Source: Paenibacillus rhizovicinus
Lineage (GTDB): Bacteria > Bacillota > Bacilli > Paenibacillales > Paenibacillaceae
Direction: 5' to 3'
Length of the DNA stretch: 64,000 bases
Assembly (NCBI RefSeq): GCF_010365285.1
Contig: NZ_CP048286.1
Span: forward strand, 1,941,001-2,005,000
The first letter of the stretch is position 1, and each line of letters opens with the position of its first letter. Below, piece by piece: positions 1 through 64,000 of the stretch. Under the pieces are notes generated by a model. The model made no database searches. It saw nothing but the letters and a program-made list of their open reading frames with translations, and was not told the DNA's origin. A program made the translations under genes and the position numbers.

Positions 1-538
1 AGCCGATATACATGCTTCTGAAAAAGCCGGATTCGTTGAAAAACTGGATCGGACTTGCATCGACCGTCGCTAACATATCATTCACTATGCCTGTATCGCT
101 GAACATCGATTTCATAATCCCAACGATTACGACAACCGATATAAAGTAAGGCAAATAGGTAGCGGTTTGGACAAATCGCTTGATTCTCGGGTGCACCATT
201 TCATTAATCAATAAAGCCAGAACAATGGGTGCGGGGAAAGACCACAGCAAGTTATAAAGACCGAGCAGGAACGTGTTTTTCACAATTCGATAGAAGTTTG
301 GATCTGCAAAAAACCGTCTGAAGTTATCAAAGCCGATCCACTCGGAGCCGCCCATCCCTTTAAACAGGCTGTAATCTTGAAAAGCAGTTAAGACGCCAAC
401 CATGGGATAATAAGCAAATAAGGCTATTATGATTAGTCCAGGTATCGACATCATCAAAAAAGAGCGGTTACACTTCCAGTCGTACAAAAATTTGGAATAA
501 AAGGACATCTTCGAAATTTTTCTAGTCGTTGTTGACAT
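1..538 (-). CDS. LplB-type sugar ABC transporter permease, N-terminal part
   Basis: Integral membrane permease subunit of a carbohydrate ABC importer; only the first 179 codons are inside the window. The start at 538 has a GAGGTGA ribosome site. The protein opens with a basic cytoplasmic tail, then a first membrane segment (SIPGLIIIALFAYYPMVG), a periplasmic loop with the WIGFDNFRRFFADPNFYRI pattern typical of LplB/YteP permeases, and further membrane segments (TFLLGLYNLLWSFPAPIVLALL). It would start a separate leftward operon, since a terminator at 793-836 closes the operon to its right. A cre-like site at 745-758 suggests catabolite control. The exact sugar cannot be told. Confidence 0.9.
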   Translation of the reverse strand, partial: MSTTTRKISKMSFYSKFLYDWKCNRSFLMMSIPGLIIIALFAYYPMVGVLTAFQDYSLFKGMGGSEWIGFDNFRRFFADPNFYRIVKNTFLLGLYNLLWSFPAPIVLALLINEMVHPRIKRFVQTATYLPYFISVVVIVGIMKSMFSDTGIVNDMLATVDASPIQFFNESGFFRSMYIG

Positions 539-744
539 TCGCTCACCTCATTTCAATATTTCGCAGTCGATAGGATTCCGGTCAATACAAGTTTGGTCTT
601 GTTTGGCGTATATCCACCAGACAAAATACGGATATTTGCACCAAATTTTCCTTGAATAATGCTATGATAATGAGAAATCTATCAGGTGTCAATGGATTAT
701 TTGGATCCAATTTTCCATCGTGGCCATGATATCCATTAACTGTT

Positions 745-758
745 TGAAAGCGATTTCA
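745..758. promoter_or_regulatory. cre-like catabolite repression site
   Basis: TGAAAGCGATTTCA matches the CcpA cre consensus TGWNANCGNTNWCA at every defined position. It lies about 205 bases upstream of the LplB-type permease start, inside the 539-869 gap, which holds no gene. Control of that permease operon is inferred. Confidence 0.6.
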
Positions 759-792
759 TAATCCGGGTCATTTATGCCGATCGCGAGCCAAA

Positions 793-836
793 CTAAAAAG
801 CGCTCACCATTGCAGCGCGGCAAAGGTGAGCGCTTT
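793..836 (-). terminator. rho-independent terminator of the sensor/transporter operon
   Basis: A perfect 12-bp stem (797-808 with 825-836) is followed on the minus strand by a T run. It lies just past the stop of the response regulator gene and ends that operon. Confidence 0.8.
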
Positions 837-869
837 CGATTTCTATCTCTATTAGCTTGAACGGAACGA

Positions 870-2366
870 CTAGACCGACTTCCGGTAATCGGACGGATAT
901 TTCCCGAACGCTTCCGTGAACAGCTTCGTAAAATGCCGCGTGCTGAAGTAGCCTACCGCCTCGGCGATTTGCTTAATCGACATGCGTGTCCCGAGCAGCA
1001 GCTCCTCGGCCTTCCCCATCCGCAGCCGCGTCAAATATTTCATGAACGTCAAGCCCGTCTTCTTGTGGAACAGCGTGCTCAAATAGCTTGGCGTCACGTT
1101 CAGGAGATCCGCGATTTGGCCGATGGCGACCTCCTCGGCATAATGCCGGTCGACGTAGAGGAGCACCTGCGATACGACGTCGCTTGGTCCGACTTCCTTG
1201 GATTTGAGCCGGCGCAGCATCCGCTCCCCGTGCAGCCGAAACTCCTGCGCGACGGCGCTCCCGCTGCTCCCCTCGGCGAGCCGGATTCCCGGCGCGGCAT
1301 GCCCGATGTACTTGAGCAGGGAGCGCTTCTCGCTTTCCGCCGCCGCAAGCTCCCAGCCCGCGAGCGCCGGTTCCAGCTCCATGGCAGCGTTTTGAAAATT
1401 CAATAAGCGTCCCTCGTGCAAATAGTCGATCGCCGCCGACAGCTTGCGCCCCAGCGTCAAGCGCTCCTGCCAGCCCGTCGCAGCCTGAAGGCTGCCATGT
1501 TCGATTACGCCGCCGAAACCGTAGAAGAACCGCAGTTCGCGCAGCTGCTGCAGTTCCGCCAGCCGCGCGTTCAGCTCCTTGAATCCGCGGCATTGCCCCG
1601 TCGCAAGCACGGTGACCGCCTCCTCCCCGGAGCTCGCCAGCGCCGCTTCCCGGAGCGCGTCTTCGAAGAATGCGCCCGTCTGACGCTTGCCCTCGCAGCC
1701 TTGGACCGCGTTCCAAGCCCCCACTGCGGCCAGCTCGCCGCCCGGCAGCGTGACGATCGCCAGATGGATGCCGCCGGCCAAATGCCTGTCGATGCATGCC
1801 GTCAGCCGCCTATAGAACGCGGCGTGCGCTTCGGCGCGCGCCGTTCCTCCCGCCGGAAGATCCTGTTCGAAAACGGCGCCCATGAAGCTTCCCTGGTGGA
1901 AAACCCCTTCGCGGTCCTCCTGGCGAACGGCGATCAAGCCGTGAAGCAGCGCCGACAAGTTGCTTCCGAACCGCTCGTTGTGCAGCAGAATCATTTCCCG
2001 GCCGTCCTTGTAGGTCGCATAGAGCGCGCGTTCCAAATCGTCCGTGCCGATCGGCTTCAGCAGATAGTCCGACGCGCCGAGCTTTACGGCCTCCCGCGCG
2101 AACGCGAAATCGGAATGGCCGGTCAGGATAATCCATTTCGTCATGGGAGACAAGGCTTTCCCTTGCCGGATCGCTTCGAGCCCGTTCAGACCCGGCATAT
2201 GGATATCGACGATGGCCACGCCCGGCTGCTGTTCGGCCAGCAGCTCCAGCAGCGCTTCGCCGTTCGTCGCCTCGCCCGCGATCACCCATGCCGCGTCCAT
2301 CTCGCCGATCATGCTGCGAATCGAGAATCGGACTAAATTTTCGTCATCGGCCACGACCAGCTTCAT
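870..2366 (-). CDS. YesN-type response regulator, REC plus AraC HTH
   Basis: DNA-binding response regulator of 498 residues. The receiver domain covers about residues 1-120: acidic pair DDE near the N-terminus, phospho-acceptor Asp in AIVDIHMPG, and the conserved Lys in LLKPIGTDDL. A long middle region is poorly conserved, and a C-terminal AraC helix-turn-helix pair (about 395-495) ends in GYFSTRHFTKLFTEAFGKYPSDYRK. It overlaps the kinase gene by four bases (ATGA), so the two are translationally coupled. By family it should answer the neighbouring YesM-like kinase and control the sugar importer upstream in the same operon. Confidence 0.95.
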   Translation of the reverse strand: MKLVVADDENLVRFSIRSMIGEMDAAWVIAGEATNGEALLELLAEQQPGVAIVDIHMPGLNGLEAIRQGKALSPMTKWIILTGHSDFAFAREAVKLGASDYLLKPIGTDDLERALYATYKDGREMILLHNERFGSNLSALLHGLIAVRQEDREGVFHQGSFMGAVFEQDLPAGGTARAEAHAAFYRRLTACIDRHLAGGIHLAIVTLPGGELAAVGAWNAVQGCEGKRQTGAFFEDALREAALASSGEEAVTVLATGQCRGFKELNARLAELQQLRELRFFYGFGGVIEHGSLQAATGWQERLTLGRKLSAAIDYLHEGRLLNFQNAAMELEPALAGWELAAAESEKRSLLKYIGHAAPGIRLAEGSSGSAVAQEFRLHGERMLRRLKSKEVGPSDVVSQVLLYVDRHYAEEVAIGQIADLLNVTPSYLSTLFHKKTGLTFMKYLTRLRMGKAEELLLGTRMSIKQIAEAVGYFSTRHFTKLFTEAFGKYPSDYRKSV

Positions 2367-4102
2367 GCGCGCATCACATCCTTCAACGGAATTTGTATGG
2401 AGGCCTCCGTGCCTTCGCCGGGCACCGAACGCATGCGGAGCATCGCGTGCTCGAAGGCCAGCTTGAGCCGCTCGCGGACGTTCGTCACGCCGATCCCGCT
2501 GCGGCCGGATCCGGTATCGAACCCGATGCCGTTATCGGACACCGTGATCGTCAAGTAATCCCCGTTCCCGCCGGGCTCGGGGGAACGAACGATATGCGCT
2601 TGTATGCGCAGCAGGCAAGGTGACTTGCTTGGCTCGATGCCATGAATGACCGCGTTCTCGACGAGCGGCTGAAGCAGCAGCTTCGGAATGAGCATGAGGT
2701 ATACTTCGGGGGAAAAATCGAGCTCGAACTCCATTTTGTCCGCGAACCGCATTTGCTGCAATTCGCAATACTTCTCCACGAACTCCATCTCATCCTTCAG
2801 GCTCGCGCGTTCGTTCTTGTCCAGCGTGTACCGGAGCATGCCGCCGAGCGACAGAATGGCCCGCTCCAGCAGCGCGCTCTGGCCCGACCGATTCAGCCCG
2901 ATGAAGCCGTTCAGCGTATTGTACAGAAAATGCGGCTGGATCTGCGATTGCAGCGCTTGATATTCCGCGTTGCGCTGTCCGAGCGCGGCGCGGTATTCGC
3001 GATCGATCAGCTCGCCGAGCCGGCTGATCATCGTATTCAGGCTGGCTCCCAGCTGCGCGACTTCGTCGTTGCCCTTGACGGGATAGAAGGCCGACATATC
3101 GCCCCGCTGCACCCGCTTCATCGTCTGGATCATCCGTTTGAACGGGGTCACCATCCAATGGGAGACGGTCGTGTACAGGATAAGCGCGACGACGAGTCCG
3201 CCCACGGCGAACCAGATGCCGACGGCGTACACGCGATCCAGCTGCCTGCGAACGACGGTTTCGGGGAACATGACGTAGATGCCCCACTGCGACCTTGCGA
3301 TCGTCTTGCTCACGACATGATAATCGTCGCCCGGCGCATGGACGTAACCGGCGCCCGAGGCCAATTGCGCGCGCAGCTCGCCGACGAGGGGACCGCTGGC
3401 GTAGATGACCTTGCCCTTATCGTCGAGAATCGCGGCCAATGCGCCGTTCTTGAGCCCGATACCGTCGATCATGCGCTCGATGGCGACCGTGTCCGCGTCC
3501 GCCATGATCACGCCGAGCGGACGTCTGGTATCGGGGTCCTTGATCAGCCGGGCGACGGAGAAGACGCTCGACCGCGCGCCGTTTAGATAATCCTGGTCGT
3601 GAACGCTGATGAATGCCACATCGCCGTCCGCCCGCAGCGCCTGGATATACCAGTCCTGCTTCGTGAATGGGAAGTTCTCGACCGCCCCTGTTAGATTACT
3701 TGACGAGGACACGTATACGGAGCCGTCCATCGGCAGCAGAATCGTCCCGAGGATGTCTTTGCGCGTATTCTTGAGCGCGTTCGGAAGCGTGCTCGACAAG
3801 GTCTGCCCTGCCTCGAATTGCTCGTAGGGCGTCAAGAGGTTCCAGCCGTACGTGGATTTCAGCTTCATCGCGCGCATGACGTCGTCATAGAAATACGGGG
3901 TAACCGTCATTCGGTCGAGGTCGTCGAGATAAGTCTCGATATGCGACGTAAGAGCAGCTAAAGTCCCCGCCATTAGCGAGGACTGCTGCTCTTTGATGGA
4001 TCTGACGTAATAAGCGGGGAGTTCCACGACGATGACGACAATCGGTAGAACGATCGTTAGCAGGAATAGCAACGTTAGCTTGAGCCGAATGGATTGTCTC
4101 AT
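2363..4102 (-). CDS. YesM-type sensor histidine kinase
   Basis: Membrane sensor kinase of 579 residues. The start at 4102 (MRQSIRLKLTLLFLL) follows a GAGGAG ribosome site; longer upstream readings would run into the permease gene. Domains in order: first membrane helix, an extracellular Cache-like sensor, a second helix near 290-310, HAMP, the His_kinase segment QSQIQPHFLYNTLNGF with the phospho-His, and a HATPase domain with DNGIGFDTGSGRSGIGVTNVRERL. This order is the YesM/LytS class. It is paired with the AraC-type regulator that overlaps its end and probably senses the sugar or the loaded binding protein. Confidence 0.95.
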   Translation of the reverse strand: MRQSIRLKLTLLFLLTIVLPIVVIVVELPAYYVRSIKEQQSSLMAGTLAALTSHIETYLDDLDRMTVTPYFYDDVMRAMKLKSTYGWNLLTPYEQFEAGQTLSSTLPNALKNTRKDILGTILLPMDGSVYVSSSSNLTGAVENFPFTKQDWYIQALRADGDVAFISVHDQDYLNGARSSVFSVARLIKDPDTRRPLGVIMADADTVAIERMIDGIGLKNGALAAILDDKGKVIYASGPLVGELRAQLASGAGYVHAPGDDYHVVSKTIARSQWGIYVMFPETVVRRQLDRVYAVGIWFAVGGLVVALILYTTVSHWMVTPFKRMIQTMKRVQRGDMSAFYPVKGNDEVAQLGASLNTMISRLGELIDREYRAALGQRNAEYQALQSQIQPHFLYNTLNGFIGLNRSGQSALLERAILSLGGMLRYTLDKNERASLKDEMEFVEKYCELQQMRFADKMEFELDFSPEVYLMLIPKLLLQPLVENAVIHGIEPSKSPCLLRIQAHIVRSPEPGGNGDYLTITVSDNGIGFDTGSGRSGIGVTNVRERLKLAFEHAMLRMRSVPGEGTEASIQIPLKDVMRA

Positions 4103-4113
4103 GTACCGCTCCT

Positions 4114-4935
4114 CTATCCTTTGATGGCGCCGGAGGCAAGACCTGAGATGAAGTACCGCTGCAGGAACAGATACAGGACGATCATCGGCAGGGCACCCAT
4201 GAGCGAGCCCGCGGCCACCCATCCGATATTGCTGTTGTATTGGCCGAAGAACGACGCGAGCGCGACCGTGATCGTCCGCGTATGCGGATGCTGCAGGAAG
4301 AAGACCGAGAATTGATAGTCGTTCCAAACCGCGACGCCCGTCAAAATAATGACCGTGGCCGTAATCGGCTTCAAGAGGGGCAGCAGGATGCGATAAAACA
4401 GTTCGAAGCGTCCTGCGCCGTCGATCATCGCGGCCTCGTCGAGCTCCCTCGGGATCGTGCTGATGAAGCCCGTGTACAGGAAGATTGTCATCGGCAGGTT
4501 GAACGTCACGAACAGGAGGATGATGCCCCAGTATTGATTCATGCCGCCGATATCGACCATGAATTTATAGAGAGGCACGAGAATCGTAAGCGGCGGCACG
4601 ATGAGCGCGGATACGAATACCGCGTAGATGAACTGATTCCAGCGCGTCTGGTACCGGGCCAGCGGATAGGCGGCGATGGAGCCGACCAGGATGATCAGCA
4701 GGACCGAGACGGCCGTTACGATGATGTTGCTGCGGAACGCCGTCGCCAAGCTCGCTTCGCGCCAGGCGTTGGAGAAATTGTCGAGGAACAGATAGCCCGG
4801 CATGACCCATTTGGAGCTCAGGTCGTCCGCCGCTTTGAACGAGGTCGTCAGCAAGATGTAGAAGGGGAGAATATGAATCAGGCAAATGACGAGCGACAAG
4901 AACGTCAGCCAGACCGAGCGGGACCTTCTCATCAA
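4114..4935 (-). CDS. MalG/AraQ-type sugar ABC permease
   Basis: Second permease subunit of a carbohydrate importer, 273 residues, a normal length for the family. Six hydrophobic segments are visible, and the cytoplasmic EAA loop that contacts the ATPase reads ELDEAAMIDGAGRFELFYRILLP. The end ISGLASGAIKG is the usual MalG-class C-terminus. It overlaps the upstream permease by four bases and precedes the kinase gene by 11 bases, so all five genes look like one transcript. No ATPase gene is present; importers of this class commonly borrow a shared MsmX-like ATPase, which is an inference here. Confidence 0.95.
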   Translation of the reverse strand: MMRRSRSVWLTFLSLVICLIHILPFYILLTTSFKAADDLSSKWVMPGYLFLDNFSNAWREASLATAFRSNIIVTAVSVLLIILVGSIAAYPLARYQTRWNQFIYAVFVSALIVPPLTILVPLYKFMVDIGGMNQYWGIILLFVTFNLPMTIFLYTGFISTIPRELDEAAMIDGAGRFELFYRILLPLLKPITATVIILTGVAVWNDYQFSVFFLQHPHTRTITVALASFFGQYNSNIGWVAAGSLMGALPMIVLYLFLQRYFISGLASGAIKG

Positions 4936-5870
4936 GCGTGAACCTCCCTTCTGCGCAGCAGGTACAAAGCGAAGATGCTGACGACGGAAATCATGGCGAA
5001 CATCAGTATGCCGATCGTGGCCGCATAGCCGGCATCCTCCCTGCCGAAGTAGAGCAGGTACATGATGGACGACATCGAGGCCGAAGCATAGCCGGGGCCG
5101 CTGTTCGTCATCGCGACGATGACGTCGAACAGCTTCAGCCCGCCGATCAGATTAAGCACCATGCTGATCGTCAAGGACGGAGCGATCAAGGGCCACGTAA
5201 TGTGCCGGAATCTGCTGACGGCCGTGGCGCCGTCGATCGTCGCCGCCTCGTAATAGTCCTTGGGAATCGTCTGCAGGCCCGCCAGGAACAAGACCATCGC
5301 GATCCCGAGGTATTGATACGTGTTGACGAAGGTGATGATCCAGCTGTTCAGATCCTTGTCCCCGAGCAGGTTGGACGGTTCGTCCTGGAACAACAGCAGG
5401 ATATCGTTAATGGCGCCGCCGTCGTATTGAAAGAAAAAATACCAGATATAGCCCATGATCAGCGAGCTGATGATGACGGGCAGGTAGATGACCGTCCGTA
5501 CGAGGCCGCGCGTTCGGATGCTCATGTTCAGGAACAGCGCGTAAGCCAAGCCGATGAGATTCTGCAGGAAGGCGCTGCCTACGCCGTAGATCAGCGTATT
5601 GCGAATGACTCGTCCCATGTCGGGGTCGCTGAAGAAACGCTTGTAGTTCGAGCTGCCAATCCATTTGTACTCCTGATTGTAGCCGTTCCAGTTGGTGAAC
5701 GAAATCTGGACGCCCTTGACGAACGGATAGAAAATGAACACCGCGAACAGGAGCAATGCCGGTACGTAGAGCAAATTAAGCCATGCGGTGCTGCGCATCC
5801 GCTTGCGGACAGGCCCCTGCGGCGGCGCGGCCGCGCGGGCGCCCCGAACGGCAGTGGTTGTTTTCGCCAT
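4932..5870 (-). CDS. MalF/UgpA-type sugar ABC permease
   Basis: First permease subunit, 312 residues, with a basic, Ala-rich N-terminal tail before the first membrane helix (LLYVPALLLFAVFIFYPFVKG). The EAA loop is DYYEAATIDGATAVSRFRHITWP. The SFTNWNGYNQEYKWIGSSNYKRF segment after helix 1 is characteristic of this subunit. It sits between the binding protein and the second permease and overlaps the latter by four bases. Confidence 0.95.
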   Translation of the reverse strand: MAKTTTAVRGARAAAPPQGPVRKRMRSTAWLNLLYVPALLLFAVFIFYPFVKGVQISFTNWNGYNQEYKWIGSSNYKRFFSDPDMGRVIRNTLIYGVGSAFLQNLIGLAYALFLNMSIRTRGLVRTVIYLPVIISSLIMGYIWYFFFQYDGGAINDILLLFQDEPSNLLGDKDLNSWIITFVNTYQYLGIAMVLFLAGLQTIPKDYYEAATIDGATAVSRFRHITWPLIAPSLTISMVLNLIGGLKLFDVIVAMTNSGPGYASASMSSIMYLLYFGREDAGYAATIGILMFAMISVVSIFALYLLRRREVHA

Positions 5871-5942
5871 AAAGCGCTCCCCTCCCAGCCTGATTGTGTG
5901 CCGCCGGACGGGAAGAGCGGCGCCCTTCCCGTCCCGGCCTGC

Positions 5943-7286
5943 CTATTGATTGCGGAGCCGGTCGTATTCCTGCTTCATTTTGTCGGCGAACTGCTCCGGC
6001 GTGACGTCGCCCGCGACGAGCGCCGTGCCCGTCTTGCACATGACGTCCCACATGCCGTTCGGCAGATAGACGCGGTCGAAGTAAGGAAATACGCGAACGG
6101 AGCTGAATTGCTCGTAATATTTCGTGAATTCATGCTCGGACGTAATATCCTTGAGGCCCGGAGGCAGCTTCGTGGCGTTTGCGATCTTCGACATGTTCTC
6201 CGGCTTGGAGAAGAAGGCGATCAGTTTCTTCGACTCCTCCAGATGCTTGCCGTCCTTCCAGGCGCCCATCGTGTAGCGTTCGCCGCCGGAGAACGTCTGC
6301 GAATCGCCGTCGACCATCGTCGTGAGCGGCATGATGCCGATCTTCACGTCCTTGTTGACTTTGTAGACTTCGTCCGCGAACGAAGGAGCGCCGAAGACGA
6401 ACGCGATCTTCCCTTGCGCGAAGCGCTGAGGCATATCCGTGTATTTCGCGGTCAGGACGTCTTTGTTGATATAGCCGTTCTTCTGCAAGTCGAGCAGCTT
6501 CTGGGCGAGCGGCGTCCATTTCTTCCAGTCGAACGAGCCGTCCAGCAGCGTCGACGCGTCGTTCGTGGCCGGGCTGATGTACTCGGAGGTGGCGTAGAGA
6601 TCAAGGAATCCGCCGATCATGCCGTTATCGATGCCCGACATGAAGAACGGCGTCACGTCCCCGTTGCTGTCCGTTTTCAATTTCTTCGCGGCGTCCATCA
6701 GCTCCGCGAACGTCGTCGGCGGCGCGATGCCGTATTTGGCGAGCAAATCGGCGTTGTACGAGATGCCGTCCTTCGCCTCGCTCAGCACGAGCGCTTCGAC
6801 CTTGCCGTCCTTGTTCGTGACCACCGGCTTGATCGTGTCGGTCAGATTAGGCGCCCAAGCCTCGTCCTTCAGGTCGGCCAGATACTTGTCGTAGCGGATG
6901 ACGGCCCAACCGTGCGTATCGAACACGTCCGGCAGATCGTTCGCGGCCATCTTGACCTTCAGGATGTTCTCGTATTCCGCGCCGGGAAATTGAAATTCCA
7001 CCTGTATGTTCGGGTTCTCTTTCGTGAAGTCCGCCGCGATCGATTTCATCATGTCCTGGTTCTTCAATTCTCCGATCGTGCTGTACACCGTCAGACGGAC
7101 CTTCTCCCCGCCGTCCGTTTTGGGCGCGTTTGCCGTATCGTCGGTCTTGGGGGCGTTGCCGCCATCATTCGATGCCGCTTTGTTTCCGGAATCATTGCCG
7201 TTGCTGCCTGAACGCTCCGAGCACCCGACGAGTGCGGTCGAGACGATAAGCAATAGTGCGATAACGGTGAACCAAGTCTTCCTCAT
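5943..7286 (-). CDS. sugar-binding lipoprotein of the ABC importer
   Basis: Extracellular solute-binding protein (family 1), 447 residues from the ATG at 7286, chosen because GGGGAGG lies 9 bases upstream and a signal peptide follows at once. The signal ends in the lipobox STALVGC, so the mature protein is tethered by lipid. A Gly/Asn/Asp-rich linker precedes the fold. Motifs such as FTKENPNIQVEFQFPGAEYE and LPDVFDTHG are usual for oligosaccharide-binding proteins. As the first gene of the five-gene operon it should be the most abundant product. Confidence 0.93.
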   Translation of the reverse strand: MRKTWFTVIALLLIVSTALVGCSERSGSNGNDSGNKAASNDGGNAPKTDDTANAPKTDGGEKVRLTVYSTIGELKNQDMMKSIAADFTKENPNIQVEFQFPGAEYENILKVKMAANDLPDVFDTHGWAVIRYDKYLADLKDEAWAPNLTDTIKPVVTNKDGKVEALVLSEAKDGISYNADLLAKYGIAPPTTFAELMDAAKKLKTDSNGDVTPFFMSGIDNGMIGGFLDLYATSEYISPATNDASTLLDGSFDWKKWTPLAQKLLDLQKNGYINKDVLTAKYTDMPQRFAQGKIAFVFGAPSFADEVYKVNKDVKIGIMPLTTMVDGDSQTFSGGERYTMGAWKDGKHLEESKKLIAFFSKPENMSKIANATKLPPGLKDITSEHEFTKYYEQFSSVRVFPYFDRVYLPNGMWDVMCKTGTALVAGDVTPEQFADKMKQEYDRLRNQ

Positions 7287-7372
7287 TCTTAGAATCCTCC
7301 CCAATTCGCTTTGGCCGGATTCGGCACCGTTCTTGCCTTCCGTTTCCGTTTCCAGTTTCATCTTAGCACCTC

Positions 7373-7386
7373 TGACAGCGCTTTCA
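7373..7386. promoter_or_regulatory. cre-like catabolite repression site
   Basis: TGACAGCGCTTTCA (reverse TGAAAGCGCTGTCA) fits the cre consensus completely and is nearly palindromic. It lies about 90 bases upstream of the binding-protein start, a place where CcpA could repress the five-gene operon. Confidence 0.7.
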
Positions 7387-7501
7387 AATGATCCAAATCT
7401 GCTGCCGCCGCGCTCATTTCTTTACCCGTGCTCCAACAATGTTTCGGAAGTCATGCGGCGATTCCCGTCTGCGGGAAACGGCGGAATGGTCAATGGGGAT
7501 A

Positions 7502-7533
7502 ACAAGAAAAGCCGCGGCGAAGAAGGCCGCGGC
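7502..7533 (-). terminator. terminator after the serine hydrolase gene
   Basis: Stem CCGCGGC/GCCGCGG with a short loop, followed on the minus strand by TTTTCTTG. It is 25 bases past the hydrolase stop codon. Confidence 0.7.
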
Positions 7534-7557
7534 CACGATTGGAATTTCGCCGCTCGC

Positions 7558-8700
7558 TTACTTTTCCAGGCACGAGTAAACGATGTTTTTTAATCGGGGA
7601 TGTACGTAAGGCTCCTGATTGTTCACCAAATGCTGCGCATACATAACGGTCAACTGCGATTCGGGATCGATGATCGCGAAGCTGCCTGCAGCGCCGCTCC
7701 AGCCGAATTCGCCGAGCGGGGACAAGGAGCCGCTGCCCGCTTCAGAGACATGGGTTCTTACGCCCAGCCCGTATCCGTAACCTGCGTGATGCGCCCAATT
7801 GTAATCTCCCCTCGTGCGCGCGGTCAGGTGATCGGTCCTCATCAGATCGATGCTGGCAGCGGACAGGATGCGCGCGCCTTCCGGGCTTGTGCCGCGATTG
7901 GTCAGCGCGTTAAGGAAGCGCGCATAATCGCTTACGGTCGACAGCAGGCCGGCTCCGCCGCTATCGAATTCCGAGCCGAGGCGGTACCAATTCCCGTCCA
8001 TGCGGACCGCCTTGCCCAGCTCGTCCTTGTATTCGTATTGCGGAGCAAGACGGCCGAGCTGCGCTTCCGACAGGTGAAAGCCGGTGTCGGCCATGCTTAA
8101 CGGACCGGTAATTTCATCGCGCACGTACAGGCTGAAGCGTCTTCCGTCGACCGCCTCCACAAGCGCCGCGAGAACGTCATGGCACAGACTGTAGTTCCAC
8201 CGGGTCCCCGGTTCGAAAAGCAGCGGTTCTTGGGCGAGGGCCGTCGCAAACTCGCGGGTCGTCATCTTGCCGTCCGTGCGTTTCAATGCATCGCGCAAGG
8301 ATGGGGAAGCGAGGTCGTAGGAGAAGCCGGCCGTCATCGTGAACAAGTCGCGAACCGTGATCGGATGCTGCGCCGGCTCCGTCGCATGTCCGCCGTCCTC
8401 CTGCTGCTTTCGCACGGTCATTTCGGTAAATTCCGGCAGGTATTCGGAGATCGGATCGCCGAGCAGAATCGCTCCCTTCTCCACCAGCTGAAGCGCGGCT
8501 ACGCAGGTCATAATCTTCGTAAGCGAATAGAGATAGATAATTCTGTCCTCGTCGATGGGGATATTCGCTTCCAGATCGGCGCAGCCTGCACGGTAGCGGA
8601 AAACCGTCTCGTTCCGGTGCACGACCAGCACTTCCGCCCATGGAATGCGCCAAGCGGTGATGCGATCGATAAACTTCGAAAGCGGTGCAAAATCCATCAT
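7558..8700 (-). CDS. class-C beta-lactamase-like serine hydrolase
   Basis: Cytoplasmic (no signal peptide) member of the beta-lactamase/transpeptidase-like fold, 380 residues; start at 8700 follows GGAGG. The nucleophile motif SxxK is SLTK (about residue 58) in LYSLTKIMTCVAALQLVEKG, and the second catalytic element is Tyr in WNYSLCHDVLAAL. The C-terminal GYGLGVRTH and FGWSGAAGSFAIIDP stretches are typical of EstB/PBP4*-type esterases and D-aminopeptidases. The substrate cannot be predicted. It is transcribed alone, with its own terminator. Confidence 0.9.
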   Translation of the reverse strand: MMDFAPLSKFIDRITAWRIPWAEVLVVHRNETVFRYRAGCADLEANIPIDEDRIIYLYSLTKIMTCVAALQLVEKGAILLGDPISEYLPEFTEMTVRKQQEDGGHATEPAQHPITVRDLFTMTAGFSYDLASPSLRDALKRTDGKMTTREFATALAQEPLLFEPGTRWNYSLCHDVLAALVEAVDGRRFSLYVRDEITGPLSMADTGFHLSEAQLGRLAPQYEYKDELGKAVRMDGNWYRLGSEFDSGGAGLLSTVSDYARFLNALTNRGTSPEGARILSAASIDLMRTDHLTARTRGDYNWAHHAGYGYGLGVRTHVSEAGSGSLSPLGEFGWSGAAGSFAIIDPESQLTVMYAQHLVNNQEPYVHPRLKNIVYSCLEK

Positions 8701-8856
8701 TCTTCATCCTCCTACTCTACTAAAAGATCTCTTACTATTATTGTTCAGGGGAGGCCCTTTCTGCAAACTCAAATCGTGTTACGCCGCACGATGTCAGCTT
8801 TAACCAAAATAGGATTGACAAGCGGAATAAAATCAAATAAAGTTTTCATGTCGAAT

Positions 8857-8871
8857 TGATAATGATTATCA
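8857..8871 (+). promoter_or_regulatory. Fur box
   Basis: TGATAATGATTATCA is a perfect 7-1-7 inverted repeat matching the Fur consensus of Bacillus-type bacteria. It lies 36 bases before the start of the short lipoprotein gene and points to iron control of what was once an iron-uptake operon. Confidence 0.8.
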
Positions 8872-8907
8872 CTATCAAGTGTATTATACCACGAAGGATA
8901 TTTTGCA

Positions 8908-9054
8908 ATGAAAACATGGTTTGTCCCTCTGCTCATGCTTGTTGTTGTCTTGGCCTTAAGCGCCTGCGGCAACAACGCAAACAATAACCGTTCGGCCGGA
9001 AACGCCAATGCCGGTGACGATCCGGCTTCCGTCAATAGATTAGTATGGAGCTAA
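8908..9054 (+). pseudogene. truncated lipoprotein, probable iron-siderophore binding protein remnant
   Basis: A 48-codon reading frame with a GAAGGA site, a clear signal peptide (MKTWFVPLLMLVVVLALSAC) and a lipobox, followed by an Asn/Gly-rich linker that breaks off at a stop after RLVWS. Iron-siderophore binding proteins of Firmicutes start in this way, and the perfect Fur box just upstream supports that origin. Nothing resembling the substrate-binding fold follows, so this is probably the 5' remnant of a deleted gene. A genuine short lipopeptide cannot be excluded. Confidence 0.6.
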
Positions 9055-9075
9055 CGTTCGCCGTTATTTTATGCA

Positions 9076-9127
9076 TTGACAATTTATTACACCTCATTTA
9101 GAATGGGATGTAAGTAAGTACTTGCAT
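9076..9127 (+). promoter_or_regulatory. tetR promoter with operator box 1
   Basis: TTGACA (9076-9081), a 17-base spacer and TAGAAT (9099-9104) form a strong sigma-A promoter. Directly after the -10 lies GTAAGTAAGTACTTGCAT (9110-9127), an imperfect palindrome (GTAAG/CTTGC arms) where a bound repressor would block transcription. A near-identical copy at 9789-9806 precedes the dehalogenase gene. Confidence 0.75.
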
Positions 9128-9149
9128 TATGAGGTGGGTAGATAAAATC

Positions 9150-9737
9150 ATGAATGCCACTCCAACAACAAGCGAAAAAATATTACTGGCAACCATCAGC
9201 CTTATGGCGGAAAAAGGCTATGACAGCACAACGACCAAAGAAATCGCTCTGGCTGCAGGAGTGAATGAAGTCACTTTATTTCGGCATTTTGGAACGAAGG
9301 AGAAGCTGCTTGAGGCTGCCTTCAGTCAATTTCACTATGGCAATGAGATGACTATGCTCTTTAACGAGAGCCTTAAAGGACATCTCCATGAAGATCTGCT
9401 TGCCATAAGTCGAACGTATCATGCTATCATGAACCGGAACCGAGAGTTAATTTCAATCGCGCTTAAAGGAAGCAGCACTCTGCCCGACTCCGTTCTACAG
9501 GAGGCTTCGCGCAACCCGAAAAGCTTGAAAAATTTGCTCGTTGATTATCTAACCAGAATGTCATCAGAAGACAAAGCAGTTTCCTCAAACCCCGAGATCC
9601 AAGCATTGTCATTTATGTGGATGAATTACGGAGCTTTCATCAGTGGACTAAATACCAAAGAAGCCGTCTCAGAAAATACGCTGGACGAATTTATCGAAGA
9701 AAGCGTACGTTTATTTACTAAGGCGCTTAGCCCATAA
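9150..9737 (+). CDS. TetR/AcrR family repressor
   Basis: Transcriptional repressor of 195 residues. The ATG at 9150 is preferred because GAGGTGG (9131-9137) lies upstream; the ATG at 9129 overlaps that site. The N-terminal helix-turn-helix reads SLMAEKGYDSTTTKEIALAAGVNEVTLFRHFGTKEKLL, a textbook TetR DNA-binding domain; the C-terminal ligand domain is not conserved. The same 18-base box occurs at its own promoter and before the downstream haloalkane dehalogenase, so it probably represses both and is released by a small molecule. Confidence 0.92.
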   Translation: MNATPTTSEKILLATISLMAEKGYDSTTTKEIALAAGVNEVTLFRHFGTKEKLLEAAFSQFHYGNEMTMLFNESLKGHLHEDLLAISRTYHAIMNRNRELISIALKGSSTLPDSVLQEASRNPKSLKNLLVDYLTRMSSEDKAVSSNPEIQALSFMWMNYGAFISGLNTKEAVSENTLDEFIEESVRLFTKALSP

Positions 9738-9788
9738 TTTCCGGACTCCAAGAGCAGCCCCGAAGAGGGCTTTTCTTACGACCTCATT

Positions 9789-9806
9789 GTAAGTATGTGC
9801 TTGCAT
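9789..9806 (+). promoter_or_regulatory. operator box 2 before the dehalogenase gene
   Basis: GTAAGTATGTGCTTGCAT matches operator box 1 (9110-9127) at 16 of 18 positions, and both copies follow an ACCTCATT sequence. It lies 58 bases before the dehalogenase start. A shared TetR operator is inferred. Confidence 0.65.
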
Positions 9807-9863
9807 TCATAAATGCAGCATTTACCCATATTCAATCTAACCATATGAAAGGTGAGATGCTGA

Positions 9864-10742
9864 ATGGTTGCACCATTGTTTCCTTACGTAAAGAAGCGTC
9901 AACGAGTTCTTGGTCTAGAAATGTCCTACGTAGACGAAGGAGGCGGCGATCCGATTGTTTTTCTGCACGGCAACCCTACTTCCTCTTATCTCTGGCGTCA
10001 AATTATTCCTTATGCTCAAGATTTCGGTCGTTGCATTGCTCCGGACCTCATCGGAATGGGCGACTCCGATAAACTCCCCCATAGCAGTTCCGACTCTTAT
10101 ACATTCGTAGAGAATCGTCGCTATCTCGACACCCTATTGGAACAACTTGGCGTTAACGAACGGGTTACCTTTGTTGTGCACGATTGGGGATCGGCTCTGG
10201 CATTTGATTGGGCATATCGCCATCCGGAGGCCATTAAAGGCATCGCCTACATGGAGGGAATCATTAAACCTCGTAGTTGGAGCGAGATCCCGGAACGGGG
10301 ACGGCTGATTTTTCAGGCGTTACGATCCGAGGAAGGTGAAAAGATGGTGTTAGAAAACAACTCTTTCATCGAGACCAACCTTCCAGTCGGCATACTGCGT
10401 AAGCTGACGGAGGAAGAGATGGATGAATATCGTCGGCCATTTTCGCTGCCTGGCGAAGGGCGCCGTCCGACGTTAACCTGGCCGCGACAACTTCCGTTCG
10501 ACGGGGATCCGGCTGATGTGACGGACATTGTCAACGCGTATGGAGAGTGGCTTCCACAGAGCTCGTTTCCGAAGCTCTTTGTCAACTGCGCTCCAGGCAC
10601 GATGCCGACATCCCATGTCGAGTTCTGCCGTACCTGGCCCATGCAAACGGAGATAATCGTCAGTGGGCTTCACTATCCGCAGGAAGATTCGCCTCATGAG
10701 ATCGGCGCCGCACTTGCTGCCTGGTTAAAGGATTTATCATAG
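9864..10742 (+). CDS. haloalkane dehalogenase (LinB/DhaA subfamily)
   Basis: Alpha/beta hydrolase of 292 residues that should cleave carbon-halogen bonds to give an alcohol and halide. The full HLD-II catalytic set is visible: halide-binding Asn37 in HGNPTSSYLWR, nucleophile Asp107 and halide-binding Trp108 in HDWGSALAFDWA, acid Glu131 in YMEGIIKPRSW, and base His270 in GLHYPQEDSPHEIG. Length and spacing match LinB and DhaA closely. The start has an AAAGGTGAG site. Its natural substrate is unknown. It follows a TetR gene and carries the same operator box. Confidence 0.93.
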   Translation: MVAPLFPYVKKRQRVLGLEMSYVDEGGGDPIVFLHGNPTSSYLWRQIIPYAQDFGRCIAPDLIGMGDSDKLPHSSSDSYTFVENRRYLDTLLEQLGVNERVTFVVHDWGSALAFDWAYRHPEAIKGIAYMEGIIKPRSWSEIPERGRLIFQALRSEEGEKMVLENNSFIETNLPVGILRKLTEEEMDEYRRPFSLPGEGRRPTLTWPRQLPFDGDPADVTDIVNAYGEWLPQSSFPKLFVNCAPGTMPTSHVEFCRTWPMQTEIIVSGLHYPQEDSPHEIGAALAAWLKDLS

Positions 10743-10769
10743 CCGATTAATCGCACTCACCTGTCCGTT

Positions 10770-10793
10770 ACTTTATTTTCCCTCATCAGCATG
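10770..10793 (+). repeat. left copy of a 24-bp direct repeat bounding the island
   Basis: A 24-base sequence starting ACTTTATTTT and ending CTCATCAGCATG recurs at 17050-17073 with one mismatch, in the same orientation. The two copies bracket the 6.3-kb AT-rich island. Just before this copy, CTGTCCGTTA (10761-10770) resembles the left arm of the cassette-like sites. Confidence 0.7.
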
Positions 10794-11054
10794 TTGGTGA
10801 GAGAAATACAAGAAAAGTGCAGTTTGAAAACACCACGCTGCTATGATAATGCCAGGATGGAAAGCTTTTTTGCTACGCTGAAGAAAGAAAAGCTGTACAA
10901 GATTAAAACCGAGCACTACCCGATGGCTGAGATAAAATCCATTATCTTCAGGTACATCATGGTTTACTACAACAGGCGCCGGATCTACACCTCTATTCCA
11001 GGGGGCTGCCCCCCAGCCCTTTATCGCGAACGACTGATGTTAAAGGCAGCTTAG
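10794..11054 (+). pseudogene. IS3-family transposase, C-terminal fragment
   Basis: Only the last part of an IS3/IS150-type DDE transposase remains: CYDNARMESFFATLKKEKLY carries the final catalytic Glu, and YYNRRRIYTSIPGGCPPALY is the usual C-terminus. There is no N-terminal domain or orfA; the fragment begins at the 24-bp repeat. Its end abuts a second IS3 fragment that reads the other way. Confidence 0.85.
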
Positions 11055-11455
11055 CAATGGTTTTCTGCATGAGGGCCCGTGCCGCTCATGCTTTGAATGG
11101 CGCCACGTTTAGCCAGGCTCGCTCGGAAAGCTTGGCTCGTGAACTGACTGCCTCGATCGCTGTGATAGATCATTCCGCGAGCATTTCTTGCTTTACAGGC
11201 ACTCTCGAAGGCTTGGATGCAGAGCTCCTTACGCATATTGTCATCCATGGCTAGGCCTACGATTTCGCCATTAAAACAATCCATTACAGCTGACAAGTAA
11301 AGCTTGCCATCTGAACAAGGGACTTCAGTGATATCCGAGAGCCACTTTGCGTTGGGTGCGGAGGAGCTGAAGTCTAGGGTTCTTCGCTTTCGCCAATCCT
11401 GTAACGTGTGGTAGGCGAGGCCTATTTTATATTGATTACTTTTTAGAGATGTTTA
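11051..11455 (-). pseudogene. IS3-family transposase, central fragment
   Basis: The DDE core of an IS3-type orfB, reading left: NAKWLSDITEVPCSDGKLYL holds the first Asp, YLSAVMDCFNGEIVG the core strand, and MIYHSDRGSQFTS the second Asp. The frame continues upstream of the first ATG to about 11455 and is cut at the right. The C-terminal Glu region is replaced (SMSGTGPHAENHC then stop). It belongs to a different copy or an inverted piece relative to the fragment at 10794-11054, showing IS turnover at the island edge. Confidence 0.85.
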
Positions 11456-11516
11456 GGTCATTCAACACATGTACTTTAGCTATGGTACACTAAAATAGTA
11501 ATCCTTCTTCTTTAAT

Positions 11517-11951
11517 TTAGTCTTGGCTTACCTCCGCTGCATTGTGTTCCAACTGTTTACGAATACCTTCACGGTCGATCTGAATCCAATATTCAACGAT
11601 TTTGTCATTAGCAATCCTATATACGGCGCTCGCGATTTCAATGATTGGCTTCCCAGTCGGCGCAAATCCTTCGACTTCTCCAACATGCATCCCTGTTTGC
11701 TTCCACCTAACATAGACACGATCCTCAGAGGCGAGAAACTCTTTGATCTGCAGTTGGAATGCCCCGTATGCCTTCATCATATCCCGGACATGGTCCGCAT
11801 AATTTTGTGGCGACCGTTCAACAGTCTGCTCATTCTCCGCTGTCACCTGATGTGCAGCGACGCATCCTGCCATATAGGAATGTGCCGCATCAGGGTCAAG
11901 ACCGGAACGTACACGCGCGAAAAATTCTTCAACGATTTCTGCTGCTTTCAT
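11517..11951 (-). CDS. SnoaL-like (NTF2-fold) protein
   Basis: Small cytosolic protein of 144 residues, starting at 11951 after AGAGGTG. The pattern (VEEFFARVRSGLDPDAAHSYMA, then FAPTGKPIIEIASAVYRIANDKIVEYWIQIDREGI) is that of SnoaL-like polyketide-cyclase/ester-cyclase proteins with the NTF2 fold. A substrate cannot be told; many such proteins are orphan enzymes or ligand binders. It is the leftmost gene of the leftward accessory array and is followed by the IS3 fragments, preceded by hairpin site a. Confidence 0.8.
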   Translation of the reverse strand: MKAAEIVEEFFARVRSGLDPDAAHSYMAGCVAAHQVTAENEQTVERSPQNYADHVRDMMKAYGAFQLQIKEFLASEDRVYVRWKQTGMHVGEVEGFAPTGKPIIEIASAVYRIANDKIVEYWIQIDREGIRKQLEHNAAEVSQD

Positions 11952-12085
11952 GCCTTTACACCTCTTTTTATTGTATCTCTTAATTATAAAGTAAAGTATC
12001 GTTCTTCTTTCACTTATCAACTATTTCATTATAACGTTTTGGTGAACTTCTAAATTCGTAATACCTATGGTATTCATGAAGTGAT

Positions 12086-12170
12086 CAAACTATCCTGCTC
12101 GTTAGCGTAATGAAGGGCTGCCGGATTGGCAGCCCTCATGGTGTTCAATTAACGTTCCCCGTTTAGTTCA
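12086..12170. repeat. cassette-like site a (complete form)
   Basis: Left arm CTGCTCGTTAGCG (12095-12107), a 9-bp stem AGGGCTGCC/GGCAGCCCT (12114-12136), and right arm AACGTTCCCCGTTTAG (12151-12166). The hairpin could also act as a terminator. The same arms recur at four further places between the small genes of the island. Confidence 0.65.
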
Positions 12171-12173
12171 ATC

Positions 12174-12728
12174 TCATTTTCTGTATTTATAATATATCTC
12201 TGGTTTCATCCACATCCACGTACAGTACTTGTTACCTTCAGCGATGATAAATCTATCAAACCAAAGTTCAAAGTTCGCATTCAATGAAGAAGGATTTCTG
12301 CGAACATCTGCTAATTCACACCAATACAAATTGGTGTAGTCTCGTCCACAAACAGAATTTGTATCAATAAAAAGGAACTCTTCGCCCTCCTCCACTGCTA
12401 CCGGTATCCATCCCTTTGGAAGTAAATCATCATATACAGAATAAAGCTCATCAATTCTTTCTAAACTCAGTAATTCAATCCCCCCGCCGTATTCTGGAGA
12501 TGCAAATAGTGAGCCGCCATCGTGAATCCTTAAGAACTCTAAGTAATCCTCAGGAAGTGTAATTGACCACTTAGTCATATAGTTATTAATCTCACTTTGG
12601 GTTGCAGGTGGGTTAAAAGTAAATTTTACCTCACTATAACTTCCTTCAGCTGTGAATCTGAGAGTAATTCCCTCTTTAGTTAACCGATTCTTTAAACTTT
12701 CCAAACTTTTCATAATTACTGAATCCAT
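12174..12728 (-). CDS. SMI1/KNR4 (SUKH) family protein
   Basis: Protein of 184 residues with the SUKH signature: ITLPEDYLEFLRIHDGGSLF followed by an acidic, aromatic core (GGGIELLSLERIDELY, GWIPVAVEEGEEFLFIDTN). Start at 12728 has AGAGGTGAG. SUKH proteins are often immunity proteins against contact-dependent or polymorphic toxins, but no toxin gene lies nearby, so here it would be an orphan. Low GC relative to the flanks and hairpin sites on both sides suggest acquisition by transfer. Confidence 0.85.
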   Translation of the reverse strand: MDSVIMKSLESLKNRLTKEGITLRFTAEGSYSEVKFTFNPPATQSEINNYMTKWSITLPEDYLEFLRIHDGGSLFASPEYGGGIELLSLERIDELYSVYDDLLPKGWIPVAVEEGEEFLFIDTNSVCGRDYTNLYWCELADVRRNPSSLNANFELWFDRFIIAEGNKYCTWMWMKPEIYYKYRK

Positions 12729-12789
12729 TATTTCTCACCTCTTTAACTTTCATTATATGAATTAATAAATCCCTTTTGATGCCTGTCAT

Positions 12790-12815
12790 AAACATAACCT
12801 GCCCGTTAGCTGAAC
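12790..12815. repeat. cassette-like site b (left arm only)
   Basis: AACCTGCCCGTTAGCTGAAC carries the same CTG-CCCGTTAGC core as site a but has neither the hairpin nor the right arm. It lies between the SUKH gene and the next leftward gene. Confidence 0.5.
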
Positions 12816-12835
12816 ATAGATAGCCAATCATCTTG

Positions 12836-13348
12836 TTAATATAATTTGAGCATTTTTAGACCCCATTGAAACGTATCCACTTTTCGTCCATCCTTGAGCA
12901 CGAATATCAAGTTGGTCGGCACGTTATCATTAATGATAATCCTTTTATAAGCCGTACTTTCATACTTGGCTTGACCATCCGATACTTCGATTCGGTGCCC
13001 GATCGCTCCATCTGTTTCTGATTTGTTTTCCGTACGGGGGTGGATAATTACATAGGAGCGTTTGACGAGCCCGTTGCTTGATCTACCGAAATTCTGGTCT
13101 ACAATAACAAGAACTATCTCACCATCCTTGTTCGCTTGAAAGACGTAGTAGTAAGGACTCGTCTGAAGCAAGTCAGTAAATCCGACTCCAAGCCTCTTAA
13201 CGTTTGATGCATGTAGTTCCTTTGCAACATCATGTGTCTTGGGAATAGGATGATAAGTCATCCGCCATTCAAAATATCGGTATCCGAAAAAGGGGATCGC
13301 AAGCAGAGATAAGACGATAATTGATATTATGGCAAGCCGTTTCGACAT
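12836..13348 (-). CDS. membrane-anchored protein of unknown function
   Basis: A 170-residue protein with one N-terminal membrane segment (LAIISIIVLSLLAIPFFGYRYF) and an outside domain without any family I recognise. Features of that domain are TSPYYYVFQANKDGEIVLVIVDQNFGR and a C-terminal NLIFVLKDGRKVDTFQWGLK. Start at 13348 follows a GGAGAAGGAGC site. It belongs to the leftward set of small island genes between sites b and c. Confidence 0.75.
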   Translation of the reverse strand: MSKRLAIISIIVLSLLAIPFFGYRYFEWRMTYHPIPKTHDVAKELHASNVKRLGVGFTDLLQTSPYYYVFQANKDGEIVLVIVDQNFGRSSNGLVKRSYVIIHPRTENKSETDGAIGHRIEVSDGQAKYESTAYKRIIINDNVPTNLIFVLKDGRKVDTFQWGLKMLKLY

Positions 13349-13394
13349 GCTCCTTCTCCTTTGTATTTATATCTTCATGAGTATCCCTTAATAA

Positions 13395-13436
13395 ATTCAA
13401 CTATTCTGCCAGATGGGTTCAACTAACGTTCCCCGT
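13395..13436. repeat. cassette-like site c, split by IS110
   Basis: CAACTATTCTGCC (left arm, shortened) is followed by GTTCAACTAACGTTCCCCGT (13417-13436), the right arm of the site family. It is cut exactly after CCCCGT, where IS110 copy 1 begins; the expected TTAGCTTAAT continuation is found at the other end of the IS near 15195. Confidence 0.6.
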
Positions 13437-13813
13437 CCCTCGGTTATAAGGGTTTATCTCACATATACTCACTCATTCGCAGGATTTCATCACCTTGGAT
13501 TCAGGAGAATCTAAAGGAATGTATGACACTCATGCTGGTGGGCTTGGTCTTGGGTATGCGGGAATAGAGGAATGCTCAGGAATTATTCCCCAAATGCCTT
13601 CTACTGCACGCATACTCCACATTAACCTTAGAGGTTCACCCTCCCACAACTCAACGGGTCAATGCCCTTACATTCCTTCGTTATACCTGTCCAAGGTGTG
13701 GAGACCGATAGCGTTTAGCGGATGGGTCAGAGCCCTTATGGGGAACGAACTCGGTCCTCCGTGCTTTCTTTGTGAAATCCCGCGAATGAGTCATTATACG
13801 TGATGCTTCTTCA
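13437..13813 (-). other. IS110 3' non-coding end, candidate guide (bridge/seek) RNA region
   Basis: No gene is present in these 377 bases. IS110/IS1111 elements encode a structured guide RNA in a non-coding end that pairs with target and donor. This stretch is the longer of the two ends and holds several small inverted repeats, so it is the likely place, which is the IS1111-type arrangement. No structure was computed. Confidence 0.4.
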
Positions 13814-15100
13814 TTAAGCTGCTTCTGTCCAGGCTCGAACGGTTTTCTCTGGCGTGAACTTTTCTCCTCGTTGCACAATACCGACTAGAATTCGGGCAAG
13901 CTTCCCAATTAACTTAAATATGGATTGCTGCTTTTTCATCTTCTTTTCTTGCACATTGTTCTCATGCAGATGACGGAACACGGGGTTATTCCAAACGAGT
14001 TGAACCGTTGCAAGATAGAGATATTTTCGTAAGGCAGAGTCTCCTCGTTTCGAAAGAACTATGCGTCCTTTTCGCTTTCCAGATGTACTTTCAGCCAGAT
14101 TCAAGCCAGCCTTCCGTAGTACCTGTCGGCCATGTGCATACTGTCTTAAATCTCCTGTCCCAGCTAAAATGGCCGCAGTGAAGATCTTCCCGAGACCTTT
14201 TATGGTGCGAAGCTGTTGTGCCATTGGAATCTCAGAAAGCAGAGCTTCAATGTTCTTTTCAATCTGTTCAAGCATGCTGGTGACGCGCTCAAATTCTTCA
14301 ATGAGCCGTTGTAAATCTGCCTTCGCTTCTTCTTCAGCAGTTCGTTCTCCCACACTCCGTTTCGCTTGTGCGATGAGCTGCGCGGCCTTCTCTATCCCCG
14401 TAGAACCGCCAGCGCGCTGCATATGGACTCGCCAGGCATCGATGATGTCCGGTACCGTATACGTCTCCAAATCTCGTGGACAAGGGAACGTCTTCAGGGT
14501 CGCCAATGACCGCTTACAGGTCCAATCTTTGAATACAGTCGAATATTCGGGAAAACGGATATCCAGCCAGCGTACGATCCGATTCTGCAGTCGTATACTG
14601 TTCGTCACCCAAAATTCTCGATCACTCATCATCGTCCGTAACCGTTGGAACTCAAGCGGTTGACGCGTGTACTCGTAGTAGAAGCCCCGACTTACAGCGT
14701 CTGCGATGATAAGCGCATCTTTGGGATCGTTTTTTGATGGACTGTTATCCCGGTTTTCTTTGTTTCGCTTGGTCGTAGCAGGGTTAACCATGACCACGTG
14801 TAATTTCCGATCTGCTAACCAGTTGGCCAGATTAAACCAGTAGTGGCCGGTCGGCTCCATGCCGATGATGAGCTTCTTCAATCGATGTTTCTGCTGTAAC
14901 TCCGTCATCCAGCGGTTCAACTTTTCAAAGCCTTCCAAGCTATTTGAGAATGAGAGATGCCGTTTGGAAACCACGATTCCTCGGAAATTCGTAGCTTGTG
15001 CGACATGCGTTTCTTTGGCCATGTCGATTCCTACGACGAGATGCGAGGTGGTAATTCGTTCAATCCGTTGATTTTGTACGTCTGATTGCTTAAACTTCAT
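13814..15100 (-). CDS. IS110-family transposase (DEDD)
   Basis: Transposase/recombinase of 428 residues. The start at 15100 (MKFKQSDVQ) follows AAGGAGG. The N-terminal RuvC-like DEDD domain shows HLVVGIDMAKETHVAQ (first Asp), IIGMEPTGHYWFNLANWL (Glu), and NDPKDALIIADAV (Asp pair). The C-terminal transposase_20 part carries RTIKGLGKIFTAAILAGTG and FRKAGLNLAEST-like residues, with the serine region KRGDSALRKYLYLATVQLV. All parts are intact, so the element may be active. Confidence 0.93.
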   Translation of the reverse strand: MKFKQSDVQNQRIERITTSHLVVGIDMAKETHVAQATNFRGIVVSKRHLSFSNSLEGFEKLNRWMTELQQKHRLKKLIIGMEPTGHYWFNLANWLADRKLHVVMVNPATTKRNKENRDNSPSKNDPKDALIIADAVSRGFYYEYTRQPLEFQRLRTMMSDREFWVTNSIRLQNRIVRWLDIRFPEYSTVFKDWTCKRSLATLKTFPCPRDLETYTVPDIIDAWRVHMQRAGGSTGIEKAAQLIAQAKRSVGERTAEEEAKADLQRLIEEFERVTSMLEQIEKNIEALLSEIPMAQQLRTIKGLGKIFTAAILAGTGDLRQYAHGRQVLRKAGLNLAESTSGKRKGRIVLSKRGDSALRKYLYLATVQLVWNNPVFRHLHENNVQEKKMKKQQSIFKLIGKLARILVGIVQRGEKFTPEKTVRAWTEAA

Positions 15101-15105
15101 AGTAA

Positions 15106-15154
15106 GAGCGCCTCCTTGATGTGTTGTCGACAAACCCATCATACTGAGGCGCTC
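15106..15154 (-). promoter_or_regulatory. hairpin covering the transposase ribosome site
   Basis: GAGCGCCTC and GAGGCGCTC (15106-15114 and 15146-15154) form a perfect 9-bp stem in the IS110 leader. In the transposase mRNA the right half overlaps the AAGGAGG ribosome site, so the fold would hide it. On the other strand the same stem is followed by a T run and could stop incoming transcription. Copy 2 keeps the same hairpin. Confidence 0.55.
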
Positions 15155-15259
15155 CTTTTTTTACAAAGCCCATTTCTTAGGCTCAACAGGAATGTTTAGC
15201 TTAATCATGATCAGTATCGTACATCATAACCATTCCTTAATCCATAACGCAGAATGGGG

Positions 15260-15595
15260 CTATTCTTTAGATATCGTTCCAACAACTTTTTTTGTATTGC
15301 CATCTACAAATATCACATGATTTTTATCAAACGTTACTTTATACAAATTCTCTATTCTTTTCGGCTCAGCACCTTCAGGAATGGAATATTCATTAATCAT
15401 TTCATCGAATTTAATTTTTGTTACTTCTGCATTTTTCCATACCAGATTTAATTGTTGCTTATCTTGATTGGAAATACTGTTCAATGCTACTTCACGAATA
15501 GCATTTAAATCATCCGATTTTGAATTGACGTTAGAACAGCCGCTTGCGAGGGTCATCGACAACACTAAAAAAACTAAAATATAAATTGCTTTCAC
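15260..15595 (-). CDS. small lipoprotein of unknown function
   Basis: Predicted lipoprotein of 111 residues from the GTG at 15595; an ATG at 15661 would add 22 residues that do not resemble a signal peptide. The signal VKAIYILVFLVLSMTLASGC ends in a lipobox. The mature part contains YKVTFDKNHVIFVDGNTKKVVGTISKE, reminiscent of small PepSY-like or DUF domains, but I cannot assign a family. It is a leftward island gene between site d and the IS110 copy. Confidence 0.7.
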   Translation of the reverse strand: MKAIYILVFLVLSMTLASGCSNVNSKSDDLNAIREVALNSISNQDKQQLNLVWKNAEVTKIKFDEMINEYSIPEGAEPKRIENLYKVTFDKNHVIFVDGNTKKVVGTISKE

Positions 15596-15666
15596 GCTCT
15601 TTATTACCCCCAATCCCCAATGCTTGACATTTGATATTATAGACGTTGGATTAAGTAGCAATGTTG

Positions 15667-15722
15667 CGTTATTCTGCCCTTTAGTTGAGCGGCGGCGGAA
15701 TTCTATATGGGGTCCGCCGCCA
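15667..15722. repeat. cassette-like site d
   Basis: Left arm CTGCCCTTTAG (15674-15684) followed by TTGAGC and a 9-bp stem GGCGGCGGA/TCCGCCGCC (15691-15721). It has the same arm and hairpin order as site a, with a different stem sequence. It lies between the recombinase and the lipoprotein gene and can also serve as terminator. Confidence 0.55.
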
Positions 15723-15730
15723 TTGAATAC

Positions 15731-16435
15731 TTAAAAGAATCGTCGATAAAGCTCTCTCCGACGTTCGCCGCGGAGCTGTGCGTAAATTTGAGTGGTCGAT
15801 GTTTTCTCATGACCGAGCATACCTTGGATGAAATCTAAGGGGGCACCGTTATCAAGAAGCTGGCATGCATATGTATGTCGAAAGCGATGCGGATATACGT
15901 TCGCTTCAATTTCTCCCCGATCTGCAAGCCGTTTTAAGGCCCATCTAATCGTGGGTATAGCCATTCGTCTTGTTGGATGCGTATCGGTAACAAATAAGGC
16001 TTTGCAGGAGTCCTCGCGGCTGGTCAGGTACTTCTTTAACCATACTTTGCACTCTGTCGTAAAGTAAACTTCTCTTTGCTTCGATCCCTTGCCATTAACG
16101 ATTGCTGAGCAGTTCTCCCAGTTCAGGTCCTCGATGTTGATCTTCTCCACCTCTCCAACCCGGCAGCCGGTGCTGTATAGAAACTCCAGCAGCGCTCTTT
16201 CCCTGAGTGACTGACAAGAGATCTTTAAGTGTATGACGTCTTCCTCAATCAAAAACTTTGGAATGCGCTTATCTATTTTCGGTTCTCTTAGTTTTAGAGA
16301 AGGATTTGAAGTCAGATAAGTCTCTTCATAAGCGTAACGGAAAAGAGAACGAACAAACCGAATTCGATGACCCAGGCTGCTTGGCTTCAAACGATCAGCT
16401 TGTTTTGCTAAGTACAAGTGCATCTTTTGGGTCAT
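15731..16435 (-). CDS. tyrosine recombinase (XerC/D-like), 5'-truncated
   Basis: Site-specific recombinase of 234 residues in its present form; relatives have about 300. The catalytic set is complete: Arg in STGCRVGEVEK, Lys in GKGSKQREVYF, HRFRHTYACQLLDNG (His and Arg), GHEKTSTTQIYAQ (His and Tyr). The N-terminal core-binding domain is cut, and the first residues (MTQKMHLYL) are read from the IS110 copy-2 remnant, so the start codon is borrowed. The insertion typical of integron integrases is not seen. It may be the remains of the enzyme that moved the cassettes, or just a passenger. Confidence 0.85.
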   Translation of the reverse strand: MTQKMHLYLAKQADRLKPSSLGHRIRFVRSLFRYAYEETYLTSNPSLKLREPKIDKRIPKFLIEEDVIHLKISCQSLRERALLEFLYSTGCRVGEVEKINIEDLNWENCSAIVNGKGSKQREVYFTTECKVWLKKYLTSREDSCKALFVTDTHPTRRMAIPTIRWALKRLADRGEIEANVYPHRFRHTYACQLLDNGAPLDFIQGMLGHEKTSTTQIYAQLRGERRRELYRRFF

Positions 16436-16798
16436 TCTTCGATTGGCAGTTGTCGCGGTTTTCTTTGTTGCGCTTGGTTGTTGCAGGATTAACGATTACG
16501 ACGTGCAATCCTTTACTGGTAAGCCAGTTGGCCAAGTTCCACCAAAATGCCCCGTTGGCTCCATACCAATAATTACGCTGCTTAAACGGTGCTTTTGCTG
16601 AATTCCCTCCATCCACCGTTGCAACTTTTCAAAGCCCTCAATGGTGTTGTTAAACGATAGATGTCGATTCGTTAGCACGATTCCTCGGAAATTCGTAGCT
16701 TGTGCGACATGCGTTTCTTTAGCCATGTCGATTCCTACAACGAGATGGGTAATTTGTTCGATCCGTTGATTTTGTGCATCTGATTGCTTAAACTTCAT
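16415..16798 (-). pseudogene. truncated, frameshifted IS110 transposase
   Basis: N-terminal DEDD region only: HLVVGIDMAKETHVAQ and IIGMEPTGH are in one frame, and NLANWLTSKGLHVVIVNPAT and NDPKDAL in another. It cannot make an active transposase. It provides the in-frame ATG used by the downstream recombinase. Confidence 0.85.
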
Positions 16799-16893
16799 AG
16801 TAAGAGCGCCTCCTTGATGAGTAGTGGACAAACCCATCATACCGAGGCGCTCCTTTTTTGACAAAGGCCATTTCTTAGCCTTAACAGGAATGT
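16415..16893 (-). mobile_element. IS110-family element, copy 2 (5' remnant)
   Basis: The leader, hairpin and first third of a transposase gene close to copy 1 remain (start at 16798). Similarity stops near DPKDAL at about 16415, exactly where the recombinase frame takes over. A frameshift near 16550, between MEPTGHF and WWNLANWL, breaks the frame. The outer end again falls on GT | TTAG of a cassette-like site. Confidence 0.8.
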
Positions 16894-16956
16894 TTAGTTG
16901 AACAAAGGCTGCCAAGTGGCAGCCTTTGTGATGTGGAGCTCATTGTCCCCCGTTAG
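16892..16956. repeat. cassette-like site e
   Basis: After the IS110 copy-2 end come TTTAGTTGAAC, a perfect 13-bp stem (16902-16914 with 16917-16929, AGGCTGCC in its core), and the right arm GTCCCCCGTTAG (16945-16956). The left arm upstream of TTTAG was replaced by the IS. The stem shares its GGCTGCC/GGCAGCC core with site a. Confidence 0.6.
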
Positions 16957-17058
16957 AATAAAGAACTTTATTTACACTCAGCTGCTCACTTGAAGGAGCT
17001 GATTAAAGAACTTTATTTTGCGTTAAAGAACTTAATTTTCAATTAAAGAACTTTATTT
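16957..17058. repeat. four near-palindromic 17-bp repeats
   Basis: WTAAAGAACTTTATTT-like units start at 16957, 17002, 17022 and 17042 (spacings 45, 20 and 20). Each is close to self-complementary (AATAAAG/CTTTATT). No gene lies here. The last one runs into the right copy of the 24-bp repeat. Confidence 0.7.
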
Positions 17059-17073
17059 CCCCTCATCAGCATG
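17050..17073 (+). repeat. right copy of the 24-bp direct repeat
   Basis: Matches 10770-10793 at 23 of 24 positions. It is followed by TGCCGTTAGCG (17072-17082), another CGTTAG core. It marks the right edge of the AT-rich island. Confidence 0.7.
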
Positions 17074-17196
17074 CCGTTAGCGTTGTAACCGCTATCGTCT
17101 TTGTAATGTAACTGTAATATTTCCTTCATGTTCCTTTCAGAATCGGATTCTATAATAAACACATGACCCCCCTTTATTATATATTTTCTCTCTTGC

Positions 17197-17230
17197 GCCT
17201 GCGGATATTGCCGCAGGCCTCTTTGTTTTT
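17197..17230 (+). terminator. rightward hairpin terminator in the 17.1-17.6 kb gap
   Basis: Stem GCCTGCGG/CCGCAGGC with a 6-base loop and a CTCTTTGTTTTT tail. It is not adjacent to any rightward gene I can see, so it may end an unannotated transcript or insulate the island. Confidence 0.5.
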
Positions 17231-17264
17231 AAAGGCTTTTTACGGCTCACGGCCGTCTCCATAA

Positions 17265-17288
17265 CAAAAAAACGCGGCAGCAGCCGCG
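17265..17288 (-). terminator. leftward hairpin terminator
   Basis: CGCGGC/GCCGCG stem followed on the minus strand by a run of seven or more T. It would stop transcription coming from the KDPG aldolase gene. Confidence 0.6.
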
Positions 17289-17427
17289 CTTTCTATTAAC
17301 GTCCTCTATCACTCTACGATTGCATGCTCGATTTCAGCAGCGCATATAATTACATATTTCTTACACAGATGCAAAGCTGCTTCTATGATCCAAGCCAACC
17401 AAAACGATCATCGCAACTCCAACCACG

Positions 17428-17622
17428 CTTACGAATCCAGTTCACGCTATTCGCCCCATTCGGCTGCTTTTTGAAACGTAACGAATCCCACACACGCTAT
17501 TTAGTTGAAATGCTCTCAAAAAGCCATCATATGGCCCCTTTGTGCTGAAATAAGGCGCGTCAGATTCGTTAGCACGTCTCAAGTGACAATTTGGTCCGAA
17601 TAAGGTGCATACGATTCGTTAG
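17428..17622. repeat. four-box inverted repeat element, copy 1
   Basis: Four boxes of consensus TAACGAAYC-N(6-8)-CGCTATT lie at 17428 and 17479 (forward) and 17549 and 17599 (reverse). Start-to-start spacings are 51, 70 and 50 bases. The same ++-- layout with 50/70/50 spacing occurs at 42248-42441. The 17300-17640 gap holds no gene. Confidence 0.75.
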
Positions 17623-17640
17623 GGCTTCGTTAGAGCTTCG

Positions 17641-18282
17641 TTAGGACTTCGCTAACGCTTTTGCCGCGTCCGCGAACTTCCTCGCACGCTCTTCCAACAG
17701 GTCGAAGCGGCCGCTGCGTACCCAGTCGAGATTAACGAGCTTGCTGCCCATGCCGACCGCGCAAGCGCCTGCTTTGAAGTAATCGGCGATGTTGTCGAGG
17801 TCGACGCCGCCCGTTGCGAGCATCGGGATTTTGTCTAACGGCGCGCGAATTTCGGACAGGTACTTCCAGCCGAGCGTGCCCATCGGGAAGATCTTCACCG
17901 CTTCCGCGCCGGCTTTCCAGGCGCGAACGATTTCCGTCGGCGTCATGACGCCGGGCCATACCGGAACGCCGGTCTTCAAGCCGTAATCGACGACGGCTTC
18001 GTCGAGATTCGGGGAAATCAGGAATTGCGAGCCGGCCGCAATCGCTTCCTTCGCCATCTCCAGATCAAGCACCGTGCCTGCGCCGATGCCCGCTCGATCG
18101 CCGTACTTCTCGCGCCAGCGGCTGATCATGCCTGCCGCGCCTTCCGTGTTCATCGTAATCTCCATCAGCGTGATGCCGCCGTTCAGCAGCGCCTCCGCCG
18201 CTTGGTCTGCATACTGGTCCTCGATGTAACGAAAAATAGCGACGATCTTCTCTTGCTGCAATCTTTCAAGCATTACGCTCAC
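17641..18282 (-). CDS. eda: KDPG/KHG aldolase
   Basis: Class I aldolase of 213 residues, cleaving 2-keto-3-deoxy-6-phosphogluconate (and 4-hydroxy-2-oxoglutarate) to pyruvate plus an aldehyde. The GTG at 18282 is chosen because GGAGG lies 7 bases upstream. The Schiff-base Lys is in AEAVKIFPMGTLGWKYL, the catalytic Glu in ITLMEITMNTEG, and GIGAGTVLDLEMAKEAIAAG is the usual phosphate-region motif. No partner kdgK or edd gene is next to it, so it may serve uronate or sugar-acid use from elsewhere. Confidence 0.93.
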   Translation of the reverse strand: MSVMLERLQQEKIVAIFRYIEDQYADQAAEALLNGGITLMEITMNTEGAAGMISRWREKYGDRAGIGAGTVLDLEMAKEAIAAGSQFLISPNLDEAVVDYGLKTGVPVWPGVMTPTEIVRAWKAGAEAVKIFPMGTLGWKYLSEIRAPLDKIPMLATGGVDLDNIADYFKAGACAVGMGSKLVNLDWVRSGRFDLLEERARKFADAAKALAKS

Positions 18283-18381
18283 CGTACAGCCTCCATTCAT
18301 TTGTGCCAACCTGTATGAATTAAGACGCGCGTTTCCGCGCTGCATAACTTATACCCATTGTAGAACGAGCCTGCGGCCAAA

Positions 18382-19773
18382 TCAATCCAGATCGCGCCAA
18401 TAATCTTGCAATATACGGACAAATACGTTCGGAAAAGCGAGCGTCCGCATCTCTTCCGGTCCGATCCACCTATAATTGGCCGGCGCCGGGCCTTCTCCGT
18501 AAGCAGCGAGAGCTTCCGAAGCAGCGGCCGGATATTCGCCAGTTCCGCCTGATCCCACTGCCGTTCCAGCAGCCTCCGACTGCCAGAAGCCGAATTCCGC
18601 CCGATACACCTGCATGTCCCACACGATGTGGCTGAACACATGATCCGTCTCGCCCCACCATGAATCCGGCCGAACGAGCAAGCCTTCCTCTGCCGACAGT
18701 GCACGGCTGAGGAAATCCGCCATCGCCGAGCGGCGGTCCGTCGAGGCAGCCCCAGCTGCCTGTACGTTCAAGACGCCGCCGTCCGCATGATTAGCAGCCG
18801 GCTCCGCCGGGAAGGCCAGCTCCAATCCGGCTGCCGTCTCCATCACGCCGTCATCGGCGGCGGCGAATCCCGCAGCCGATGACGCTTCCCCTACGGCTGC
18901 AGCAGGTTTGCCGCGGCCGCGCCGCTTGGCCGGCGCAGCCGCGGCCAGCGCTTCAGGCGCGAGCACATGCGGCAGCTCCCACATTTGCGCGAGCAAGCCG
19001 CTCTCCGGCCGCTGGCGCACGAGCAGCTTACCGGCCAGCTCGGCGCTGCCGGTAATAAGCGCGGCAATCCGCGTCTCCCGCCGCGGCGGCTTCGCCTTCG
19101 TCTTGATCGGCAGCACATGCTCCTTGCCTGCCATGCGGCCTTCGCAGTGCATCATCACCGGGCAGGTCAAGCAGCCCGGCGACTTCGGCGTGCACACGAG
19201 CGCGCCGAGTTCCATCAGCGCCTGGTTGAAGTCGCCCGCCGAGCCTTCCGGAATGAGCGATGCCGCCAGTTTCTCGATGTTCACGCGCGTCGCAGGCTTC
19301 GCAATATCTTCCTCCAGGCAGAAGTACCGCGACAGCACGCGCATGACATTGCCGTCGACCGCCGGCTCCGGCCGGTTGAACGCAATGCTCATGATCGCTC
19401 CGGTCGTGTACGGCCCGACGCCCCGAAGAGCGGACACGGCTTCTTTGTCGTCCGGCACGATGCCCCCGTGACGGGTCAGCACCTCGCGGGCGCCTGCCTG
19501 CAAATTGCGGGCACGGGAATAATAGCCGAGCCCTTCCCAGCATTTCAGTACGTCCGGTTCCGGCGCGTTCGCGAGCGCGGCGGCCGACGGAAATTTCTCC
19601 ATGAACCGCTCATAGTAAGGAATCACGGTATCGACGCGCGTCTGCTGCAGCATGATTTCCGATACCCAAACTCTGTACGGGTCGCGGTTCATGCGCCAAG
19701 GCAGGTCCCGTTTATTGGCCAAATACCAGTGCAGCAGCTCCCTGCTGAAATAGCTTGCCGCTTCCGTTGTCAT
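18382..19773 (-). CDS. mutY: A/G-specific adenine glycosylase MutY
   Basis: Base-excision repair enzyme removing adenine mispaired with 8-oxoguanine. Catalytic Glu is in WVSEIMLQQTRVDTV, the helix-hairpin-helix and catalytic Asp in LRGVGPYTTGAIMS and PAVDGNVMRVLSR, and the iron-sulfur ligands in CTPKSPGCLTCPVMMHC (C-x6-C-x2-C-x5-C). At 463 residues it is about 80-100 longer than usual. The excess is an Ala/Gly-rich low-complexity insert around residues 270-350 inside the C-terminal NUDIX-like recognition domain. It overlaps the AraC gene by four bases. Confidence 0.95.
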   Translation of the reverse strand: MTTEAASYFSRELLHWYLANKRDLPWRMNRDPYRVWVSEIMLQQTRVDTVIPYYERFMEKFPSAAALANAPEPDVLKCWEGLGYYSRARNLQAGAREVLTRHGGIVPDDKEAVSALRGVGPYTTGAIMSIAFNRPEPAVDGNVMRVLSRYFCLEEDIAKPATRVNIEKLAASLIPEGSAGDFNQALMELGALVCTPKSPGCLTCPVMMHCEGRMAGKEHVLPIKTKAKPPRRETRIAALITGSAELAGKLLVRQRPESGLLAQMWELPHVLAPEALAAAAPAKRRGRGKPAAAVGEASSAAGFAAADDGVMETAAGLELAFPAEPAANHADGGVLNVQAAGAASTDRRSAMADFLSRALSAEEGLLVRPDSWWGETDHVFSHIVWDMQVYRAEFGFWQSEAAGTAVGSGGTGEYPAAASEALAAYGEGPAPANYRWIGPEEMRTLAFPNVFVRILQDYWRDLD

Positions 19774-20636
19774 ACCGATCCCTCCGTTCCTTCAACGCCT
19801 TTCGGGGCCGAATGGAAAATATGCCGATACCGGCTTGGGGTAACGCCGATATGCTGCTTGAAAATACGGGAAAAATAATGATTCTGCATGCCGACTTTCC
19901 GAGCGACATCCGTAATGCTGAGCTCCTGATCCTCGAGCAGCGTCCTCGCGAGCTCCAGCCTTCGGATATTCACGTACTGTGCCGGCGCGTATCCGACGAT
20001 GCTTTTGAAGTAACCGATAAAATAGTTCGGGTGAAGGTACACGAGCCGGGCTAGATCCTCGATTGCAATCGCCTCGGACAGATGCTCTTCGATGTATTCA
20101 AGCACGCGGTCGACTTTCTCAAGCGGTTCGATGGCGTTCAGCGTCGATTCGTCGATGCCGCCGTATTCTAGGAAACACGCAAGCAGCTCGAACATCGAAG
20201 CCCGAATTCGCAGTTCCCGCGTAAGCTGCGTGGAGCGGAAGGCCGCGAGCAGCTGCTCGAACAGTAGCTTCATGCGTTCCTGTTCCTCATCCTTAGGGAC
20301 GACGCAGATCGGCAGCTGCAGCAGATCGAACACTTCCATGTCTCCGATGGGAGCCCGGAAGTGGCACCAATACAAGCTGACCGCCACATCGACGTGCGCT
20401 TCAAGCGCCGGGAATGCGCTCGGAGGAACAAGCATGAGCTGCCCCGGCTTCATCTCCATTGTCCGGCCGCCGAATGTCAGCAGTCCTTCCCCTTCTTGAA
20501 TGAGCCAGATCCGATAGATCTCCGGCGTTAAATACGTATGATTTCCCGGAGGAGTGCTCGAGTAAGCGGCCATGGATACTTCGGCTTGAAACCGGTGAAA
20601 ATAATTTTGAATGATCGTCCTATAAGTAAGTTTCAT
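19770..20636 (-). CDS. AraC-family transcriptional regulator
   Basis: Regulator of 288 residues with an N-terminal cupin-like sensing domain (LLTFGGRTMEMKPGQLMLVPP) and a C-terminal double helix-turn-helix (AIAIEDLARLVYLHPNYFIGYFKSIVGYAP, then SITDVARKVGMQNHYFSRIFKQHIGVTPSRYR). Start at 20636 has TTGGAG; an ATG at 20657 is a possible alternative. It overlaps mutY by four bases, which probably reflects gene packing rather than shared function. No target is evident. Confidence 0.92.
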   Translation of the reverse strand: MKLTYRTIIQNYFHRFQAEVSMAAYSSTPPGNHTYLTPEIYRIWLIQEGEGLLTFGGRTMEMKPGQLMLVPPSAFPALEAHVDVAVSLYWCHFRAPIGDMEVFDLLQLPICVVPKDEEQERMKLLFEQLLAAFRSTQLTRELRIRASMFELLACFLEYGGIDESTLNAIEPLEKVDRVLEYIEEHLSEAIAIEDLARLVYLHPNYFIGYFKSIVGYAPAQYVNIRRLELARTLLEDQELSITDVARKVGMQNHYFSRIFKQHIGVTPSRYRHIFHSAPKGVEGTEGSV

Positions 20637-20804
20637 TTGGAACTCCAAATTAATCAAAATATGAGCATGTAATCAAATACGCTCTATTATATCGCAACGG
20701 CTCGATAGGAACTACCTGGATTGTATTTACAATTATTTCCTGGACTTCATGGTCGAAATTCACTCGCTCGATATAGCATCTTAATGACAGGAGGCTCTCC
20801 GCCT

Positions 20805-21155
20805 ATGCTGCGCCCCGCATCTCATGCCGCTTGCTTCGGACATTTGCGCAAACTAATGCTTCTAACGCCCGCTGCCCTGCTGCTGCTAGGCGGCTGCGGT
20901 TCAGTTTCCAAGATGACGACAGGATCAGTAGATACGCCCCAGGCATTCAGATCCAATTGCGTGTCCTGCCACGGCACCGACCTGCAGGGACGCATGGGGC
21001 CGGCCACGAACTTAACGCAAGTCGGGAAGCGGATGTCCAAGTCGCAGATCGCGGCGCAAATCCAGAAAGGCGGCGGAGGCATGCCCGCATTCTCCGGCAG
21101 GCTGACGAGTTCCCAGATCGAGGAGCTGGCCTCCTGGCTGAGCGCCAAAAGGTAA
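20805..21155 (+). CDS. lipoprotein c-type cytochrome
   Basis: Membrane-anchored monohaem cytochrome of 116 residues, similar to the small c-550/c-551 proteins of Bacilli. The start at 20805 follows AGGAGG. The signal peptide ends at the lipobox LLLGGC, the haem site is NCVSCHG, and the distal Met ligand is probably in GGGGMPAFSGRLTSSQIEELASWL. It should carry electrons on the outer face of the membrane. It is transcribed alone, with a terminator just after. Confidence 0.93.
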   Translation: MLRPASHAACFGHLRKLMLLTPAALLLLGGCGSVSKMTTGSVDTPQAFRSNCVSCHGTDLQGRMGPATNLTQVGKRMSKSQIAAQIQKGGGGMPAFSGRLTSSQIEELASWLSAKR

Positions 21156-21173
21156 CAAAGAGACATAACAAAG

Positions 21174-21219
21174 AGACCCTCATGCATCGGCGTGAGCAGC
21201 CGTACACGAGGGTCTTTTT
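21174..21219 (+). terminator. terminator after the cytochrome gene
   Basis: Stem AGACCCTC/GAGGGTCT (21174-21181 with 21208-21215) and a T tail, 18 bases past the stop codon. Confidence 0.75.
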
Positions 21220-21263
21220 CCGTCCGAATCCAAACGGTACATAGGTTATACGCGTTACGCCGG

Positions 21264-21497
21264 TTACAATTCCATTGCCCGCCGCTTGTCGTCCGACCGT
21301 TTCATCTGGGGCAAACCCATGCCGAGCGTCCCCTGGTACGTCCATTTGGCGTCGCCCATTACGGGATGCCGCGGAAACAGGTCGCCTTGAAGCAGCGGGA
21401 GCGAGCCGCCCCACATATTCCCGTACAACCCATCCAGCGGCACGACCTGCCCGCTCCTGAATATCCGTTTCGACAGCAGCTCCGGTTTCAATCCCAT
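21264..21497 (-). CDS. small protein with a YjzC-like pattern
   Basis: A 77-residue protein, start at 21497 with a GGGGG-type site 10 bases upstream. The pattern FRSGQVVPLDGLYGN, GDLFPRHP and AKWTYQG resembles the short YjzC-like spore-former proteins (R-x-GQ, P..G.Y, G..FP, WTY). No membrane segment or signal is seen. The function is unknown and the family assignment tentative. It sits between cytochrome and acpS. Confidence 0.6.
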   Translation of the reverse strand: MGLKPELLSKRIFRSGQVVPLDGLYGNMWGGSLPLLQGDLFPRHPVMGDAKWTYQGTLGMGLPQMKRSDDKRRAMEL

Positions 21498-21578
21498 TCG
21501 CAGCCGCCCCCTTCCGCCCGGTTTTGTTACGTTTTATTCCAATTATGGGCAAAAGGTACCGCGGATATGCAGACGTTT

Positions 21579-21974
21579 TCAATTCATGCGTTCCACGATG
21601 ACGTAAGCGGAGGCTAATGCATGATCGTGCGAGATGGATACGTGAACGGCAACGTCCGGTTCATGCATGCCAAGCCGGTTCCAAGCTTCCGCCGACAGAC
21701 GGCAGAGCGGCTTGCCGCTGCTCTCGCGGCCGATCTCGATGTCCTGAAAACCGAGCGTGCCGCCAATGCCGCAGCCGAACGCTTTGGAGACGGCTTCCTT
21801 GACGGCGAACCGGCCGCCGACGAATTCAACGAAGCGCCGGCCGCTGTAGGCCGCGGCCATATCCCGCTCGCGTTCGGTCAGGATCCGCTCCTGAAACCGC
21901 GCGCCGGCCGAGCCGCGCAATGCTTTCTCGATCCGCTCCAACGAAGCGAGATCATGTCCGATTCCGATAATCAA
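21579..21974 (-). CDS. acpS: holo-[acyl-carrier-protein] synthase
   Basis: Transfers the 4'-phosphopantetheine arm from CoA to the acyl carrier protein, 131 residues. The signature MIIGIGHDLASLERIEKAL holds the metal-binding Asp, and FVGGRFAVKEAVSKAFGCGIG the second conserved block with Glu and Lys. The end HVSISHDHALASAYVIVE is usual for AcpS. It lies just downstream of the SGNH hydrolase gene. Confidence 0.96.
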   Translation of the reverse strand: MIIGIGHDLASLERIEKALRGSAGARFQERILTERERDMAAAYSGRRFVEFVGGRFAVKEAVSKAFGCGIGGTLGFQDIEIGRESSGKPLCRLSAEAWNRLGMHEPDVAVHVSISHDHALASAYVIVERMN

Positions 21975-21993
21975 ACTCTCTCAACCGCCTCAC

Positions 21994-23112
21994 TTAAACG
22001 ACGACGCCGATGAGCGCCAGTCTAAAATTCGTTCCCCTGCATTCCGGCCGATCGCCGTGAATGACTTCAAGCTCGAACCGGTGCGTACCGGGCGCCAAGT
22101 CGTCACCCAGGAAGCAGCTGCGGAACCAGCCTTCGTCGCCGCACCAATCCGGCCGTTCTCTGCTCGCGGTCACCCATTCCCCGCCGTCGAACCGATAACG
22201 GAACTCCGCCGATGTTTTGCCGAAATCGAAGCCGAGGGATAACCCCCGCCCGTTGAAGGAAAAAGCCAGCTTCGCGCCGACCGCCGCCGTTTCCAGCACT
22301 TGATCGATCCATTCGTAATAGGGCCAGCGGCGTATCGTCCAAGGTCCTTCCGTCTCCGCCGCGGCAAGAGGCAGAATCCCGGCCTCGCCCCAATGCGCCG
22401 GATTCAGCGGCAATGGCAAAGCCTGTCCGGCAGCGCCATAGGAAGACGAACGCGCCGCGTCGCCGCTGCGACCGTCGCCCAGCAACTCTGTCTCCAAGTA
22501 CGCAATAATGCTTTGACCGTAGCTCAAACTGCCTCGGCTCGTCGGATGCAAGCCGTCCGGCAGCCATTCTTCCCAGCGCATGCGGCCTTTGCGCACTTCT
22601 TCCAGCGCATGGAGTCCCATCCAGACGGAGCCGGTGCCGTAATGATCCGCGAGCGCTTCCAGCCCTGCTATCGAATCCGGAACGCCGCCTTCTAGCATCG
22701 CCCCGTACATGTCCTGCATATACGTATGCGCCAAGACGACATCCCGCTTGCCGTCCGCCAGCAGCTTGCGGAGAAGGCCTTCGCGCGTCCGGCTGCGTTT
22801 CTCGGCAGGCTCGCCTTGGTCGTTCACGGCATAGTCGATGAACACCAGCTGACAGCCGCGGTCGATCAGGTCCCGCTTCGCCCGGAAGACGGCGAGCTCG
22901 CTGCCCGTTGCGCCGATGGCGGCATTCTCGACGACGATTCTCGCATGCGGAAACTGGTCGACGAGCCAGCTGACGACCGGCTCCGGCCAATTGTGCCGCG
23001 GACGGGCGTCGGTGATCGACCCGCCGATGAAGCCAACGGTCAGTTGGCCTTCCGACAGTGCTTGCAAGGTATGGATGAGCGGATTGCGATGATGCCAAAC
23101 AGCTGGATTCAT
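21994..23112 (-). CDS. SGNH/GDSL hydrolase
   Basis: Cytosolic esterase-type protein of 372 residues; start at 23112 with GGGGAGG upstream. Block I is GFIGGSITDA (nucleophile Ser), block II ENAAIGATGSE, block III DYAVNDQGEP (Asn), block V DGLHPTSRG (Asp and His). A C-terminal beta-sandwich-like part (LSLGFDFGKTSAEFRYRFDGGEW) resembles carbohydrate-esterase-linked domains. It may deacetylate sugars; this is inferred only from the class. Confidence 0.88.
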   Translation of the reverse strand: MNPAVWHHRNPLIHTLQALSEGQLTVGFIGGSITDARPRHNWPEPVVSWLVDQFPHARIVVENAAIGATGSELAVFRAKRDLIDRGCQLVFIDYAVNDQGEPAEKRSRTREGLLRKLLADGKRDVVLAHTYMQDMYGAMLEGGVPDSIAGLEALADHYGTGSVWMGLHALEEVRKGRMRWEEWLPDGLHPTSRGSLSYGQSIIAYLETELLGDGRSGDAARSSSYGAAGQALPLPLNPAHWGEAGILPLAAAETEGPWTIRRWPYYEWIDQVLETAAVGAKLAFSFNGRGLSLGFDFGKTSAEFRYRFDGGEWVTASRERPDWCGDEGWFRSCFLGDDLAPGTHRFELEVIHGDRPECRGTNFRLALIGVVV

Positions 23113-23156
23113 AGTACGGCTACCTCCCCATATTGAAACAACTGCCCTTATCATAA

Positions 23157-23196
23157 CAAAAAAAAGCAGCCGGCAGTATGCTTCCGCTGCCAGCTG
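23157..23196 (-). terminator. terminator upstream of the SGNH gene on the minus strand
   Basis: CAGCCGGCAG/CTGCCAGCTG stem (23167-23176 with 23187-23196) with a T run on the minus strand. It follows the signal-peptidase gene. Confidence 0.7.
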
Positions 23197-23246
23197 TCAG
23201 TAGGTTTCTTCCTGCTTTCTCATTGCCTCTTACTGCTTGCTGCCCA

Positions 23247-24023
23247 TTACAGCTTATGGCCGATCCGTTTCCGTTCATCGCTCAGCAGGATATAGAGCAC
23301 TTTGCCTTTGACCTGATACGCATGTACCAGGCCGAAAATCCTGCTGTCCACGCTGTTGCTCCGATTGTCGCCAAGCACGAAGAAGCTGCCCTCCGGAATC
23401 CGCTGCGGTACCGTGGTCAAATGCTGCCGGTAATCTTTCACCACCGCATAGCTTTCCGCGAGCGGCTGGCCGTTCAGGATGACGCTGTCGTCATCGAATG
23501 CAATCGTATCCCCGCCCATGGCCACGATGCGCTGCACGTTCTCCCGTCCATCCCGATCGAAGACGATGATATCTCCGTTCCCGTAGGAGCTTGCCCGCGC
23601 ATCCACCATGATTTGCTCGCCCGAGCGAATCGTCTCCTCCATGGAGGGACCTTCGAGCACGTAATTCTTCATTCCGAGCAGCGGCTTCACGGATACGAGC
23701 TGCGTGGCCGCAAGCAGTACGAGAATCGAAGCTGCATATACGTACCACCGGTTATAACTGCGAAGTAGGATGGATTTGAGCCGAACGGCGCTGACGGCGG
23801 CATCGGCGAGTGCGTACAGTTCAGTCAGCAGTACGATTGCCAGCGCTGCCGGGATCGCCCAAAACGACGGCTTGAATGAAATCATGATCACGGCCGGGAC
23901 GATGAGAATGAAGCCCAGCATTAGGAGCGCCTTTCTCCACTGGCCATTGTATAACTGCCCCAGTCCGGGCAAGAGCAAAGAAAGAAGTACAGCCGGCAGG
24001 ACACGACGTCTCTTCTGATTCAT
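23247..24023 (-). CDS. signal peptidase I-like protein with altered catalytic Lys
   Basis: Membrane S26-family protein of 258 residues from MNQKRRR (24023). The N-terminal part has several membrane helices, opening with LPAVLLSLLLPGLGQLYNGQWRKA, a TM2-like motif not found in ordinary SipS. The nucleophile is Ser127 in GPSMEETI, and box E is LGDNRSNSVDSR. The position of the general base Lys (KR in VKRIIG of SipS) reads VQRIVAMGGD, with Gln164. The enzyme may therefore be inactive, use another base, or have another role. The start has only a weak ribosome site. Confidence 0.85.
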   Translation of the reverse strand: MNQKRRRVLPAVLLSLLLPGLGQLYNGQWRKALLMLGFILIVPAVIMISFKPSFWAIPAALAIVLLTELYALADAAVSAVRLKSILLRSYNRWYVYAASILVLLAATQLVSVKPLLGMKNYVLEGPSMEETIRSGEQIMVDARASSYGNGDIIVFDRDGRENVQRIVAMGGDTIAFDDDSVILNGQPLAESYAVVKDYRQHLTTVPQRIPEGSFFVLGDNRSNSVDSRIFGLVHAYQVKGKVLYILLSDERKRIGHKL

Positions 24024-24157
24024 AGGTTCTCGTTCACTGCTTTCCTCCAGGGTGGAACAACCTTCCAAAGTATAGCACCCTGGGGGCAAGCCCGTCACTA
24101 GCTCCGGCGATGATCGCGTAATCAAATCGCCATTCATTCATGAAAGCATGAACCATT

Positions 24158-24194
24158 GCAAACAAATAACGCCCTCCGGCCGAAGCCGAAGGGC
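24158..24194 (-). terminator. terminator after nadE
   Basis: GCCCTCCGGC/GCCGAAGGGC stem (24171-24180 with 24185-24194) followed on the minus strand by GTTATTTGTTTG. Confidence 0.7.
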
Positions 24195-24221
24195 GTACAT
24201 GTACATGCATGATGCGGAATC

Positions 24222-25031
24222 TTAAATGCCAGGAATCGAATTCCGTTTATGCGCGGTCTTGAGATACTGCTTCTCCAGCTTCTCGCGGGACTCGTCGCTG
24301 ATTACCTTGCCTTCGAGGTAGGAACTGTTCTCGTCGTACGTGATGCCGAGCTCGTCCTCGTCGGTCTGGCCATCCCACAGTCCTGCGGTCGGCGCTTTCG
24401 TGACGACGGCGCCCGGAACGCCAAGCGCTGCCGCCACGAGGCGGACTTGACGCTTGTTCAAGGTGCTGAGCGGCGTAATGTCGACCGCTCCGTCGCCCCA
24501 CTTGGTATAGAAACCGGTAATCGCTTCGGAGGCATGATCCGTACCGACAACGAGCAGGTTCAGTTCGAACGCGAGCGCGTATTGCGTGACCATGCGGGTC
24601 CGCGCTTTGACGTTGCCCTTGCCGCCCCGGCTGATATGCTTGGAGATGCCGATCGACTTGAGGCTGTGCTCGACTTCCAGCGCGATTTCATCAACCGCTT
24701 CCTGGATGTTCGTCTCGACGCGGTACTTCAGGTTGAACGCTTCCGCCGTCGCGTAGCTGTCGGCAATATCGGACTGCTCGCCGTAAGGCTGGAACACGCC
24801 CAAGGTCATGTATTCCTTGCCGGTTTCTTCGCTCAGCTCGTCGGTCGCTTGTTTGCACAAACCCGTTGCGACCGCGCTGTCGATACCGCCGCTGATTGCG
24901 ATCAGCAAGCCGGACGTACCGGATTTGCGTACGTATTCTTTCAAGAAATCCACCCGTTTGCGAATCTCCTGCTGCGGATCGATCTCGGGCTTAACGCCAA
25001 GCTCTTGAATGATCTGTTCCTGCAAGCTCAT
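24222..25031 (-). CDS. nadE: ammonia-dependent NAD+ synthetase
   Basis: Last step of NAD synthesis: amidation of deamido-NAD with ammonia and ATP. At 269 residues it has the short, glutaminase-free form. The PP-loop is AISGGIDSAVATGLC. VGTDHASEAITGFYTKWGDGAVDITPL and KAPTAGLWDGQTDEDELGITYD are the hallmark substrate and Mg sites. It lies 14 bases after the bacilliredoxin gene and shares its transcript and terminator. Confidence 0.97.
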   Translation of the reverse strand: MSLQEQIIQELGVKPEIDPQQEIRKRVDFLKEYVRKSGTSGLLIAISGGIDSAVATGLCKQATDELSEETGKEYMTLGVFQPYGEQSDIADSYATAEAFNLKYRVETNIQEAVDEIALEVEHSLKSIGISKHISRGGKGNVKARTRMVTQYALAFELNLLVVGTDHASEAITGFYTKWGDGAVDITPLSTLNKRQVRLVAAALGVPGAVVTKAPTAGLWDGQTDEDELGITYDENSSYLEGKVISDESREKLEKQYLKTAHKRNSIPGI

Positions 25032-25045
25032 GCCATCACCTCTTA

Positions 25046-25477
25046 TTAGCAGTGCCGCTCGAAAGCAGAAGTCAAATCTGCTGCGATGTCGGCGGCCGAA
25101 CGGTTCTCGATTTGGTGGCGCTCGATGAAATGAACGAGTTCTCCGTCTTTGAGCAGCGCGATGGAAGGCGAAGACGGCGGGTATGGAGCGAAATATTCGC
25201 GTGCTTTCGCAGTCGCTTCTTTATCTTGACCTGCGAATACCGTGTACAATTGGTCAGGCAGCTTCTCGCCTTGCAGCGCTTGGGCAACGCCCGGACGGCA
25301 TTGGCCTGCGGCACAGCCGCAAACGGAGTTAATAACGACAAGCGTCGTTCCTTGCGCGTTCGGCAGCTTTTCCTCTACCGCTTCAGGCGTGCGCAGCTCC
25401 TCGATTCCCAGACGTGTCAGGTCGTCGCGCATCGGCTGGACCATATCAAGCATGTATCGTTCGAAAGACATCGACAT
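25046..25477 (-). CDS. bacilliredoxin (BrxA/BrxB family)
   Basis: Thioredoxin-fold protein of 143 residues that removes bacillithiol from mixed disulfides. The atypical active site is SVCGCAAGQCRPGV, the CGC motif of the family. The C-terminal ERHQIENRSAADIAADL is conserved in BrxA/B. Start at 25477 with AAGGAG 9 bases upstream. Its presence implies bacillithiol as the thiol buffer. It forms an operon with nadE. Confidence 0.95.
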   Translation of the reverse strand: MSMSFERYMLDMVQPMRDDLTRLGIEELRTPEAVEEKLPNAQGTTLVVINSVCGCAAGQCRPGVAQALQGEKLPDQLYTVFAGQDKEATAKAREYFAPYPPSSPSIALLKDGELVHFIERHQIENRSAADIAADLTSAFERHC

Positions 25478-25611
25478 ATGTGATCGCTCCTTATGATTTC
25501 ATTTTCTTTCTATTATACGCCGCGACTTATATGAAAGCAAAGAAAAAGCAATCAAGGTGAAACGAGTGTCATGCCGTCCTTATGGCGGCGCAATGAGTTT
25601 CATTCCGGAGA

Positions 25612-25649
25612 AAAATAAAAATGGGTATAAGTTTCCACTCATACCCATT
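25612..25649 (-). terminator. bidirectional terminator
   Basis: AATGGGTAT/ATACCCATT stem (25620-25628 with 25641-25649) with T-rich tails on both strands. On the minus strand it closes the small spore-type genes. Confidence 0.75.
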
Positions 25650-25686
25650 CTTATTTTTCGGGCCTGCGCCCGATTGCTCTGCTGCT

Positions 25687-26079
25687 TCACTGCGAATCGT
25701 CCTCGGATACGCCTTCGTTCATCGCTTCGAACGCCGCATTATGTTCGGGATGCGTGAAGATGCCGCCCTGCGGCCCGATGCCCTGCTCGAAATAATCCCG
25801 GTTCTCGCCGGTCAGAAATCCGACGTCCTTGAACGGATGCACCCATTCGCTGCCCGCCATGATCGCAGGATCGGTCTCCGCCGTCCAGTTGCTGAGCGGC
25901 GAGTTTGGCGATTCGTACATATGATCGCCAATAACGACGCCGCTGCTGTTCACGAATGGCGCTCTCGGACCGCGTCCGCTGCGAAATTGGGGCAGGAAAT
26001 TGATTTCGTACGGATCCAGCTCCGGATCATCGCCGCCGGCGCTAGGCCCTTTCGACTGCTGTTCGTTATCCTCGTTCAT
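25687..26079 (-). CDS. DUF3905-like protein
   Basis: Acidic soluble protein of 130 residues without signal or membrane segment. The conserved block is NWTAETDPAIMAGSEWVHPFKDVGFLTGENRDYFE, which I associate with DUF3905, a family known from spore formers; the function is unknown. It lies 17 bases after a 44-residue hydrophilic protein gene. Confidence 0.75.
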   Translation of the reverse strand: MNEDNEQQSKGPSAGGDDPELDPYEINFLPQFRSGRGPRAPFVNSSGVVIGDHMYESPNSPLSNWTAETDPAIMAGSEWVHPFKDVGFLTGENRDYFEQGIGPQGGIFTHPEHNAAFEAMNEGVSEDDSQ

Positions 26080-26096
26080 TCCCGTTCTCTCCTTCC

Positions 26097-26231
26097 TTAG
26101 ATGGAAGGGCGATTAGGGCCGTCTAATTTCTTATCGTAGCCTTCCGATTCAGGAGCCTTGGAGCCCTGCTTCTTCTTGCTCTCTGCCGCGTCCTGTTCGG
26201 AAGCGCTGCGCGATTGCGAATTGTTTGCCAC
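26097..26231 (-). CDS. 44-residue hydrophilic protein
   Basis: A very small protein starting with GTG at 26231 (AAGGGGGT 7 bases upstream). The sequence is Ser/Lys/Glu rich (ANNSQSRSASEQDAAESKKK) and ends EGYDKKLDGPNRPSI. Hydrophilic composition and its place before the DUF3905 gene suggest a small spore-associated protein. I cannot name a family. Confidence 0.6.
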   Translation of the reverse strand: MANNSQSRSASEQDAAESKKKQGSKAPESEGYDKKLDGPNRPSI

Positions 26232-26324
26232 TGCTGGCACCCCCTTCCAGAGGGTAGTATGCGCGCAGCGATTACCGCTTATCCGTCCGTATGTACCGGT
26301 TATTCACCGCAAATCATTATGTAT

Positions 26325-28031
26325 TCAGTCCCGGCTCCGTGCAGCGGCCGCTTCGTAGGCGTTGCGGTTGCGGTCGAAGCGGACGACGAACGTCGTGCCG
26401 GTACCTTCTTTGGATTCCACCTGGATCACGCCGCCATGACGTTCCATGATGCTGAGGCAGAGCGGAAGACCAAGCCCCGTGCCATGGGACTTCGTTGTGT
26501 AGAACGGCTCGAACAGATGCTCCAGCTTTTCCTTCGGGATGCCGCTTCCGGTATCCGTGACGCGCAGCTCCACGTAATTCTCGAATGTGGCCGTTTCCAA
26601 AGACAGGATGCCATGCTGATCCATCGCTTCCATCCCGTTGCGGGAAAGGTTCAGGATAAGCTGCTTCATCTCTTTCTCGTTCAGCATCAGCATGGGTATG
26701 TAGTCCGCCAGCTTCAGCTCCAGCGACTGGCCGCGCATATTGGCATCGGCCCAGAGCAGCGGCAAGATTTCGTTGATGATATCATGCAGCGAGCGGCTGT
26801 TTTTCTCGATGACCCGGTTCTGTGCCAGCGACAAGAAGTCGTTGATGATGCAGTTCGCCCGGTCCAGCTCTTCGATGACGATCCGGTAATACTCCTTCTG
26901 ATTGTCGGGACTGCGCTCGCCCATCAGCTGCACGAATCCCCGGATAACCGCCAGCGGGTTGCGGATCTCGTGCGTAATGCTCGCTGCCATCTGTCCGACA
27001 AGACTGAGCCTCTCCATGCGTCCGAGCTCGTCGCGCAGCCGGCTCAGCTCCGTCATATCGTGGGCGATCAGCGCCGCGCCGATGATTTCATTATTCGCCA
27101 TATCGCGTACGCAAATGCCGGAGTTGAGATAGATTTTCCCCTGGTCCTGCACGTATTCCGTCGTGACTTTATGACCGTTCAAAGCTTGATGGATCAGACG
27201 CCCCATGACATCCTTCTCGATATGGTCGTACATGATCGTGAACGGCTGTCCGAGCAGCTCGTCGCGCGTCTTGCCGCCTACTTTGTCCTTCAACAGATGG
27301 ATCGCCATCTCGTTAATATGCGTAATGGTGCCCGTTTGGTCGACGAAGATGACGCCGAGCGGCGTTTCTTCTATGAATTGCTGCAGCTTCTGCACCTCGA
27401 TGCGGAACTTGTCCGACACTTTGACCAACCGGTGATGCACTTGCCGAAACCGGATGAAATGCTCCGCGCAGGCAATGCCGATGCTCACGATGACCAAATA
27501 GGACAATTGGTGAGCGATAATCGTTATGTAATCCGATGTCTGCAAATCGGGATGCCGGACATCGTAGAACCGAATGAAAGCGCATAACCGAATCAACAGT
27601 ACAAGCGCCGTCAAACCGAGCGCCACGGTATACTTCGTTCTGGTATTCTTCCGGAAAAAGTCGTGATTGTACAGCGAGATAATAGGAATGACGAACAGCA
27701 GCGTCCCCGCCATCTCGATCCATCCCCAGCTGCCGTCCATCATGAGCCATTGGGCCATCGCGTAGATGACCGCAAGCCCCATGGTTACCACCGGACCGCC
27801 GTATAAAGAACCGATAATCAGCTGCGCGTACAAGTAGCCCAGGTCAAACCCTTGTACATCGATGCAAACCGCAAGGCCTAACATCACGCAAGCGCCGCAA
27901 GTCGTTATGAGGAAGTAAGGAACTCTCTTGAGGGGTTTCGAGTAGTCGTACCAGAATTGAAAGATAAAGACTGGGAATAAAGCTAGAAGAAATTGCAGGA
28001 GAATAAGCTTCCACACAAAAATGAGTCCCAC
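26325..28031 (-). CDS. KinB-like membrane histidine kinase
   Basis: Sensor kinase of 568 residues. Five to six N-terminal membrane helices form a 5TMR-LYT-like sensor (residues 1-200); then a PAS domain (TPLGVIFVDQTGTITHINEMAI), HisKA with the phospho-His in ASITHEIRNPLAVIRGFVQLMGE, and HATPase_c (NLSRNGMEAM, DTGSGIPKEKLEHLFEPFYTTKSHGTGLGL). This architecture is that of KinB-type sporulation kinases feeding the phosphorelay. There is no response regulator next to it, which fits that role. Confidence 0.92.
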   Translation of the reverse strand: MGLIFVWKLILLQFLLALFPVFIFQFWYDYSKPLKRVPYFLITTCGACVMLGLAVCIDVQGFDLGYLYAQLIIGSLYGGPVVTMGLAVIYAMAQWLMMDGSWGWIEMAGTLLFVIPIISLYNHDFFRKNTRTKYTVALGLTALVLLIRLCAFIRFYDVRHPDLQTSDYITIIAHQLSYLVIVSIGIACAEHFIRFRQVHHRLVKVSDKFRIEVQKLQQFIEETPLGVIFVDQTGTITHINEMAIHLLKDKVGGKTRDELLGQPFTIMYDHIEKDVMGRLIHQALNGHKVTTEYVQDQGKIYLNSGICVRDMANNEIIGAALIAHDMTELSRLRDELGRMERLSLVGQMAASITHEIRNPLAVIRGFVQLMGERSPDNQKEYYRIVIEELDRANCIINDFLSLAQNRVIEKNSRSLHDIINEILPLLWADANMRGQSLELKLADYIPMLMLNEKEMKQLILNLSRNGMEAMDQHGILSLETATFENYVELRVTDTGSGIPKEKLEHLFEPFYTTKSHGTGLGLPLCLSIMERHGGVIQVESKEGTGTTFVVRFDRNRNAYEAAAARSRD

Positions 28032-28266
28032 CCTTCAGAAGAAACCCAGTTAATGTATATCGGTATCAAGTACTTAATCCGATTAAATCATAGGTCTACT
28101 CTTTTTACAATGTAATTCCTGTCAAATTGATCCACACTCGCTTCAGGTAGATATTTCCAAATACCGGCATCGAAAAGCCGATGCGCGAGTAGACGCCTAT
28201 GAATCTGGATAGTATGATAGTAACGGCATTATTCAGGCTAACAGATTGATAATCGAGGGGTACATC

Positions 28267-29532
28267 GTGATCTATGACGTCATTATAATAGGAGGCGGTT
28301 CCGCGGGTCTCATGGCCGGAATCGCAGCCAGCAAGAACGGAGCGAGAACGCTCCTGCTGGACAAAGGCGACAAATTAGGGCGCAAGCTGGGCATTTCCGG
28401 CGGCGGCCGCTGCAACGTGACGAACAACAAGGACATGGACGAGCTGATCAAGCATATCCCGGGTAACGGACGGTTCCTCTACAGCGCGTTAACGAGCTTC
28501 GGCAACAAGGATATCATCGCTTTCTTCGAAGGACTCGGCATCGCCTTGAAAGAAGAGGACAACGGGCGGATGTTTCCGGTCACCGACAACGCCAAGACGG
28601 TCGTGAACGCACTCGTTCACCAGGTCCGGAAGCAAGGCGTGGATATCCGGGTCAACGCCCCGGTCAGCCATATCGATTTCGACCACGCCAGCGAACGGGT
28701 TCGCGCGGTGACGCTGAAATCCGGCGAGACGATCGCCTGTAGAAGTGTCGTCGTTGCCACCGGCGGCAAGTCCGTTCCTCATACGGGTTCGACCGGGGAT
28801 GGCTATCCATGGGCGGAGCGAGCCGGCCATTCCATTACGGAGCTGTTCCCGACGGAAGTGCCGATTACGTCGGGCGAGCCTTTCATCCAGAGCAAGGAGC
28901 TGCAGGGGCTGTCGCTCCGCGATGTCAGCTTGTCCGTCTGGAACGCCAAAGGAAAACGCGTAACGGAGCATCGCGGCGACATGATCTTCACTCACTTCGG
29001 CGTATCCGGCCCCATCGCGCTCCGGTGCAGCCAGTTCGTCGTCAAAGAATTGAAGAAAGGCGACGCCCGCAACGCCCTGCTTACGATCGATCTGCTGCCG
29101 GATCAAACGGCTGACGAAGTTTATGCGGAGACGCTGCGGCTTGCTCAGACTGAATCGAAGAAAGCGGTCAAGAATACGCTCAAGAGTTATTTGCCGGAGC
29201 GCATGATACCTTTATTATTGAAGGAAGCCGGATTGGACGAGCAGCTGACGTACGATAATATCCCGAAGCAAGCCTGGCTTGCTTTCGCGAAGCTGATCAA
29301 GTCGTTTCCACTGCGGGCTTACGGGACGCTGAAGCTGGAGGACGCTTTCGTAACCGGAGGCGGCGTGAATCTGAAGGAAATCGATCCGAAGACGATGCAA
29401 TCGAAGCTGATGGGCGGCTTGTATTTCTGCGGCGAAGTGCTGGACATTCACGGGTACACCGGGGGTTATAACATTACGGCGGCATTCTCGACCGGCTATT
29501 CGGCCGGCAGCCATGCGGCGCTTAAGGAATGA
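28267..29532 (+). CDS. HI0933-family FAD-dependent oxidoreductase
   Basis: Flavoprotein of 421 residues of the BaiN/HI0933 type. The GTG at 28267 has GAGGGG 7 bases upstream. The FAD-binding start is YDVIIIGGGSAGLMAGIAASKNG; GISGGGRCNVTNN and the C-terminal GGLYFCGEVLDIHGYTGGYNITAAFSTG are the family signature. The physiological substrate of most members is unknown. It is transcribed alone, with a clear terminator. Confidence 0.93.
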   Translation: MIYDVIIIGGGSAGLMAGIAASKNGARTLLLDKGDKLGRKLGISGGGRCNVTNNKDMDELIKHIPGNGRFLYSALTSFGNKDIIAFFEGLGIALKEEDNGRMFPVTDNAKTVVNALVHQVRKQGVDIRVNAPVSHIDFDHASERVRAVTLKSGETIACRSVVVATGGKSVPHTGSTGDGYPWAERAGHSITELFPTEVPITSGEPFIQSKELQGLSLRDVSLSVWNAKGKRVTEHRGDMIFTHFGVSGPIALRCSQFVVKELKKGDARNALLTIDLLPDQTADEVYAETLRLAQTESKKAVKNTLKSYLPERMIPLLLKEAGLDEQLTYDNIPKQAWLAFAKLIKSFPLRAYGTLKLEDAFVTGGGVNLKEIDPKTMQSKLMGGLYFCGEVLDIHGYTGGYNITAAFSTGYSAGSHAALKE

Positions 29533-29540
29533 ACATAATG

Positions 29541-29580
29541 AGAAGGCTGACCATGCGGAGCACCGCCGGTCAGCCTTCTT
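29541..29580 (+). terminator. terminator after the flavoprotein gene
   Basis: A perfect 12-bp stem AGAAGGCTGACC/GGTCAGCCTTCT with a T-rich tail, 8 bases after the stop. A (TTGCGC)n run follows. Confidence 0.85.
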
Positions 29581-29602
29581 TGCTTGCGCTTGCGCTTGCG
29601 CT

Positions 29603-30004
29603 TCAGCTATGCACGTCGCCGGAGAAGTAGCCGTACGATCCATCGTCCGGCATGAACTCGTTCTCCCCCGGGGCATCGTCGTCGTAATTAACGAGACCCT
29701 CCGCCGTTTCTTCCTGCGAAATCCAGTCCTCGTTCACGACATGTGCGGGAATCGTAATATTTTCCATGCGGTACGCTTCGTTCGTCAGCTCGATATCCGG
29801 AATGGAGGATTCCACGGCCAGCTGGCCGCCGTGCGACTGCGCGATCTCCAATGCCGACGTGAGGTCATCGCCGCGCATATGGATATGAACGTCGTTCCCT
29901 TGCTGAATCACGGGATCGTAGCCGAGCTCTTCGAACGTTCCGCTTGCGAGCGACGCAGTGCGGGAATCAGCGAATTGAAACAACAGTGCAGTATCGTTTT
30001 GCAT
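29603..30004 (-). CDS. acidic protein of unknown function
   Basis: A 133-residue soluble acidic protein; start at 30004 with AAAGGGTG 8 bases upstream. An N-terminal half (LLFQFADSRTASLASGTFEELGYDP, DVHIHMRGDDLTSALEIAQSHGGQL) looks like a small ferredoxin-like alpha/beta domain. The C-terminal tail is Asp/Glu/Gly rich and probably disordered. I do not recognise a function. Confidence 0.7.
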   Translation of the reverse strand: MQNDTALLFQFADSRTASLASGTFEELGYDPVIQQGNDVHIHMRGDDLTSALEIAQSHGGQLAVESSIPDIELTNEAYRMENITIPAHVVNEDWISQEETAEGLVNYDDDAPGENEFMPDDGSYGYFSGDVHS

Positions 30005-30181
30005 TGCGGGCACACCCTTTTCCGCTAAAATGTTCCATGCCCGATTATCCTGCCCGAATCTCCAGTCCATCATACCGCAGCCAAAAAAAGGTAAAATTTT
30101 ACGGATCTGACCCCCTTAAACTCTAGCTGAATAAATCCAATATGATATAATAGGGCAACAACTCATGCTGAGGTGCTGCTG

Positions 30182-31144
30182 ATGATGGTGGATCTATTCG
30201 CTCAATCTCCGGATGCTGTAATCATCGTTCGATCCGATCAAAACAGTCGTTGCATCTATGCGTGCAATTCCGCCTTCCGTGCGATGTGCGGCTATACCGA
30301 CGAACAATTGGTCGGACTCGACCTTCGCTCGCTGCCGTTATACGGCGCGAACCCCTTATGGCCGATCATCGATCGGCTGTGCGCTTCCATTACGTCGGTT
30401 AATCAGGAAGCCCATGCGGAGACGTATTTTTCATTGCCTCGTTTGGATCCGTTATTCGGCGAGTTATACGCCAAGCGGATGCCCGATTCGGATCAGGCGC
30501 TCGTCATGGTGACGATTCGCGACCGGTCGGAGCATAAATGGATCGAGGACCAGGCGTATGAACGCAGCATTATCGTTTCCATGCTGTTGACGAAGGCCGG
30601 AACCGTCGTTTCCATGCGCAGCTACCGCGGCCCGATCCAGTACGACCGATTAGAGCTGTCGCGTACGAACAGCGATCAATTCGTCGACGAGCAGGACCGC
30701 GCCCGCGTCCGGGACAGACTTCGGGACTTGCAATTCAGCAAGGAAACCGGCGAGTTCAAATTCATTCTGCAGCTGTTCCAAGACCGGTTTCATGTCCATT
30801 CCATCGTCAAGCCGTTCTTCAACGGAGACGGCTCATTCCGATGTTACGCCATCATCGTGCTCGCAATGGATGCCGTAGGCGCGCCCGATTCGGAGACGGC
30901 GAATTGGCAGATTAACGTTCCTTACGGTTCCGACGATCCTTCCGAATCGGCTTATAAGCTGCGTCTGCTCATGCTGGAGAAACGAATGTCCGTCACTCGG
31001 CTTGCCGAGCGTACGAAGATTTCACTGACGACGATCTCCAACATCCGCAATGGCAAAATCAAAAAACCGCATCGGCTGACCGCGCAATTGATCGCCGATC
31101 AGCTTGGCGTTTCGCCGCTCGATATTTGGGGGCCTTATAATTAA
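30182..31144 (+). CDS. PAS-domain regulator with XRE helix-turn-helix
   Basis: Single-chain sensor and DNA-binding protein of 320 residues. The start at 30182 has AGGTG 6 bases upstream. A PAS domain (SPDAVIIVRSDQNSRCIYACNSAF) is followed by a second PAS-like region and a C-terminal XRE-type HTH (MSVTRLAERTKISLTTISNIRNGKIKKPHRLTAQLIADQLG). There is no kinase or receiver domain, so it should read its signal and bind DNA itself. Its target is unknown. Confidence 0.88.
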   Translation: MMVDLFAQSPDAVIIVRSDQNSRCIYACNSAFRAMCGYTDEQLVGLDLRSLPLYGANPLWPIIDRLCASITSVNQEAHAETYFSLPRLDPLFGELYAKRMPDSDQALVMVTIRDRSEHKWIEDQAYERSIIVSMLLTKAGTVVSMRSYRGPIQYDRLELSRTNSDQFVDEQDRARVRDRLRDLQFSKETGEFKFILQLFQDRFHVHSIVKPFFNGDGSFRCYAIIVLAMDAVGAPDSETANWQINVPYGSDDPSESAYKLRLLMLEKRMSVTRLAERTKISLTTISNIRNGKIKKPHRLTAQLIADQLGVSPLDIWGPYN

Positions 31145-31209
31145 GCCATTCGACCGTCGCTTCGTTTTAATCTTGGCTGCATATTAATAATACTTATACA
31201 TACTTATGA

Positions 31210-31248
31210 CCTCCACTTCCGCCGCAGCTGCGCGGATATGGAGGTTTT
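31210..31248 (+). terminator. terminator after the PAS-XRE gene
   Basis: CCTCCACTTCCGC pairs with GCGGATATGGAGG (11 of 13 positions), followed by TTTTTT. Confidence 0.75.
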
Positions 31249-31261
31249 TTGTGCGCAGCAC

Positions 31262-31294
31262 AAAAAACCGTCCCCCCGGCAAGCGGAGGGACGG
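31262..31294 (-). terminator. terminator of the xylAB operon
   Basis: CCGTCC/GGACGG stem extended by CCC/GGG pairs, with six T on the minus strand. It lies about 100 bases past the xylB stop. The 31145-31397 gap otherwise holds no gene. Confidence 0.7.
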
Positions 31295-31397
31295 TGCAAT
31301 AGCCAGTACGGCGTCCATGCGCCGAATGATGCCCAATTACTGCTTAATACAACTTACTACTTAACACTTGCTACTAACAATTACAACTTACAACTCT

Positions 31398-32897
31398 CTA
31401 CTTACGGTAAGCTTGAAGACCTTCGTTTAATGCCCGCGTCGCCGCGTACACGTCTTGATAGATGCGGAACAGGCCGCTGTAAGCGTCCACCGCCGCCGGG
31501 TTCGGCTTATACACGGAAGCGCGTTTCACGAACAGCTCCGCGCATGCTTCCAAGCTGTCGAACCAGCCGCAGCCGTAAGCCGCAAGCATCGCCGCGCCAA
31601 GGCCCGGCCCCTGCTCGTTCTCCAAGGAAACGACATTCGCATCGAAGATATCCGCCTGCATCTGCAGCCAGACCGGATTGGATGCGCCGCCCCCGATGGA
31701 AATGATCGTATCGACCGTCTTGCCGGCTTCGCGGAACATCGCCACCGACTCGTTCAGCGAGAACGTAATGCCCTCCATAACCGCGCGGGCAAAATGCTTC
31801 CGTTCATGCGAGCCGTCGATGCCGATGAAGCTGCCGCGAATGACGGAATCCGCATGCGGCGTCCGTTCGCCGACGATGTACGGCGTGAACAGCAGCCCTT
31901 TCGCGCCTGGCTGAACGTCGCCGACGCCTTCCAGCAGCTCGTCGAACGATTCGCCTTTGGCAAAGGTCTGCTTGAACCAGCTAAGGCTGTAGCCTGCGGC
32001 AAGCGTAACGCCCATGGCATAGAACGCGTTCTCTTTGCCGTGGTTGAAGAAATGCACTTTGCCGCGGAAATCGTTCGCGCTCGTTTCTTCATACGAGAGA
32101 ATAACGCCGGACGTGCCGATGCTGCACATCGTCAGTCCTTCCTGCAGAATGCCCGATCCGATCGCGCCGCAAGCATTGTCCGCGCCGCCCGCGAATACTT
32201 TCGTATTGGCGTTCAGACCGGCAGCAGCCGCGCGTTCCGGAAGGAGCGTGCCCGTCAGCTCGTGGGATTCCACGAGCGGCGGGGCGAAGGATGCCGGCAG
32301 CGATACCGCCTCCAGCACCTCGCTGCTCCACCGTTTGTTCGCCACGTCCAGCAGCAGCGTGCCGGCCGCATCGGAGTAATCCATATGCAGCCCGCCCGTC
32401 AGCCGGTAACGGAGGTAATCTTTGGGCAGCAAGAAGGAGACCGCCTTCGCGAAGACTTCGGGCTCGTGCTTGCGCACCCAGAGGATCTTCGGCAGCGTGA
32501 AGCCTTCCAAAGCCGGATTGCGCGTAATCGTTAGCAGCAGCTCTTGGCCGAGCAGCGCTTCGATCTCGCGGCATTCCGCGGTCGTCCGCGTATCGTTCCA
32601 TAGAATCGCGTTGCGAACGGGATTGCCTTCCGCGTCCAGCAGCACGAGACCGTGCATTTGACCCGAGAAGCTGATGCCTTCGATCGCGTCCGCGGAAATG
32701 CCGGCATTCGCCGTCAATTCGCGGATCGCTTCGATCGTGCCGTCCACCCAATCGTCCGGACGCTGTTCGCTCCAGCCGGAATGCTCGTGAAACAGCGGAT
32801 AATCGCGCGATGCTTCGGCAGCGACCGTGCCGCTTCTATCCAGAAGCAGCACTTTCACCGCGCTTGTGCCTAAGTCGACGCCGATGACGTATGACAT
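31398..32897 (-). CDS. xylB: xylulokinase
   Basis: FGGY-family sugar kinase of 499 residues phosphorylating D-xylulose to xylulose 5-phosphate. N-terminal ATPase fold: YVIGVDLGTSAVKVLLLDRSG; substrate region GISFSGQMHGLVLLD with the diagnostic QMHG and catalytic Asp in ILWNDTRT; C-terminal GGGASNPVWLQMQADIF and QGPGLGAAMLAAYGCG. It lies 14 bases downstream of xylA in the same operon and feeds the pentose phosphate pathway. Confidence 0.97.
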   Translation of the reverse strand: MSYVIGVDLGTSAVKVLLLDRSGTVAAEASRDYPLFHEHSGWSEQRPDDWVDGTIEAIRELTANAGISADAIEGISFSGQMHGLVLLDAEGNPVRNAILWNDTRTTAECREIEALLGQELLLTITRNPALEGFTLPKILWVRKHEPEVFAKAVSFLLPKDYLRYRLTGGLHMDYSDAAGTLLLDVANKRWSSEVLEAVSLPASFAPPLVESHELTGTLLPERAAAAGLNANTKVFAGGADNACGAIGSGILQEGLTMCSIGTSGVILSYEETSANDFRGKVHFFNHGKENAFYAMGVTLAAGYSLSWFKQTFAKGESFDELLEGVGDVQPGAKGLLFTPYIVGERTPHADSVIRGSFIGIDGSHERKHFARAVMEGITFSLNESVAMFREAGKTVDTIISIGGGASNPVWLQMQADIFDANVVSLENEQGPGLGAAMLAAYGCGWFDSLEACAELFVKRASVYKPNPAAVDAYSGLFRIYQDVYAATRALNEGLQAYRK

Positions 32898-32911
32898 GAA
32901 TCAAAGGCCTC

Positions 32912-34225
32912 CTATACGCTGAAAATAATTTCGTTCAGCTGCAATTTGATACGTTCCAGACGTCCGGACTCGTTCGTGATCGCGTTGTTTTGCAGCGCGT
33001 ATTGCTCCAGCGATGCCAGCGTTGCGCGGCCGGCAACGATCTCGGCGCCGATGCCTTCTTTGAAGCTGCGGTAGCGGTTGTTTACGAAGCCGTCGATCAC
33101 GTTCTCTTCGATCAGTTTCGCAGCGGCTTTCAAGCCCCATGCGTACGTATCCATACCGGCGATGTGCGCCAGGAACAAATCTTGGTCCTCGAAGGACGCG
33201 CGGCGTACTTTGGCGTCGAAGTTGATGCCGCCCTTGCCGATACCGCCGGCTTTAAGCACTTCGAACATCGTAAGCGTCGTCGATACGATATCCGTAGGGA
33301 ATTCGTCCGTATCCCAGCCGAGCAGCAGGTCGCCTTGGTTTGCATCGAGCGAGCCAAGCATGCCATTGATGGCAGCTACGCGGATTTCGTGTTCGAACGT
33401 ATGGCCTGCCAGCGTTGCATGGTTGGCTTCCAGGTTCAACTTGAAGTAGTCTTTCAGATCATATTTCTGCAGGAACGAGATCGTCGTTGCCGCGTCGAAA
33501 TCGTATTGGTGTTTCGTTGGCTCTTTCGGCTTAGGCTCGATCAGGAATTGCGCGCCGAAACCGATTTCTTTGGAATACGCTACAGCCATGTGGAACAGGC
33601 GGGCCAGGTTGTCTAGTTCAAGCGCCATGTCCGTGTTAAGCAGCGTATCGTAGCCTTCGCGGCCGCCCCAGAACACGTAGTTCTCGGCACCAAGGCGTTT
33701 GCCCACTTCAAGGCTTTTCTTCAATTGTGCGCCGGCATATGCAAATACGTCAGCGTTGGACGTCGTTCCAGCGCCATGTACGAAGCGCGGGTTGGTGAAC
33801 ATGTTAGCCGTGTTCCACAGCAGCTTCGCGCCGGTGTCTTTCATGCCTTGCTCAAGCAAATCGGCGATCACGTCGAGGTTCTTGTTCGTTTCGGCAAGCG
33901 TGCTGCCTTCAGGCGCAACGTCGCGGTCATGGAAGCAATAGTAAGGGACGCCGAGTTTGCTCAGGAATTCGAAATTCGCTTCAACGCGCATTTTCGCTTG
34001 ATCCATTTCGTTCGCGCTGTCCCAGCCGCGGACTGCCGTACCTACGCCGAACGGATCGGAGCCGGTACCCGTGAATGTATGCCAGTAAGCAACCGCGAAA
34101 CGCAGGTGCTCTTCCATCGTTTTGCCAAGCACGACTTCTTGCGGGTTATAGTGTTTGAATGCGAGCGGATTGTCGGAGCCTTTGCCTTCGAATGCGATTT
34201 TGCCGATGTTTTTGAAGTAAGTCAT
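32912..34225 (-). CDS. xylA: xylose isomerase
   Basis: Converts D-xylose to D-xylulose; 437 residues, the class II length. Active-site His and Asp are in [13 protein letters not shown], metal ligands in [37 protein letters not shown] and [30 protein letters not shown]-like residues read [15 protein letters not shown]. It is the first gene of xylAB, behind a palindromic XylR operator and a cre-like site. Confidence 0.97.
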
Positions 34226-34319
34226 GAAATAATATCCCTCCAGAAAGGTTTTGGCCGCGAGCTTGAAACGCGTGCCCGGCGATGCGGGCCGTTTGTCCCC
34301 GGCAGGTTCGGCTGATTTA

Positions 34320-34333
34320 TGAAAACGTTCTTA
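34320..34333. promoter_or_regulatory. cre-like site upstream of xylA
   Basis: TGAAAACGTTCTTA fits the cre consensus at all but one defined position. It lies 95 bases before the xylA start, downstream of the likely promoter. Confidence 0.45.
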
Positions 34334-34357
34334 TGGCTCTATATTAGCATCGCCGGA

Positions 34358-34380
34358 CTTTGTTTGTCTACTAAACAAAG
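34358..34380. promoter_or_regulatory. XylR operator and xylA promoter region
   Basis: CTTTGTTT-N7-AAACAAAG is a palindrome like the known XylR operators of Bacilli (TTTGTTT half sites). On the minus strand TAGACA, an 18-base spacer and TAATAT fit a promoter for xylA, with the operator over its -35. It sits between divergent xylA and xylR, so it may control both. Confidence 0.75.
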
Positions 34381-34478
34381 AAAGTTTTTTTTGACAGCTC
34401 CCAGCTATAGAATCCTGCTCTGGCACGTGGTACAATCGTACCCATACTATTGAAGGCACCGGAGGAAATGGGAGAATC

Positions 34479-35642
34479 ATGAAGCAAACCGGAGATTTGA
34501 CGCTCGTCAAAAAAATGAATACCGCCATCGTGCTGGACGCCGTGCTTCGTTACGCGCCGCTGTCACGGGCTCAAATCTCGGAACGTACGGGGCTGAACAA
34601 AGCGACGGTGTCGAGCCTCGTGCAGGATCTGATCGACAGTCACCTCGTGGCCGACATCGGTCCCGGCGAATCGAGCGGCGGACGGAAGCCGAATCTGCTG
34701 GAATTCCGGTCGCGCTCGGGCTATGCCGTCGGCATCGATCTCGGCGTCAATTATATCCGCGGCATTCTGACGGATCTCGAAGGCAGCGTCGTTGCCGAAC
34801 GCCGGATCACGCTGCGGACGCAGGACGCGGACAGCGTCATCGCCCAGCTGTTCGACTGCATTGAAGCGCTGCGGAGCGAGATCCCGGCCTGCCCGTACGG
34901 CATGGTGGGCATCGGCATCGGCGTGCCCGGGCTCGTTAACGCCGAAGGAACGATTCTGTTCGCGCCGAACCTCTCCTGGCCGGAGGTTCCCCTGCGCGCG
35001 CTCGCGGAAGAACGCTTCGGCGTGCCCGTCACGATCGACAACGAAGCGAACGCCGGCGCGCAAGGCGAGCAGCGCTACGGCGCCGGCCGCGGGATCGCGA
35101 ATCAGATCTACGTCAGCGTCGGCATCGGGATCGGCACGGGGATGATTTTGAACAAGGAGCTGTACAAAGGCGCGGGCGGCTTCTCGGGCGAGCTCGGCCA
35201 TCTCTCCATTCATGCGGACGGCAAGCCTTGCCGCTGCGGCAATCAAGGCTGCTGGGAGCTGTACGCCTCGGAGAACGCGCTGCTCGAACAGGCGGCCCCG
35301 CTCGGTTATCACGACCTCGACAGCCTGCTCGATGCGGCCCGCGGCGGCGAAGCCGAAGTCGTCGCCTTGTTCGCCGGTATCGGGGAAGCGCTCGGCGTCG
35401 GCATCGCGAACATCGTGAACGTGTTCAATCCCGACGTGGTCATCGTCGGCAACGTTATGCGCCGCGCCGAAGCGTGGATCGGCGACGCCATGCAGCGCAC
35501 CGTCGCCCGGCGGGCGCTGAAGCATCACCGCGGCAAGCTGAGCGTGCTATTCGCGGAGCAGGGCGAGAAATCCGCCGTGCGCGGAGCAGCGTATTATGCG
35601 ATATCCGCCTTTCTGGCGAAAATGAAAGGAAGCGGCGTCTGA
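34479..35642 (+). CDS. xylR: xylose repressor, ROK family
   Basis: Repressor of 387 residues: an N-terminal winged helix-turn-helix (LSRAQISERTGLNKATVSSLVQDLIDSHLV) and a ROK domain with the ATPase-like GIDLGVNYIRGILTDLEGSV, sugar/Zn region GELGHLSIHADGKPCRCGNQGCWELYASE and IVNVFNPDVVIVGN. The Cys-rich zinc motif of ROK proteins is complete. It is divergent from xylA across the palindromic operator and probably responds to xylose. Confidence 0.95.
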   Translation: MKQTGDLTLVKKMNTAIVLDAVLRYAPLSRAQISERTGLNKATVSSLVQDLIDSHLVADIGPGESSGGRKPNLLEFRSRSGYAVGIDLGVNYIRGILTDLEGSVVAERRITLRTQDADSVIAQLFDCIEALRSEIPACPYGMVGIGIGVPGLVNAEGTILFAPNLSWPEVPLRALAEERFGVPVTIDNEANAGAQGEQRYGAGRGIANQIYVSVGIGIGTGMILNKELYKGAGGFSGELGHLSIHADGKPCRCGNQGCWELYASENALLEQAAPLGYHDLDSLLDAARGGEAEVVALFAGIGEALGVGIANIVNVFNPDVVIVGNVMRRAEAWIGDAMQRTVARRALKHHRGKLSVLFAEQGEKSAVRGAAYYAISAFLAKMKGSGV

Positions 35643-35663
35643 GGACGCCGCTTCTTCTTTGTT
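35629..35663 (+). terminator. terminator overlapping the xylR stop codon
   Basis: A perfect 11-bp stem (35629-35639 with 35644-35654) has the TGA stop in its loop and a CTTCTTTG tail. The terminator starts within the last codons of xylR. Confidence 0.75.
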
Positions 35664-35691
35664 ATAAACCAGCCATTACAAAACCAGCCAT

Positions 35692-36435
35692 TTACACCGC
35701 AGTAAACCCGCCGTCTACGAGCAGCGTCGTTCCCGTAATGAACGATGCGTCGTCGCTGGCCAGGAACAAGACGGCTTTCGCAACTTCCTCCGGACGGCCG
35801 AGCCTGCCCATCGGATGAAGGCCGATCAGATGCTGCGTGACGGCTTCGGGCAGGTTGCCGATCAGCGGCGTATCGATGTAGCCCGGGCAGATCGCGTTCA
35901 CGCGAATGCCTTTGGCCGCGTAATCCGCGCCCATCGTCTGGGTCAGCAGCTTGACGCCGCCTTTGGCTGCCGCGTAGGCCGTAACGCCCGCTTTGCCGAC
36001 ATGGCTGTGAATGGAACCGCAGTTGACGATCGTGCCGCCGCCGTTTTGCGTCAGCATTTGCTTGATCGCGTACTTATCGCAGAGGAAGACGCCTGTCAGA
36101 TTGATGTCGATCGTACGCTGCCACGCGTCCGCTTCCAGCTTGTCGGCAGGGGCGTCCTTCGCGATTCCCGCGTTCGCGAACAAAATATCCAAACGGCCGT
36201 ATTTGCTCACCGTTTCGTCCACCATATGGATGACCTGCTCTTCTTTCGTCACGTCGGTCTTGACGTATATGGTATCGAAGCCTTCCGCGTTCAGCTTATC
36301 CGAAACCGCCTGCCCCTGATCGGAGTAATCGGCAATGACCGCCTTCGCGCCTTCCTGCGCGAATAACCGGACCGTGACTTCGCCGATACCGCTGGCTCCG
36401 CCCGTGACAATGACAACTTTGGATTGGAATCTCAT
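35692..36435 (-). CDS. short-chain dehydrogenase/reductase
   Basis: Classical SDR of 247 residues. Cofactor motif TGGASGIGEVT, NAG in LFANAGIAKD, catalytic Ser region NCGSIHSHVGKAGVTAYAAAKGGVKLL with Tyr and Lys (YAAAK), and PGYIDTPLIGNLP after it. The Asp in VIADYSDQG after the second strand points to NAD(H). Its place beside the xyl genes suggests sugar or polyol oxidation, but the substrate is not shown. Confidence 0.93.
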   Translation of the reverse strand: MRFQSKVVIVTGGASGIGEVTVRLFAQEGAKAVIADYSDQGQAVSDKLNAEGFDTIYVKTDVTKEEQVIHMVDETVSKYGRLDILFANAGIAKDAPADKLEADAWQRTIDINLTGVFLCDKYAIKQMLTQNGGGTIVNCGSIHSHVGKAGVTAYAAAKGGVKLLTQTMGADYAAKGIRVNAICPGYIDTPLIGNLPEAVTQHLIGLHPMGRLGRPEEVAKAVLFLASDDASFITGTTLLVDGGFTAV

Positions 36436-36661
36436 CTGTTTCCCGCTTCCTTTCGGCGCCTGCGCAATTGTAAGGTGTCAACGACACCGTCGGACTCCAG
36501 TATTCTTTCGCGCTTTTACCGAAAATATGAAAAAAACCGATGTAATCCTTCTCTTTAATGCATATCAATCATTAGGTAAAGTTGGTACAGCGACTAGGCG
36601 GCGAGCCTTGCGCGTCATGAACCCAGCAAACCTATTCTGCATGCATCGGGGGCCATTCGGA

Positions 36662-37621
36662 ATGATGTTCGGCGTACTCGGGATTTCCGGTCTTTCCTTC
36701 TTGCTTGTCGCAGCGTTCACGCCCTTGCTCATATGGGGGCTGCGCAGTCTGAAGCTCACGCAGCCCATTCGCTCCGAGCTGCCTCCCGACCATCAAGCCA
36801 AGCGGGGGACGCCGCTGATGGCCGGGCTTATTTTGCTTATCGGCGTGGTTACGTCTCTGCGATTCCACCTTGCCCCGCTCATGGTGTTTCTGTGCGCAGC
36901 GTTTCTCTTATTCAGTTCGATCGGCTTCATGGATGATTTCAAGAAAGCATCGCAGCAGGACCCCGCAGGCATTTCCGGACGGACGAAGCTTCTATTCCAA
37001 TTTGCAATGACGGGCATTCTGCTCTTCGCGTTGTTCCGTTCGTTCCATCTAACGAGCGATATCGCGTTGTTCCATGGATTTCAGCTGCATCTGCCCGTTG
37101 CCGTCTACATCCTGATCATGCTGCTGTTCGTCGTGGGATCGGCGAATGCGATTAATTTCACCGATGGCCTGGACGGGCTGTTGATCAACGTTGCCATGCC
37201 GACTTACTTCTTCTTCTTTCTCATCTCGGACAAGCCTGAAGTGCAGACCTTCTCCCTCGTCATGATCGGCTGTCTGCTCGGATTGTTTCTCTATAATATC
37301 TATCCCGCCCGGGCGTTCATGGGAGATACGGGGTCGCTGGCGATTGGCGGATCGCTCTCGATCTTGGCGGTCATCGAGAAGGTGGAAATCTTGATCCCCA
37401 TCCTGTTCTCCGTCTATCTGGCCGAACAATGCTCGGTCATCCTGCAAGTCTGGTACTATAAACGGACCAAATTGCGCCTATTCAGAATGGCTCCGATTCA
37501 TTATCATTTCAGCCTGAAGCATGGCTGGAGCGAGAACAAGATCGTCATGGTATTCGGGTTCGTTTCGTGGGCGTCCGTGCTGGTCTGTTGGCTGATTTGG
37601 AAATTCGCCCTTGCTCGTTAG
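36662..37621 (+). CDS. MraY-family phosphosugar transferase (stand-alone paralogue)
   Basis: Polytopic membrane enzyme of about 319 residues that should transfer a phospho-MurNAc-type sugar to undecaprenyl phosphate. The ATG at 36662 with GGGGG upstream is preferred; 36617 is an alternative. Motifs: GFMDDFKKAS (Asp pair), NAINFTDGLDGL, RAFMGDTGSLAIGG, and APIHYHFSLKHGWSE, where the usual His triplet HHH reads HYH. It is outside any cell-division cluster, so it is probably a second copy with special use, such as sporulation or another envelope polymer. Confidence 0.85.
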   Translation: MMFGVLGISGLSFLLVAAFTPLLIWGLRSLKLTQPIRSELPPDHQAKRGTPLMAGLILLIGVVTSLRFHLAPLMVFLCAAFLLFSSIGFMDDFKKASQQDPAGISGRTKLLFQFAMTGILLFALFRSFHLTSDIALFHGFQLHLPVAVYILIMLLFVVGSANAINFTDGLDGLLINVAMPTYFFFFLISDKPEVQTFSLVMIGCLLGLFLYNIYPARAFMGDTGSLAIGGSLSILAVIEKVEILIPILFSVYLAEQCSVILQVWYYKRTKLRLFRMAPIHYHFSLKHGWSENKIVMVFGFVSWASVLVCWLIWKFALAR

Positions 37622-37646
37622 GGACAAGCCCGGCGAAAAGTTAAAA

Positions 37647-37680
37647 AAAAGCGCTGCCGCATCGGCAACGCTTTTCTTAT
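37647..37680. terminator. bidirectional terminator between mraY-like and GH127 genes
   Basis: AAAGCGCTGCCG/CGGCAACGCTTT stem with an A run on one side and TTTTCTTA on the other, between two converging genes. Confidence 0.8.
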
Positions 37681-37682
37681 TG

Positions 37683-39623
37683 TTACAGCCTCATCCACAC
37701 GCTCATTTCGCCCGGCGCGCGATTCCCCCATAGATAATAAGGGATCGCCTTGAACCGGGCAGCCCTCTTCTTCTCCTGGTCAAGCGGCCGATAAGGCAGT
37801 CCGTCCTCCCATGCGGTATCGTCCGCTACCCGAGCGTCGCCCTCTACGACAACGCAGCCGCCCAGCAGATCAGCATCCGCATAGCTCCTCAGATTCGGTT
37901 CCGCGGCCATGGAAAGCGAAGCCAGCGGAGCGCCATTATCCGCTTGTTCCACGCAGTAAACGAAGGGACCGCGCTGGATGGCCGCCTTGCCTGCATCGGC
38001 CCGGATTTGCGGATGGGCGGCGACGAGCTTCGTCTCCATCGGGAGCAGCCATTCCACGCGATCCCCGTCCGCCCACCGGCGTTCCGCTTTCGCATAGCCT
38101 TTCTCCACGCGATACTCCCGTTCCTCGCCGTTCACATTCAGCACCGGACGTCCGTCCTGGAACCATGCCGGAATACGCAGTCCAAGCTCGAACGCGGCAC
38201 CTTCCCGAGCTTCCGGCAGCGACACCGTGAACTCGACCCGGCCATCCCAAGGGAGCGCCGAATGCTGGCGCAGCGCGACTGTGCCGCAGGCAAGCTCGAA
38301 CGAGGCTTCGCTTCCGATATACAGATGCGCGTAGACGGTCTTACCGTCATCCGACACGTCATAGATGTAATCGTTCAACGAGCTGAGCAGGCGGGCAACG
38401 TTCGGAGGACAGCAGGAACAGCCGAACCACTTCTGTCTCACCGGCTTCACATGGCGCCGGTCGGGATTGTGGATGCTCGCATCCGGCCATACTTCGAGCG
38501 GATTGACATAGAAGAAATGCTTGCCGTCCGTGGACATGCTGCCAAGTACATTGTTGTACAACGCCCGTTCCATGACATCCGCGTATTCGCTCTTGGCTTC
38601 CAATCGGAGCATCCGCCGCGCCCAGAAGATCAAGCCGATCGAGGCGCAGGTTTCCGCGTAGACGGTATCGTTAGGCAGATCGTAATCGAACGTGAAAGCC
38701 TCGCCGAGATGCGTCGCGCCGATGCCTCCCGTAATATACATTTGCTTGCCGGTCGTATTCGCCCACAATCGCTCGCAGGCTTCGCGCAGCTTGTCGTCGC
38801 CGGTCAATCGCGCGAGATCGGCCATCGCCGTGTACATATAGACGGCCCGAACGGAGTGACCGACCGCGACCGACTGCTCCCGTACGGGAAGATGGCTTTG
38901 ATACACCTCCAGATTAGGCGTGCCTTGCGACCAGATCCCCGTCCGGCCGCGGCGTTCCCATTCCCCGATGAAATAGTTCGGCTTGCTCCCGCGCTCATCG
39001 ATGAAATACCGGCTTAGCGCCAAATATCGTTCTTCTCCCGTGACTCCGTGCAGCTTGACCAGCGCCAATTCAATCTCCTGATGCCCGCAATAGGCCCGAA
39101 TTTGACCAGCCTCGGTGCCGAAGGTCCGTTCGATGAGATCCGCGAACCGGCAGGCGATATCGAGCAGGCTGCGTTTGCCCGTCGCCTCGCAATAGGCAAC
39201 GGCAGCTTCGATCAGATGTCCCGCGCAATACAGTTCATGGGCTTCGTATAAATTCGTCCACTGCTTACCCGGTTCTTGAATCGTAAAATACGTGTTCAAA
39301 TAACCGTTGTCATGCTGCGCTTGGCCGATTAAAGCGATGGCCTCATCCGCGACCTTCTCGAGTTCAGGGTCCGGATGGCGGCGAAGCGAATAAGCAACGG
39401 CCTCCAGCCATTTGTACAGATCGCTGTCCTGAAAGATCCAGCCGCCGAACTCGCCTTCTTCCAGTCCTGCCGCAATCCGGAAATTCCGGATCGCATAGCT
39501 GGGCTCCGCGTCCGCGATCCGATCGTTGAGCGCTTCCCACTGATAGGGAATGACCGTACTGCGGACAAGCTCCGAGTATCGGTTCCAGAATTCGTCCTGA
39601 ATATGAATTTTACTGGTTTGCAT
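37683..39623 (-). CDS. GH127 beta-L-arabinofuranosidase
   Basis: Glycoside hydrolase of 646 residues; start at 39623 has GAGGTG 7 bases upstream. No signal peptide, so it should act on imported arabino-oligosaccharides. The zinc/nucleophile set of the family is complete: YAETCASIGLIFWARRML (Glu and Cys ligands) and WFGCSCCPPNVARLLSSL (nucleophile Cys and ligand Cys). The (alpha/alpha)6 barrel covers about residues 1-420, with beta-sandwich domains after it. It is divergent from an AraC regulator that probably controls it. Confidence 0.95.
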   Translation of the reverse strand: MQTSKIHIQDEFWNRYSELVRSTVIPYQWEALNDRIADAEPSYAIRNFRIAAGLEEGEFGGWIFQDSDLYKWLEAVAYSLRRHPDPELEKVADEAIALIGQAQHDNGYLNTYFTIQEPGKQWTNLYEAHELYCAGHLIEAAVAYCEATGKRSLLDIACRFADLIERTFGTEAGQIRAYCGHQEIELALVKLHGVTGEERYLALSRYFIDERGSKPNYFIGEWERRGRTGIWSQGTPNLEVYQSHLPVREQSVAVGHSVRAVYMYTAMADLARLTGDDKLREACERLWANTTGKQMYITGGIGATHLGEAFTFDYDLPNDTVYAETCASIGLIFWARRMLRLEAKSEYADVMERALYNNVLGSMSTDGKHFFYVNPLEVWPDASIHNPDRRHVKPVRQKWFGCSCCPPNVARLLSSLNDYIYDVSDDGKTVYAHLYIGSEASFELACGTVALRQHSALPWDGRVEFTVSLPEAREGAAFELGLRIPAWFQDGRPVLNVNGEEREYRVEKGYAKAERRWADGDRVEWLLPMETKLVAAHPQIRADAGKAAIQRGPFVYCVEQADNGAPLASLSMAAEPNLRSYADADLLGGCVVVEGDARVADDTAWEDGLPYRPLDQEKKRAARFKAIPYYLWGNRAPGEMSVWMRL

Positions 39624-39753
39624 ATGCATACACCTCGAAAATGATAATATTTGACTCTTCATATAGTCGAGTATATGCTTTTTCTATAAGCTGGACTAGA
39701 AACGGAATGAGCTTTTTTCTATACAAAATCACACAGGAAAGCAGGGGAATTAG

Positions 39754-40608
39754 GTGACGATCGAAACCTGCGTGGAATTGAAAACGCCGCCGCTTCCCTA
39801 TTACTGGGAATCCGGCCGTACGGTCTTCCAGGCGTCGGACCGTCATCCGAATCGCAGACAATTCGGCCTCTTCGATCTGCTCTTCGTCGCGAGCGGCGGG
39901 CTTCACATCGGGGAGAATGGCGAGGAATGGTCGCTTGGCGAAGGAGATACGCTGCTGCTGCTGCCGGAAGGAGAGCATTACGCGGTCAAACCATGCGAGC
40001 GTGAAACGGTCTTCTACTGGGTGCATTTCGAGCATAGCGCCTGGCAGCAAGGTCCTCCGGCACCCCTAGTGGACCTGCCCGAGCCGCAATCGCCGTTCGA
40101 TCATCCGAAGTCGATTCGCATTCCTAAGCATGCCTCGCTGCCGAACCCCATGCTGGCATTCGAACTGCTGCAGCGGCTGATCGAGCTGCCCGTAGGCGAC
40201 TGTTTCTGGGAGAAACAGCATCTGCTGACGCGGCTGCTCGCCATGCTGGAAGATGTAAGCTCTGCCGTCGCAGCGAATTCCCCGCCGGCCCGGCTTGCCG
40301 AGAAAGCCGCCGCTTATCTGCAGCAGCACTACCGGGAGGACATGACGAACGAGAAGCTGGCCGAGGCGCTCCACTTCCATCCGAATTACGTGGTTCGCTG
40401 CATGAAAATGAAATACGGCATGACGCCGGTCCATTATTTGCTCCAATTCCGAATGGAACGGGCGAAGCAGCTCCTCGTCTCGACGGAGTGGTCCATCGAT
40501 CGCATCGCCGAAGAAGTGGGATTCCGCTATTCGCCGTACTTCTCCGCCTGTTTCAAACGCAGCATCGGCATAACGCCGCTCCGGTATCGCAAGCAATATC
40601 TCGTCTAG
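39754..40608 (+). CDS. AraC-family regulator of the GH127 gene
   Basis: Regulator of 284 residues starting with GTG at 39754 (GGGGA upstream). N-terminal cupin (FVASGGLHIGENGEEWSLGEGDTLLLLPEGEHY) for ligand sensing; C-terminal HTH pair (MTNEKLAEALHFHPNYVVRCMKMKYGMTP, then SIDRIAEEVGFRYSPYFSACFKRSIGITPLRYRKQ). It is divergent from the GH127 gene with a 130-base gap, so it probably activates it in response to arabinose-type sugars. Confidence 0.92.
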   Translation: MTIETCVELKTPPLPYYWESGRTVFQASDRHPNRRQFGLFDLLFVASGGLHIGENGEEWSLGEGDTLLLLPEGEHYAVKPCERETVFYWVHFEHSAWQQGPPAPLVDLPEPQSPFDHPKSIRIPKHASLPNPMLAFELLQRLIELPVGDCFWEKQHLLTRLLAMLEDVSSAVAANSPPARLAEKAAAYLQQHYREDMTNEKLAEALHFHPNYVVRCMKMKYGMTPVHYLLQFRMERAKQLLVSTEWSIDRIAEEVGFRYSPYFSACFKRSIGITPLRYRKQYLV

Positions 40609-40635
40609 CTTGAACAGCGCGAACAGCGCGCGAAG

Positions 40636-40663
40636 AGGAGCCTTCGACTCGAGGCTCCTTTTT
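40636..40663 (+). terminator. terminator after the AraC gene
   Basis: AGGAGCCT/AGGCTCCT stem followed by TTTTTCG. Confidence 0.8.
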
Positions 40664-40713
40664 CGATGACGCGAAGCTTCTCTTTCGAAGACTCGCTTCT
40701 CCTCGACTCTCCT

Positions 40714-41118
40714 TCATCTTCGCTTTGCTTCGTTTCCGTGAAGGATTTCGATCCTCGATACGGCCAAACCGCTATCGAAATACGGGGAATCCAAGTAAAT
40801 GTCGACCTCGTCCATGACGGACCCATGCGCAATCCGTCCATGAATCTTCACGCTATAGCCTCCGTGTCCATCCGCTCGAATGCCATCCACCTCGTAGGAC
40901 GCGGATTGGACCGCTCCGAACTTCCCGCTCACCGCTTGGTCGATTCTCGAGTGGAGCTCGAATAACAGAACTTCATTCACTAGCTTCATGTTCGAGAGCG
41001 GTTCAACGTAAAGGTCATGCGGGGATTCGGCGGCGGGCTCCGCATGCCCCAGTCCGGAATCGGCACAGGCGAGCATCGCCGCAAGAACCATTAGGGTCAA
41101 AATCCGATGCGGCTTCAA
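40714..41118 (-). CDS. secreted protein of unknown function
   Basis: A small exported protein, about 134 residues if started at the TTG at 41118 (GAGGAG upstream); another TTG at 41184 gives 156. The signal peptide KPHRILTLMVLAAMLACADSGLGHAEP is clear. The mature part (NMKLVNEVLLFELHSRIDQAV, ASYEVDGIRADGHGGYSVKIHGRI) suggests a small cystatin-like domain as in DUF3888-type proteins; I cannot confirm this. The start codon is uncertain. Confidence 0.65.
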   Translation of the reverse strand: MKPHRILTLMVLAAMLACADSGLGHAEPAAESPHDLYVEPLSNMKLVNEVLLFELHSRIDQAVSGKFGAVQSASYEVDGIRADGHGGYSVKIHGRIAHGSVMDEVDIYLDSPYFDSGLAVSRIEILHGNEAKRR

Positions 41119-41203
41119 CGTTCGGCAGTGCTCCTCTCGAATCAGTTCTATATAGTGTTTCAGTAATTTGCCGGAGTATTCCAATAAGCCGCAAGTTCAC
41201 CGT

Positions 41204-41245
41204 TCACTGCTCACTGCTCACTGCTCACTGCTCACTGCTCACTGC
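41204..41245. repeat. six tandem copies of TCACTGC
   Basis: Six exact 7-bp units in a row, in the gap between two secreted-protein genes. No coding role is seen. Such short arrays change length easily. Confidence 0.9.
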
Positions 41246-41343
41246 GCACGACCGTTAACGCAAGGAAGGCCGCTGAACCCCCCGGGTCAGCAGCCTTCCG
41301 ATTGTTTATTCGAACACCGTTTACAGCGATGCCCCGCGTACGA

Positions 41344-42195
41344 CTACGCTTTATAACCGATACGCTCTCCTTGATAGAAGCCATCCTGAAACGCAAAGCG
41401 AATTTCCAATTGCCCTGCGGAGTTCGCAGGCGAAAACCACAACGGCAGTACGGCATAGAGCGTTCCCTGACGGACTTCGTACTGAATGACCTGGCCGTAT
41501 GCCGGACGATCGTACCACCATTGCGCTCCGTTGCTTTCGAAATCCTCGGCCGGGATTCCGTGCGGAATCAGCCGATCCGCGTGATCGATTTGGATATGGG
41601 CACCCTCAGCCGTCACTTTTCCCGGCACGACATGTTTTAACGCATAGGTCTGCCAGTCTTCTAATGGAATTTCCGAGAACGTCTCACTGTCGAATATATG
41701 CGCTTCTTCCAATTTGGTCCCTGTCCCGTAGCCGGTGGTCAGAATAACCAGCAGTTCATTCTTGCCGTCCTTGTTCAAGTCTTCCAGCATGATCCGCGGG
41801 GCGTAGGAGGGATTGCCGACGTTGTACCAGAACGGGAATTTTCGTGCCATGTTCCCGAACGTCATTCTCATTCCCCAATAGTCTCCATTGACCTTCGTTC
41901 CCCATAGGACAGCTTTCTGATTTCCTTTCGAATATTGCGTCAACCGATCTTCTTTATCCGTAATGGATACCTCCGACGTTCGACCATTCCATTGCACGTC
42001 CTTGCCAAGCGATTCCGCCGCCGAGCGGATAGGAATCATCACGCTTCCGTTGTCCAGGACAGGACCCTTGCCGGTTTTCGCCTCTGCCCCGTTCACGATC
42101 AGACGAATATGACGTTCGGCTATTACCGTGGTGGTCGTCCCCACAAGAACCGCTGCGCTCAGTATCAACACAACCGCTAACTTCTTCCGCCTCAC
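41344..42195 (-). CDS. secreted stalk-domain protein (copper amine oxidase N-like)
   Basis: Exported protein of 283 residues with a signal peptide (LAVVLILSAAVLVGTTTTVIA). The stalk domain (IRLIVNGAEAKTGKGPVLDNGSVMIPIRSAAESLGKDVQWNGRTSEVSI) is the copper-amine-oxidase-N-like domain common in Paenibacillus exoproteins; it has no oxidase activity of its own. A segment DLNKDGKNELLVILTTGYG resembles an FG-GAP calcium loop. Function unknown, probably cell-surface. Confidence 0.88.
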   Translation of the reverse strand: MRRKKLAVVLILSAAVLVGTTTTVIAERHIRLIVNGAEAKTGKGPVLDNGSVMIPIRSAAESLGKDVQWNGRTSEVSITDKEDRLTQYSKGNQKAVLWGTKVNGDYWGMRMTFGNMARKFPFWYNVGNPSYAPRIMLEDLNKDGKNELLVILTTGYGTGTKLEEAHIFDSETFSEIPLEDWQTYALKHVVPGKVTAEGAHIQIDHADRLIPHGIPAEDFESNGAQWWYDRPAYGQVIQYEVRQGTLYAVLPLWFSPANSAGQLEIRFAFQDGFYQGERIGYKA

Positions 42196-42247
42196 AGTAA
42201 CACTCCCTACTTTCGTTTCATTGCGTTGTTGACTCGCACATTCACCG

Positions 42248-42441
42248 TAACGAACCCAGCAAGCGTTATTTGGCGGTTTTAGCGCCCATTTGAGTTCTAA
42301 CGAACCGAGGAAAGCTTAATCAAGCGTAATCCATAGGAAATCGAGCAAAATGGCTGGGTCTGAACGGAATAGCGCGTGGACGATTCGTTAGAATTTCAAC
42401 AGGCCGAAAAAACCAACAATAAGGGCTGTACGGTTCGTTAA
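42248..42441. repeat. four-box inverted repeat element, copy 2
   Basis: Boxes at 42248 and 42298 (forward) and 42368 and 42418 (reverse), spacings 50, 70 and 50. They share TAACGAAYC and a TTATT/CTATT end with the boxes at 17428-17622. The sequence between boxes is poorly conserved, so the layout itself is what is kept. Confidence 0.75.
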
Positions 42442-42465
42442 ATTATGAGGCCGGCGGGCTCGCAC

Positions 42466-42593
42466 GTTCTTGGCGGCAGCTCCGTGTGTTTGCTCTTGGC
42501 GCACGGTCTTGGCGTAGCTCTTTGTGTTTGCTCTTGGCACACGATCTTGGCGTAGCTCTGTGTGTTCGCTCTTGCCGCATGTTCTTGGCGTTA
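42466..42593. repeat. 38-39-bp tandem repeat
   Basis: Units of TTCTTGGCG...TGTTTGCTCTTGGC start at 42466, 42505 and 42543, with a partial one at 42581. They are degenerate. There are no unique spacers, so this is not a CRISPR array. No gene is seen between 42196 and 42677. Confidence 0.75.
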
Positions 42594-42677
42594 CCTCTTT
42601 TGCTATTTCCAGCGCTCGCACTTTCCCAGTAACGAGCGCCCATTTTCAAGAAAACAGCGCAGCGCCCCGCACATCAT

Positions 42678-43670
42678 CTATGCGCCGACGGCGTCGCTCC
42701 GCTTCTCGCCTTTCTTGGCGATGGCCAGCGTGCCGGTTTCTTTATCCACTTCGCCGAACCCGTAATGCTTGTAGCCCGTCTGCGTGAACGCCCCCGCGGC
42801 ATCGACGACGCCGTATTCCGTCCAGCCCGTCTCGCCGAAAATGCCGCTGTTGTAATACACGTAATCGCCGCTCGGCTTCGGCGCAGTCCCTACGCTTTCG
42901 GTCCAGCTCCGCTTCATGAAGCTGCGCAGCCGATCCTCCTTGTTCCCGGACAATCGGCCCTCCCACGTCACGACCGCCTTAGCATCCTTGATTTCAACCA
43001 GTTCCGCTAGATCCCCTTCGATCTGAATGAAGCGAAGCGCTTCTCCCTCGCGGAACAGTACCGTCATGCCGTCTGCCTCTCCCACGTTGCGTGCGACCAT
43101 CGGTTTAATCGCATACTGCGGATCATAACCGAGGCTGACCGCATTGATGCGCGCTTCCGCGAGGTCTCCGTTGTACAGCGTATCGATCTTCTGCTTGCCG
43201 AGCGTCGATGCGATGAAGACCGCATTGTCGTGCCAATCGGCGGCATACCCGAACTGGGTAGCCAGAAAACGCAGCGGCACGTAGGCGCGGCCGCCGTGCA
43301 GCTTCATCGGCGAGTCCAGCCGATCCGTCGCTTGGCTTACGCCTCCGGGCTGCTCGCGGTAGACGACGGCAACGCCGCTGAAAGCCGTGAAGCGGACGGT
43401 TACGTTCCATTTGCGAACGGTTGCCGTATTCGTCTTGGCATCCCATTGCACGTTCGCGCCGAACGCTTCCGTGACCGCGCGCAGCGGCACGAGCACCCGC
43501 CCATGATCGACGAGCGGCGCCGCGTCCGCTTGAACCGTTTTCCCCATGACGTCGATTCGAATCGCCGGCGATGCCGCATCCGCGTATGTCCGGCCAGCTC
43601 CCGGCGAAACGAAGAACGCCCCTGCCATGACGGACGCCGCCACCATGACGGCCGTAAATTTCTTATTCAT
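42678..43670 (-). CDS. secreted stalk-domain protein (copper amine oxidase N-like)
   Basis: Exported protein of 330 residues. The ATG at 43670 is preferred over the GTG at 43679 because AGGAG then has normal spacing. Signal peptide FTAVMVAASVMAGAFFVSP; two stalk-domain halves (VDHGRVLVPLRAVTEAFGANVQWDAKT and LHGGRAYVPLRFLATQFGYAADWHDN) around residues 40-170. The C-terminal half is not recognised. It is a paralogue in design of the gene at 41344-42195. Confidence 0.9.
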   Translation of the reverse strand: MNKKFTAVMVAASVMAGAFFVSPGAGRTYADAASPAIRIDVMGKTVQADAAPLVDHGRVLVPLRAVTEAFGANVQWDAKTNTATVRKWNVTVRFTAFSGVAVVYREQPGGVSQATDRLDSPMKLHGGRAYVPLRFLATQFGYAADWHDNAVFIASTLGKQKIDTLYNGDLAEARINAVSLGYDPQYAIKPMVARNVGEADGMTVLFREGEALRFIQIEGDLAELVEIKDAKAVVTWEGRLSGNKEDRLRSFMKRSWTESVGTAPKPSGDYVYYNSGIFGETGWTEYGVVDAAGAFTQTGYKHYGFGEVDKETGTLAIAKKGEKRSDAVGA

Positions 43671-43863
43671 CTTTCCCACGCTCCTAGTAACTTCGATTTC
43701 GATCGGCAGTCCCGATGCTAGATTACACCCTAAGACGACGGCGGCCCGAAAATGGTTGCTTCACGCCCCGATTTAATAAAAGTTTAAGAATTTCGCTACG
43801 CTCTTCTTAAGTTCTTCTGATTATGCTTAGCAGCAAGATCGAAATAGAAAGGACAAGATTGCG

Positions 43864-44439
43864 ATGTTCCAGCACAGACGATTCAACTACTTCATCATTA
43901 GCATCCTGCTGGCTCTCTATCTATTCGCGGTCATCAAGATCATCGTGTTCAAATTCGGCTCGATGGATGTATCGTATCTCTACCGCCAGCTGATGCAAAC
44001 CCTTCATCATACCGATTATCTGCGCGAGAAAATTCATTCGGGCAACCTGAAGCCGTTCCATGAAATCCACAGGGCGCTGCGCGTTCGCTCGCTCTACGAG
44101 CTGATCTGCCTGCTCGGCAATGTGGCGATCTTCATGCCGCTCGGCTCGTTCGTCGGCCTATTGTCCGGGAAAGGCGGCTGGCCGATCTTCCGCACGCTGC
44201 TCGCTTCCTTCGTATTCAGCTTGATGCTCGAAAGCGCGGAAGCCGTATTTGAAATCGGTATTTTCGACGTCGACGATCTCCTGCTGAACACGGCCGGCGG
44301 CTTGCTGGGCGTTATCGTATTTCGCTTGTACGCCGCTTTCTGGGACGCCAGCCACGCCGGCAGCCCATCCAAGCCGAACATGGCGCCCACCCAAGCACAG
44401 GCGGGACACACGACAGCAATTCTGAGCGGAAAGGGATAA
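43864..44439 (+). CDS. VanZ-family membrane protein
   Basis: Membrane protein of 191 residues with four hydrophobic helices. The VanZ motif is LLGNVAIFMPLGSFVGLLSG, then SLMLESAEAVFEIGIFDVDDLLLNTAGGLLGV with the conserved acidic pair. VanZ itself gives low-level teicoplanin resistance; most members are of unknown role. Start at 43864 with AAAGGA 9 bases upstream. It precedes the sigma-factor gene by 7 bases and is probably co-transcribed. Confidence 0.92.
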   Translation: MFQHRRFNYFIISILLALYLFAVIKIIVFKFGSMDVSYLYRQLMQTLHHTDYLREKIHSGNLKPFHEIHRALRVRSLYELICLLGNVAIFMPLGSFVGLLSGKGGWPIFRTLLASFVFSLMLESAEAVFEIGIFDVDDLLLNTAGGLLGVIVFRLYAAFWDASHAGSPSKPNMAPTQAQAGHTTAILSGKG

Positions 44440-44446
44440 TGCGATC

Positions 44447-44950
44447 ATGAACCTGAATGCAAACGAACGATTCTCCACTTATTACAAAGAACATAGCAAG
44501 CGCGTCTATGCGTGCGTCTATAAGATATTGCGGGATCCTTTTCTGGCGCAGGACGCCGTGCAAGAAACATTCATGAAGATCTTCCGCAAGTTCGGCATGC
44601 TGAAAGCCGGAGAGGTGCTGGACGGGCGGCTGTACACGATTGCCAAGAACACGGCGATCGACCTGTACCGGAAGCGGAAAGGAAGCCGCGAAGCTTTCTA
44701 CGAACGCATGGACCTGCTGTCCGATGCTTACGACGGCGGAATCGGGCGCGAGTTCGAACAGTCGGATGCCTACGAAGCGCTGGAGCAATTGGAGCCCGAA
44801 CAGCGCCAATCGCTGCTGCTCCTGTACGAGCATGGATTGACGTATCAACAGCTTGCCTCGCTTCAGCATAAATCCATAGGCACCGTGAAAACGCAAATTC
44901 ACCGCAGCAAAAAAAAGCTGCAGAAGCTTCACGCCATAAGGCTGACGTGA
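44447..44950 (+). CDS. ECF-type RNA polymerase sigma factor
   Basis: Sigma-70 family ECF factor of 167 residues. Region 2: YYKEHSKRVYACVYKILRDPFLAQDAVQETFMKIFRKF; region 4: LEPEQRQSLLLLYEHGLTYQQLASLQHKSIGTVKTQIHRSKKKLQ. No anti-sigma gene follows; the VanZ protein encoded just upstream may take part in its control, which is conjecture. An own-promoter motif was not identified. Confidence 0.92.
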   Translation: MNLNANERFSTYYKEHSKRVYACVYKILRDPFLAQDAVQETFMKIFRKFGMLKAGEVLDGRLYTIAKNTAIDLYRKRKGSREAFYERMDLLSDAYDGGIGREFEQSDAYEALEQLEPEQRQSLLLLYEHGLTYQQLASLQHKSIGTVKTQIHRSKKKLQKLHAIRLT

Positions 44951-45009
44951 GAAAGGGCCGCGAACCCGTTCAAGCTCAACGCGAATACGGCCGCTGTACC
45001 CAACAACGA

Positions 45010-45063
45010 ACACAGCATCCGCGCTTCCGGCTGTATACCGGATAACGGATGCTGTGTTTTGTT
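45010..45063. terminator. terminator between sigma factor and hxlB
   Basis: A perfect 12-bp stem ACACAGCATCCG/CGGATGCTGTGT with a 24-base loop and a TTTGTT tail on the plus strand. It lies between two converging genes and may serve both. Confidence 0.65.
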
Positions 45064-45085
45064 CGCCTTGCAGGCGTCTATGGGT

Positions 45086-45649
45086 TTATTCCAAGTTCGC
45101 GTGATTCTTGAACATGGCCGCGCCCTGCAGCGCTTGGCGATCCATAAGGTTCAATACGATCGTATCGAGCAGAAGCAATAGCGCTTGTTCGAACAAGGTG
45201 CCCATCGGCTGGCTGGTTACGGCCGCACCGGGCGCGCTTTCCTTGGTCGCGGCAGGAATGATCAAGCTGCAGGCAGCCAGCTTGCCCAGCGTCGACTCCG
45301 GAACGATGGTCACCGCGGCGACCGCCGCGCCGATGCTCTGGGCCTTGCTCGCCATGGCAGCAAGCGTCTTGGTCTCGCCCGAGCCTGAGCCGATGAGCAG
45401 CAGATCGCCTTCGGCAATGCCCGGCGTCACGGTCTCGCCTACCACGTAGGCGCGGAATCCCATTTGCATGAGACGCATCGCGAACGCCCGCATCATTAAT
45501 CCGGATCTCCCCGCTCCCGCAACGAAGATGCTCGCCGCATTCGCAATCTGCGCGGTCAAGGCCTCGATTTCGCCTGGCTCGACGGCTTGAAGCGTCCGCT
45601 CCAGCTCTTGAATGACGGCCGATGCCGCGGTCAGTGGATGTGAAGGCAT
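45086..45649 (-). CDS. hxlB: 6-phospho-3-hexuloisomerase
   Basis: SIS-domain isomerase of 187 residues turning hexulose 6-phosphate into fructose 6-phosphate in the ribulose-monophosphate route. SIS motifs: SIFVAGAGRSGLMMRAFAMRLMQMGFRAYVVGE and LLLIGSGSGETKTLAAMASKAQ; the C-terminal PMGTLFEQALLLLLDTIVLNLM carries the catalytic Glu region. It lies four bases after hxlA and is co-transcribed. Confidence 0.95.
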   Translation of the reverse strand: MPSHPLTAASAVIQELERTLQAVEPGEIEALTAQIANAASIFVAGAGRSGLMMRAFAMRLMQMGFRAYVVGETVTPGIAEGDLLLIGSGSGETKTLAAMASKAQSIGAAVAAVTIVPESTLGKLAACSLIIPAATKESAPGAAVTSQPMGTLFEQALLLLLDTIVLNLMDRQALQGAAMFKNHANLE

Positions 45650-45653
45650 CGCG

Positions 45654-46286
45654 TTACCCTTGCTTGATCAGCTGCTGCATCTGAGCGGCTACCGCTTCCT
45701 TGTTCTCGGAGCCGGTAATGCCGCCGCCGACGATAACCAGATCCGGCTGCGCGCTGATGACTTCAGGCAGCGTTTGCAGCTTGATGCCGCCGGCGATCGC
45801 CGTTTTCGCATGTTTCACGACGCGCTTGATCGTTGCCAAATCCTCGAACGAGTTTTTGCCTGCGGCTTGATGGTCATAGCCGGAATGGACGCAGATATAG
45901 TCGACGCCAAGGCTGTCGATTTCTTGCGCGCGGCCCGCGATGTCCTTCACGTTGATCATGTCGACCATGATTTTCCGGTTCTGCTTGCGCGCTTCGTCCA
46001 CGGCGCCCTTGATCGTGGCATCGTCGGAAACGCCGAGCACCGTAATGATATCCGCACCGGCTTCGGAAGCTTTCATGACCTCGTAACCGCCGGCATCCAT
46101 GATTTTCAAGTCGGCGAGCACTTTCAGCGACGGGAACTCGTCCTTGATTTCTTTGACGGCGCGCAGTCCTTCGTTAATGACGACAGGCGTCCCGATTTCC
46201 ACGATATCTATATAGGCCGCTACTTCTTTCACCAGTTGTTTTGCCTCGGGGATGTTAACCAAATCCAATGCCAATTGCAGTTCCAT
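45654..46286 (-). CDS. hxlA: 3-hexulose-6-phosphate synthase
   Basis: Fixes formaldehyde onto ribulose 5-phosphate, 210 residues, OMP-decarboxylase-like barrel. Motifs: ELQLALDLVNIPEAKQLVKE, FPSLKVLADLKIMDAGGYEV (DLK with catalytic residues), GADIITVLGVSDDATIKGAV and VIVGGGITGSENKEAVAAQM. With hxlB it detoxifies or assimilates formaldehyde. An HxlR-type regulator gene and an inverted repeat lie upstream. Confidence 0.96.
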   Translation of the reverse strand: MELQLALDLVNIPEAKQLVKEVAAYIDIVEIGTPVVINEGLRAVKEIKDEFPSLKVLADLKIMDAGGYEVMKASEAGADIITVLGVSDDATIKGAVDEARKQNRKIMVDMINVKDIAGRAQEIDSLGVDYICVHSGYDHQAAGKNSFEDLATIKRVVKHAKTAIAGGIKLQTLPEVISAQPDLVIVGGGITGSENKEAVAAQMQQLIKQG

Positions 46287-46363
46287 AATAAGACTCTCTC
46301 CTTTAGATGCCGTTGTCGTTTGTCGTTGTCGGCGATGAGTTCATATTAGGACGATACCGAGAA

Positions 46364-46397
46364 ATACGGAAGTACGCACTTTCAAGTAAGTCCGTAT
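46364..46397. promoter_or_regulatory. candidate HxlR operator
   Basis: ATACGGA-N20-TCCGTAT, with GAAGTACG and AAGTAAGT inside, lies 78-111 bases upstream of hxlA. It is placed as expected for an activator site of a formaldehyde-inducible HxlR. This is an inference from position and symmetry. Confidence 0.4.
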
Positions 46398-46495
46398 CCT
46401 GCAGGAAACTGTACCACGCGCAAAAGCAGACCCCGCGCGGGATCTGCTCGATTGGAATGCGATGATGTTCGTGAAATTCATTTTATAAACTCGTA

Positions 46496-46894
46496 CTATT
46501 TACCGACCGGTTGGAACGGTATCGCCGCCATGGGTTGGGAGACTCTGCCCAGCACCTGCTCGCCGTAATCCTTGCCCCAGTCGTACATCAGCCTGAGAAT
46601 CGGAACAAGGCTTTCGCCATGGGAGGTCAGCTTGTATTCGACCTTCGGCGGGACGACGGGATAGACCGTCCGTTCGACCAATCGGTCTTCTTCCAGCTCG
46701 CGAAGCTGGTTGGTCAATATTTTCTGCGTAATATGGGGGATGAGCTTCTGGAGCTCGCTGAAACGTTTCGTTCCCTCGATGCCGAGATGCCAGAGAATGA
46801 TAAGCTTCCACTTGCCGCCGATAAGCGCCAGCGTCAGCTCTTTCTCGCAGTTGATTTGATCGATCTCGATGCGGGAACGGATATCTTTTGCCAT
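46496..46894 (-). CDS. hxlR: HxlR-family transcriptional regulator
   Basis: Winged-helix regulator of 132 residues. The single conserved Cys near the N-terminus ([27 protein letters not shown]) is the redox or formaldehyde-reactive Cys of this family; the recognition part is [39 protein letters not shown]. It lies directly upstream of hxlAB on the same strand, whereas in Bacillus subtilis hxlR is divergent. It probably activates hxlAB on formaldehyde stress. Confidence 0.88.
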
Positions 46895-46953
46895 AGTCGA
46901 ACACCTCCGTTGCTAGTGTGTCCCAATAGAGTAACGGATTGAGGTGCGTCTGT

Positions 46954-48279
46954 CTAGTTGCGGGAAGACGACTGGACGGCGAATTGCGGCAGCAGGTCGA
47001 GATGCAGCTCGATCATCCGGTCGAAAGCAGCATGCGCCGCCGCCTTGTCCGTAATGGCGGGGTCGAAGTCGATCGTGCGGTGGGCGAGCTTACGGTCGCC
47101 CTTCACGGCCGCTTCCGCCACCATTTCGTGCACCTCCGAGAGGATCGCGCACAGGCTGCTCACGCCTTCCGGAAGCGCCGGAACCGCCACGCCGACCGGA
47201 ACTCCCCCTTGAATGGAGAGCGGCACCTCGACGATGCGTCCTTCCGGAATGCCCTGCAGGCAGCCGCGGTTCGGCACGTTGACGATGTCGATCTCGCGGT
47301 CGCTTCCTTCGTGCAGCGCCAGCGCGACGTCGAGCGGATGCTCCCAGCTCTTATGCTCGAACATGCCCCGCCAGTCGGCTTGTCCGGCGCCGATGTCCTG
47401 CAGCATTTGCATCCATGCCCTTCGAGTCGACTCGTCGCCGTGATACGGCGGAACATCGGCGTAGCGGACGTCCGCCTGCACGGGCAGATACTCCGCGTGG
47501 TGATGCACGCTGCCTGCAGCGATGCCGCCGTATTCCAGCAGCCAGCGACGCATGATCTTGAGCTCAATCTGCGCGTGTTCAGGCTGGCCGGACCAGTCTC
47601 CATCCAGCACGTATTGGCGGATGGCCGGCATCAGATCCTCGCCCGTCGCTTTGTCCTTCATTTCGAGCAGCCAGGCAAAATGGTTCAAGCCCGCCGTCAC
47701 GATCTCCACGTCCGCCCCCGTGCGGCCAAGCAGCTGCGGCAGGAACGTATAGCCGTTTTCTCCCAAATGCGCGATATTGCAGAAACCCATTCCTTGAATG
47801 GAGCTGAAACGCTCGACCGCCGTCACGACGCGCGGCATCGGGTTGGTCACATCGAGGAGACGGGCGTTCGGGCATAGCCGCTCCATATCCCGGCAAATGT
47901 CCATGATGAGCGTGATCGAACGGAATGCGTTCAGCATGCCGCCGAGGCCGCCGCATTCGCGAGCCTGATCGGCAAGGCCGAAATTCTTCAATACTTCGTA
48001 ATCCATCGCCCAGCGTTTGGCGCCTTGCGGCGACGCCGAAACGATGACGTAGTCCGCGCCGGGGAGCGCTTCCGCGCGGTCGGCGGTATAGGAGATCGCG
48101 ATCGGAACGTTCAGCTCCGCGCTCACCCTTCTTGCTGCTTCGGCCATCGCGCGGACAGCCTCCAGGTTCAAGTCGACCAGCACGATTTCCGAATCCGCAA
48201 GCTTATGTTTGACGATGGCATCCTCTAATACCGTAGGGGCGAATACGTAACTGCCCGCTCCGATCAAAACGATTTTCAT
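46954..48279 (-). CDS. GH4-family glycosidase (alpha-galactosidase/6-phosphoglucosidase type)
   Basis: NAD- and Mn-dependent glycosidase of 441 residues. The start at 48279 leaves GAAGGGA at good spacing. Motifs: MKIVLIGAGSYVFAPTVLEDAI (Rossmann), LLDVTNPMPRVVTAVERF, GMGFCNIAHLGENG (metal Cys and His), GLNHFAWLLEMKD, GSVHHHAEYLPVQ. No PTS gene is nearby, so a MelA-like non-phosphorylated substrate is as likely as a 6-phosphosugar. It is divergent from an AraC regulator. Confidence 0.9.
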   Translation of the reverse strand: MKIVLIGAGSYVFAPTVLEDAIVKHKLADSEIVLVDLNLEAVRAMAEAARRVSAELNVPIAISYTADRAEALPGADYVIVSASPQGAKRWAMDYEVLKNFGLADQARECGGLGGMLNAFRSITLIMDICRDMERLCPNARLLDVTNPMPRVVTAVERFSSIQGMGFCNIAHLGENGYTFLPQLLGRTGADVEIVTAGLNHFAWLLEMKDKATGEDLMPAIRQYVLDGDWSGQPEHAQIELKIMRRWLLEYGGIAAGSVHHHAEYLPVQADVRYADVPPYHGDESTRRAWMQMLQDIGAGQADWRGMFEHKSWEHPLDVALALHEGSDREIDIVNVPNRGCLQGIPEGRIVEVPLSIQGGVPVGVAVPALPEGVSSLCAILSEVHEMVAEAAVKGDRKLAHRTIDFDPAITDKAAAHAAFDRMIELHLDLLPQFAVQSSSRN

Positions 48280-48543
48280 CCGAGTCATTCCCTTCGAGTG
48301 GCATGCTGCACAACAATACTCTCAGTATAGGGTTCTTCGTTCGCGGATTGAATAACGAAAGGCCGTCATTTGCCGGACGCAAAATGCACCAAATGGGACA
48401 GATGCAGCAAGAAGAACGAGACCGTATCGGCTCGTCCGGACTTGTGCCGGCATCGCGATGTACGCTAGAATGCTAGGCAGAAGATCACGACAGACGCAGC
48501 ATCCCGCGCAGGCTCGCCACGCCGCCGGGCAAGCGGGGAGACG

Positions 48544-49467
48544 ATGATGATGGACCGGCAAAGAAAGAACTCCGAGCGGATGTTCCCGACGATCAAATCC
48601 GAGCTGTACGTGTACGGCGCCTGCGCAGGCGAAGCTTACCCGCCTTGGCGATGCCAGCGACATCTGCATCATATGATGTTCGAGCTCAATCTCGTGCTGG
48701 AAGGCAGCCAAACCGTCATCGTCGGCAACCGCGAATACAAGCAGCGGAGCGGCGAACTGCTGCTCATTCCGCCCATGCAGCCGCACGAGGCATACGTCGA
48801 CGACCCGGCCGGCATGCGCTATTTCGTCATGCACGTTCAACTCGACGACCCGGCTTTTCTCCAGCTGCTGCACGACTCGGGAAAGGTTTATTTCGCCGGG
48901 GACGAGGAAGTCAACCTGCTGCTCATGCCCGAGCTTGAATCGATCATGGGCTTGCTGTCCGATGGCTCTTCGCGCATCTCCGTCTTTCATAAGCTGTACG
49001 GCATGCTGGATAAGCTTGAGAAGCATCTGCTCCGGGAGCGCGAACGGCAGCCGGTTTCCCCGGCCAATACACTCGCTTTGCGCATTGCCCAGAGCATCGA
49101 GCGGATGGTCACTACGCCGAAGGACGATATTTCCGCCTGGCCGGCGGATTGGCTGGAGGAGATTTCGCGCAAGCTGAACAGCACGCGCAAGCATAGCTAC
49201 CGCGTCTTCCAGCGGCAGTACGGGATGTCGCCCCGCGAGTATATGACGATCTTGCGCCAGCAGGAAGCCATGCAGCTGCTGCTCGGCGGCAGCGATACCG
49301 TCGAACGAATTGCGCTTCGGGTCGGCTACGACAACCCCCAAAGCTTCATACGGCAATTCGCCAAGTGGACAGGCGCGACACCGGGCGAATTTCGCCGTAA
49401 CCGCCGGAGCCAGGAGGATATCTATTATTTGATCCCGCTCGAGGTGCAGTCCATGAATCCTACTTAA
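48544..49467 (+). CDS. AraC-family regulator of the GH4 gene
   Basis: Regulator of up to 307 residues; three ATGs in a row (48544, 48547, 48550) follow GGGGAG and the third has the best spacing. N-terminal cupin (ELNLVLEGSQTVIVGNREYKQRSGELLLIPPMQPHEAYV); C-terminal region ISRKLNSTRKHSYRVFQRQYGMSPREYMTIL and ERIALRVGYDNPQSFIRQFAKWTGATPGEFRRN. Only the second HTH is fully typical. It is divergent from the GH4 gene with 264 bases between. Confidence 0.9.
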   Translation: MMMDRQRKNSERMFPTIKSELYVYGACAGEAYPPWRCQRHLHHMMFELNLVLEGSQTVIVGNREYKQRSGELLLIPPMQPHEAYVDDPAGMRYFVMHVQLDDPAFLQLLHDSGKVYFAGDEEVNLLLMPELESIMGLLSDGSSRISVFHKLYGMLDKLEKHLLRERERQPVSPANTLALRIAQSIERMVTTPKDDISAWPADWLEEISRKLNSTRKHSYRVFQRQYGMSPREYMTILRQQEAMQLLLGGSDTVERIALRVGYDNPQSFIRQFAKWTGATPGEFRRNRRSQEDIYYLIPLEVQSMNPT

Positions 49468-49604
49468 GCGGCATGCAGCAAGCTCGGAGAACGCGGGCCG
49501 ACAGCGTTTTTGCTTTGCGGTAGGCATCCGCTGTGACTCGGACACCGCCCCGGGCATACGCTTACTACAGCTAGGCATTCTCTGCACCTAAGGAGTGATT
49601 CATC

Positions 49605-49859
49605 ATGTTCATGCCTAATCCAATGACTAATCCGATGACGCAGCAGCAAGGCGGCATGCAGCTGCAGCAGAAAGCGATGTATCTCGTCGGCAGCCCTGTC
49701 GGCATTTCCCTGCGCAACGGTCAAGGCGTATCCGGCAAGCTGTGCAGCGTGCAGAATGGCGAGGTTTACGTGCTGCAGTATATGTACGCCTCCCAATTCG
49801 CCACCTTTCACTATCCGTTCAATCAGATCAACGACATCTATCCGTATCCGAATTGCTGA
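49605..49859 (+). CDS. small barrel-like spore-type protein
   Basis: An 84-residue protein with a Met/Pro/Gln-rich start (MFMPNPMTNPMTQQQGGM) and a compact domain: VGSPVGISLRNGQGVSGKLCSVQNGEVYVLQYM...FHYPFNQINDIYPYPNC. The pattern of G-x-x-G turn, hydrophobic strands and a final I-x-x-I fits the short DUF2642-like beta-barrel proteins of spore formers. Two other genes here (58911-59102, 59099-59500) share the pattern. It stands alone. Confidence 0.7.
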   Translation: MFMPNPMTNPMTQQQGGMQLQQKAMYLVGSPVGISLRNGQGVSGKLCSVQNGEVYVLQYMYASQFATFHYPFNQINDIYPYPNC

Positions 49860-49938
49860 AAACCGATCCATCCGGCTCAGCGCAAAGGGAGACCTCGCGG
49901 CCTCCCTCTCTCGTCTGCATGGTCGTGAATGCTCCCTC

Positions 49939-50463
49939 TCAACGATCTTCCGTACGGTAGACGCTGGCGGGGAACGTCCTTACGAAATAGACAATCTGGG
50001 CGAGTACATACGCGTCATAGGCGGCACGGTGCAGCGCGACCTGGTAGGGGTGATTCGGATAACAGAGTTGAAAGGCCGCTTTCAGAGAAAGCGCATTGGC
50101 CCCTGCTTCCCCCATGAACCGTTTGAATTCGTCCCGATAATCCACGAAATCCATGGATCCGAGTATCGACGAGCCGCCAAGGACGATCTCTAGCTCCCTT
50201 TTATCTTGCGACCCCCATGTATAGACCGTGTTGATGGACAGGCGTTTGCACTCGGCCAGCAAGGAGCCCGCCGCCCGATCAATGGGAACCCCCGAAGCTT
50301 TGATGCGCGCTACCGCCGCTTTGCCGATTTTGTCGCCGGTCCACGATTCGATTTGTTCGTCGTACACATACGTACTGTAGCGCGTTTTGAGCATTTTGTT
50401 GGCATAGGATACGAATCCAAGCTCATAGATAAAGTGACGCCGGGACTCGAATTCCAGATCCAT
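49939..50463 (-). CDS. DEDDh-type 3'-5' exonuclease (KapD-like)
   Basis: Exonuclease of the DnaQ/RNase T class, 174 residues from the first ATG. Exo I is DLEFE at the very start, Exo II Asp in YTWGSQDKRELE, Exo III ALHRAAYDAYVLAQ (His and Asp). The ribosome site GAGGTG stands 7 bases before a CTG at 50478, in frame and five codons upstream; that start would add L-N-F-I-C and give the usual FICMDLEFE strand. A non-ATG start at 50478 is therefore likely. KapD-like proteins in Bacillus inhibit the KinA sporulation pathway. Confidence 0.85.
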   Translation of the reverse strand: MDLEFESRRHFIYELGFVSYANKMLKTRYSTYVYDEQIESWTGDKIGKAAVARIKASGVPIDRAAGSLLAECKRLSINTVYTWGSQDKRELEIVLGGSSILGSMDFVDYRDEFKRFMGEAGANALSLKAAFQLCYPNHPYQVALHRAAYDAYVLAQIVYFVRTFPASVYRTEDR

Positions 50464-50647
50464 GCAAATAAAGTTCAGCGGCCATCACCTCTTCTTGTTC
50501 AAATCGCGGAACAGAAACACCGTGACTCCCCATTCTATGGCTCATGAACCCGCCTTATGTCGGATGCACCGCACAACAAAGAACGGAGCCCGCGATCCCC
50601 GCGCGGCTCCGTTCTCGTTGGTTTATAACGGCCTGATTCCAGTTCCA

Positions 50648-50938
50648 TTAAGCTTTCTTCGCCAACCGCCGCTCGAAAACAAAAGGCCCGAACGGGAGCA
50701 GGCTTGCGATGACCGCGCCGACGACGCGCAGCGCCTTCCAACGGTAACGAACGGCCATGACGGCGACCGCCACCAAGTACAGCGCAAAGAAAAATCCATG
50801 GATGCCGCCCGTGACCGAGACAGCGTTCGGCTTATCGGCCATGTATTTCAGCGGCATCGCGATGCACAGCAGCACGAGGAACGAGGTCCCTTCCAAATAA
50901 CTGATCCATTGAAAAACCTTCCAAGCCTTCGTTCTCAT
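50648..50938 (-). CDS. DUF3817 membrane protein
   Basis: Integral membrane protein of 96 residues with three helices; start at 50938 follows GAGGAG. The family core is FQWISYLEGTSFLVLLCIAMPLKYM (helix 1 with YLEG) and VTGGIHGFFFALYLVAVAVMA. DUF3817 proteins are of unknown function; a role in the respiratory membrane has been supposed for some. The next gene leftward is the exonuclease. Confidence 0.88.
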   Translation of the reverse strand: MRTKAWKVFQWISYLEGTSFLVLLCIAMPLKYMADKPNAVSVTGGIHGFFFALYLVAVAVMAVRYRWKALRVVGAVIASLLPFGPFVFERRLAKKA

Positions 50939-51058
50939 TCGTCGTTCTCCTCTTCCCCTGGTCGCATCTACTTCCCCTCTCGTATTATAGCCGTATCTAT
51001 GATTCGCTTTCAAACGCATTCGTTTCGAGAGAGTCGGCCGGCTCGATATTCGCCGGGC

Positions 51059-51463
51059 TTATCCGTTCACGATCAGCGACATCGTCATTCCTTTGTCCAT
51101 ATGACCGGGTTTATCGCAGATCACTTGATAGGTTCCGGCCTTATCCGGGGCGGTCCAGTCAAACTCCGCCGTCTGTCCGGGATCCACGTCTTTGTCCAGC
51201 GCCAGCTCTTCGCTGTTGATATCGTGCGGATACGCGCCGGCGTTCGTTAATACGAAATGGACGGTTTCCCCTTTCTTCACCGTAATCTCCTTTTGCGAGA
51301 AGCTGAACTCCGTTAACGTCAATTTGATCGTTTGGGATCCCGAAGTCTCAGACGCGGAAGCCGCGCCGGACGCTGCCGACGGCTCCGATTCGGATGAACA
51401 TGCGGTTAACATGCCAAGGGTAAGGCCGGCGAGGAGCAGCGTTGTCAGGACTTGCTTGAACAT
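51059..51463 (-). CDS. cupredoxin-like lipoprotein
   Basis: Lipid-anchored blue-copper-type protein of 134 residues. Start at 51463 (AAAGGGCGTG at good spacing); signal LTTLLLAGLTLGMLTAC with lipobox, then a Ser/Ala/Glu linker. The cupredoxin domain has LTEFSFSQKEITVKKGETVHFVLTNAGAYPHDI (His ligand) and GTYQVICDKPGHMDKGM (Cys, His and Met ligands). It could bind copper at the outer membrane face and carry electrons or deliver copper. Confidence 0.92.
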   Translation of the reverse strand: MFKQVLTTLLLAGLTLGMLTACSSESEPSAASGAASASETSGSQTIKLTLTEFSFSQKEITVKKGETVHFVLTNAGAYPHDINSEELALDKDVDPGQTAEFDWTAPDKAGTYQVICDKPGHMDKGMTMSLIVNG

Positions 51464-51568
51464 GGCATACACGCCCTTTCGATGAGGTGGGTTATGTAGA
51501 AGAGTAACGCCGGCATCGGGAAATCGGTTTGATCCTCATCGAACGACTTCCCTCGGGCTTGGCAAATT

Positions 51569-51600
51569 AAAAAAACCCGGGCTGCAGGAGCAGCCGGGCT
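51569..51600 (-). terminator. terminator of the mini-protein gene
   Basis: CCCGGGCTGC/GCAGCCGGG stem with one bulged G and a run of seven T on the minus strand. Confidence 0.75.
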
Positions 51601-51613
51601 TCGGTACGATATA

Positions 51614-51736
51614 TTAACAGATAACTGCGCGCGAGATTATGACCAACAGTATGAACAGCACGAGGATTACTCCCGCGGAAGTAAATCCACCTCCACAGCT
51701 ACAGCTGCAGCTACCAGCTCCACCCAAAAGACTCAT
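51614..51736 (-). CDS. 40-residue Cys/Ser/Gly-rich YjcZ-like membrane mini-protein
   Basis: A tiny gene with GGAGG 8 bases before the ATG and its own terminator. The product opens MSLLGGAGSCSCSCGGGF and continues as one hydrophobic helix (AGVILVLFILLVIISRAVIC). Glycine-rich start plus one helix is the layout of YjcZ-type sporulation mini-proteins. The CSCSC run is unusual and has three Cys and three Ser that a YcaO enzyme could cyclise, and the YcaO operon begins about 300 bases away, divergently. Either role is possible. Confidence 0.7.
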   Translation of the reverse strand: MSLLGGAGSCSCSCGGGFTSAGVILVLFILLVIISRAVIC

Positions 51737-52044
51737 TTTGCATCCTCCCTCCCTGCTTTCTGAAGTATTGTATGAATTCGGCCCCATCATGGGTCGGGCG
51801 CATTCAAAAATGGGTGAATGTCGGGGAATATCCGTCGAGACAAGCTTTTGTTCATTTTCATATCCTAATCATTTGGGGATCAACCCGGCCCGCCCCCAAT
51901 AAAGGCGTACCCAAGCCTCCCTTCGCTGACGTACTAATCAAACAAGGTGCGACATATTTTTTAACATAAAAGCAGGGTCCGCGGATGACGAATGGATCAC
52001 AAACGCTTCTTATTCGAGTCATGCCAAGAGTGGAGGTAAGCAGC

Positions 52045-53628
52045 ATGTCTTCTCAGGATGAAGAGGTACTTGCGGTGGGTTCCGGGGCCATCTTAGTCTC
52101 CCTTGTTAAGGCTTGGTACGCATCGGGCTTGACCAAAGTCAACGTACTTGTCGCAAACGCGCAGTCTAGCATCGCAGATGAGCTTCAGACAGTTAAGGAA
52201 CAAGCGCTCCTCCGGGATTCGGAGGCCGAGCTGAATATCCTCGCCTTAGCAGCAAGCAGCGACGTGGATTGGGCGGCCGCGGTTCAACCGTTCTCCTTTA
52301 TCCTGTATGCCGCCCAGCATGGCGACTTAACCGAACTCCAGCAGCTCCAGTCCGCATGCATCGCGTGCAAGAAACCGCTGCTCCCTGCCATGTTCATCGG
52401 AGGCATGTGCATCGCCGGGCCGCTGCTCCGCCAAGAAGGAGACAGCTGCCCGGCGTCTGCATGGAGGCGCCTGCATGCCTCCGTATTTCCTGCCGACCCC
52501 GAATCGCAGCCTTGCTCTGCAGCAGCGCTCAGCCTCTTAACGAATCTGACCGTGAATGAATGGCTTAACGCGGTTTCGGATTCGGATTCGGATTCGGACA
52601 CGGATTCGGATTCGGATTCGGGAACGGATGAGATCCATTGCAGCAATCATTGTTATGTTTTGCATCCGCTCACGCTGGAAGGCGACTGGCATCCCATTCT
52701 TCCGCATCCGGTCCTATCCGGATATCAACCCGCTCGCATCGTGACGGATGTTGTGCTGAACCTCGAAGACGAACAAGAGCCTGCTCCGGAAGAATGGTTT
52801 GAATGGTTCAATGGATTGACGTCGGAGGTGTCGGGCATCTTCCGCGCATGGGAGGAAGGCGCGCTGCGCCAGCTCCCGCTGGCACAGTGTCTCGTTCAGC
52901 CTGCCGACCCTCTGTCGGAAAGGCCTGCAAGCTTATTGCCGGCCATTGTCGGCAGCGGTTTGACGCATGTGGATGCGCGCCGGGATTCGGCGCTTGCGGG
53001 AATGGAAAGCTACGTCTCTCGCTTGAAGCCGCTGTTCGTTCCGGAGCTGCCTTCAAGCCGGCGGGATGACGTATGGATCGGAGCGGGGCTTACCTTCGCC
53101 GAAGCGGCCGAACGCGGGCTGCATGCCTATTTGACCCAAGAGCTGGGCAAGCGGCCCCTTCATCATGGACTGAAGCTCGCTCGCATGGACGATGCCCCCG
53201 TCGAAGATCTCCAATGCCAGTACTTGCTGCGGGCGCTGACGATTCTCGAAGGCGAGCCCCGCATGGCATCGGGGGAACCGCTGCTCGGCTTTCCCGTCGC
53301 GTGGGTCCGTTCAGGCGCTGCATGGCATGGCGGCGTTGGCCTCAACATGACGCTCGCGCTTCGCCAATCGCTGCAAAACGCCTTGATGCAAACGGCCAGC
53401 ACGCCGGTCGCTTCCGTGATTTGGAACGATCATCTGCATCCGCCGCAAAGCGTCGCCATTCCCTCTGAAGACCCGATAGCGCGACCATCATGGATCCGAT
53501 CGGCCATCCATACCTTGAGGCGTCATCGCAAACGCCTTGAGGTCTTTGACCTGCGATGCGAGTCTTTCCTGAGCGAAGGGCCGATTGCGGTCGTCGGCAT
53601 CCTGCTCGGCGAGGAGGAGTCCCCATGA
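52045..53628 (+). CDS. ThiF-like maturation protein of an azole-peptide pathway
   Basis: A 527-residue protein; the ATG at 52045 has GGAGGT 7 bases upstream, while an ATG at 51985 has only a weak site. It resembles the putative thiazole-bacteriocin maturation proteins found with YcaO: LAVGSGAILVSLVKAWYASGL (nucleotide-type loop), EEGALRQLPLAQCLVQPADPLSE, LLPAIVGSGLTHVDARRDSALAGMESYVSR. It seems to lack the about 140 N-terminal residues of its relatives. An Asp/Ser run (SDSDSDSDTDSDSDSGTD) encoded by a GATTCG tandem (52575-52624) forms a flexible linker. It overlaps the YcaO gene by four bases. Confidence 0.75.
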   Translation: MSSQDEEVLAVGSGAILVSLVKAWYASGLTKVNVLVANAQSSIADELQTVKEQALLRDSEAELNILALAASSDVDWAAAVQPFSFILYAAQHGDLTELQQLQSACIACKKPLLPAMFIGGMCIAGPLLRQEGDSCPASAWRRLHASVFPADPESQPCSAAALSLLTNLTVNEWLNAVSDSDSDSDTDSDSDSGTDEIHCSNHCYVLHPLTLEGDWHPILPHPVLSGYQPARIVTDVVLNLEDEQEPAPEEWFEWFNGLTSEVSGIFRAWEEGALRQLPLAQCLVQPADPLSERPASLLPAIVGSGLTHVDARRDSALAGMESYVSRLKPLFVPELPSSRRDDVWIGAGLTFAEAAERGLHAYLTQELGKRPLHHGLKLARMDDAPVEDLQCQYLLRALTILEGEPRMASGEPLLGFPVAWVRSGAAWHGGVGLNMTLALRQSLQNALMQTASTPVASVIWNDHLHPPQSVAIPSEDPIARPSWIRSAIHTLRRHRKRLEVFDLRCESFLSEGPIAVVGILLGEEESP

Positions 53629-55556
53629 ACACGGTTTTAATTATTGGAGAAGGTGTCTTCGCGGATACGGTGTGCCAGCATTTGTCGGGGTTCCGAACCG
53701 TGCGCAAACCGGATTTCGGCGAAGGCCTGGCTTCCGCTGAATTGGTTCTCGTACTAGGCGGGAATGCGTCCGATCATCTTCAAGCCGACGAGATGCTGCG
53801 ACCCCTTGGTATCCCATGGCTGCCCTGCTATGTATCCAAGGGAGAAGGCGTGGTGGGCCCGCTGGTCCATCCTGGAACGACCGGCTGCATCCAGTGCGCG
53901 GAAACAAGGCGAACCCGCGCGGGGCGCGACCTCGAAGTGATGGACGACGAGCTCATGAGGCTGCTCTTCCCCGAACTTCCTCCTTCTCCTCCCGCCGTGC
54001 TGCCTCCTTCGGGATTGCGGCATCTCGCTTGCATACTCTCCGCGGAAGCGGCCAAGGTTCTTCAAGGAGAGCACGCACAGTCGGAGAACCGCATCTATCT
54101 CGTTAACCTCCGCACGCTGCGCACCTCCCTCCACTTCGTCCTGCCCGAGCACATTTGCCGGGTTTGCGGCCGACTGCCGGATGATTCCATGCAAGAAGCC
54201 GCAATCGCGCTGAAGCCGTGCAAGAAGCTGAACCGGGACAGTTACCGCAGCCGTTCGATGCACGAGCTGGGGCAGGTGCTGGGCCGAGACTATTGGGACA
54301 GCCGAACCGGGCTGCTCAACGGCAAACAGTACGACTTCCTGTCCGCCTTCGCCAGCGCCGTCGCGAACCTCCCCATGAACATCTCGAACGAAGTGACGGG
54401 CGGCCATTCCCATTCGTTCGCGGACAGTGAGCTGGCAGCCATTTTGGAAGGATTGGAGCGGTATTGCGGCTTCGCGCCACGGGGCAAACGAACGGTCGTA
54501 CATGACAGTTATCTGCGTCTAAAGGATATCGCGATGGATCCGTCACAGGCAGGTTTCCATGCGCAGGCGAATTTCGAACAACCGGATTTCCCCTTCGTGC
54601 CTTTCGATCCCGCCGCCAAAATGCCATGGGTCTGGGGCTATTCGTTTCTGCGGAATCGTCCGATTCTTGTGCCCGAGCGGCTGGCCTATTACAGCCTCAG
54701 CCAACCAGGCAGTTTTGTTTACGAGATCTCTAATGGCTGCGCGATCGGCGGAAGCCTGGAGGAAGCAATCTTCTACGGGTTGTTAGAAGTGGTCGAGCGG
54801 GATTCGTTCTTGCTGGCCTGGTACGCCAGACTGCCTCTCCCGCGGCTCGATTACCGTTCGTCCGGCGATAAGGAGCTCTTCGTGATGATCGAACGCTTAA
54901 GAGCCGTGACGGGATACGACGTGCAGCTGTACAACTCGACGATGGAGAACGGCATTCCGAGCATCTGGGCCGTGGCGAAGGGCGGGGCGGATCAGGCGCT
55001 GAACCTGGTCTGTGCCGCGGGAGCTCATCTGGATCCCATCCGTGCCGCAACAAGCGCCGTGCATGAGCTGGCCGTCACGATTACGCGGATCGAAGAACGC
55101 TTGCGAGATCGCCGCGAGGAAGCCGAGGCGATGTTTCGCGATTCTTCCCTCGTGCAGCAAATGGAGGATCATGCCCTGCTATACGGCCTGCCGCAGTCCG
55201 AGGAACGGCTTGCATTCTTGCTGGACGGACATCGCCCTCTCCGGACGTTCGAAGAATCATTCGGTCCTGTCGCGATGAACGACGATCTGACCGATGACCT
55301 GAAACGGCTTCTGGAGGTGTTTCACAGCTTGAAGCTGGATGTCCTTGTCGTCGACCAGTCAACGAGCGAGACGCTCCGCAACGGACTGCATTGCGTCAAA
55401 GTGCTGGTGCCGGGCATGCTGCCGATGACGTTCGGACACCGGTTCGCGCGAATTCACGGCCTTGACCGTTTATTGGAAGTACCGATGAAGCTGGGATACA
55501 GCGACCATAAACTGTCGGTAGAGGAGCTTAACCCGTATCCGCATCCGTTTCCGTGA
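53625..55556 (+). CDS. YcaO cyclodehydratase with fused leader-binding domain
   Basis: A 643-residue enzyme predicted to turn Cys/Ser/Thr of a precursor peptide into azolines using ATP. The ATG at 53625 overlaps the previous stop. An N-terminal E1-like part (1-190) has two Cys pairs, CIQCAETRR and CRVCGRLP, probably binding zinc. The YcaO domain (about 215-643) shows TGGHSHSFADSELAAILEGLERYCGF, NGCAIGGSLEEAIFYGLLEVVERDSFLLAWY and the Pro-rich end NPYPHPFP needed for cyclisation. No SagB-type oxidase is nearby, so products may stay azolines. Confidence 0.9.
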   Translation: MNTVLIIGEGVFADTVCQHLSGFRTVRKPDFGEGLASAELVLVLGGNASDHLQADEMLRPLGIPWLPCYVSKGEGVVGPLVHPGTTGCIQCAETRRTRAGRDLEVMDDELMRLLFPELPPSPPAVLPPSGLRHLACILSAEAAKVLQGEHAQSENRIYLVNLRTLRTSLHFVLPEHICRVCGRLPDDSMQEAAIALKPCKKLNRDSYRSRSMHELGQVLGRDYWDSRTGLLNGKQYDFLSAFASAVANLPMNISNEVTGGHSHSFADSELAAILEGLERYCGFAPRGKRTVVHDSYLRLKDIAMDPSQAGFHAQANFEQPDFPFVPFDPAAKMPWVWGYSFLRNRPILVPERLAYYSLSQPGSFVYEISNGCAIGGSLEEAIFYGLLEVVERDSFLLAWYARLPLPRLDYRSSGDKELFVMIERLRAVTGYDVQLYNSTMENGIPSIWAVAKGGADQALNLVCAAGAHLDPIRAATSAVHELAVTITRIEERLRDRREEAEAMFRDSSLVQQMEDHALLYGLPQSEERLAFLLDGHRPLRTFEESFGPVAMNDDLTDDLKRLLEVFHSLKLDVLVVDQSTSETLRNGLHCVKVLVPGMLPMTFGHRFARIHGLDRLLEVPMKLGYSDHKLSVEELNPYPHPFP

Positions 55557-55672
55557 ATCTGCACAATCGTTCGTATGGCGAGGTCTGCCTGTTTATTGGG
55601 GGACCTCTTTAACGGACGGGAACGGCTTGTTGACGGACGCTGTCGCTTGTGCGGTTGGCTGTCGCCGGGGTT

Positions 55673-55769
55673 TTGTACGAAAAATCGTACAACACTGCTT
55701 GCTCGGGCGGCGTACAACACTGCTTGCTCGGGCACCTGTCGCAGGCGTTTTGTACGAAAAATCGTACAA
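55673..55769. repeat. repeated hairpin and direct repeat after the YcaO gene
   Basis: TTGTACGA-AAAA-TCGTACAA occurs at 55673-55692 and 55750-55769. Between them the 22-base GTACAACACT...CTCGGGC lies twice in tandem (55687-55708 and 55712-55733). The gap 55557-55858 contains no gene. The hairpins may stabilise or stop the YcaO mRNA. Confidence 0.75.
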
Positions 55770-55803
55770 CTAGCTTGCGTGCTCGCCCTTCGCCGGCGTT
55801 CAT

Positions 55804-55838
55804 AAAAAAAAGATTGTCCCATCGATCCCGGACAATCT
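55804..55838 (-). terminator. terminator of the glycan operon
   Basis: AGATTGTCC/GGACAATCT stem (55811-55819 with 55830-55838) followed by seven T on the minus strand. Confidence 0.85.
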
Positions 55839-55858
55839 CTCCCTCGCTCCTTATCGCA

Positions 55859-57007
55859 TTAAAACAATCGCTTCCGAAACGGCGTTACGAGCGCTTGATA
55901 CGCCGCCTCCCGCCCCGCTTCCAGCTTGCCGATATACCCGTCCCGCCAAGCCGCCGCAGCTTGGACTTTCTCCGTCAGCTTCTCGGCCAATCGCGGGTCA
56001 TCCGCAGGTACGATCCAATCGGCTAGATCCAGGCCGTGCATCAGATCGAAGCCCTTAAACCGGTAACCGATGCAGACGAACGGGACGTTCGCCGCCGCAG
56101 ACAACAGGTTGGCATGCAGCTTGAAGTTGATCGTCGCTTCGAAACCAGACATCAGCCGCACGTATTCCGCTGCGGCATGCACCTTGGGATCGAACGTTAT
56201 GCGTTCATCTTGGCCGAGCTTGCGGTACAGCCGCGCCAATGCTTCTTGATCCGGCCCCCAGACCGAATACAGATGAAGCCTGTATCCGAGCCTAAGCAGC
56301 GAGCGGCACGTGTCTGCAAGCTGGTCCTCGACCCGCTCCTCGCTGCCGCCATAGAGCCGGTTATAGGTGGTCCCCCAGTTGATGCCGATCGTCCGAACCT
56401 GCCCTTGGACGTTGTCGGCCGGCTGAAGCGGCGATGCCGGCTGCGATGCCGATTCCGCTTGTGATGCCGCTTCCGGCTGCGATGCCGGCGACGCTGGCTG
56501 CAATGCCGATGCCGGCATCGGCGCGTTCATCAGCATCGCGGGATCTCCGCTCATCGCGATATGCTTCGGCAAGGCATCAAGCGATGCCAGATAATCCAGC
56601 GTCCACGGCCCTCTCACCGCGCAATAGGCGCTCTGCTCCATAATCGCCTTCAGCTTCTGCCGATACGCCGGGCTTTCGACAGCCTTCTCCGGCTTCAGCT
56701 GCCCATCTTGCGAAGGCGCCCATTGATGAAGCCGGTCATGTCCGCTGCCCCAGATGACGATGGTCTTCCCGAGCTCCAGCGCATCATGCACCAGATCGAC
56801 ATACCCCGGGACGATCAGCGATCCGCCGCCGAGCACGATCGTATCGTACTGGCTTACCTTCTTCCACTCTTCTTTCGGAAGCGATGGAATGACAACATAT
56901 TCATCCTCGCTCAGATGGGCATCCGCCATCGCCTTGAACATCTCCCACATCCACTCGTCCCCGAGGTTGTTGAAGCCGATCCACGCTAGATACAATACTT
57001 TTCGCAT
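55859..57007 (-). CDS. polysaccharide pyruvyltransferase family protein
   Basis: Protein of 382 residues of the CsaB/WcaK type that adds ketal pyruvate to surface glycans. The N-terminal part has LGGGSLIVPGYVDLVHDALELGKTIVIWGSG; the C-terminal domain FEATINFKLHANLLSAAANVPFVCIGYRFKG with the conserved KLHA and His. Between them lies an Ala/Ser/Pro/Gln low-complexity insert around residues 165-200 (repeats of QPAS). It is the last gene of a leftward operon with two glycosyltransferases. Confidence 0.88.
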   Translation of the reverse strand: MRKVLYLAWIGFNNLGDEWMWEMFKAMADAHLSEDEYVVIPSLPKEEWKKVSQYDTIVLGGGSLIVPGYVDLVHDALELGKTIVIWGSGHDRLHQWAPSQDGQLKPEKAVESPAYRQKLKAIMEQSAYCAVRGPWTLDYLASLDALPKHIAMSGDPAMLMNAPMPASALQPASPASQPEAASQAESASQPASPLQPADNVQGQVRTIGINWGTTYNRLYGGSEERVEDQLADTCRSLLRLGYRLHLYSVWGPDQEALARLYRKLGQDERITFDPKVHAAAEYVRLMSGFEATINFKLHANLLSAAANVPFVCIGYRFKGFDLMHGLDLADWIVPADDPRLAEKLTEKVQAAAAWRDGYIGKLEAGREAAYQALVTPFRKRLF

Positions 57008-57016
57008 ACGTCCCGA

Positions 57017-58168
57017 TCACTCCATCCCAATCAAAGTCTTCGGCAGCAAGGCGTCGTACAGCCGCTTCATCTGAATCGCTTTATCGCGGATAAGAAAATT
57101 GTCCCGCGCCCATGCTTGCCCCTGCCGGCCCATCTCCTCCAGCTTGCCAGCCGAAGCGAACGCCTCGCGGATCGCTTCTCCGATCCGCTGCTCGGAAGGA
57201 CGTTCCTTGGAATCATGATCGCCGAAGTAATACTGCCACGCCTCGGAATAAACAGGCGGGTTCACGAAGCCGAAATAGCCGTGGTTGCCGATCGCCAGCA
57301 GCGGTTTCCCGCATGCCATCGCCTCCAGCGCCACTCTTCCCGTCCCGACGACAAGATCGCCGAGATTGTAGTAATCGCGCATTTGCATTTGACTGCCCAC
57401 CAGATGAATGAACGTCGCGCCGCATTCGAGATTCACCGTCTCGGCCAGCTCGGCAATCGCGGCGGCCTGATTGCCTGAACCCGCGATCACGACATGGAGG
57501 GGAAGCGTCCCGCTCAAGCGAATCGTGCGTGCCGCCCGGACGAGCATCGCGCATACCGCCGCCTTGTCCCATGCCAGGCGGGACGCGTAGACCACCACCT
57601 TCTCCCCCTCCGGAATGCGAAGCCGGGCGCGCAGCTCGGCAGAAGATTCGGAACGATACTGTTCGAAATCAATGCCGTTCCCAATGAGATGCGACGAAAT
57701 GCCCTGACGCTCCAAATACGCATATACAGGCGGACTCACGCTGACGAAGGTGCATCCGGCCGCCTTCATCAGCTGCAGCTGATCCGGCGGATAATAAGCG
57801 CCATGCACCGTGAACACGACCGGAATGCCCAGCTTCCTTGCCGCTTCCGCCGCATACAGGCCGGACGGGGTTTGGTGAATATGCACCAAATTAATCTTCC
57901 GGCTGCGCATGATCTGCGTAAGCGCGAGTACCGCTTGCTCCTGGCGCGCCGGGTCCAGCAGCTGCTCCGCCCGCAGCTCCACGCGATGAATCGGGCACCC
58001 CGCACGGGCAAAGGCTTCATACATCACGCCGGTTCCGCCTGCATATACAGGCATGACGCCGAGCGAGGGGAACGCTTTTATAAGGCTCAATACATAGGTT
58101 TCCGTGCCGCCGACATTTAAACTGTCCATCACCATCAACAGCCGAATCCGATTACGCATCATAGTCAT
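57017..58168 (-). CDS. GT4 glycosyltransferase
   Basis: GT-B fold glycosyltransferase of 383 residues. N-terminal acceptor domain: MVMDSLNVGGTETYVLSLIKAFP; donor-side: EKVVVYASRLAWDKAAVCAMLVRA and GTGRVALEAMACGKPLLAIGNHGYFG, which contains the E-x7-E motif. Its start overlaps the end of the GT2 gene by 17 bases. With the GT2 and pyruvyltransferase genes it should build or decorate a surface or spore glycan. Confidence 0.92.
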   Translation of the reverse strand: MTMMRNRIRLLMVMDSLNVGGTETYVLSLIKAFPSLGVMPVYAGGTGVMYEAFARAGCPIHRVELRAEQLLDPARQEQAVLALTQIMRSRKINLVHIHQTPSGLYAAEAARKLGIPVVFTVHGAYYPPDQLQLMKAAGCTFVSVSPPVYAYLERQGISSHLIGNGIDFEQYRSESSAELRARLRIPEGEKVVVYASRLAWDKAAVCAMLVRAARTIRLSGTLPLHVVIAGSGNQAAAIAELAETVNLECGATFIHLVGSQMQMRDYYNLGDLVVGTGRVALEAMACGKPLLAIGNHGYFGFVNPPVYSEAWQYYFGDHDSKERPSEQRIGEAIREAFASAGKLEEMGRQGQAWARDNFLIRDKAIQMKRLYDALLPKTLIGME

Positions 58169-58880
58169 GCGCCTGCTGCGACTTGCCGAAATATTTGCGC
58201 GAGCGCTGCTTCTGATGCTTGCGGTAGTAGTACAGCACCTCCCGCAAATTGTCCACGTTCTTCGCTCCCGGCTTGATCGCTTTCACGATAAACTCGTAAT
58301 CCTCCGCGCCTTCGATCCGCCGCGTATGTCCGCCGATCTGATCGAATACCTTCCCTCGGAACATCGCCGTGCCGTGGCAGATGCAATGCCCGCCTTCCGC
58401 GTAGACCTTCCCGATCTGATCGCCGTATTTCAGCCAATACACCGGCAGCTTCCGGTCCGGCTGCCCGTCTTCGAACACTTCGTAGTTCGTACCGAGCAGG
58501 TCGATCTGCGGATGCTGATCCAAATAACGGACCTGCTTCGCAACCCGCTCCGGGTGGGACAGATCATCCGCGTCCTGGATAGCGATGAACTCTCCTTTGG
58601 CCAGAAACATCCCCGCCGTAATGGTGCCGGCGTAGCCGATATTGCGCGGAAGCCGCAGCGTATAAATCCCCTTTCCTTCCCGCAGTAAAGGCTCGTTGCC
58701 GTTCAGCCAATTCATGACATAGTCATAAGACCCGTCCGTGGATGCATCATCGACGAGAATGAGTTCCCAGTTCGTGTAGGTCTGATTAAGCAGGCTTGTC
58801 AAGCAATCCGCCAGATAGGGAAGCTTGTTGTAGACGGTGACGACGATGCTGACCAGCCCTGGTACGCGTTGAAACGACAA
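58152..58880 (-). CDS. GT2 glycosyltransferase
   Basis: GT-A fold glycosyltransferase of 242 residues: VSIVVTVYNKLPYLADCLTSLLNQTYTNWELILVDDASTDGSYDYV, the metal-binding DxD as IQDADDLSHPERV, and HCICHGTAMFRGKVFDQIGG. No membrane segment. It is the first glycosyltransferase of the operon and overlaps the GT4 gene. Confidence 0.94.
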   Translation of the reverse strand: MSFQRVPGLVSIVVTVYNKLPYLADCLTSLLNQTYTNWELILVDDASTDGSYDYVMNWLNGNEPLLREGKGIYTLRLPRNIGYAGTITAGMFLAKGEFIAIQDADDLSHPERVAKQVRYLDQHPQIDLLGTNYEVFEDGQPDRKLPVYWLKYGDQIGKVYAEGGHCICHGTAMFRGKVFDQIGGHTRRIEGAEDYEFIVKAIKPGAKNVDNLREVLYYYRKHQKQRSRKYFGKSQQAHDYDA

Positions 58881-58910
58881 TTTGCCTCTCCTCCCTTACC
58901 TCCCTAATGG

Positions 58911-59102
58911 TTACAGCAGCCGAATATACGAAATAAAGCGCAGCTGAATGATCGCATAGCTGCCGCTCTCGTAGCCGAATACCTCCGATGTGCGGATCGT
59001 AACCGCCGCGCCGTCTACCGACACGAGCGTACCGCTGATCGTTTCCAAGGCGCTCGCGATCTGAACCTCTTTGTTCACGAGCGATTGCAGCTCTTCGATC
59101 AT
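58911..59102 (-). CDS. small barrel-like protein
   Basis: A 63-residue protein: LVNKEVQIASALETISGTLVSVDGAAVTIRTSEVFGYESGSYAIIQLRFISYIRLL. The G-T-L-V-S-V-D-G turn and closing I-x-x-I-R pattern match the DUF2642-like fold, as in 49605-49859. It overlaps the upstream gene by four bases and lies just before the GT2 gene, so it may belong to spore coat or exosporium assembly. Confidence 0.7.
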   Translation of the reverse strand: MIEELQSLVNKEVQIASALETISGTLVSVDGAAVTIRTSEVFGYESGSYAIIQLRFISYIRLL

Positions 59103-59500
59103 CGTTCCACCTGCTTTCCGGTCAGTTGAAAGGCGATCATCTGTTCCAGCGGCACCATGACGCTTGTCCCCCCATGCTCGCGCATGATCAAATAATCGCC
59201 GCCCACCTTCGTGATCGTCCCTTCGACTGTACCTGCCGGGGTTAACAGTTCGGCCGGCTTGCCTGTGTACGGTTCAAAAACCTGCTGAAGCTTATTCAAG
59301 CTGTATGCACCCGCATCGCGCGGCTCCTCTGCCGCGATCGAAGCCAATTCCTCCCGAATCGTCTGACGCAGCTCTTCCATGAGCACGGATACGTTAAGCG
59401 GCTCCGCTGCAGTCTGCTGCGCTGCGTTCGGCTGCCGGAACAGGCGGGCCAGCCCGTCAAAATATTCCTTCAGTTCTCTCTCGTTTACGATAAACTTCAT
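59099..59500 (-). CDS. coiled-coil plus barrel-like protein
   Basis: A 133-residue protein. The first 70 residues are helical and charged (NVSVLMEELRQTIREELASIAAEEP); the last 60 repeat the small-barrel pattern GTVEGTITKVGGDYLIMREHGGTSVMVPLEQMIAFQL. It heads the leftward operon with the 63-residue protein and the glycan genes. It is probably a spore-surface scaffold protein; the family is not certain. Confidence 0.7.
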   Translation of the reverse strand: MKFIVNERELKEYFDGLARLFRQPNAAQQTAAEPLNVSVLMEELRQTIREELASIAAEEPRDAGAYSLNKLQQVFEPYTGKPAELLTPAGTVEGTITKVGGDYLIMREHGGTSVMVPLEQMIAFQLTGKQVER

Positions 59501-59793
59501 CGCTCTCTAGCCTCCTTTTCCATCTGAAAACTTCCAAGCTTCCATCCTTACTAACGTATACAGCTAAGAGGAGGAACGATTGAGTCATTTCACTAGCAGC
59601 AGCCAAAATGTTCTCCTGACACCGCAAGACAAAATGGACACCCTGACGGTAGGTGTCCTTGGTCGTTTATTAGGGCGATTCGCGCAAACGACAAAACGCT
59701 AATACCCGGCTCCGATCGCGAATAAGCATAAGAGATGGATATATAGGTTCGAAGACCATTTTGCCAGATCGAAGGGAGGCATCCAGACGCGCG

Positions 59794-62700
59794 ATGCCAG
59801 CAACCATTACGGGAATCGTGTTCAACGACTTGAATCACAACGGTCTATTCAACCCGGGTGAACCGGGAATTCCGAACGTGTTCGTCGTCTTGTTCAACCC
59901 CGCCGGAGGTACGTGCACCCCGGTTCTAACGGACGCCAACGGGAATTACAGTTTCACCATTACCGCGGCGGGAACGTACACCGTGTACGAGACGGTCGCT
60001 AATCCAGGAGCGACCTGTCCGCCGACCGCCTTTACGCAGCCGCCGGGCTTCACCATGTCCAACGGTCCGAGTAAGTTAACGGTGGCCGTGTCAGGAGCCC
60101 AAGTCACGGGCAATGCCATTCTCGCAAACAACAACTTCAGTCACGATACCGTCGCGAACCCGCTCGGCTGCACGACAAGCATGATCCAGTTCACGGGCAG
60201 GCCGAGCGTCTGGTTCAACATCAACATCGTCACCGGTTCCGCCATTGCGCAAGGCACCGTGAATCCGCCGGTAGACATCAATGCCATCGGATACAACCCG
60301 CTGGATAATTACATTTACGGGTACGATCAGACGAACAATCGCCTTGTCCGCATCGATAACAGCGGAAACGTCATCGGCCTGGCTCCGCTGCCGCCCGGAC
60401 TTCCGGCGGATATCTACAACGTGGGCACCTTCGATTCGAATGGTTTCCTATACCTGTTCGTCAACAACGAAACGCGCTTCTATGTCGTCGATCTTCGGCC
60501 CAATTCCGCGACCTTCCTGAAGCTGGTCAATCCGGCCAACGGTTTCTTGGAGCAAACGAGCAATTTCGGCGTCGCCTTAAGCCGGGCGCTTAATGTCAGC
60601 GATTGGGTTCTTCGGCCGCAGGACGGCAATCTGTACGCAATCACGCCTACGGGTCTTATGCAGCGAATCGTCCCGGCGACGGGCAATATTACGAACATCG
60701 CGACAAGCCCGCTTCGGACGGGGCCTTTCGGCGCGCTGGCCCTCGATTCAACGGGAACGATCTATGCGATCTCGAACAATGACGGCAATATCTACCGCTT
60801 CACCATCGCCGGCAACACTGCGACCGCCGTGCGCTTCTCCTCCACGGTCACCTCGTCGTTCAACGACGCGACCATGTGCGCGCTCGCGACCATCAACCTC
60901 GATTTCGGCGATGCGCCGGATACGTCCAGCGGCAACGGCCCGGACGATTATTCGACGCTCCTGTCGTCGGACGGCCCGCGGCACGGGCTGGTGAACAGCC
61001 TCTTCCTTGGCACCCGGGTCACCGCGGAAGCCGATGCGCACCAGAACTTCGACGCAACGGGCGACGATATCCCGCTCGGCATTCAAGACGACGCAGTAAC
61101 CGTTCCCCTTCCCGTACTCGTCGCCAACACCGGCATCTATACCCTGCCCGTCACGGTTACCAACGCGACCGGAAGTCCGGCCAATCTGTACGGATGGATC
61201 GATTTCAACGGAGACGGGATCTTCCAAGCGGACGAAGCCGCGCCCGTTCTAGCGGTTCCTTCGCAGCCGGGGACGCAAACGTTCTTCCTGGACTTCTTCC
61301 CGCTGCCCGGTGCCGTGCAGGCCATCGACCATACGTTCGTCCGGCTTCGGCTGACGACGGATACGCTGGTCAATACGAATCCGATCCAGGCGTCGCCAAC
61401 GCCGGGGTCGCCGCCGGATACAAGAAGTTTGGGACCCGCTACGGACGGAGAGGTTGAAGATTACATCCTGCAAGTCAGCAAAGCCATCGAGATCTTCATC
61501 ACGAAGACGCCGTTCCCTGCCGAGGCGCTGCCCGGCGAGACCGTTACTTATCGTTTCACGCTCAAAAATCCGGCTCCCTTCCCGCTCACGAATCTTCGTA
61601 TCGAAGACTCGCTGCTCGGATTGATCGATATCGTGTCTTTCCTGCCGCCGTTTGCCTCGATCGATCTGGAAGCCAAATTCATCGTGCCGCTCGATGCGCC
61701 GGCCGGATCGCAGATCTTCAACACGGTCGTCGCAACGTCCGACCAGACCTTTCCCGTTCAGGATCAGGCCATCATCACCGTGCTTCCCGCCTTCAGCCTG
61801 GCGGTCACGAAGACGCCGGATCGCATCTCCGTCCCGCCCGGCGAAACCGTCGTCTATACGATCGTGGTCACCAATACGTCCAATGCGCCGATCACGAACG
61901 TCACGGTCAAAGACGACCTCGTCGGCTTATCGCAATTCATTGCATCGCTCGCCCCAGGCGAAACGCGGACCTTCACGGTGCCGTTCCAAGTACCGGCCGG
62001 AGCGGCTGCCGGCACTGTCTTCACGAACTTGACGGTGGCCGATTCCACCGAGACGGGTCCTGCTTCCGACACGGCAACCATCGTCGTGCCTCCGATCCCG
62101 CAGGTATTCTTGTTCAAGAGCGTTGAACCGCAGGTCGCCGCGCCCGGCGAAACGGTCACCTATACGATTACGGTCTCGAACGCCGGCAATGACACGATAA
62201 CGAATGTCCGGATCGTGGATCCGACGTTAGGCGTGGACCAAACGTACGCCGCCCTCAAGCCCGGCGATGCGATTATCATTACGGTACCGTTCGTGATTCC
62301 GCTGGACGCCAAGCAAGACGAGACGATCGTGAACATCGCGAGAGTCACGACGGATCAGACCGGACCCGAGCAGGCGGACGCCGTCGTGAAGGTCATCGGC
62401 GATCCCGCCATCGCGTTATCCAAATCGGTCTCGCCGGGAGCGGCATTCCCCGGGGACGTCGTCACCTATACGTTCGTGGTGACGAATACGGGCAATACGG
62501 CGTTAGCGAACGTGCGGCTATCCGATCCCTTGATCGGCTTGAACATCATTATCGGCACGCTCGCCATCGGAGAATCCCGGACCGTCGATTATCCGTTCAT
62601 CGTGCCTAATCTAGGCATGAGTCCATTCATAAACACCGCGACGGCTACGGGCACGTTCGACACGGTGACCGTGGAGGAACAGGATACCGCTTCGCTGATC

Positions 62701-64000
62701 ATCGTCCCGCTGCAGCCTTCGTTCACGCTGACCAAGACGGTCGACCAGTCCCGGGCCAATGCCGGCGATACGGTCAACTACACGATCACGGTCGTTAACA
62801 CCGGCAACGTCACGCTGACCAACATCGTCATCTCCGATCCGCTGCTCGGGTTCGTCAACACGATCGAATCGCTCGATCCGGGCGCGTCCGCGACCGAAAA
62901 GATTCCGTTCGTCATCCCCGTCGGCTCCGCTGCCGGCACCGTCTTCACAAACGTCGTCACCGCGTCGACGAATGAGACCGGTCCCCAAGAAGGAACGACA
63001 ACGGTGACGGTCAACGACCAGCCTGCCCTTGCGCTCACCAAAACGCCGGACGTGGACAATGCGCTGCCCGGGGATACGATCACGTATACGATAACGGTCG
63101 CCAATACGGGCAATGTGCCGCTGACGAACGTTACCGTCCGCGACGATCTGTTAGGTTTCAACGCCGTGATTCCGACGCTCGCCATCGGTCAATCCCAGAG
63201 CTTCACGCCTACGTTCGTCGTGCCTGCCGGAACGCCTGTCGGTACCGTCATCGTCAATCGAAGCACGGCCTTCTCCGATCAGACCGATACGGCGGAAACA
63301 ACGGCTAACGTGCTTGTGAATCCTTTGCCGCCCGTGCTGACCATCTTGAAAACGTCGGATCCTGCCGTTGTCTCCCCGGGAGGTACGGTTACCTATTCGA
63401 TTACCGTATCGAATCCGGGCACCGTCGTCTTGACGAATGTCGAGGTGCGAGACGATACGCTCGGCTTCGCTCAAGTCGTCGGCACGCTGAACCCTGGCGA
63501 CAGCCAGACGCTGACGATTCCCTTCGCGGTTCCCGCGGACGCTCCGGCCGGATCCGTCATCGTCAATACGGCCGTGGTATCGTCGGATCAGACCAATCCC
63601 GAAGAAAGCACGTCTTCCGTTGCCATTGATCCTAGTCCCGCGCTGCAGGTGACCAAGACGATCGCGCCTGCCCAATCTGCGCCGCTCCAAACGGTCACCG
63701 CAACGATTACGGTACGCAATACCGGCAACGTCGACTTGACGAACGTGGTCGTCGCCGACACGACGTTGGGCTTCCGTTCCGTCATTCCGGCGCTGGCCGT
63801 CGGGGCGAGCCTCGTCTTCCCGCTTCCGTTCGCGGTGCCGAACGTCCCCGCGGGCACGGTGCTGACGAATACAGCGACGGCATCATCCGATGAAACGGGC
63901 GAATCTTCCGCCTCGGCCACGGTTACGGTGCTGCCGCAGTTCCGGCTCAGTCTCGTCAAACGGGTCGATCCGTCCGCCGCGCTGCCCGGCGAAACCGTGA
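59794..64000 (+). CDS. giant DUF11-repeat surface protein, N-terminal part
   Basis: An open frame from the ATG at 59794 (AGGGAGG, spacing 14) runs off the right end: over 1400 codons. There is no signal peptide; it begins ATITGIVFNDLNHNGLFNPG, an SdrD-B-like domain. A beta-propeller-like region follows (YGYDQTNNRLVRIDNSGNVIG), then LYGWIDFNGDGIFQADE and GEVEDYILQV (GEVED domain), then DUF11-type repeats of about 100 residues starting near 61480, 61789, 62101, 62404, 62719, 63025, 63337, 63637 and 63943. Repeat motif: PGETVTYTITVTNTGN..LTNV.V.D.L.G. Probably exosporium or spore-surface, released by the mother cell. Confidence 0.88.
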   Translation, partial: MPATITGIVFNDLNHNGLFNPGEPGIPNVFVVLFNPAGGTCTPVLTDANGNYSFTITAAGTYTVYETVANPGATCPPTAFTQPPGFTMSNGPSKLTVAVSGAQVTGNAILANNNFSHDTVANPLGCTTSMIQFTGRPSVWFNINIVTGSAIAQGTVNPPVDINAIGYNPLDNYIYGYDQTNNRLVRIDNSGNVIGLAPLPPGLPADIYNVGTFDSNGFLYLFVNNETRFYVVDLRPNSATFLKLVNPANGFLEQTSNFGVALSRALNVSDWVLRPQDGNLYAITPTGLMQRIVPATGNITNIATSPLRTGPFGALALDSTGTIYAISNNDGNIYRFTIAGNTATAVRFSSTVTSSFNDATMCALATINLDFGDAPDTSSGNGPDDYSTLLSSDGPRHGLVNSLFLGTRVTAEADAHQNFDATGDDIPLGIQDDAVTVPLPVLVANTGIYTLPVTVTNATGSPANLYGWIDFNGDGIFQADEAAPVLAVPSQPGTQTFFLDFFPLPGAVQAIDHTFVRLRLTTDTLVNTNPIQASPTPGSPPDTRSLGPATDGEVEDYILQVSKAIEIFITKTPFPAEALPGETVTYRFTLKNPAPFPLTNLRIEDSLLGLIDIVSFLPPFASIDLEAKFIVPLDAPAGSQIFNTVVATSDQTFPVQDQAIITVLPAFSLAVTKTPDRISVPPGETVVYTIVVTNTSNAPITNVTVKDDLVGLSQFIASLAPGETRTFTVPFQVPAGAAAGTVFTNLTVADSTETGPASDTATIVVPPIPQVFLFKSVEPQVAAPGETVTYTITVSNAGNDTITNVRIVDPTLGVDQTYAALKPGDAIIITVPFVIPLDAKQDETIVNIARVTTDQTGPEQADAVVKVIGDPAIALSKSVSPGAAFPGDVVTYTFVVTNTGNTALANVRLSDPLIGLNIIIGTLAIGESRTVDYPFIVPNLGMSPFINTATATGTFDTVTVEEQDTASLIIVPLQPSFTLTKTVDQSRANAGDTVNYTITVVNTGNVTLTNIVISDPLLGFVNTIESLDPGASATEKIPFVIPVGSAAGTVFTNVVTASTNETGPQEGTTTVTVNDQPALALTKTPDVDNALPGDTITYTITVANTGNVPLTNVTVRDDLLGFNAVIPTLAIGQSQSFTPTFVVPAGTPVGTVIVNRSTAFSDQTDTAETTANVLVNPLPPVLTILKTSDPAVVSPGGTVTYSITVSNPGTVVLTNVEVRDDTLGFAQVVGTLNPGDSQTLTIPFAVPADAPAGSVIVNTAVVSSDQTNPEESTSSVAIDPSPALQVTKTIAPAQSAPLQTVTATITVRNTGNVDLTNVVVADTTLGFRSVIPALAVGASLVFPLPFAVPNVPAGTVLTNTATASSDETGESSASATVTVLPQFRLSLVKRVDPSAALPGETV

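Follow-up and report, generated by a model that had tools for sequence, protein, structure and literature searches.

A probable gene-cassette array with paired core sites and its own tyrosine recombinase in Paenibacillus rhizovicinus and related bacteria

Known routes of gene-cassette exchange

Most of what is known of gene-cassette capture comes from Proteobacteria. In integrons, attC sites travel with their gene, IS110-type elements insert in the sites, and the integrase IntI carries a specific insert, a stretch of about 42 residues before the second catalytic block. Engineered recombinase-mediated cassette exchange relies on heterospecific sites, which share their arms, differ in their spacers and flank the exchangeable unit. 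In Firmicutes, the IntegronFinder 2.0 report gives one complete integron and a few CALIN (PMC9024848). The dif (pdif) modules of Acinetobacter plasmids, as described in a further article, combine short cores and 6-bp spacers with two alternating module types and replacement of single modules; their sites are inversely oriented, with distinct XerC and XerD arms, and XerC and XerD act as the enzymes (PMC13141974). Among the titles and abstract openings listed in searches of the open-access literature, none described the system reported below.

The degraded array in Paenibacillus rhizovicinus

The window, that is, the whole 64,000-nucleotide stretch of the P. rhizovicinus genome analysed here, contains a degraded cassette array at 10,761-17,095 (Table 1). 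The preliminary description of this DNA had reported small, leftward-reading genes in an AT-rich block, separated by five sites of one design. The genes are as described, since a SnoaL-like gene, a SUKH gene, two genes without a Pfam match and a tyrosine recombinase gene all read leftward. So is the composition: GC content per kilobase is 37-49% across 11,001-17,000 versus 52-65% in most other kilobases of the window, with exceptions outside the block at 1-1,000 and 9,001-11,000 (43-50%) and at 17,001-18,000 (49%). The five sites, however, are not equal. Site a alone is complete, with core A, hairpin and core B (12,090-12,165), the left arm of core A in site c is cut by an IS110 element, and core A of site e has three mismatches and a degenerate right arm.

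Table 1. Features of the array, in window coordinates
Feature	Position	Strand	Evidence or remark
SnoaL-like cassette gene, 144 aa	11517..11951	-	PF07366, 8e-25; last recognisable gene module
Site a, core B (CTAACGAGCAGGATAG)	12090..12105	-	1 mismatch to core B consensus
Site a, hairpin (GGGCTGCC/GGCAGCCC)	12115..12135	-	Sequence
Site a, core A	12149..12165	-	3 mismatches to core A consensus
SUKH/SMI1-KNR4 cassette gene, 184 aa	12174..12728	-	PF09346, 4e-16
Lone core B between two genes, without hairpin	12794..12809	-	1 mismatch
Cassette gene, 170 aa	12836..13348	-	No Pfam match
Site c, core A (3 mismatches) and core B remnant (3 mismatches), hairpin deleted	13401..13439	-	Sequence
IS110-family element inside core A of site c (transposase 13814-15142)	13440..15199	-	PF01548 and PF02371; ends from sequence
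Cassette module, gene of 133 aa (CDS 15260-15661)	15210..15673	-	No Pfam match
Site d, core B, closing the recombinase unit	15669..15684	-	2 mismatches
Site d, 3' hairpin of the recombinase unit (GGCGGCGGA/TCCGCCGCC)	15690..15721	-	Sequence
Tyrosine recombinase, N-terminal ~46 residues lost, catalytic residues retained	15731..16435	-	PF00589, 1.5e-34
Truncated IS110 copy that runs from core B of site e into the recombinase gene	16436..16893	-	PF01548; repeat families D1-D3
Site e, core A (16940-16956), hairpin (16902-16929), core B interrupted by IS110 remnant	16894..16956	-	I19; core A at 3 mismatches

The sole strong match of our covariance model (R1) in the window is site a (12084-12172, 59.1 bits); the next-best matches score 14.2 bits (inside an IS110 element) and 12.5 bits (at 12,788). 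The left-arm motif has 22 matches in the window at up to 2 mismatches against a mean of 13.6 in shuffled sequence, and 3 of 100 shuffles equal that count. By itself, the motif is thus little above chance here, and the case depends on relatives. No Rfam family was found at gathering thresholds in window positions 10,500-17,500 or in three array loci.

The module at 15,210-15,673 has a 94% identical copy elsewhere in the same genome (L032) and a 79% identical one in Paenibacillus artemisiicola (L142). Both copies begin after the ..CAG of a core B and have different upstream sequence, and the left border of the module is thus the same. The truncated recombinase is 91% identical to an intact orthologue in another genome (G105).

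Because the recombinase has lost its N-terminus and two IS110 copies lie in the sites, the window copy is a fossil of the cassette system; with a truncated recombinase, the array has decayed and is probably unable to act alone. The system can be seen better in relatives, within Paenibacillaceae and among some further Bacilli. We consider it probable, from the sequence comparisons below, that the block is what remains of a gene-cassette system whose enzyme was a dedicated tyrosine recombinase other than IntI. The earlier suggestion that the block belongs to, or is the fossil of, a Firmicute cassette system with sites of another kind is thus supported by the arrays in relatives as well as by the decayed window copy.

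Paired cores and hairpins in related arrays

What appeared to be a single hairpin site comprises two cores, each a dyad, which resemble each other in their arms and enclose a hairpin. Core A is TTNARCTAAC-GGGRMAC-GWTAGYTNAA, with a spacer of mostly 7 bp, and core B is TTNARCTAAC-GGGCAG-NWTAGYKNAA, with a 6-bp spacer; within each core the arms are inverted copies of each other, and the cores lie in direct orientation. A scan with fixed arms and spacer lengths of 4-10 peaked at spacers of 6 bp (235 matches) and 7 bp (268), compared with 7 and 0 in the reversed sequence used as control. GGGCAG was the commonest 6-bp spacer (111/235), and GGGACAC and GGGAAAC are examples at 7 bp. The exact two-arm pattern occurs in 7 of the 295 family genomes and not in the reversed control, and a finder for both cores returned 134 sites at up to 4 mismatches in 107 loci and 0 in reversed sequences.

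The usual order is B-gene-A-hairpin-B-gene on a single strand. All 179 matches of model R1 at E<=0.01 lie on the recombinase strand (80 named loci), and 165 of the 171 longest module ORFs (at least 60 aa) follow the array orientation. Arrays surround an intact recombinase orthologue in G105 and at many named loci, so that the sites and the neighbouring recombinase anticipated for relatives are both present. Since 74 of the 184 strong B cores have no upstream A at fewer than 6 mismatches, some being ends of recombinase units, the alternation of A and B is not strict.

Like dif modules, the arrays have modules between short cores, two alternating types and apparent single-module replacement, and the 6-7 bp spacers also recall that report (PMC13141974). 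We regard an action of host XerC/XerD on dif-like modules, as in the Acinetobacter plasmids, as extremely improbable nonetheless: the core arms are symmetric, inverted copies rather than two different arms, the cores are in direct orientation with two spacer types, and the arrays contain a recombinase of their own.

Most hairpins are strong, z falling below -2 in 96 of 113; some are followed by T-runs, and near-identical ones recur inside one genome. A folded, attC-like site was assessed by two complementarity tests, both negative. Complementarity of the cassette start to its own R'' in a circular cassette was 3.82 versus 3.93 after permutation, and the hairpin-side arms gave no site-specific complementarity (3.67 versus 3.80 permuted). 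These results tend to argue against a folded site of the attC kind and led to the two-core reading, in which each arm is a separate core and recombination seems not to take place at the hairpin itself. In predicted folds, L''/L' is paired in 30 and R''/R' in 18 of the 113 sites. The integron R boxes RYYYAAC and GTTRRRY fit in 6 of 293 and 0 of 361 cases (2 at the next register), in line with the poor attC fit noted earlier. The cores used here, in the window mismatch scores and in the typing of recombinase flanks were selected with a consensus; the selection itself accounts for part of their letter conservation, but not for that of the flanking TTNAR and TNAA.

Sites occur in 181 of the 295 Paenibacillaceae genomes and the recombinase in 43. 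They are present in 40 of these 43, compared with 141 of the 252 without a recombinase match (p = 9e-7). The recombinase must therefore act in trans, have been lost or be unneeded in the latter, among them G053 with its long one-way array. The presence of sites in such genomes, together with the strong hairpins and their T-runs, would fit cores that are mere short homologies or a terminator-type repeat, among which general recombination shuffles genes. We consider this improbable: conservation is confined to the two dyad arms and the spacers, and the sites are linked to the recombinase, which itself lies between A and B in 32 loci where both flanks can be typed.

Recurring modules, the recombinase and the proposed exchange

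Homologous gene modules from different loci tend to stop at cores. Of 259 shared-block ends, 106 lie no more than 40 bp from a core, where chance would give 12.4 (maximum 21 in 200 random sets), and the majority, 153, lie away from any detected core. In 45 of 50 ordered pairs of gene modules, loci of one named genome being treated as separate, the alignment stops at both cores and before either hairpin; 22 pairs, covering 9 modules and 14 organisms, have cores found in both loci and come from different organisms. The hairpin is thus mostly not inherited with the gene, and, since the hairpin beside a recurring gene differs between genomes, the recipient can supply the site. In 24 of 25 directed comparisons, the shared module has no neighbouring module in common within 600 bp, with one flank lying at a locus edge; genes therefore change order, and single units recur in different contexts between species, each represented by one genome. 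Copies of one shared gene at three loci (L081, L124 and L158) have no common left border.

R138, K162, H229, R232, H255 and Y264, the R-K-H-R-H-Y catalytic residues of tyrosine recombinases, are invariant in 36 recombinase sequences. The best match of known structure is XerA (5hxy), IntI4 (2a3v) being also among the matches; residues and fold place the protein in the tyrosine recombinase superfamily. The IntI model TIGR02249 scores 82-95 bits in five proteins against a cut-off of 265, and about 42 IntI1 residues have no counterpart, so the IntI insert is absent, as first described. No TIGR02249 match was found in the P. rhizovicinus genome at E<=1e-20, or in 200 genomes of the class at E<=1e-40, a search that shows little as its control was silent too. 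From the 80 recombinases, 24 with stops or below 260 aa were removed before counting, as was one viral row. Of the 56 intact family proteins that remained, 20 entered a tree together with 9 of 18 host recombinases; in it the recombinase groups with Xer-like prophage and plasmid integrases of about 280 aa (clade support 100/99), apart from IntI1, with a long-branch warning. Its nearest protein relatives outside array loci are on viral contigs (32-56% identical). Unlike the array loci, 7 of 9 outlying relatives with flanks read lack an evident core, the others having a possible one downstream (L172) or upstream (L195), and around five outlying relatives no core-like family was present among the five largest repeat families shown for each.

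The arrays share with integrons their one-way small genes, tyrosine recombinase, boundary hairpins, IS110-type elements in sites and an excess of sites over recombinase genes, reminiscent of CALIN; their one-way single-gene units recur in different contexts, their cargo includes small accessory proteins (GNAT, NUDIX and glyoxalase-like), and scores of 172-219.5 are reached with NF040815, a XerA model (cut-off 220) whose member proteins are named "site-specific tyrosine recombinase/integron integrase". A true integron that is merely divergent in sequence, with a folded single-stranded attC and an IntI-type integrase, is nevertheless very improbable. Profile, tree and missing insert place the recombinase in another clade, the R boxes do not fit, the permutation test gave no site-specific pairing of the arms, each boundary holds two cores of a double-strand type, and the hairpin mostly stays behind when the gene moves. 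The likeness to the integron layout initially drawn thus does not extend to the integrase family, its insert, the R boxes or a site that travels with its gene.

The recombinase gene is also unlike an integron integrase in being a unit in the hairpin slot, a shared segment of about 985 bp between A and B in the order A-int-hairpin-B. A hairpin in the recombinase leader covers the ribosome-binding site. The two ends of the unit fall at an A and a B core, respectively, in 136 ordered locus pairs, where several loci within a named genome again count separately. At up to 4 mismatches in 80 loci, the best upstream core is A in 51 and B in 3 (none in 23, sequence too short in 3), and the best downstream core is B in 46 and A in 1 (none in 29, too short in 4); 11 loci have no recognised core on either flank. 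At this threshold some cores are due to chance, since a core A lay within 150 bp of 14 of 184 random places, some of which were truly near sites. Some genomes hold several copies, with six loci on one Paenibacillus sp. V4I3 contig. These defined ends, the multiple copies and the near-identical hairpins within genomes would also be expected if the recombinase unit, as an IS-like element, and the hairpin units, as short MITE-like derivatives, both A..B, were the sole mobile parts and genes moved passively by homologous recombination or composite excision. This explanation is unlikely in our view, as shared genes almost always have different neighbours and many gene borders fall at cores.

We propose instead recombinase-driven exchange at A and B, as a natural form of cassette exchange. 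The recombinase would bind the dyad arms as double-stranded DNA and cut within the 6-7 bp spacer, recombining B cores with each other and A cores likewise. A pair of such exchanges, flanking one gene, would bring that gene into a resident slot while the local hairpins stayed where they were, and the same reaction at A and B would insert the recombinase unit into the hairpin slot. The hairpins probably terminate transcription between genes. On balance, we favour a further class of gene capture besides integrons and dif modules, which would have arisen independently from a phage-like integrase: alternating heterospecific cores would effect natural cassette exchange, genes, terminator hairpins and the recombinase would be three interchangeable kinds of unit, and an incoming gene would adopt the local hairpins. 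This makes the reason for the likeness of sites within one array testable. The system, with sites widespread in one Bacillota family and with varied cargo, would be an independent answer to the problem of gene capture.

Engineered cassette exchange likewise places like-armed sites with different spacers around a unit; the arrays differ in being natural and long and in their variable A spacers. Exchange that strictly demands identical spacers at core A was rejected, because in 19 of the 22 shared-module pairs the A spacers are not the same; exchange at A would need tolerance of mismatches. The cargo is diverse, with 33 Pfam families among the 60 proteins scanned of 110 referenced.

Core architecture and distribution of the sites

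The arrays usually run B-gene-A-hairpin-B-gene on one strand, A and B being two core types that share the left arm TTNARCTAAC, with the right arm GWTAGYTNAA as its mirror (293 A and 361 B cores). Scanning with fixed arms and a spacer free over 4-10, with reversed sequence as control, yielded 235 matches at spacer 6 (GGGCAG 111, GGGTAC 36; reversed 7) and 268 at spacer 7 (GGGACAC 45, GGGAAAC 34; reversed 0), while the neighbouring lengths 5 and 8 gave 13 and 23. A crossover of six to seven bases is common among tyrosine recombinases. A strong hairpin separates the two cores (median z -4.1; z below -2 in 96 of 113). In 113 sites, the two flanking arms complement each other no better than arms drawn from different sites; lacking such site-specific complementarity, the flanking arms look like putative double-stranded binding sites and not like the paired arms of attC, the cassette site of integrons. 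Lone B junctions also occur: of 184 strong B cores, 74 lack an A core at <6 mismatches within 150 bp, and part of these are ends of recombinase units.

The exact two-arm pattern was found in 7 of 295 Paenibacillaceae genomes and 0 times in the reversed control. Searching the window's own genome with a covariance model built from ten sites gave 11 matches (E<=1), seven of which share one strand of the window's contig (C1). The same model delineated a long array of 14 sites in genome G053, spaced 0.4-1.2 kb apart with one small gene between most neighbours; two weak partial plus-strand matches in this locus (L040) fall on the same places as minus-strand sites. Sites are present in 181/295 family genomes (E<=0.001; scoring limited to 14 candidates per genome) and the recombinase in 43/295 (E<=1e-60), with sites in 40 of the 43 recombinase-bearing genomes versus 141 of the 252 without it (p 9e-7). 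A class sample of 151 genomes contained sites in 17, of which 10 lie outside the family.

Recurring gene units and their cargo

Blocks shared between loci tend to end at cores: 106 of 259 ends lay <=40 bp from one (expected 12.4; maximum 21 over 200 random sets). Gene modules, the units bounded by B and A, were compared wherever two loci carried them at >=85% identity. The shared sequence ended at both flanking cores in 45 of 50 ordered pairs and overran in the others on the right (2), the left (1) or both sides (2). Different organisms, with cores found in both loci, accounted for 22 pairs (9 modules, 14 organisms), and the neighbouring module within 600 bp was not shared in 24 of 25 directed comparisons. 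For example, an APH-like gene module, 96-98% identical among L040, L048, L083, L097 and L105, starts after CTAACGGGCAG and ends at CTAACG in all five loci, with different sequence on either side; in L081, L124 and L158 (92-95%) its left part is different. The longest ORF of >=60 aa follows the array orientation in 165 of 178 gene modules (median length 658 bp) and opposes it in 6. Sixty scanned cargo proteins matched 33 Pfam families at E<=1e-5, foremost GNAT acetyltransferases, NUDIX and glyoxalase-like proteins, and five defence models were each matched by one or two.

The associated recombinase and proposed exchange

The nearest named relatives of the window's recombinase belong to Paenibacillus, which makes a Paenibacillaceae source genome probable. 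An intact, 91% identical orthologue of 280 aa occurs in genome G105; core A precedes this gene by ~90 bp, and a hairpin and core B follow its stop codon. Using five aligned relatives as query against genome contigs, we took the best 80 loci (at least 80 exist), mostly from Paenibacillus and also from Brevibacillus, Cohnella, Bacillus, Pseudalkalibacillus, Halalkalibacter and two MAGs. All 179 site-model matches in these loci (E<=0.01) lie on the recombinase strand. The best upstream core was A in 51, B in 3 and none in 23 (sequence too short in 3), and the best downstream core B in 46, A in 1 and none in 29 (too short in 4). The A-to-B unit of ~985 bp was common, with ends at A and B, to 136 ordered locus pairs. 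On two plasmids, from Sporosarcina psychrophila (L020) and a recorded Arthrobacter citreus (L089, CP053689.1), the recombinase is in opposite orientation, also between half sites, and variant cores can be read between small genes. The species label of L089 is doubtful; its recombinase clusters with recombinases from Bacillaceae and Sporosarcina, and an array is also present. The recombinase leader contains a hairpin pairing the ribosome-binding GGGAGG with a CCTCCC-like sequence; both partners have changed in 2 of 10 pairs, and the covariation term is small.

The preliminary description had likened the block to integron cassettes; the array system is most probably not an integron. Five recombinases tested score 82-95 bits on the integron model (cut-off 265), fall below the XerC and XerD cut-offs, and come closest to the XerA model NF040815 (172-219.5; cut-off 220); the ~42-residue insert of IntI1, an integron integrase, is missing from the recombinases here. 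A tree of 57 rows places the family together with integrases of prophages and plasmids (100/99) and separates it from IntI1 and the host recombinases, subject to a long-branch warning. The predicted structure (mean pLDDT 89, pTM 0.62) has XerA as its nearest PDB fold, and fold alone does not decide, since IntI4 (2a3v) also matched. Relatives in viral (IMG/VR) contigs (L180-L259) are 32-56% identical, and those whose loci were read resemble typical phage integrases.

The array layout, the presence of two core types, the boundaries at which recurring units end and the tie to a single recombinase family were all obtained by computation. From these we infer that the dedicated recombinase would carry out exchange at B and at A, A recombining with A and B with B. 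One exchange on each side would swap the gene and leave resident hairpins in place, which would explain why hairpins are rarely shared; exchange at A and B would likewise account for the fit of the recombinase unit in the hairpin slot. The A spacers are unlike in 19 of 22 shared-module pairs and vary even among sites with near-identical hairpins, so exchange at A would have to tolerate mismatched spacers, as some conjugative-transposon recombinases do. Lone B junctions would fit occasional A-by-B events, and the hairpins may act as terminators.

The window's block and inserted elements

The 64-kb window lies on contig C1 of a 7.5-Mb genome. Its block is a decayed array, whose truncated recombinase probably leaves it unable to work by itself. 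The 133-aa module of the block has a 94% identical copy elsewhere in this genome and a 79% identical one in P. artemisiicola; all three share the left border and differ in upstream sequence, and the right border in the window is uninformative because of the IS110 there. A direct repeat enclosing the whole block, with a weak core-like sequence beside each copy, perhaps represents the ends of another IS.

Gene order of the window's block and coordinates of features
Feature	Location	Strand	Remark
Site e, then IS110 remnant	window	minus	order 1
Tyrosine recombinase, truncated	window	minus	order 2; own 3' hairpin and core B
133-aa gene, then core A	window	minus	order 3; core cut by full IS110
170-aa gene, then lone core B	window	minus	order 4
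SUKH gene, complete site a, SnoaL-like gene	window	minus	order 5
24-bp direct repeat	window 10770-10793, 17050-17073		96%
Transposase fragment, left border	window 10791-11054	+	rve_2 match
Transposase fragment, left border	window 11051-11296 (putative)	-
IS110-family copies inside cores	window 13440-15199, 16436-16893; L080:12401-13790		two genomes
Recombinase leader hairpin	L080:10440-10500		also at this position in 24 further loci (alignment A6)
Small element in core	L089:11290-11580	minus
Small element in core	about L167:16060-16126
Small element in core	about L096:16815-16828		right end only seen
Seven sites, own genome	C1:3.6-70 kb	one strand
Long array, G053	L040:1,431-11,352	minus	14 sites

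The IS110-family copies resemble the IS1111-attC group, elements that sit in the attC sites of integrons, and may be specialised on these cores. A small element, apparently another hitchhiker, occupies cores on a plasmid and in Paenibacillus; its ends are like CTACCATG and CATGGATGG or GAATGG and adjoin CTAAC.
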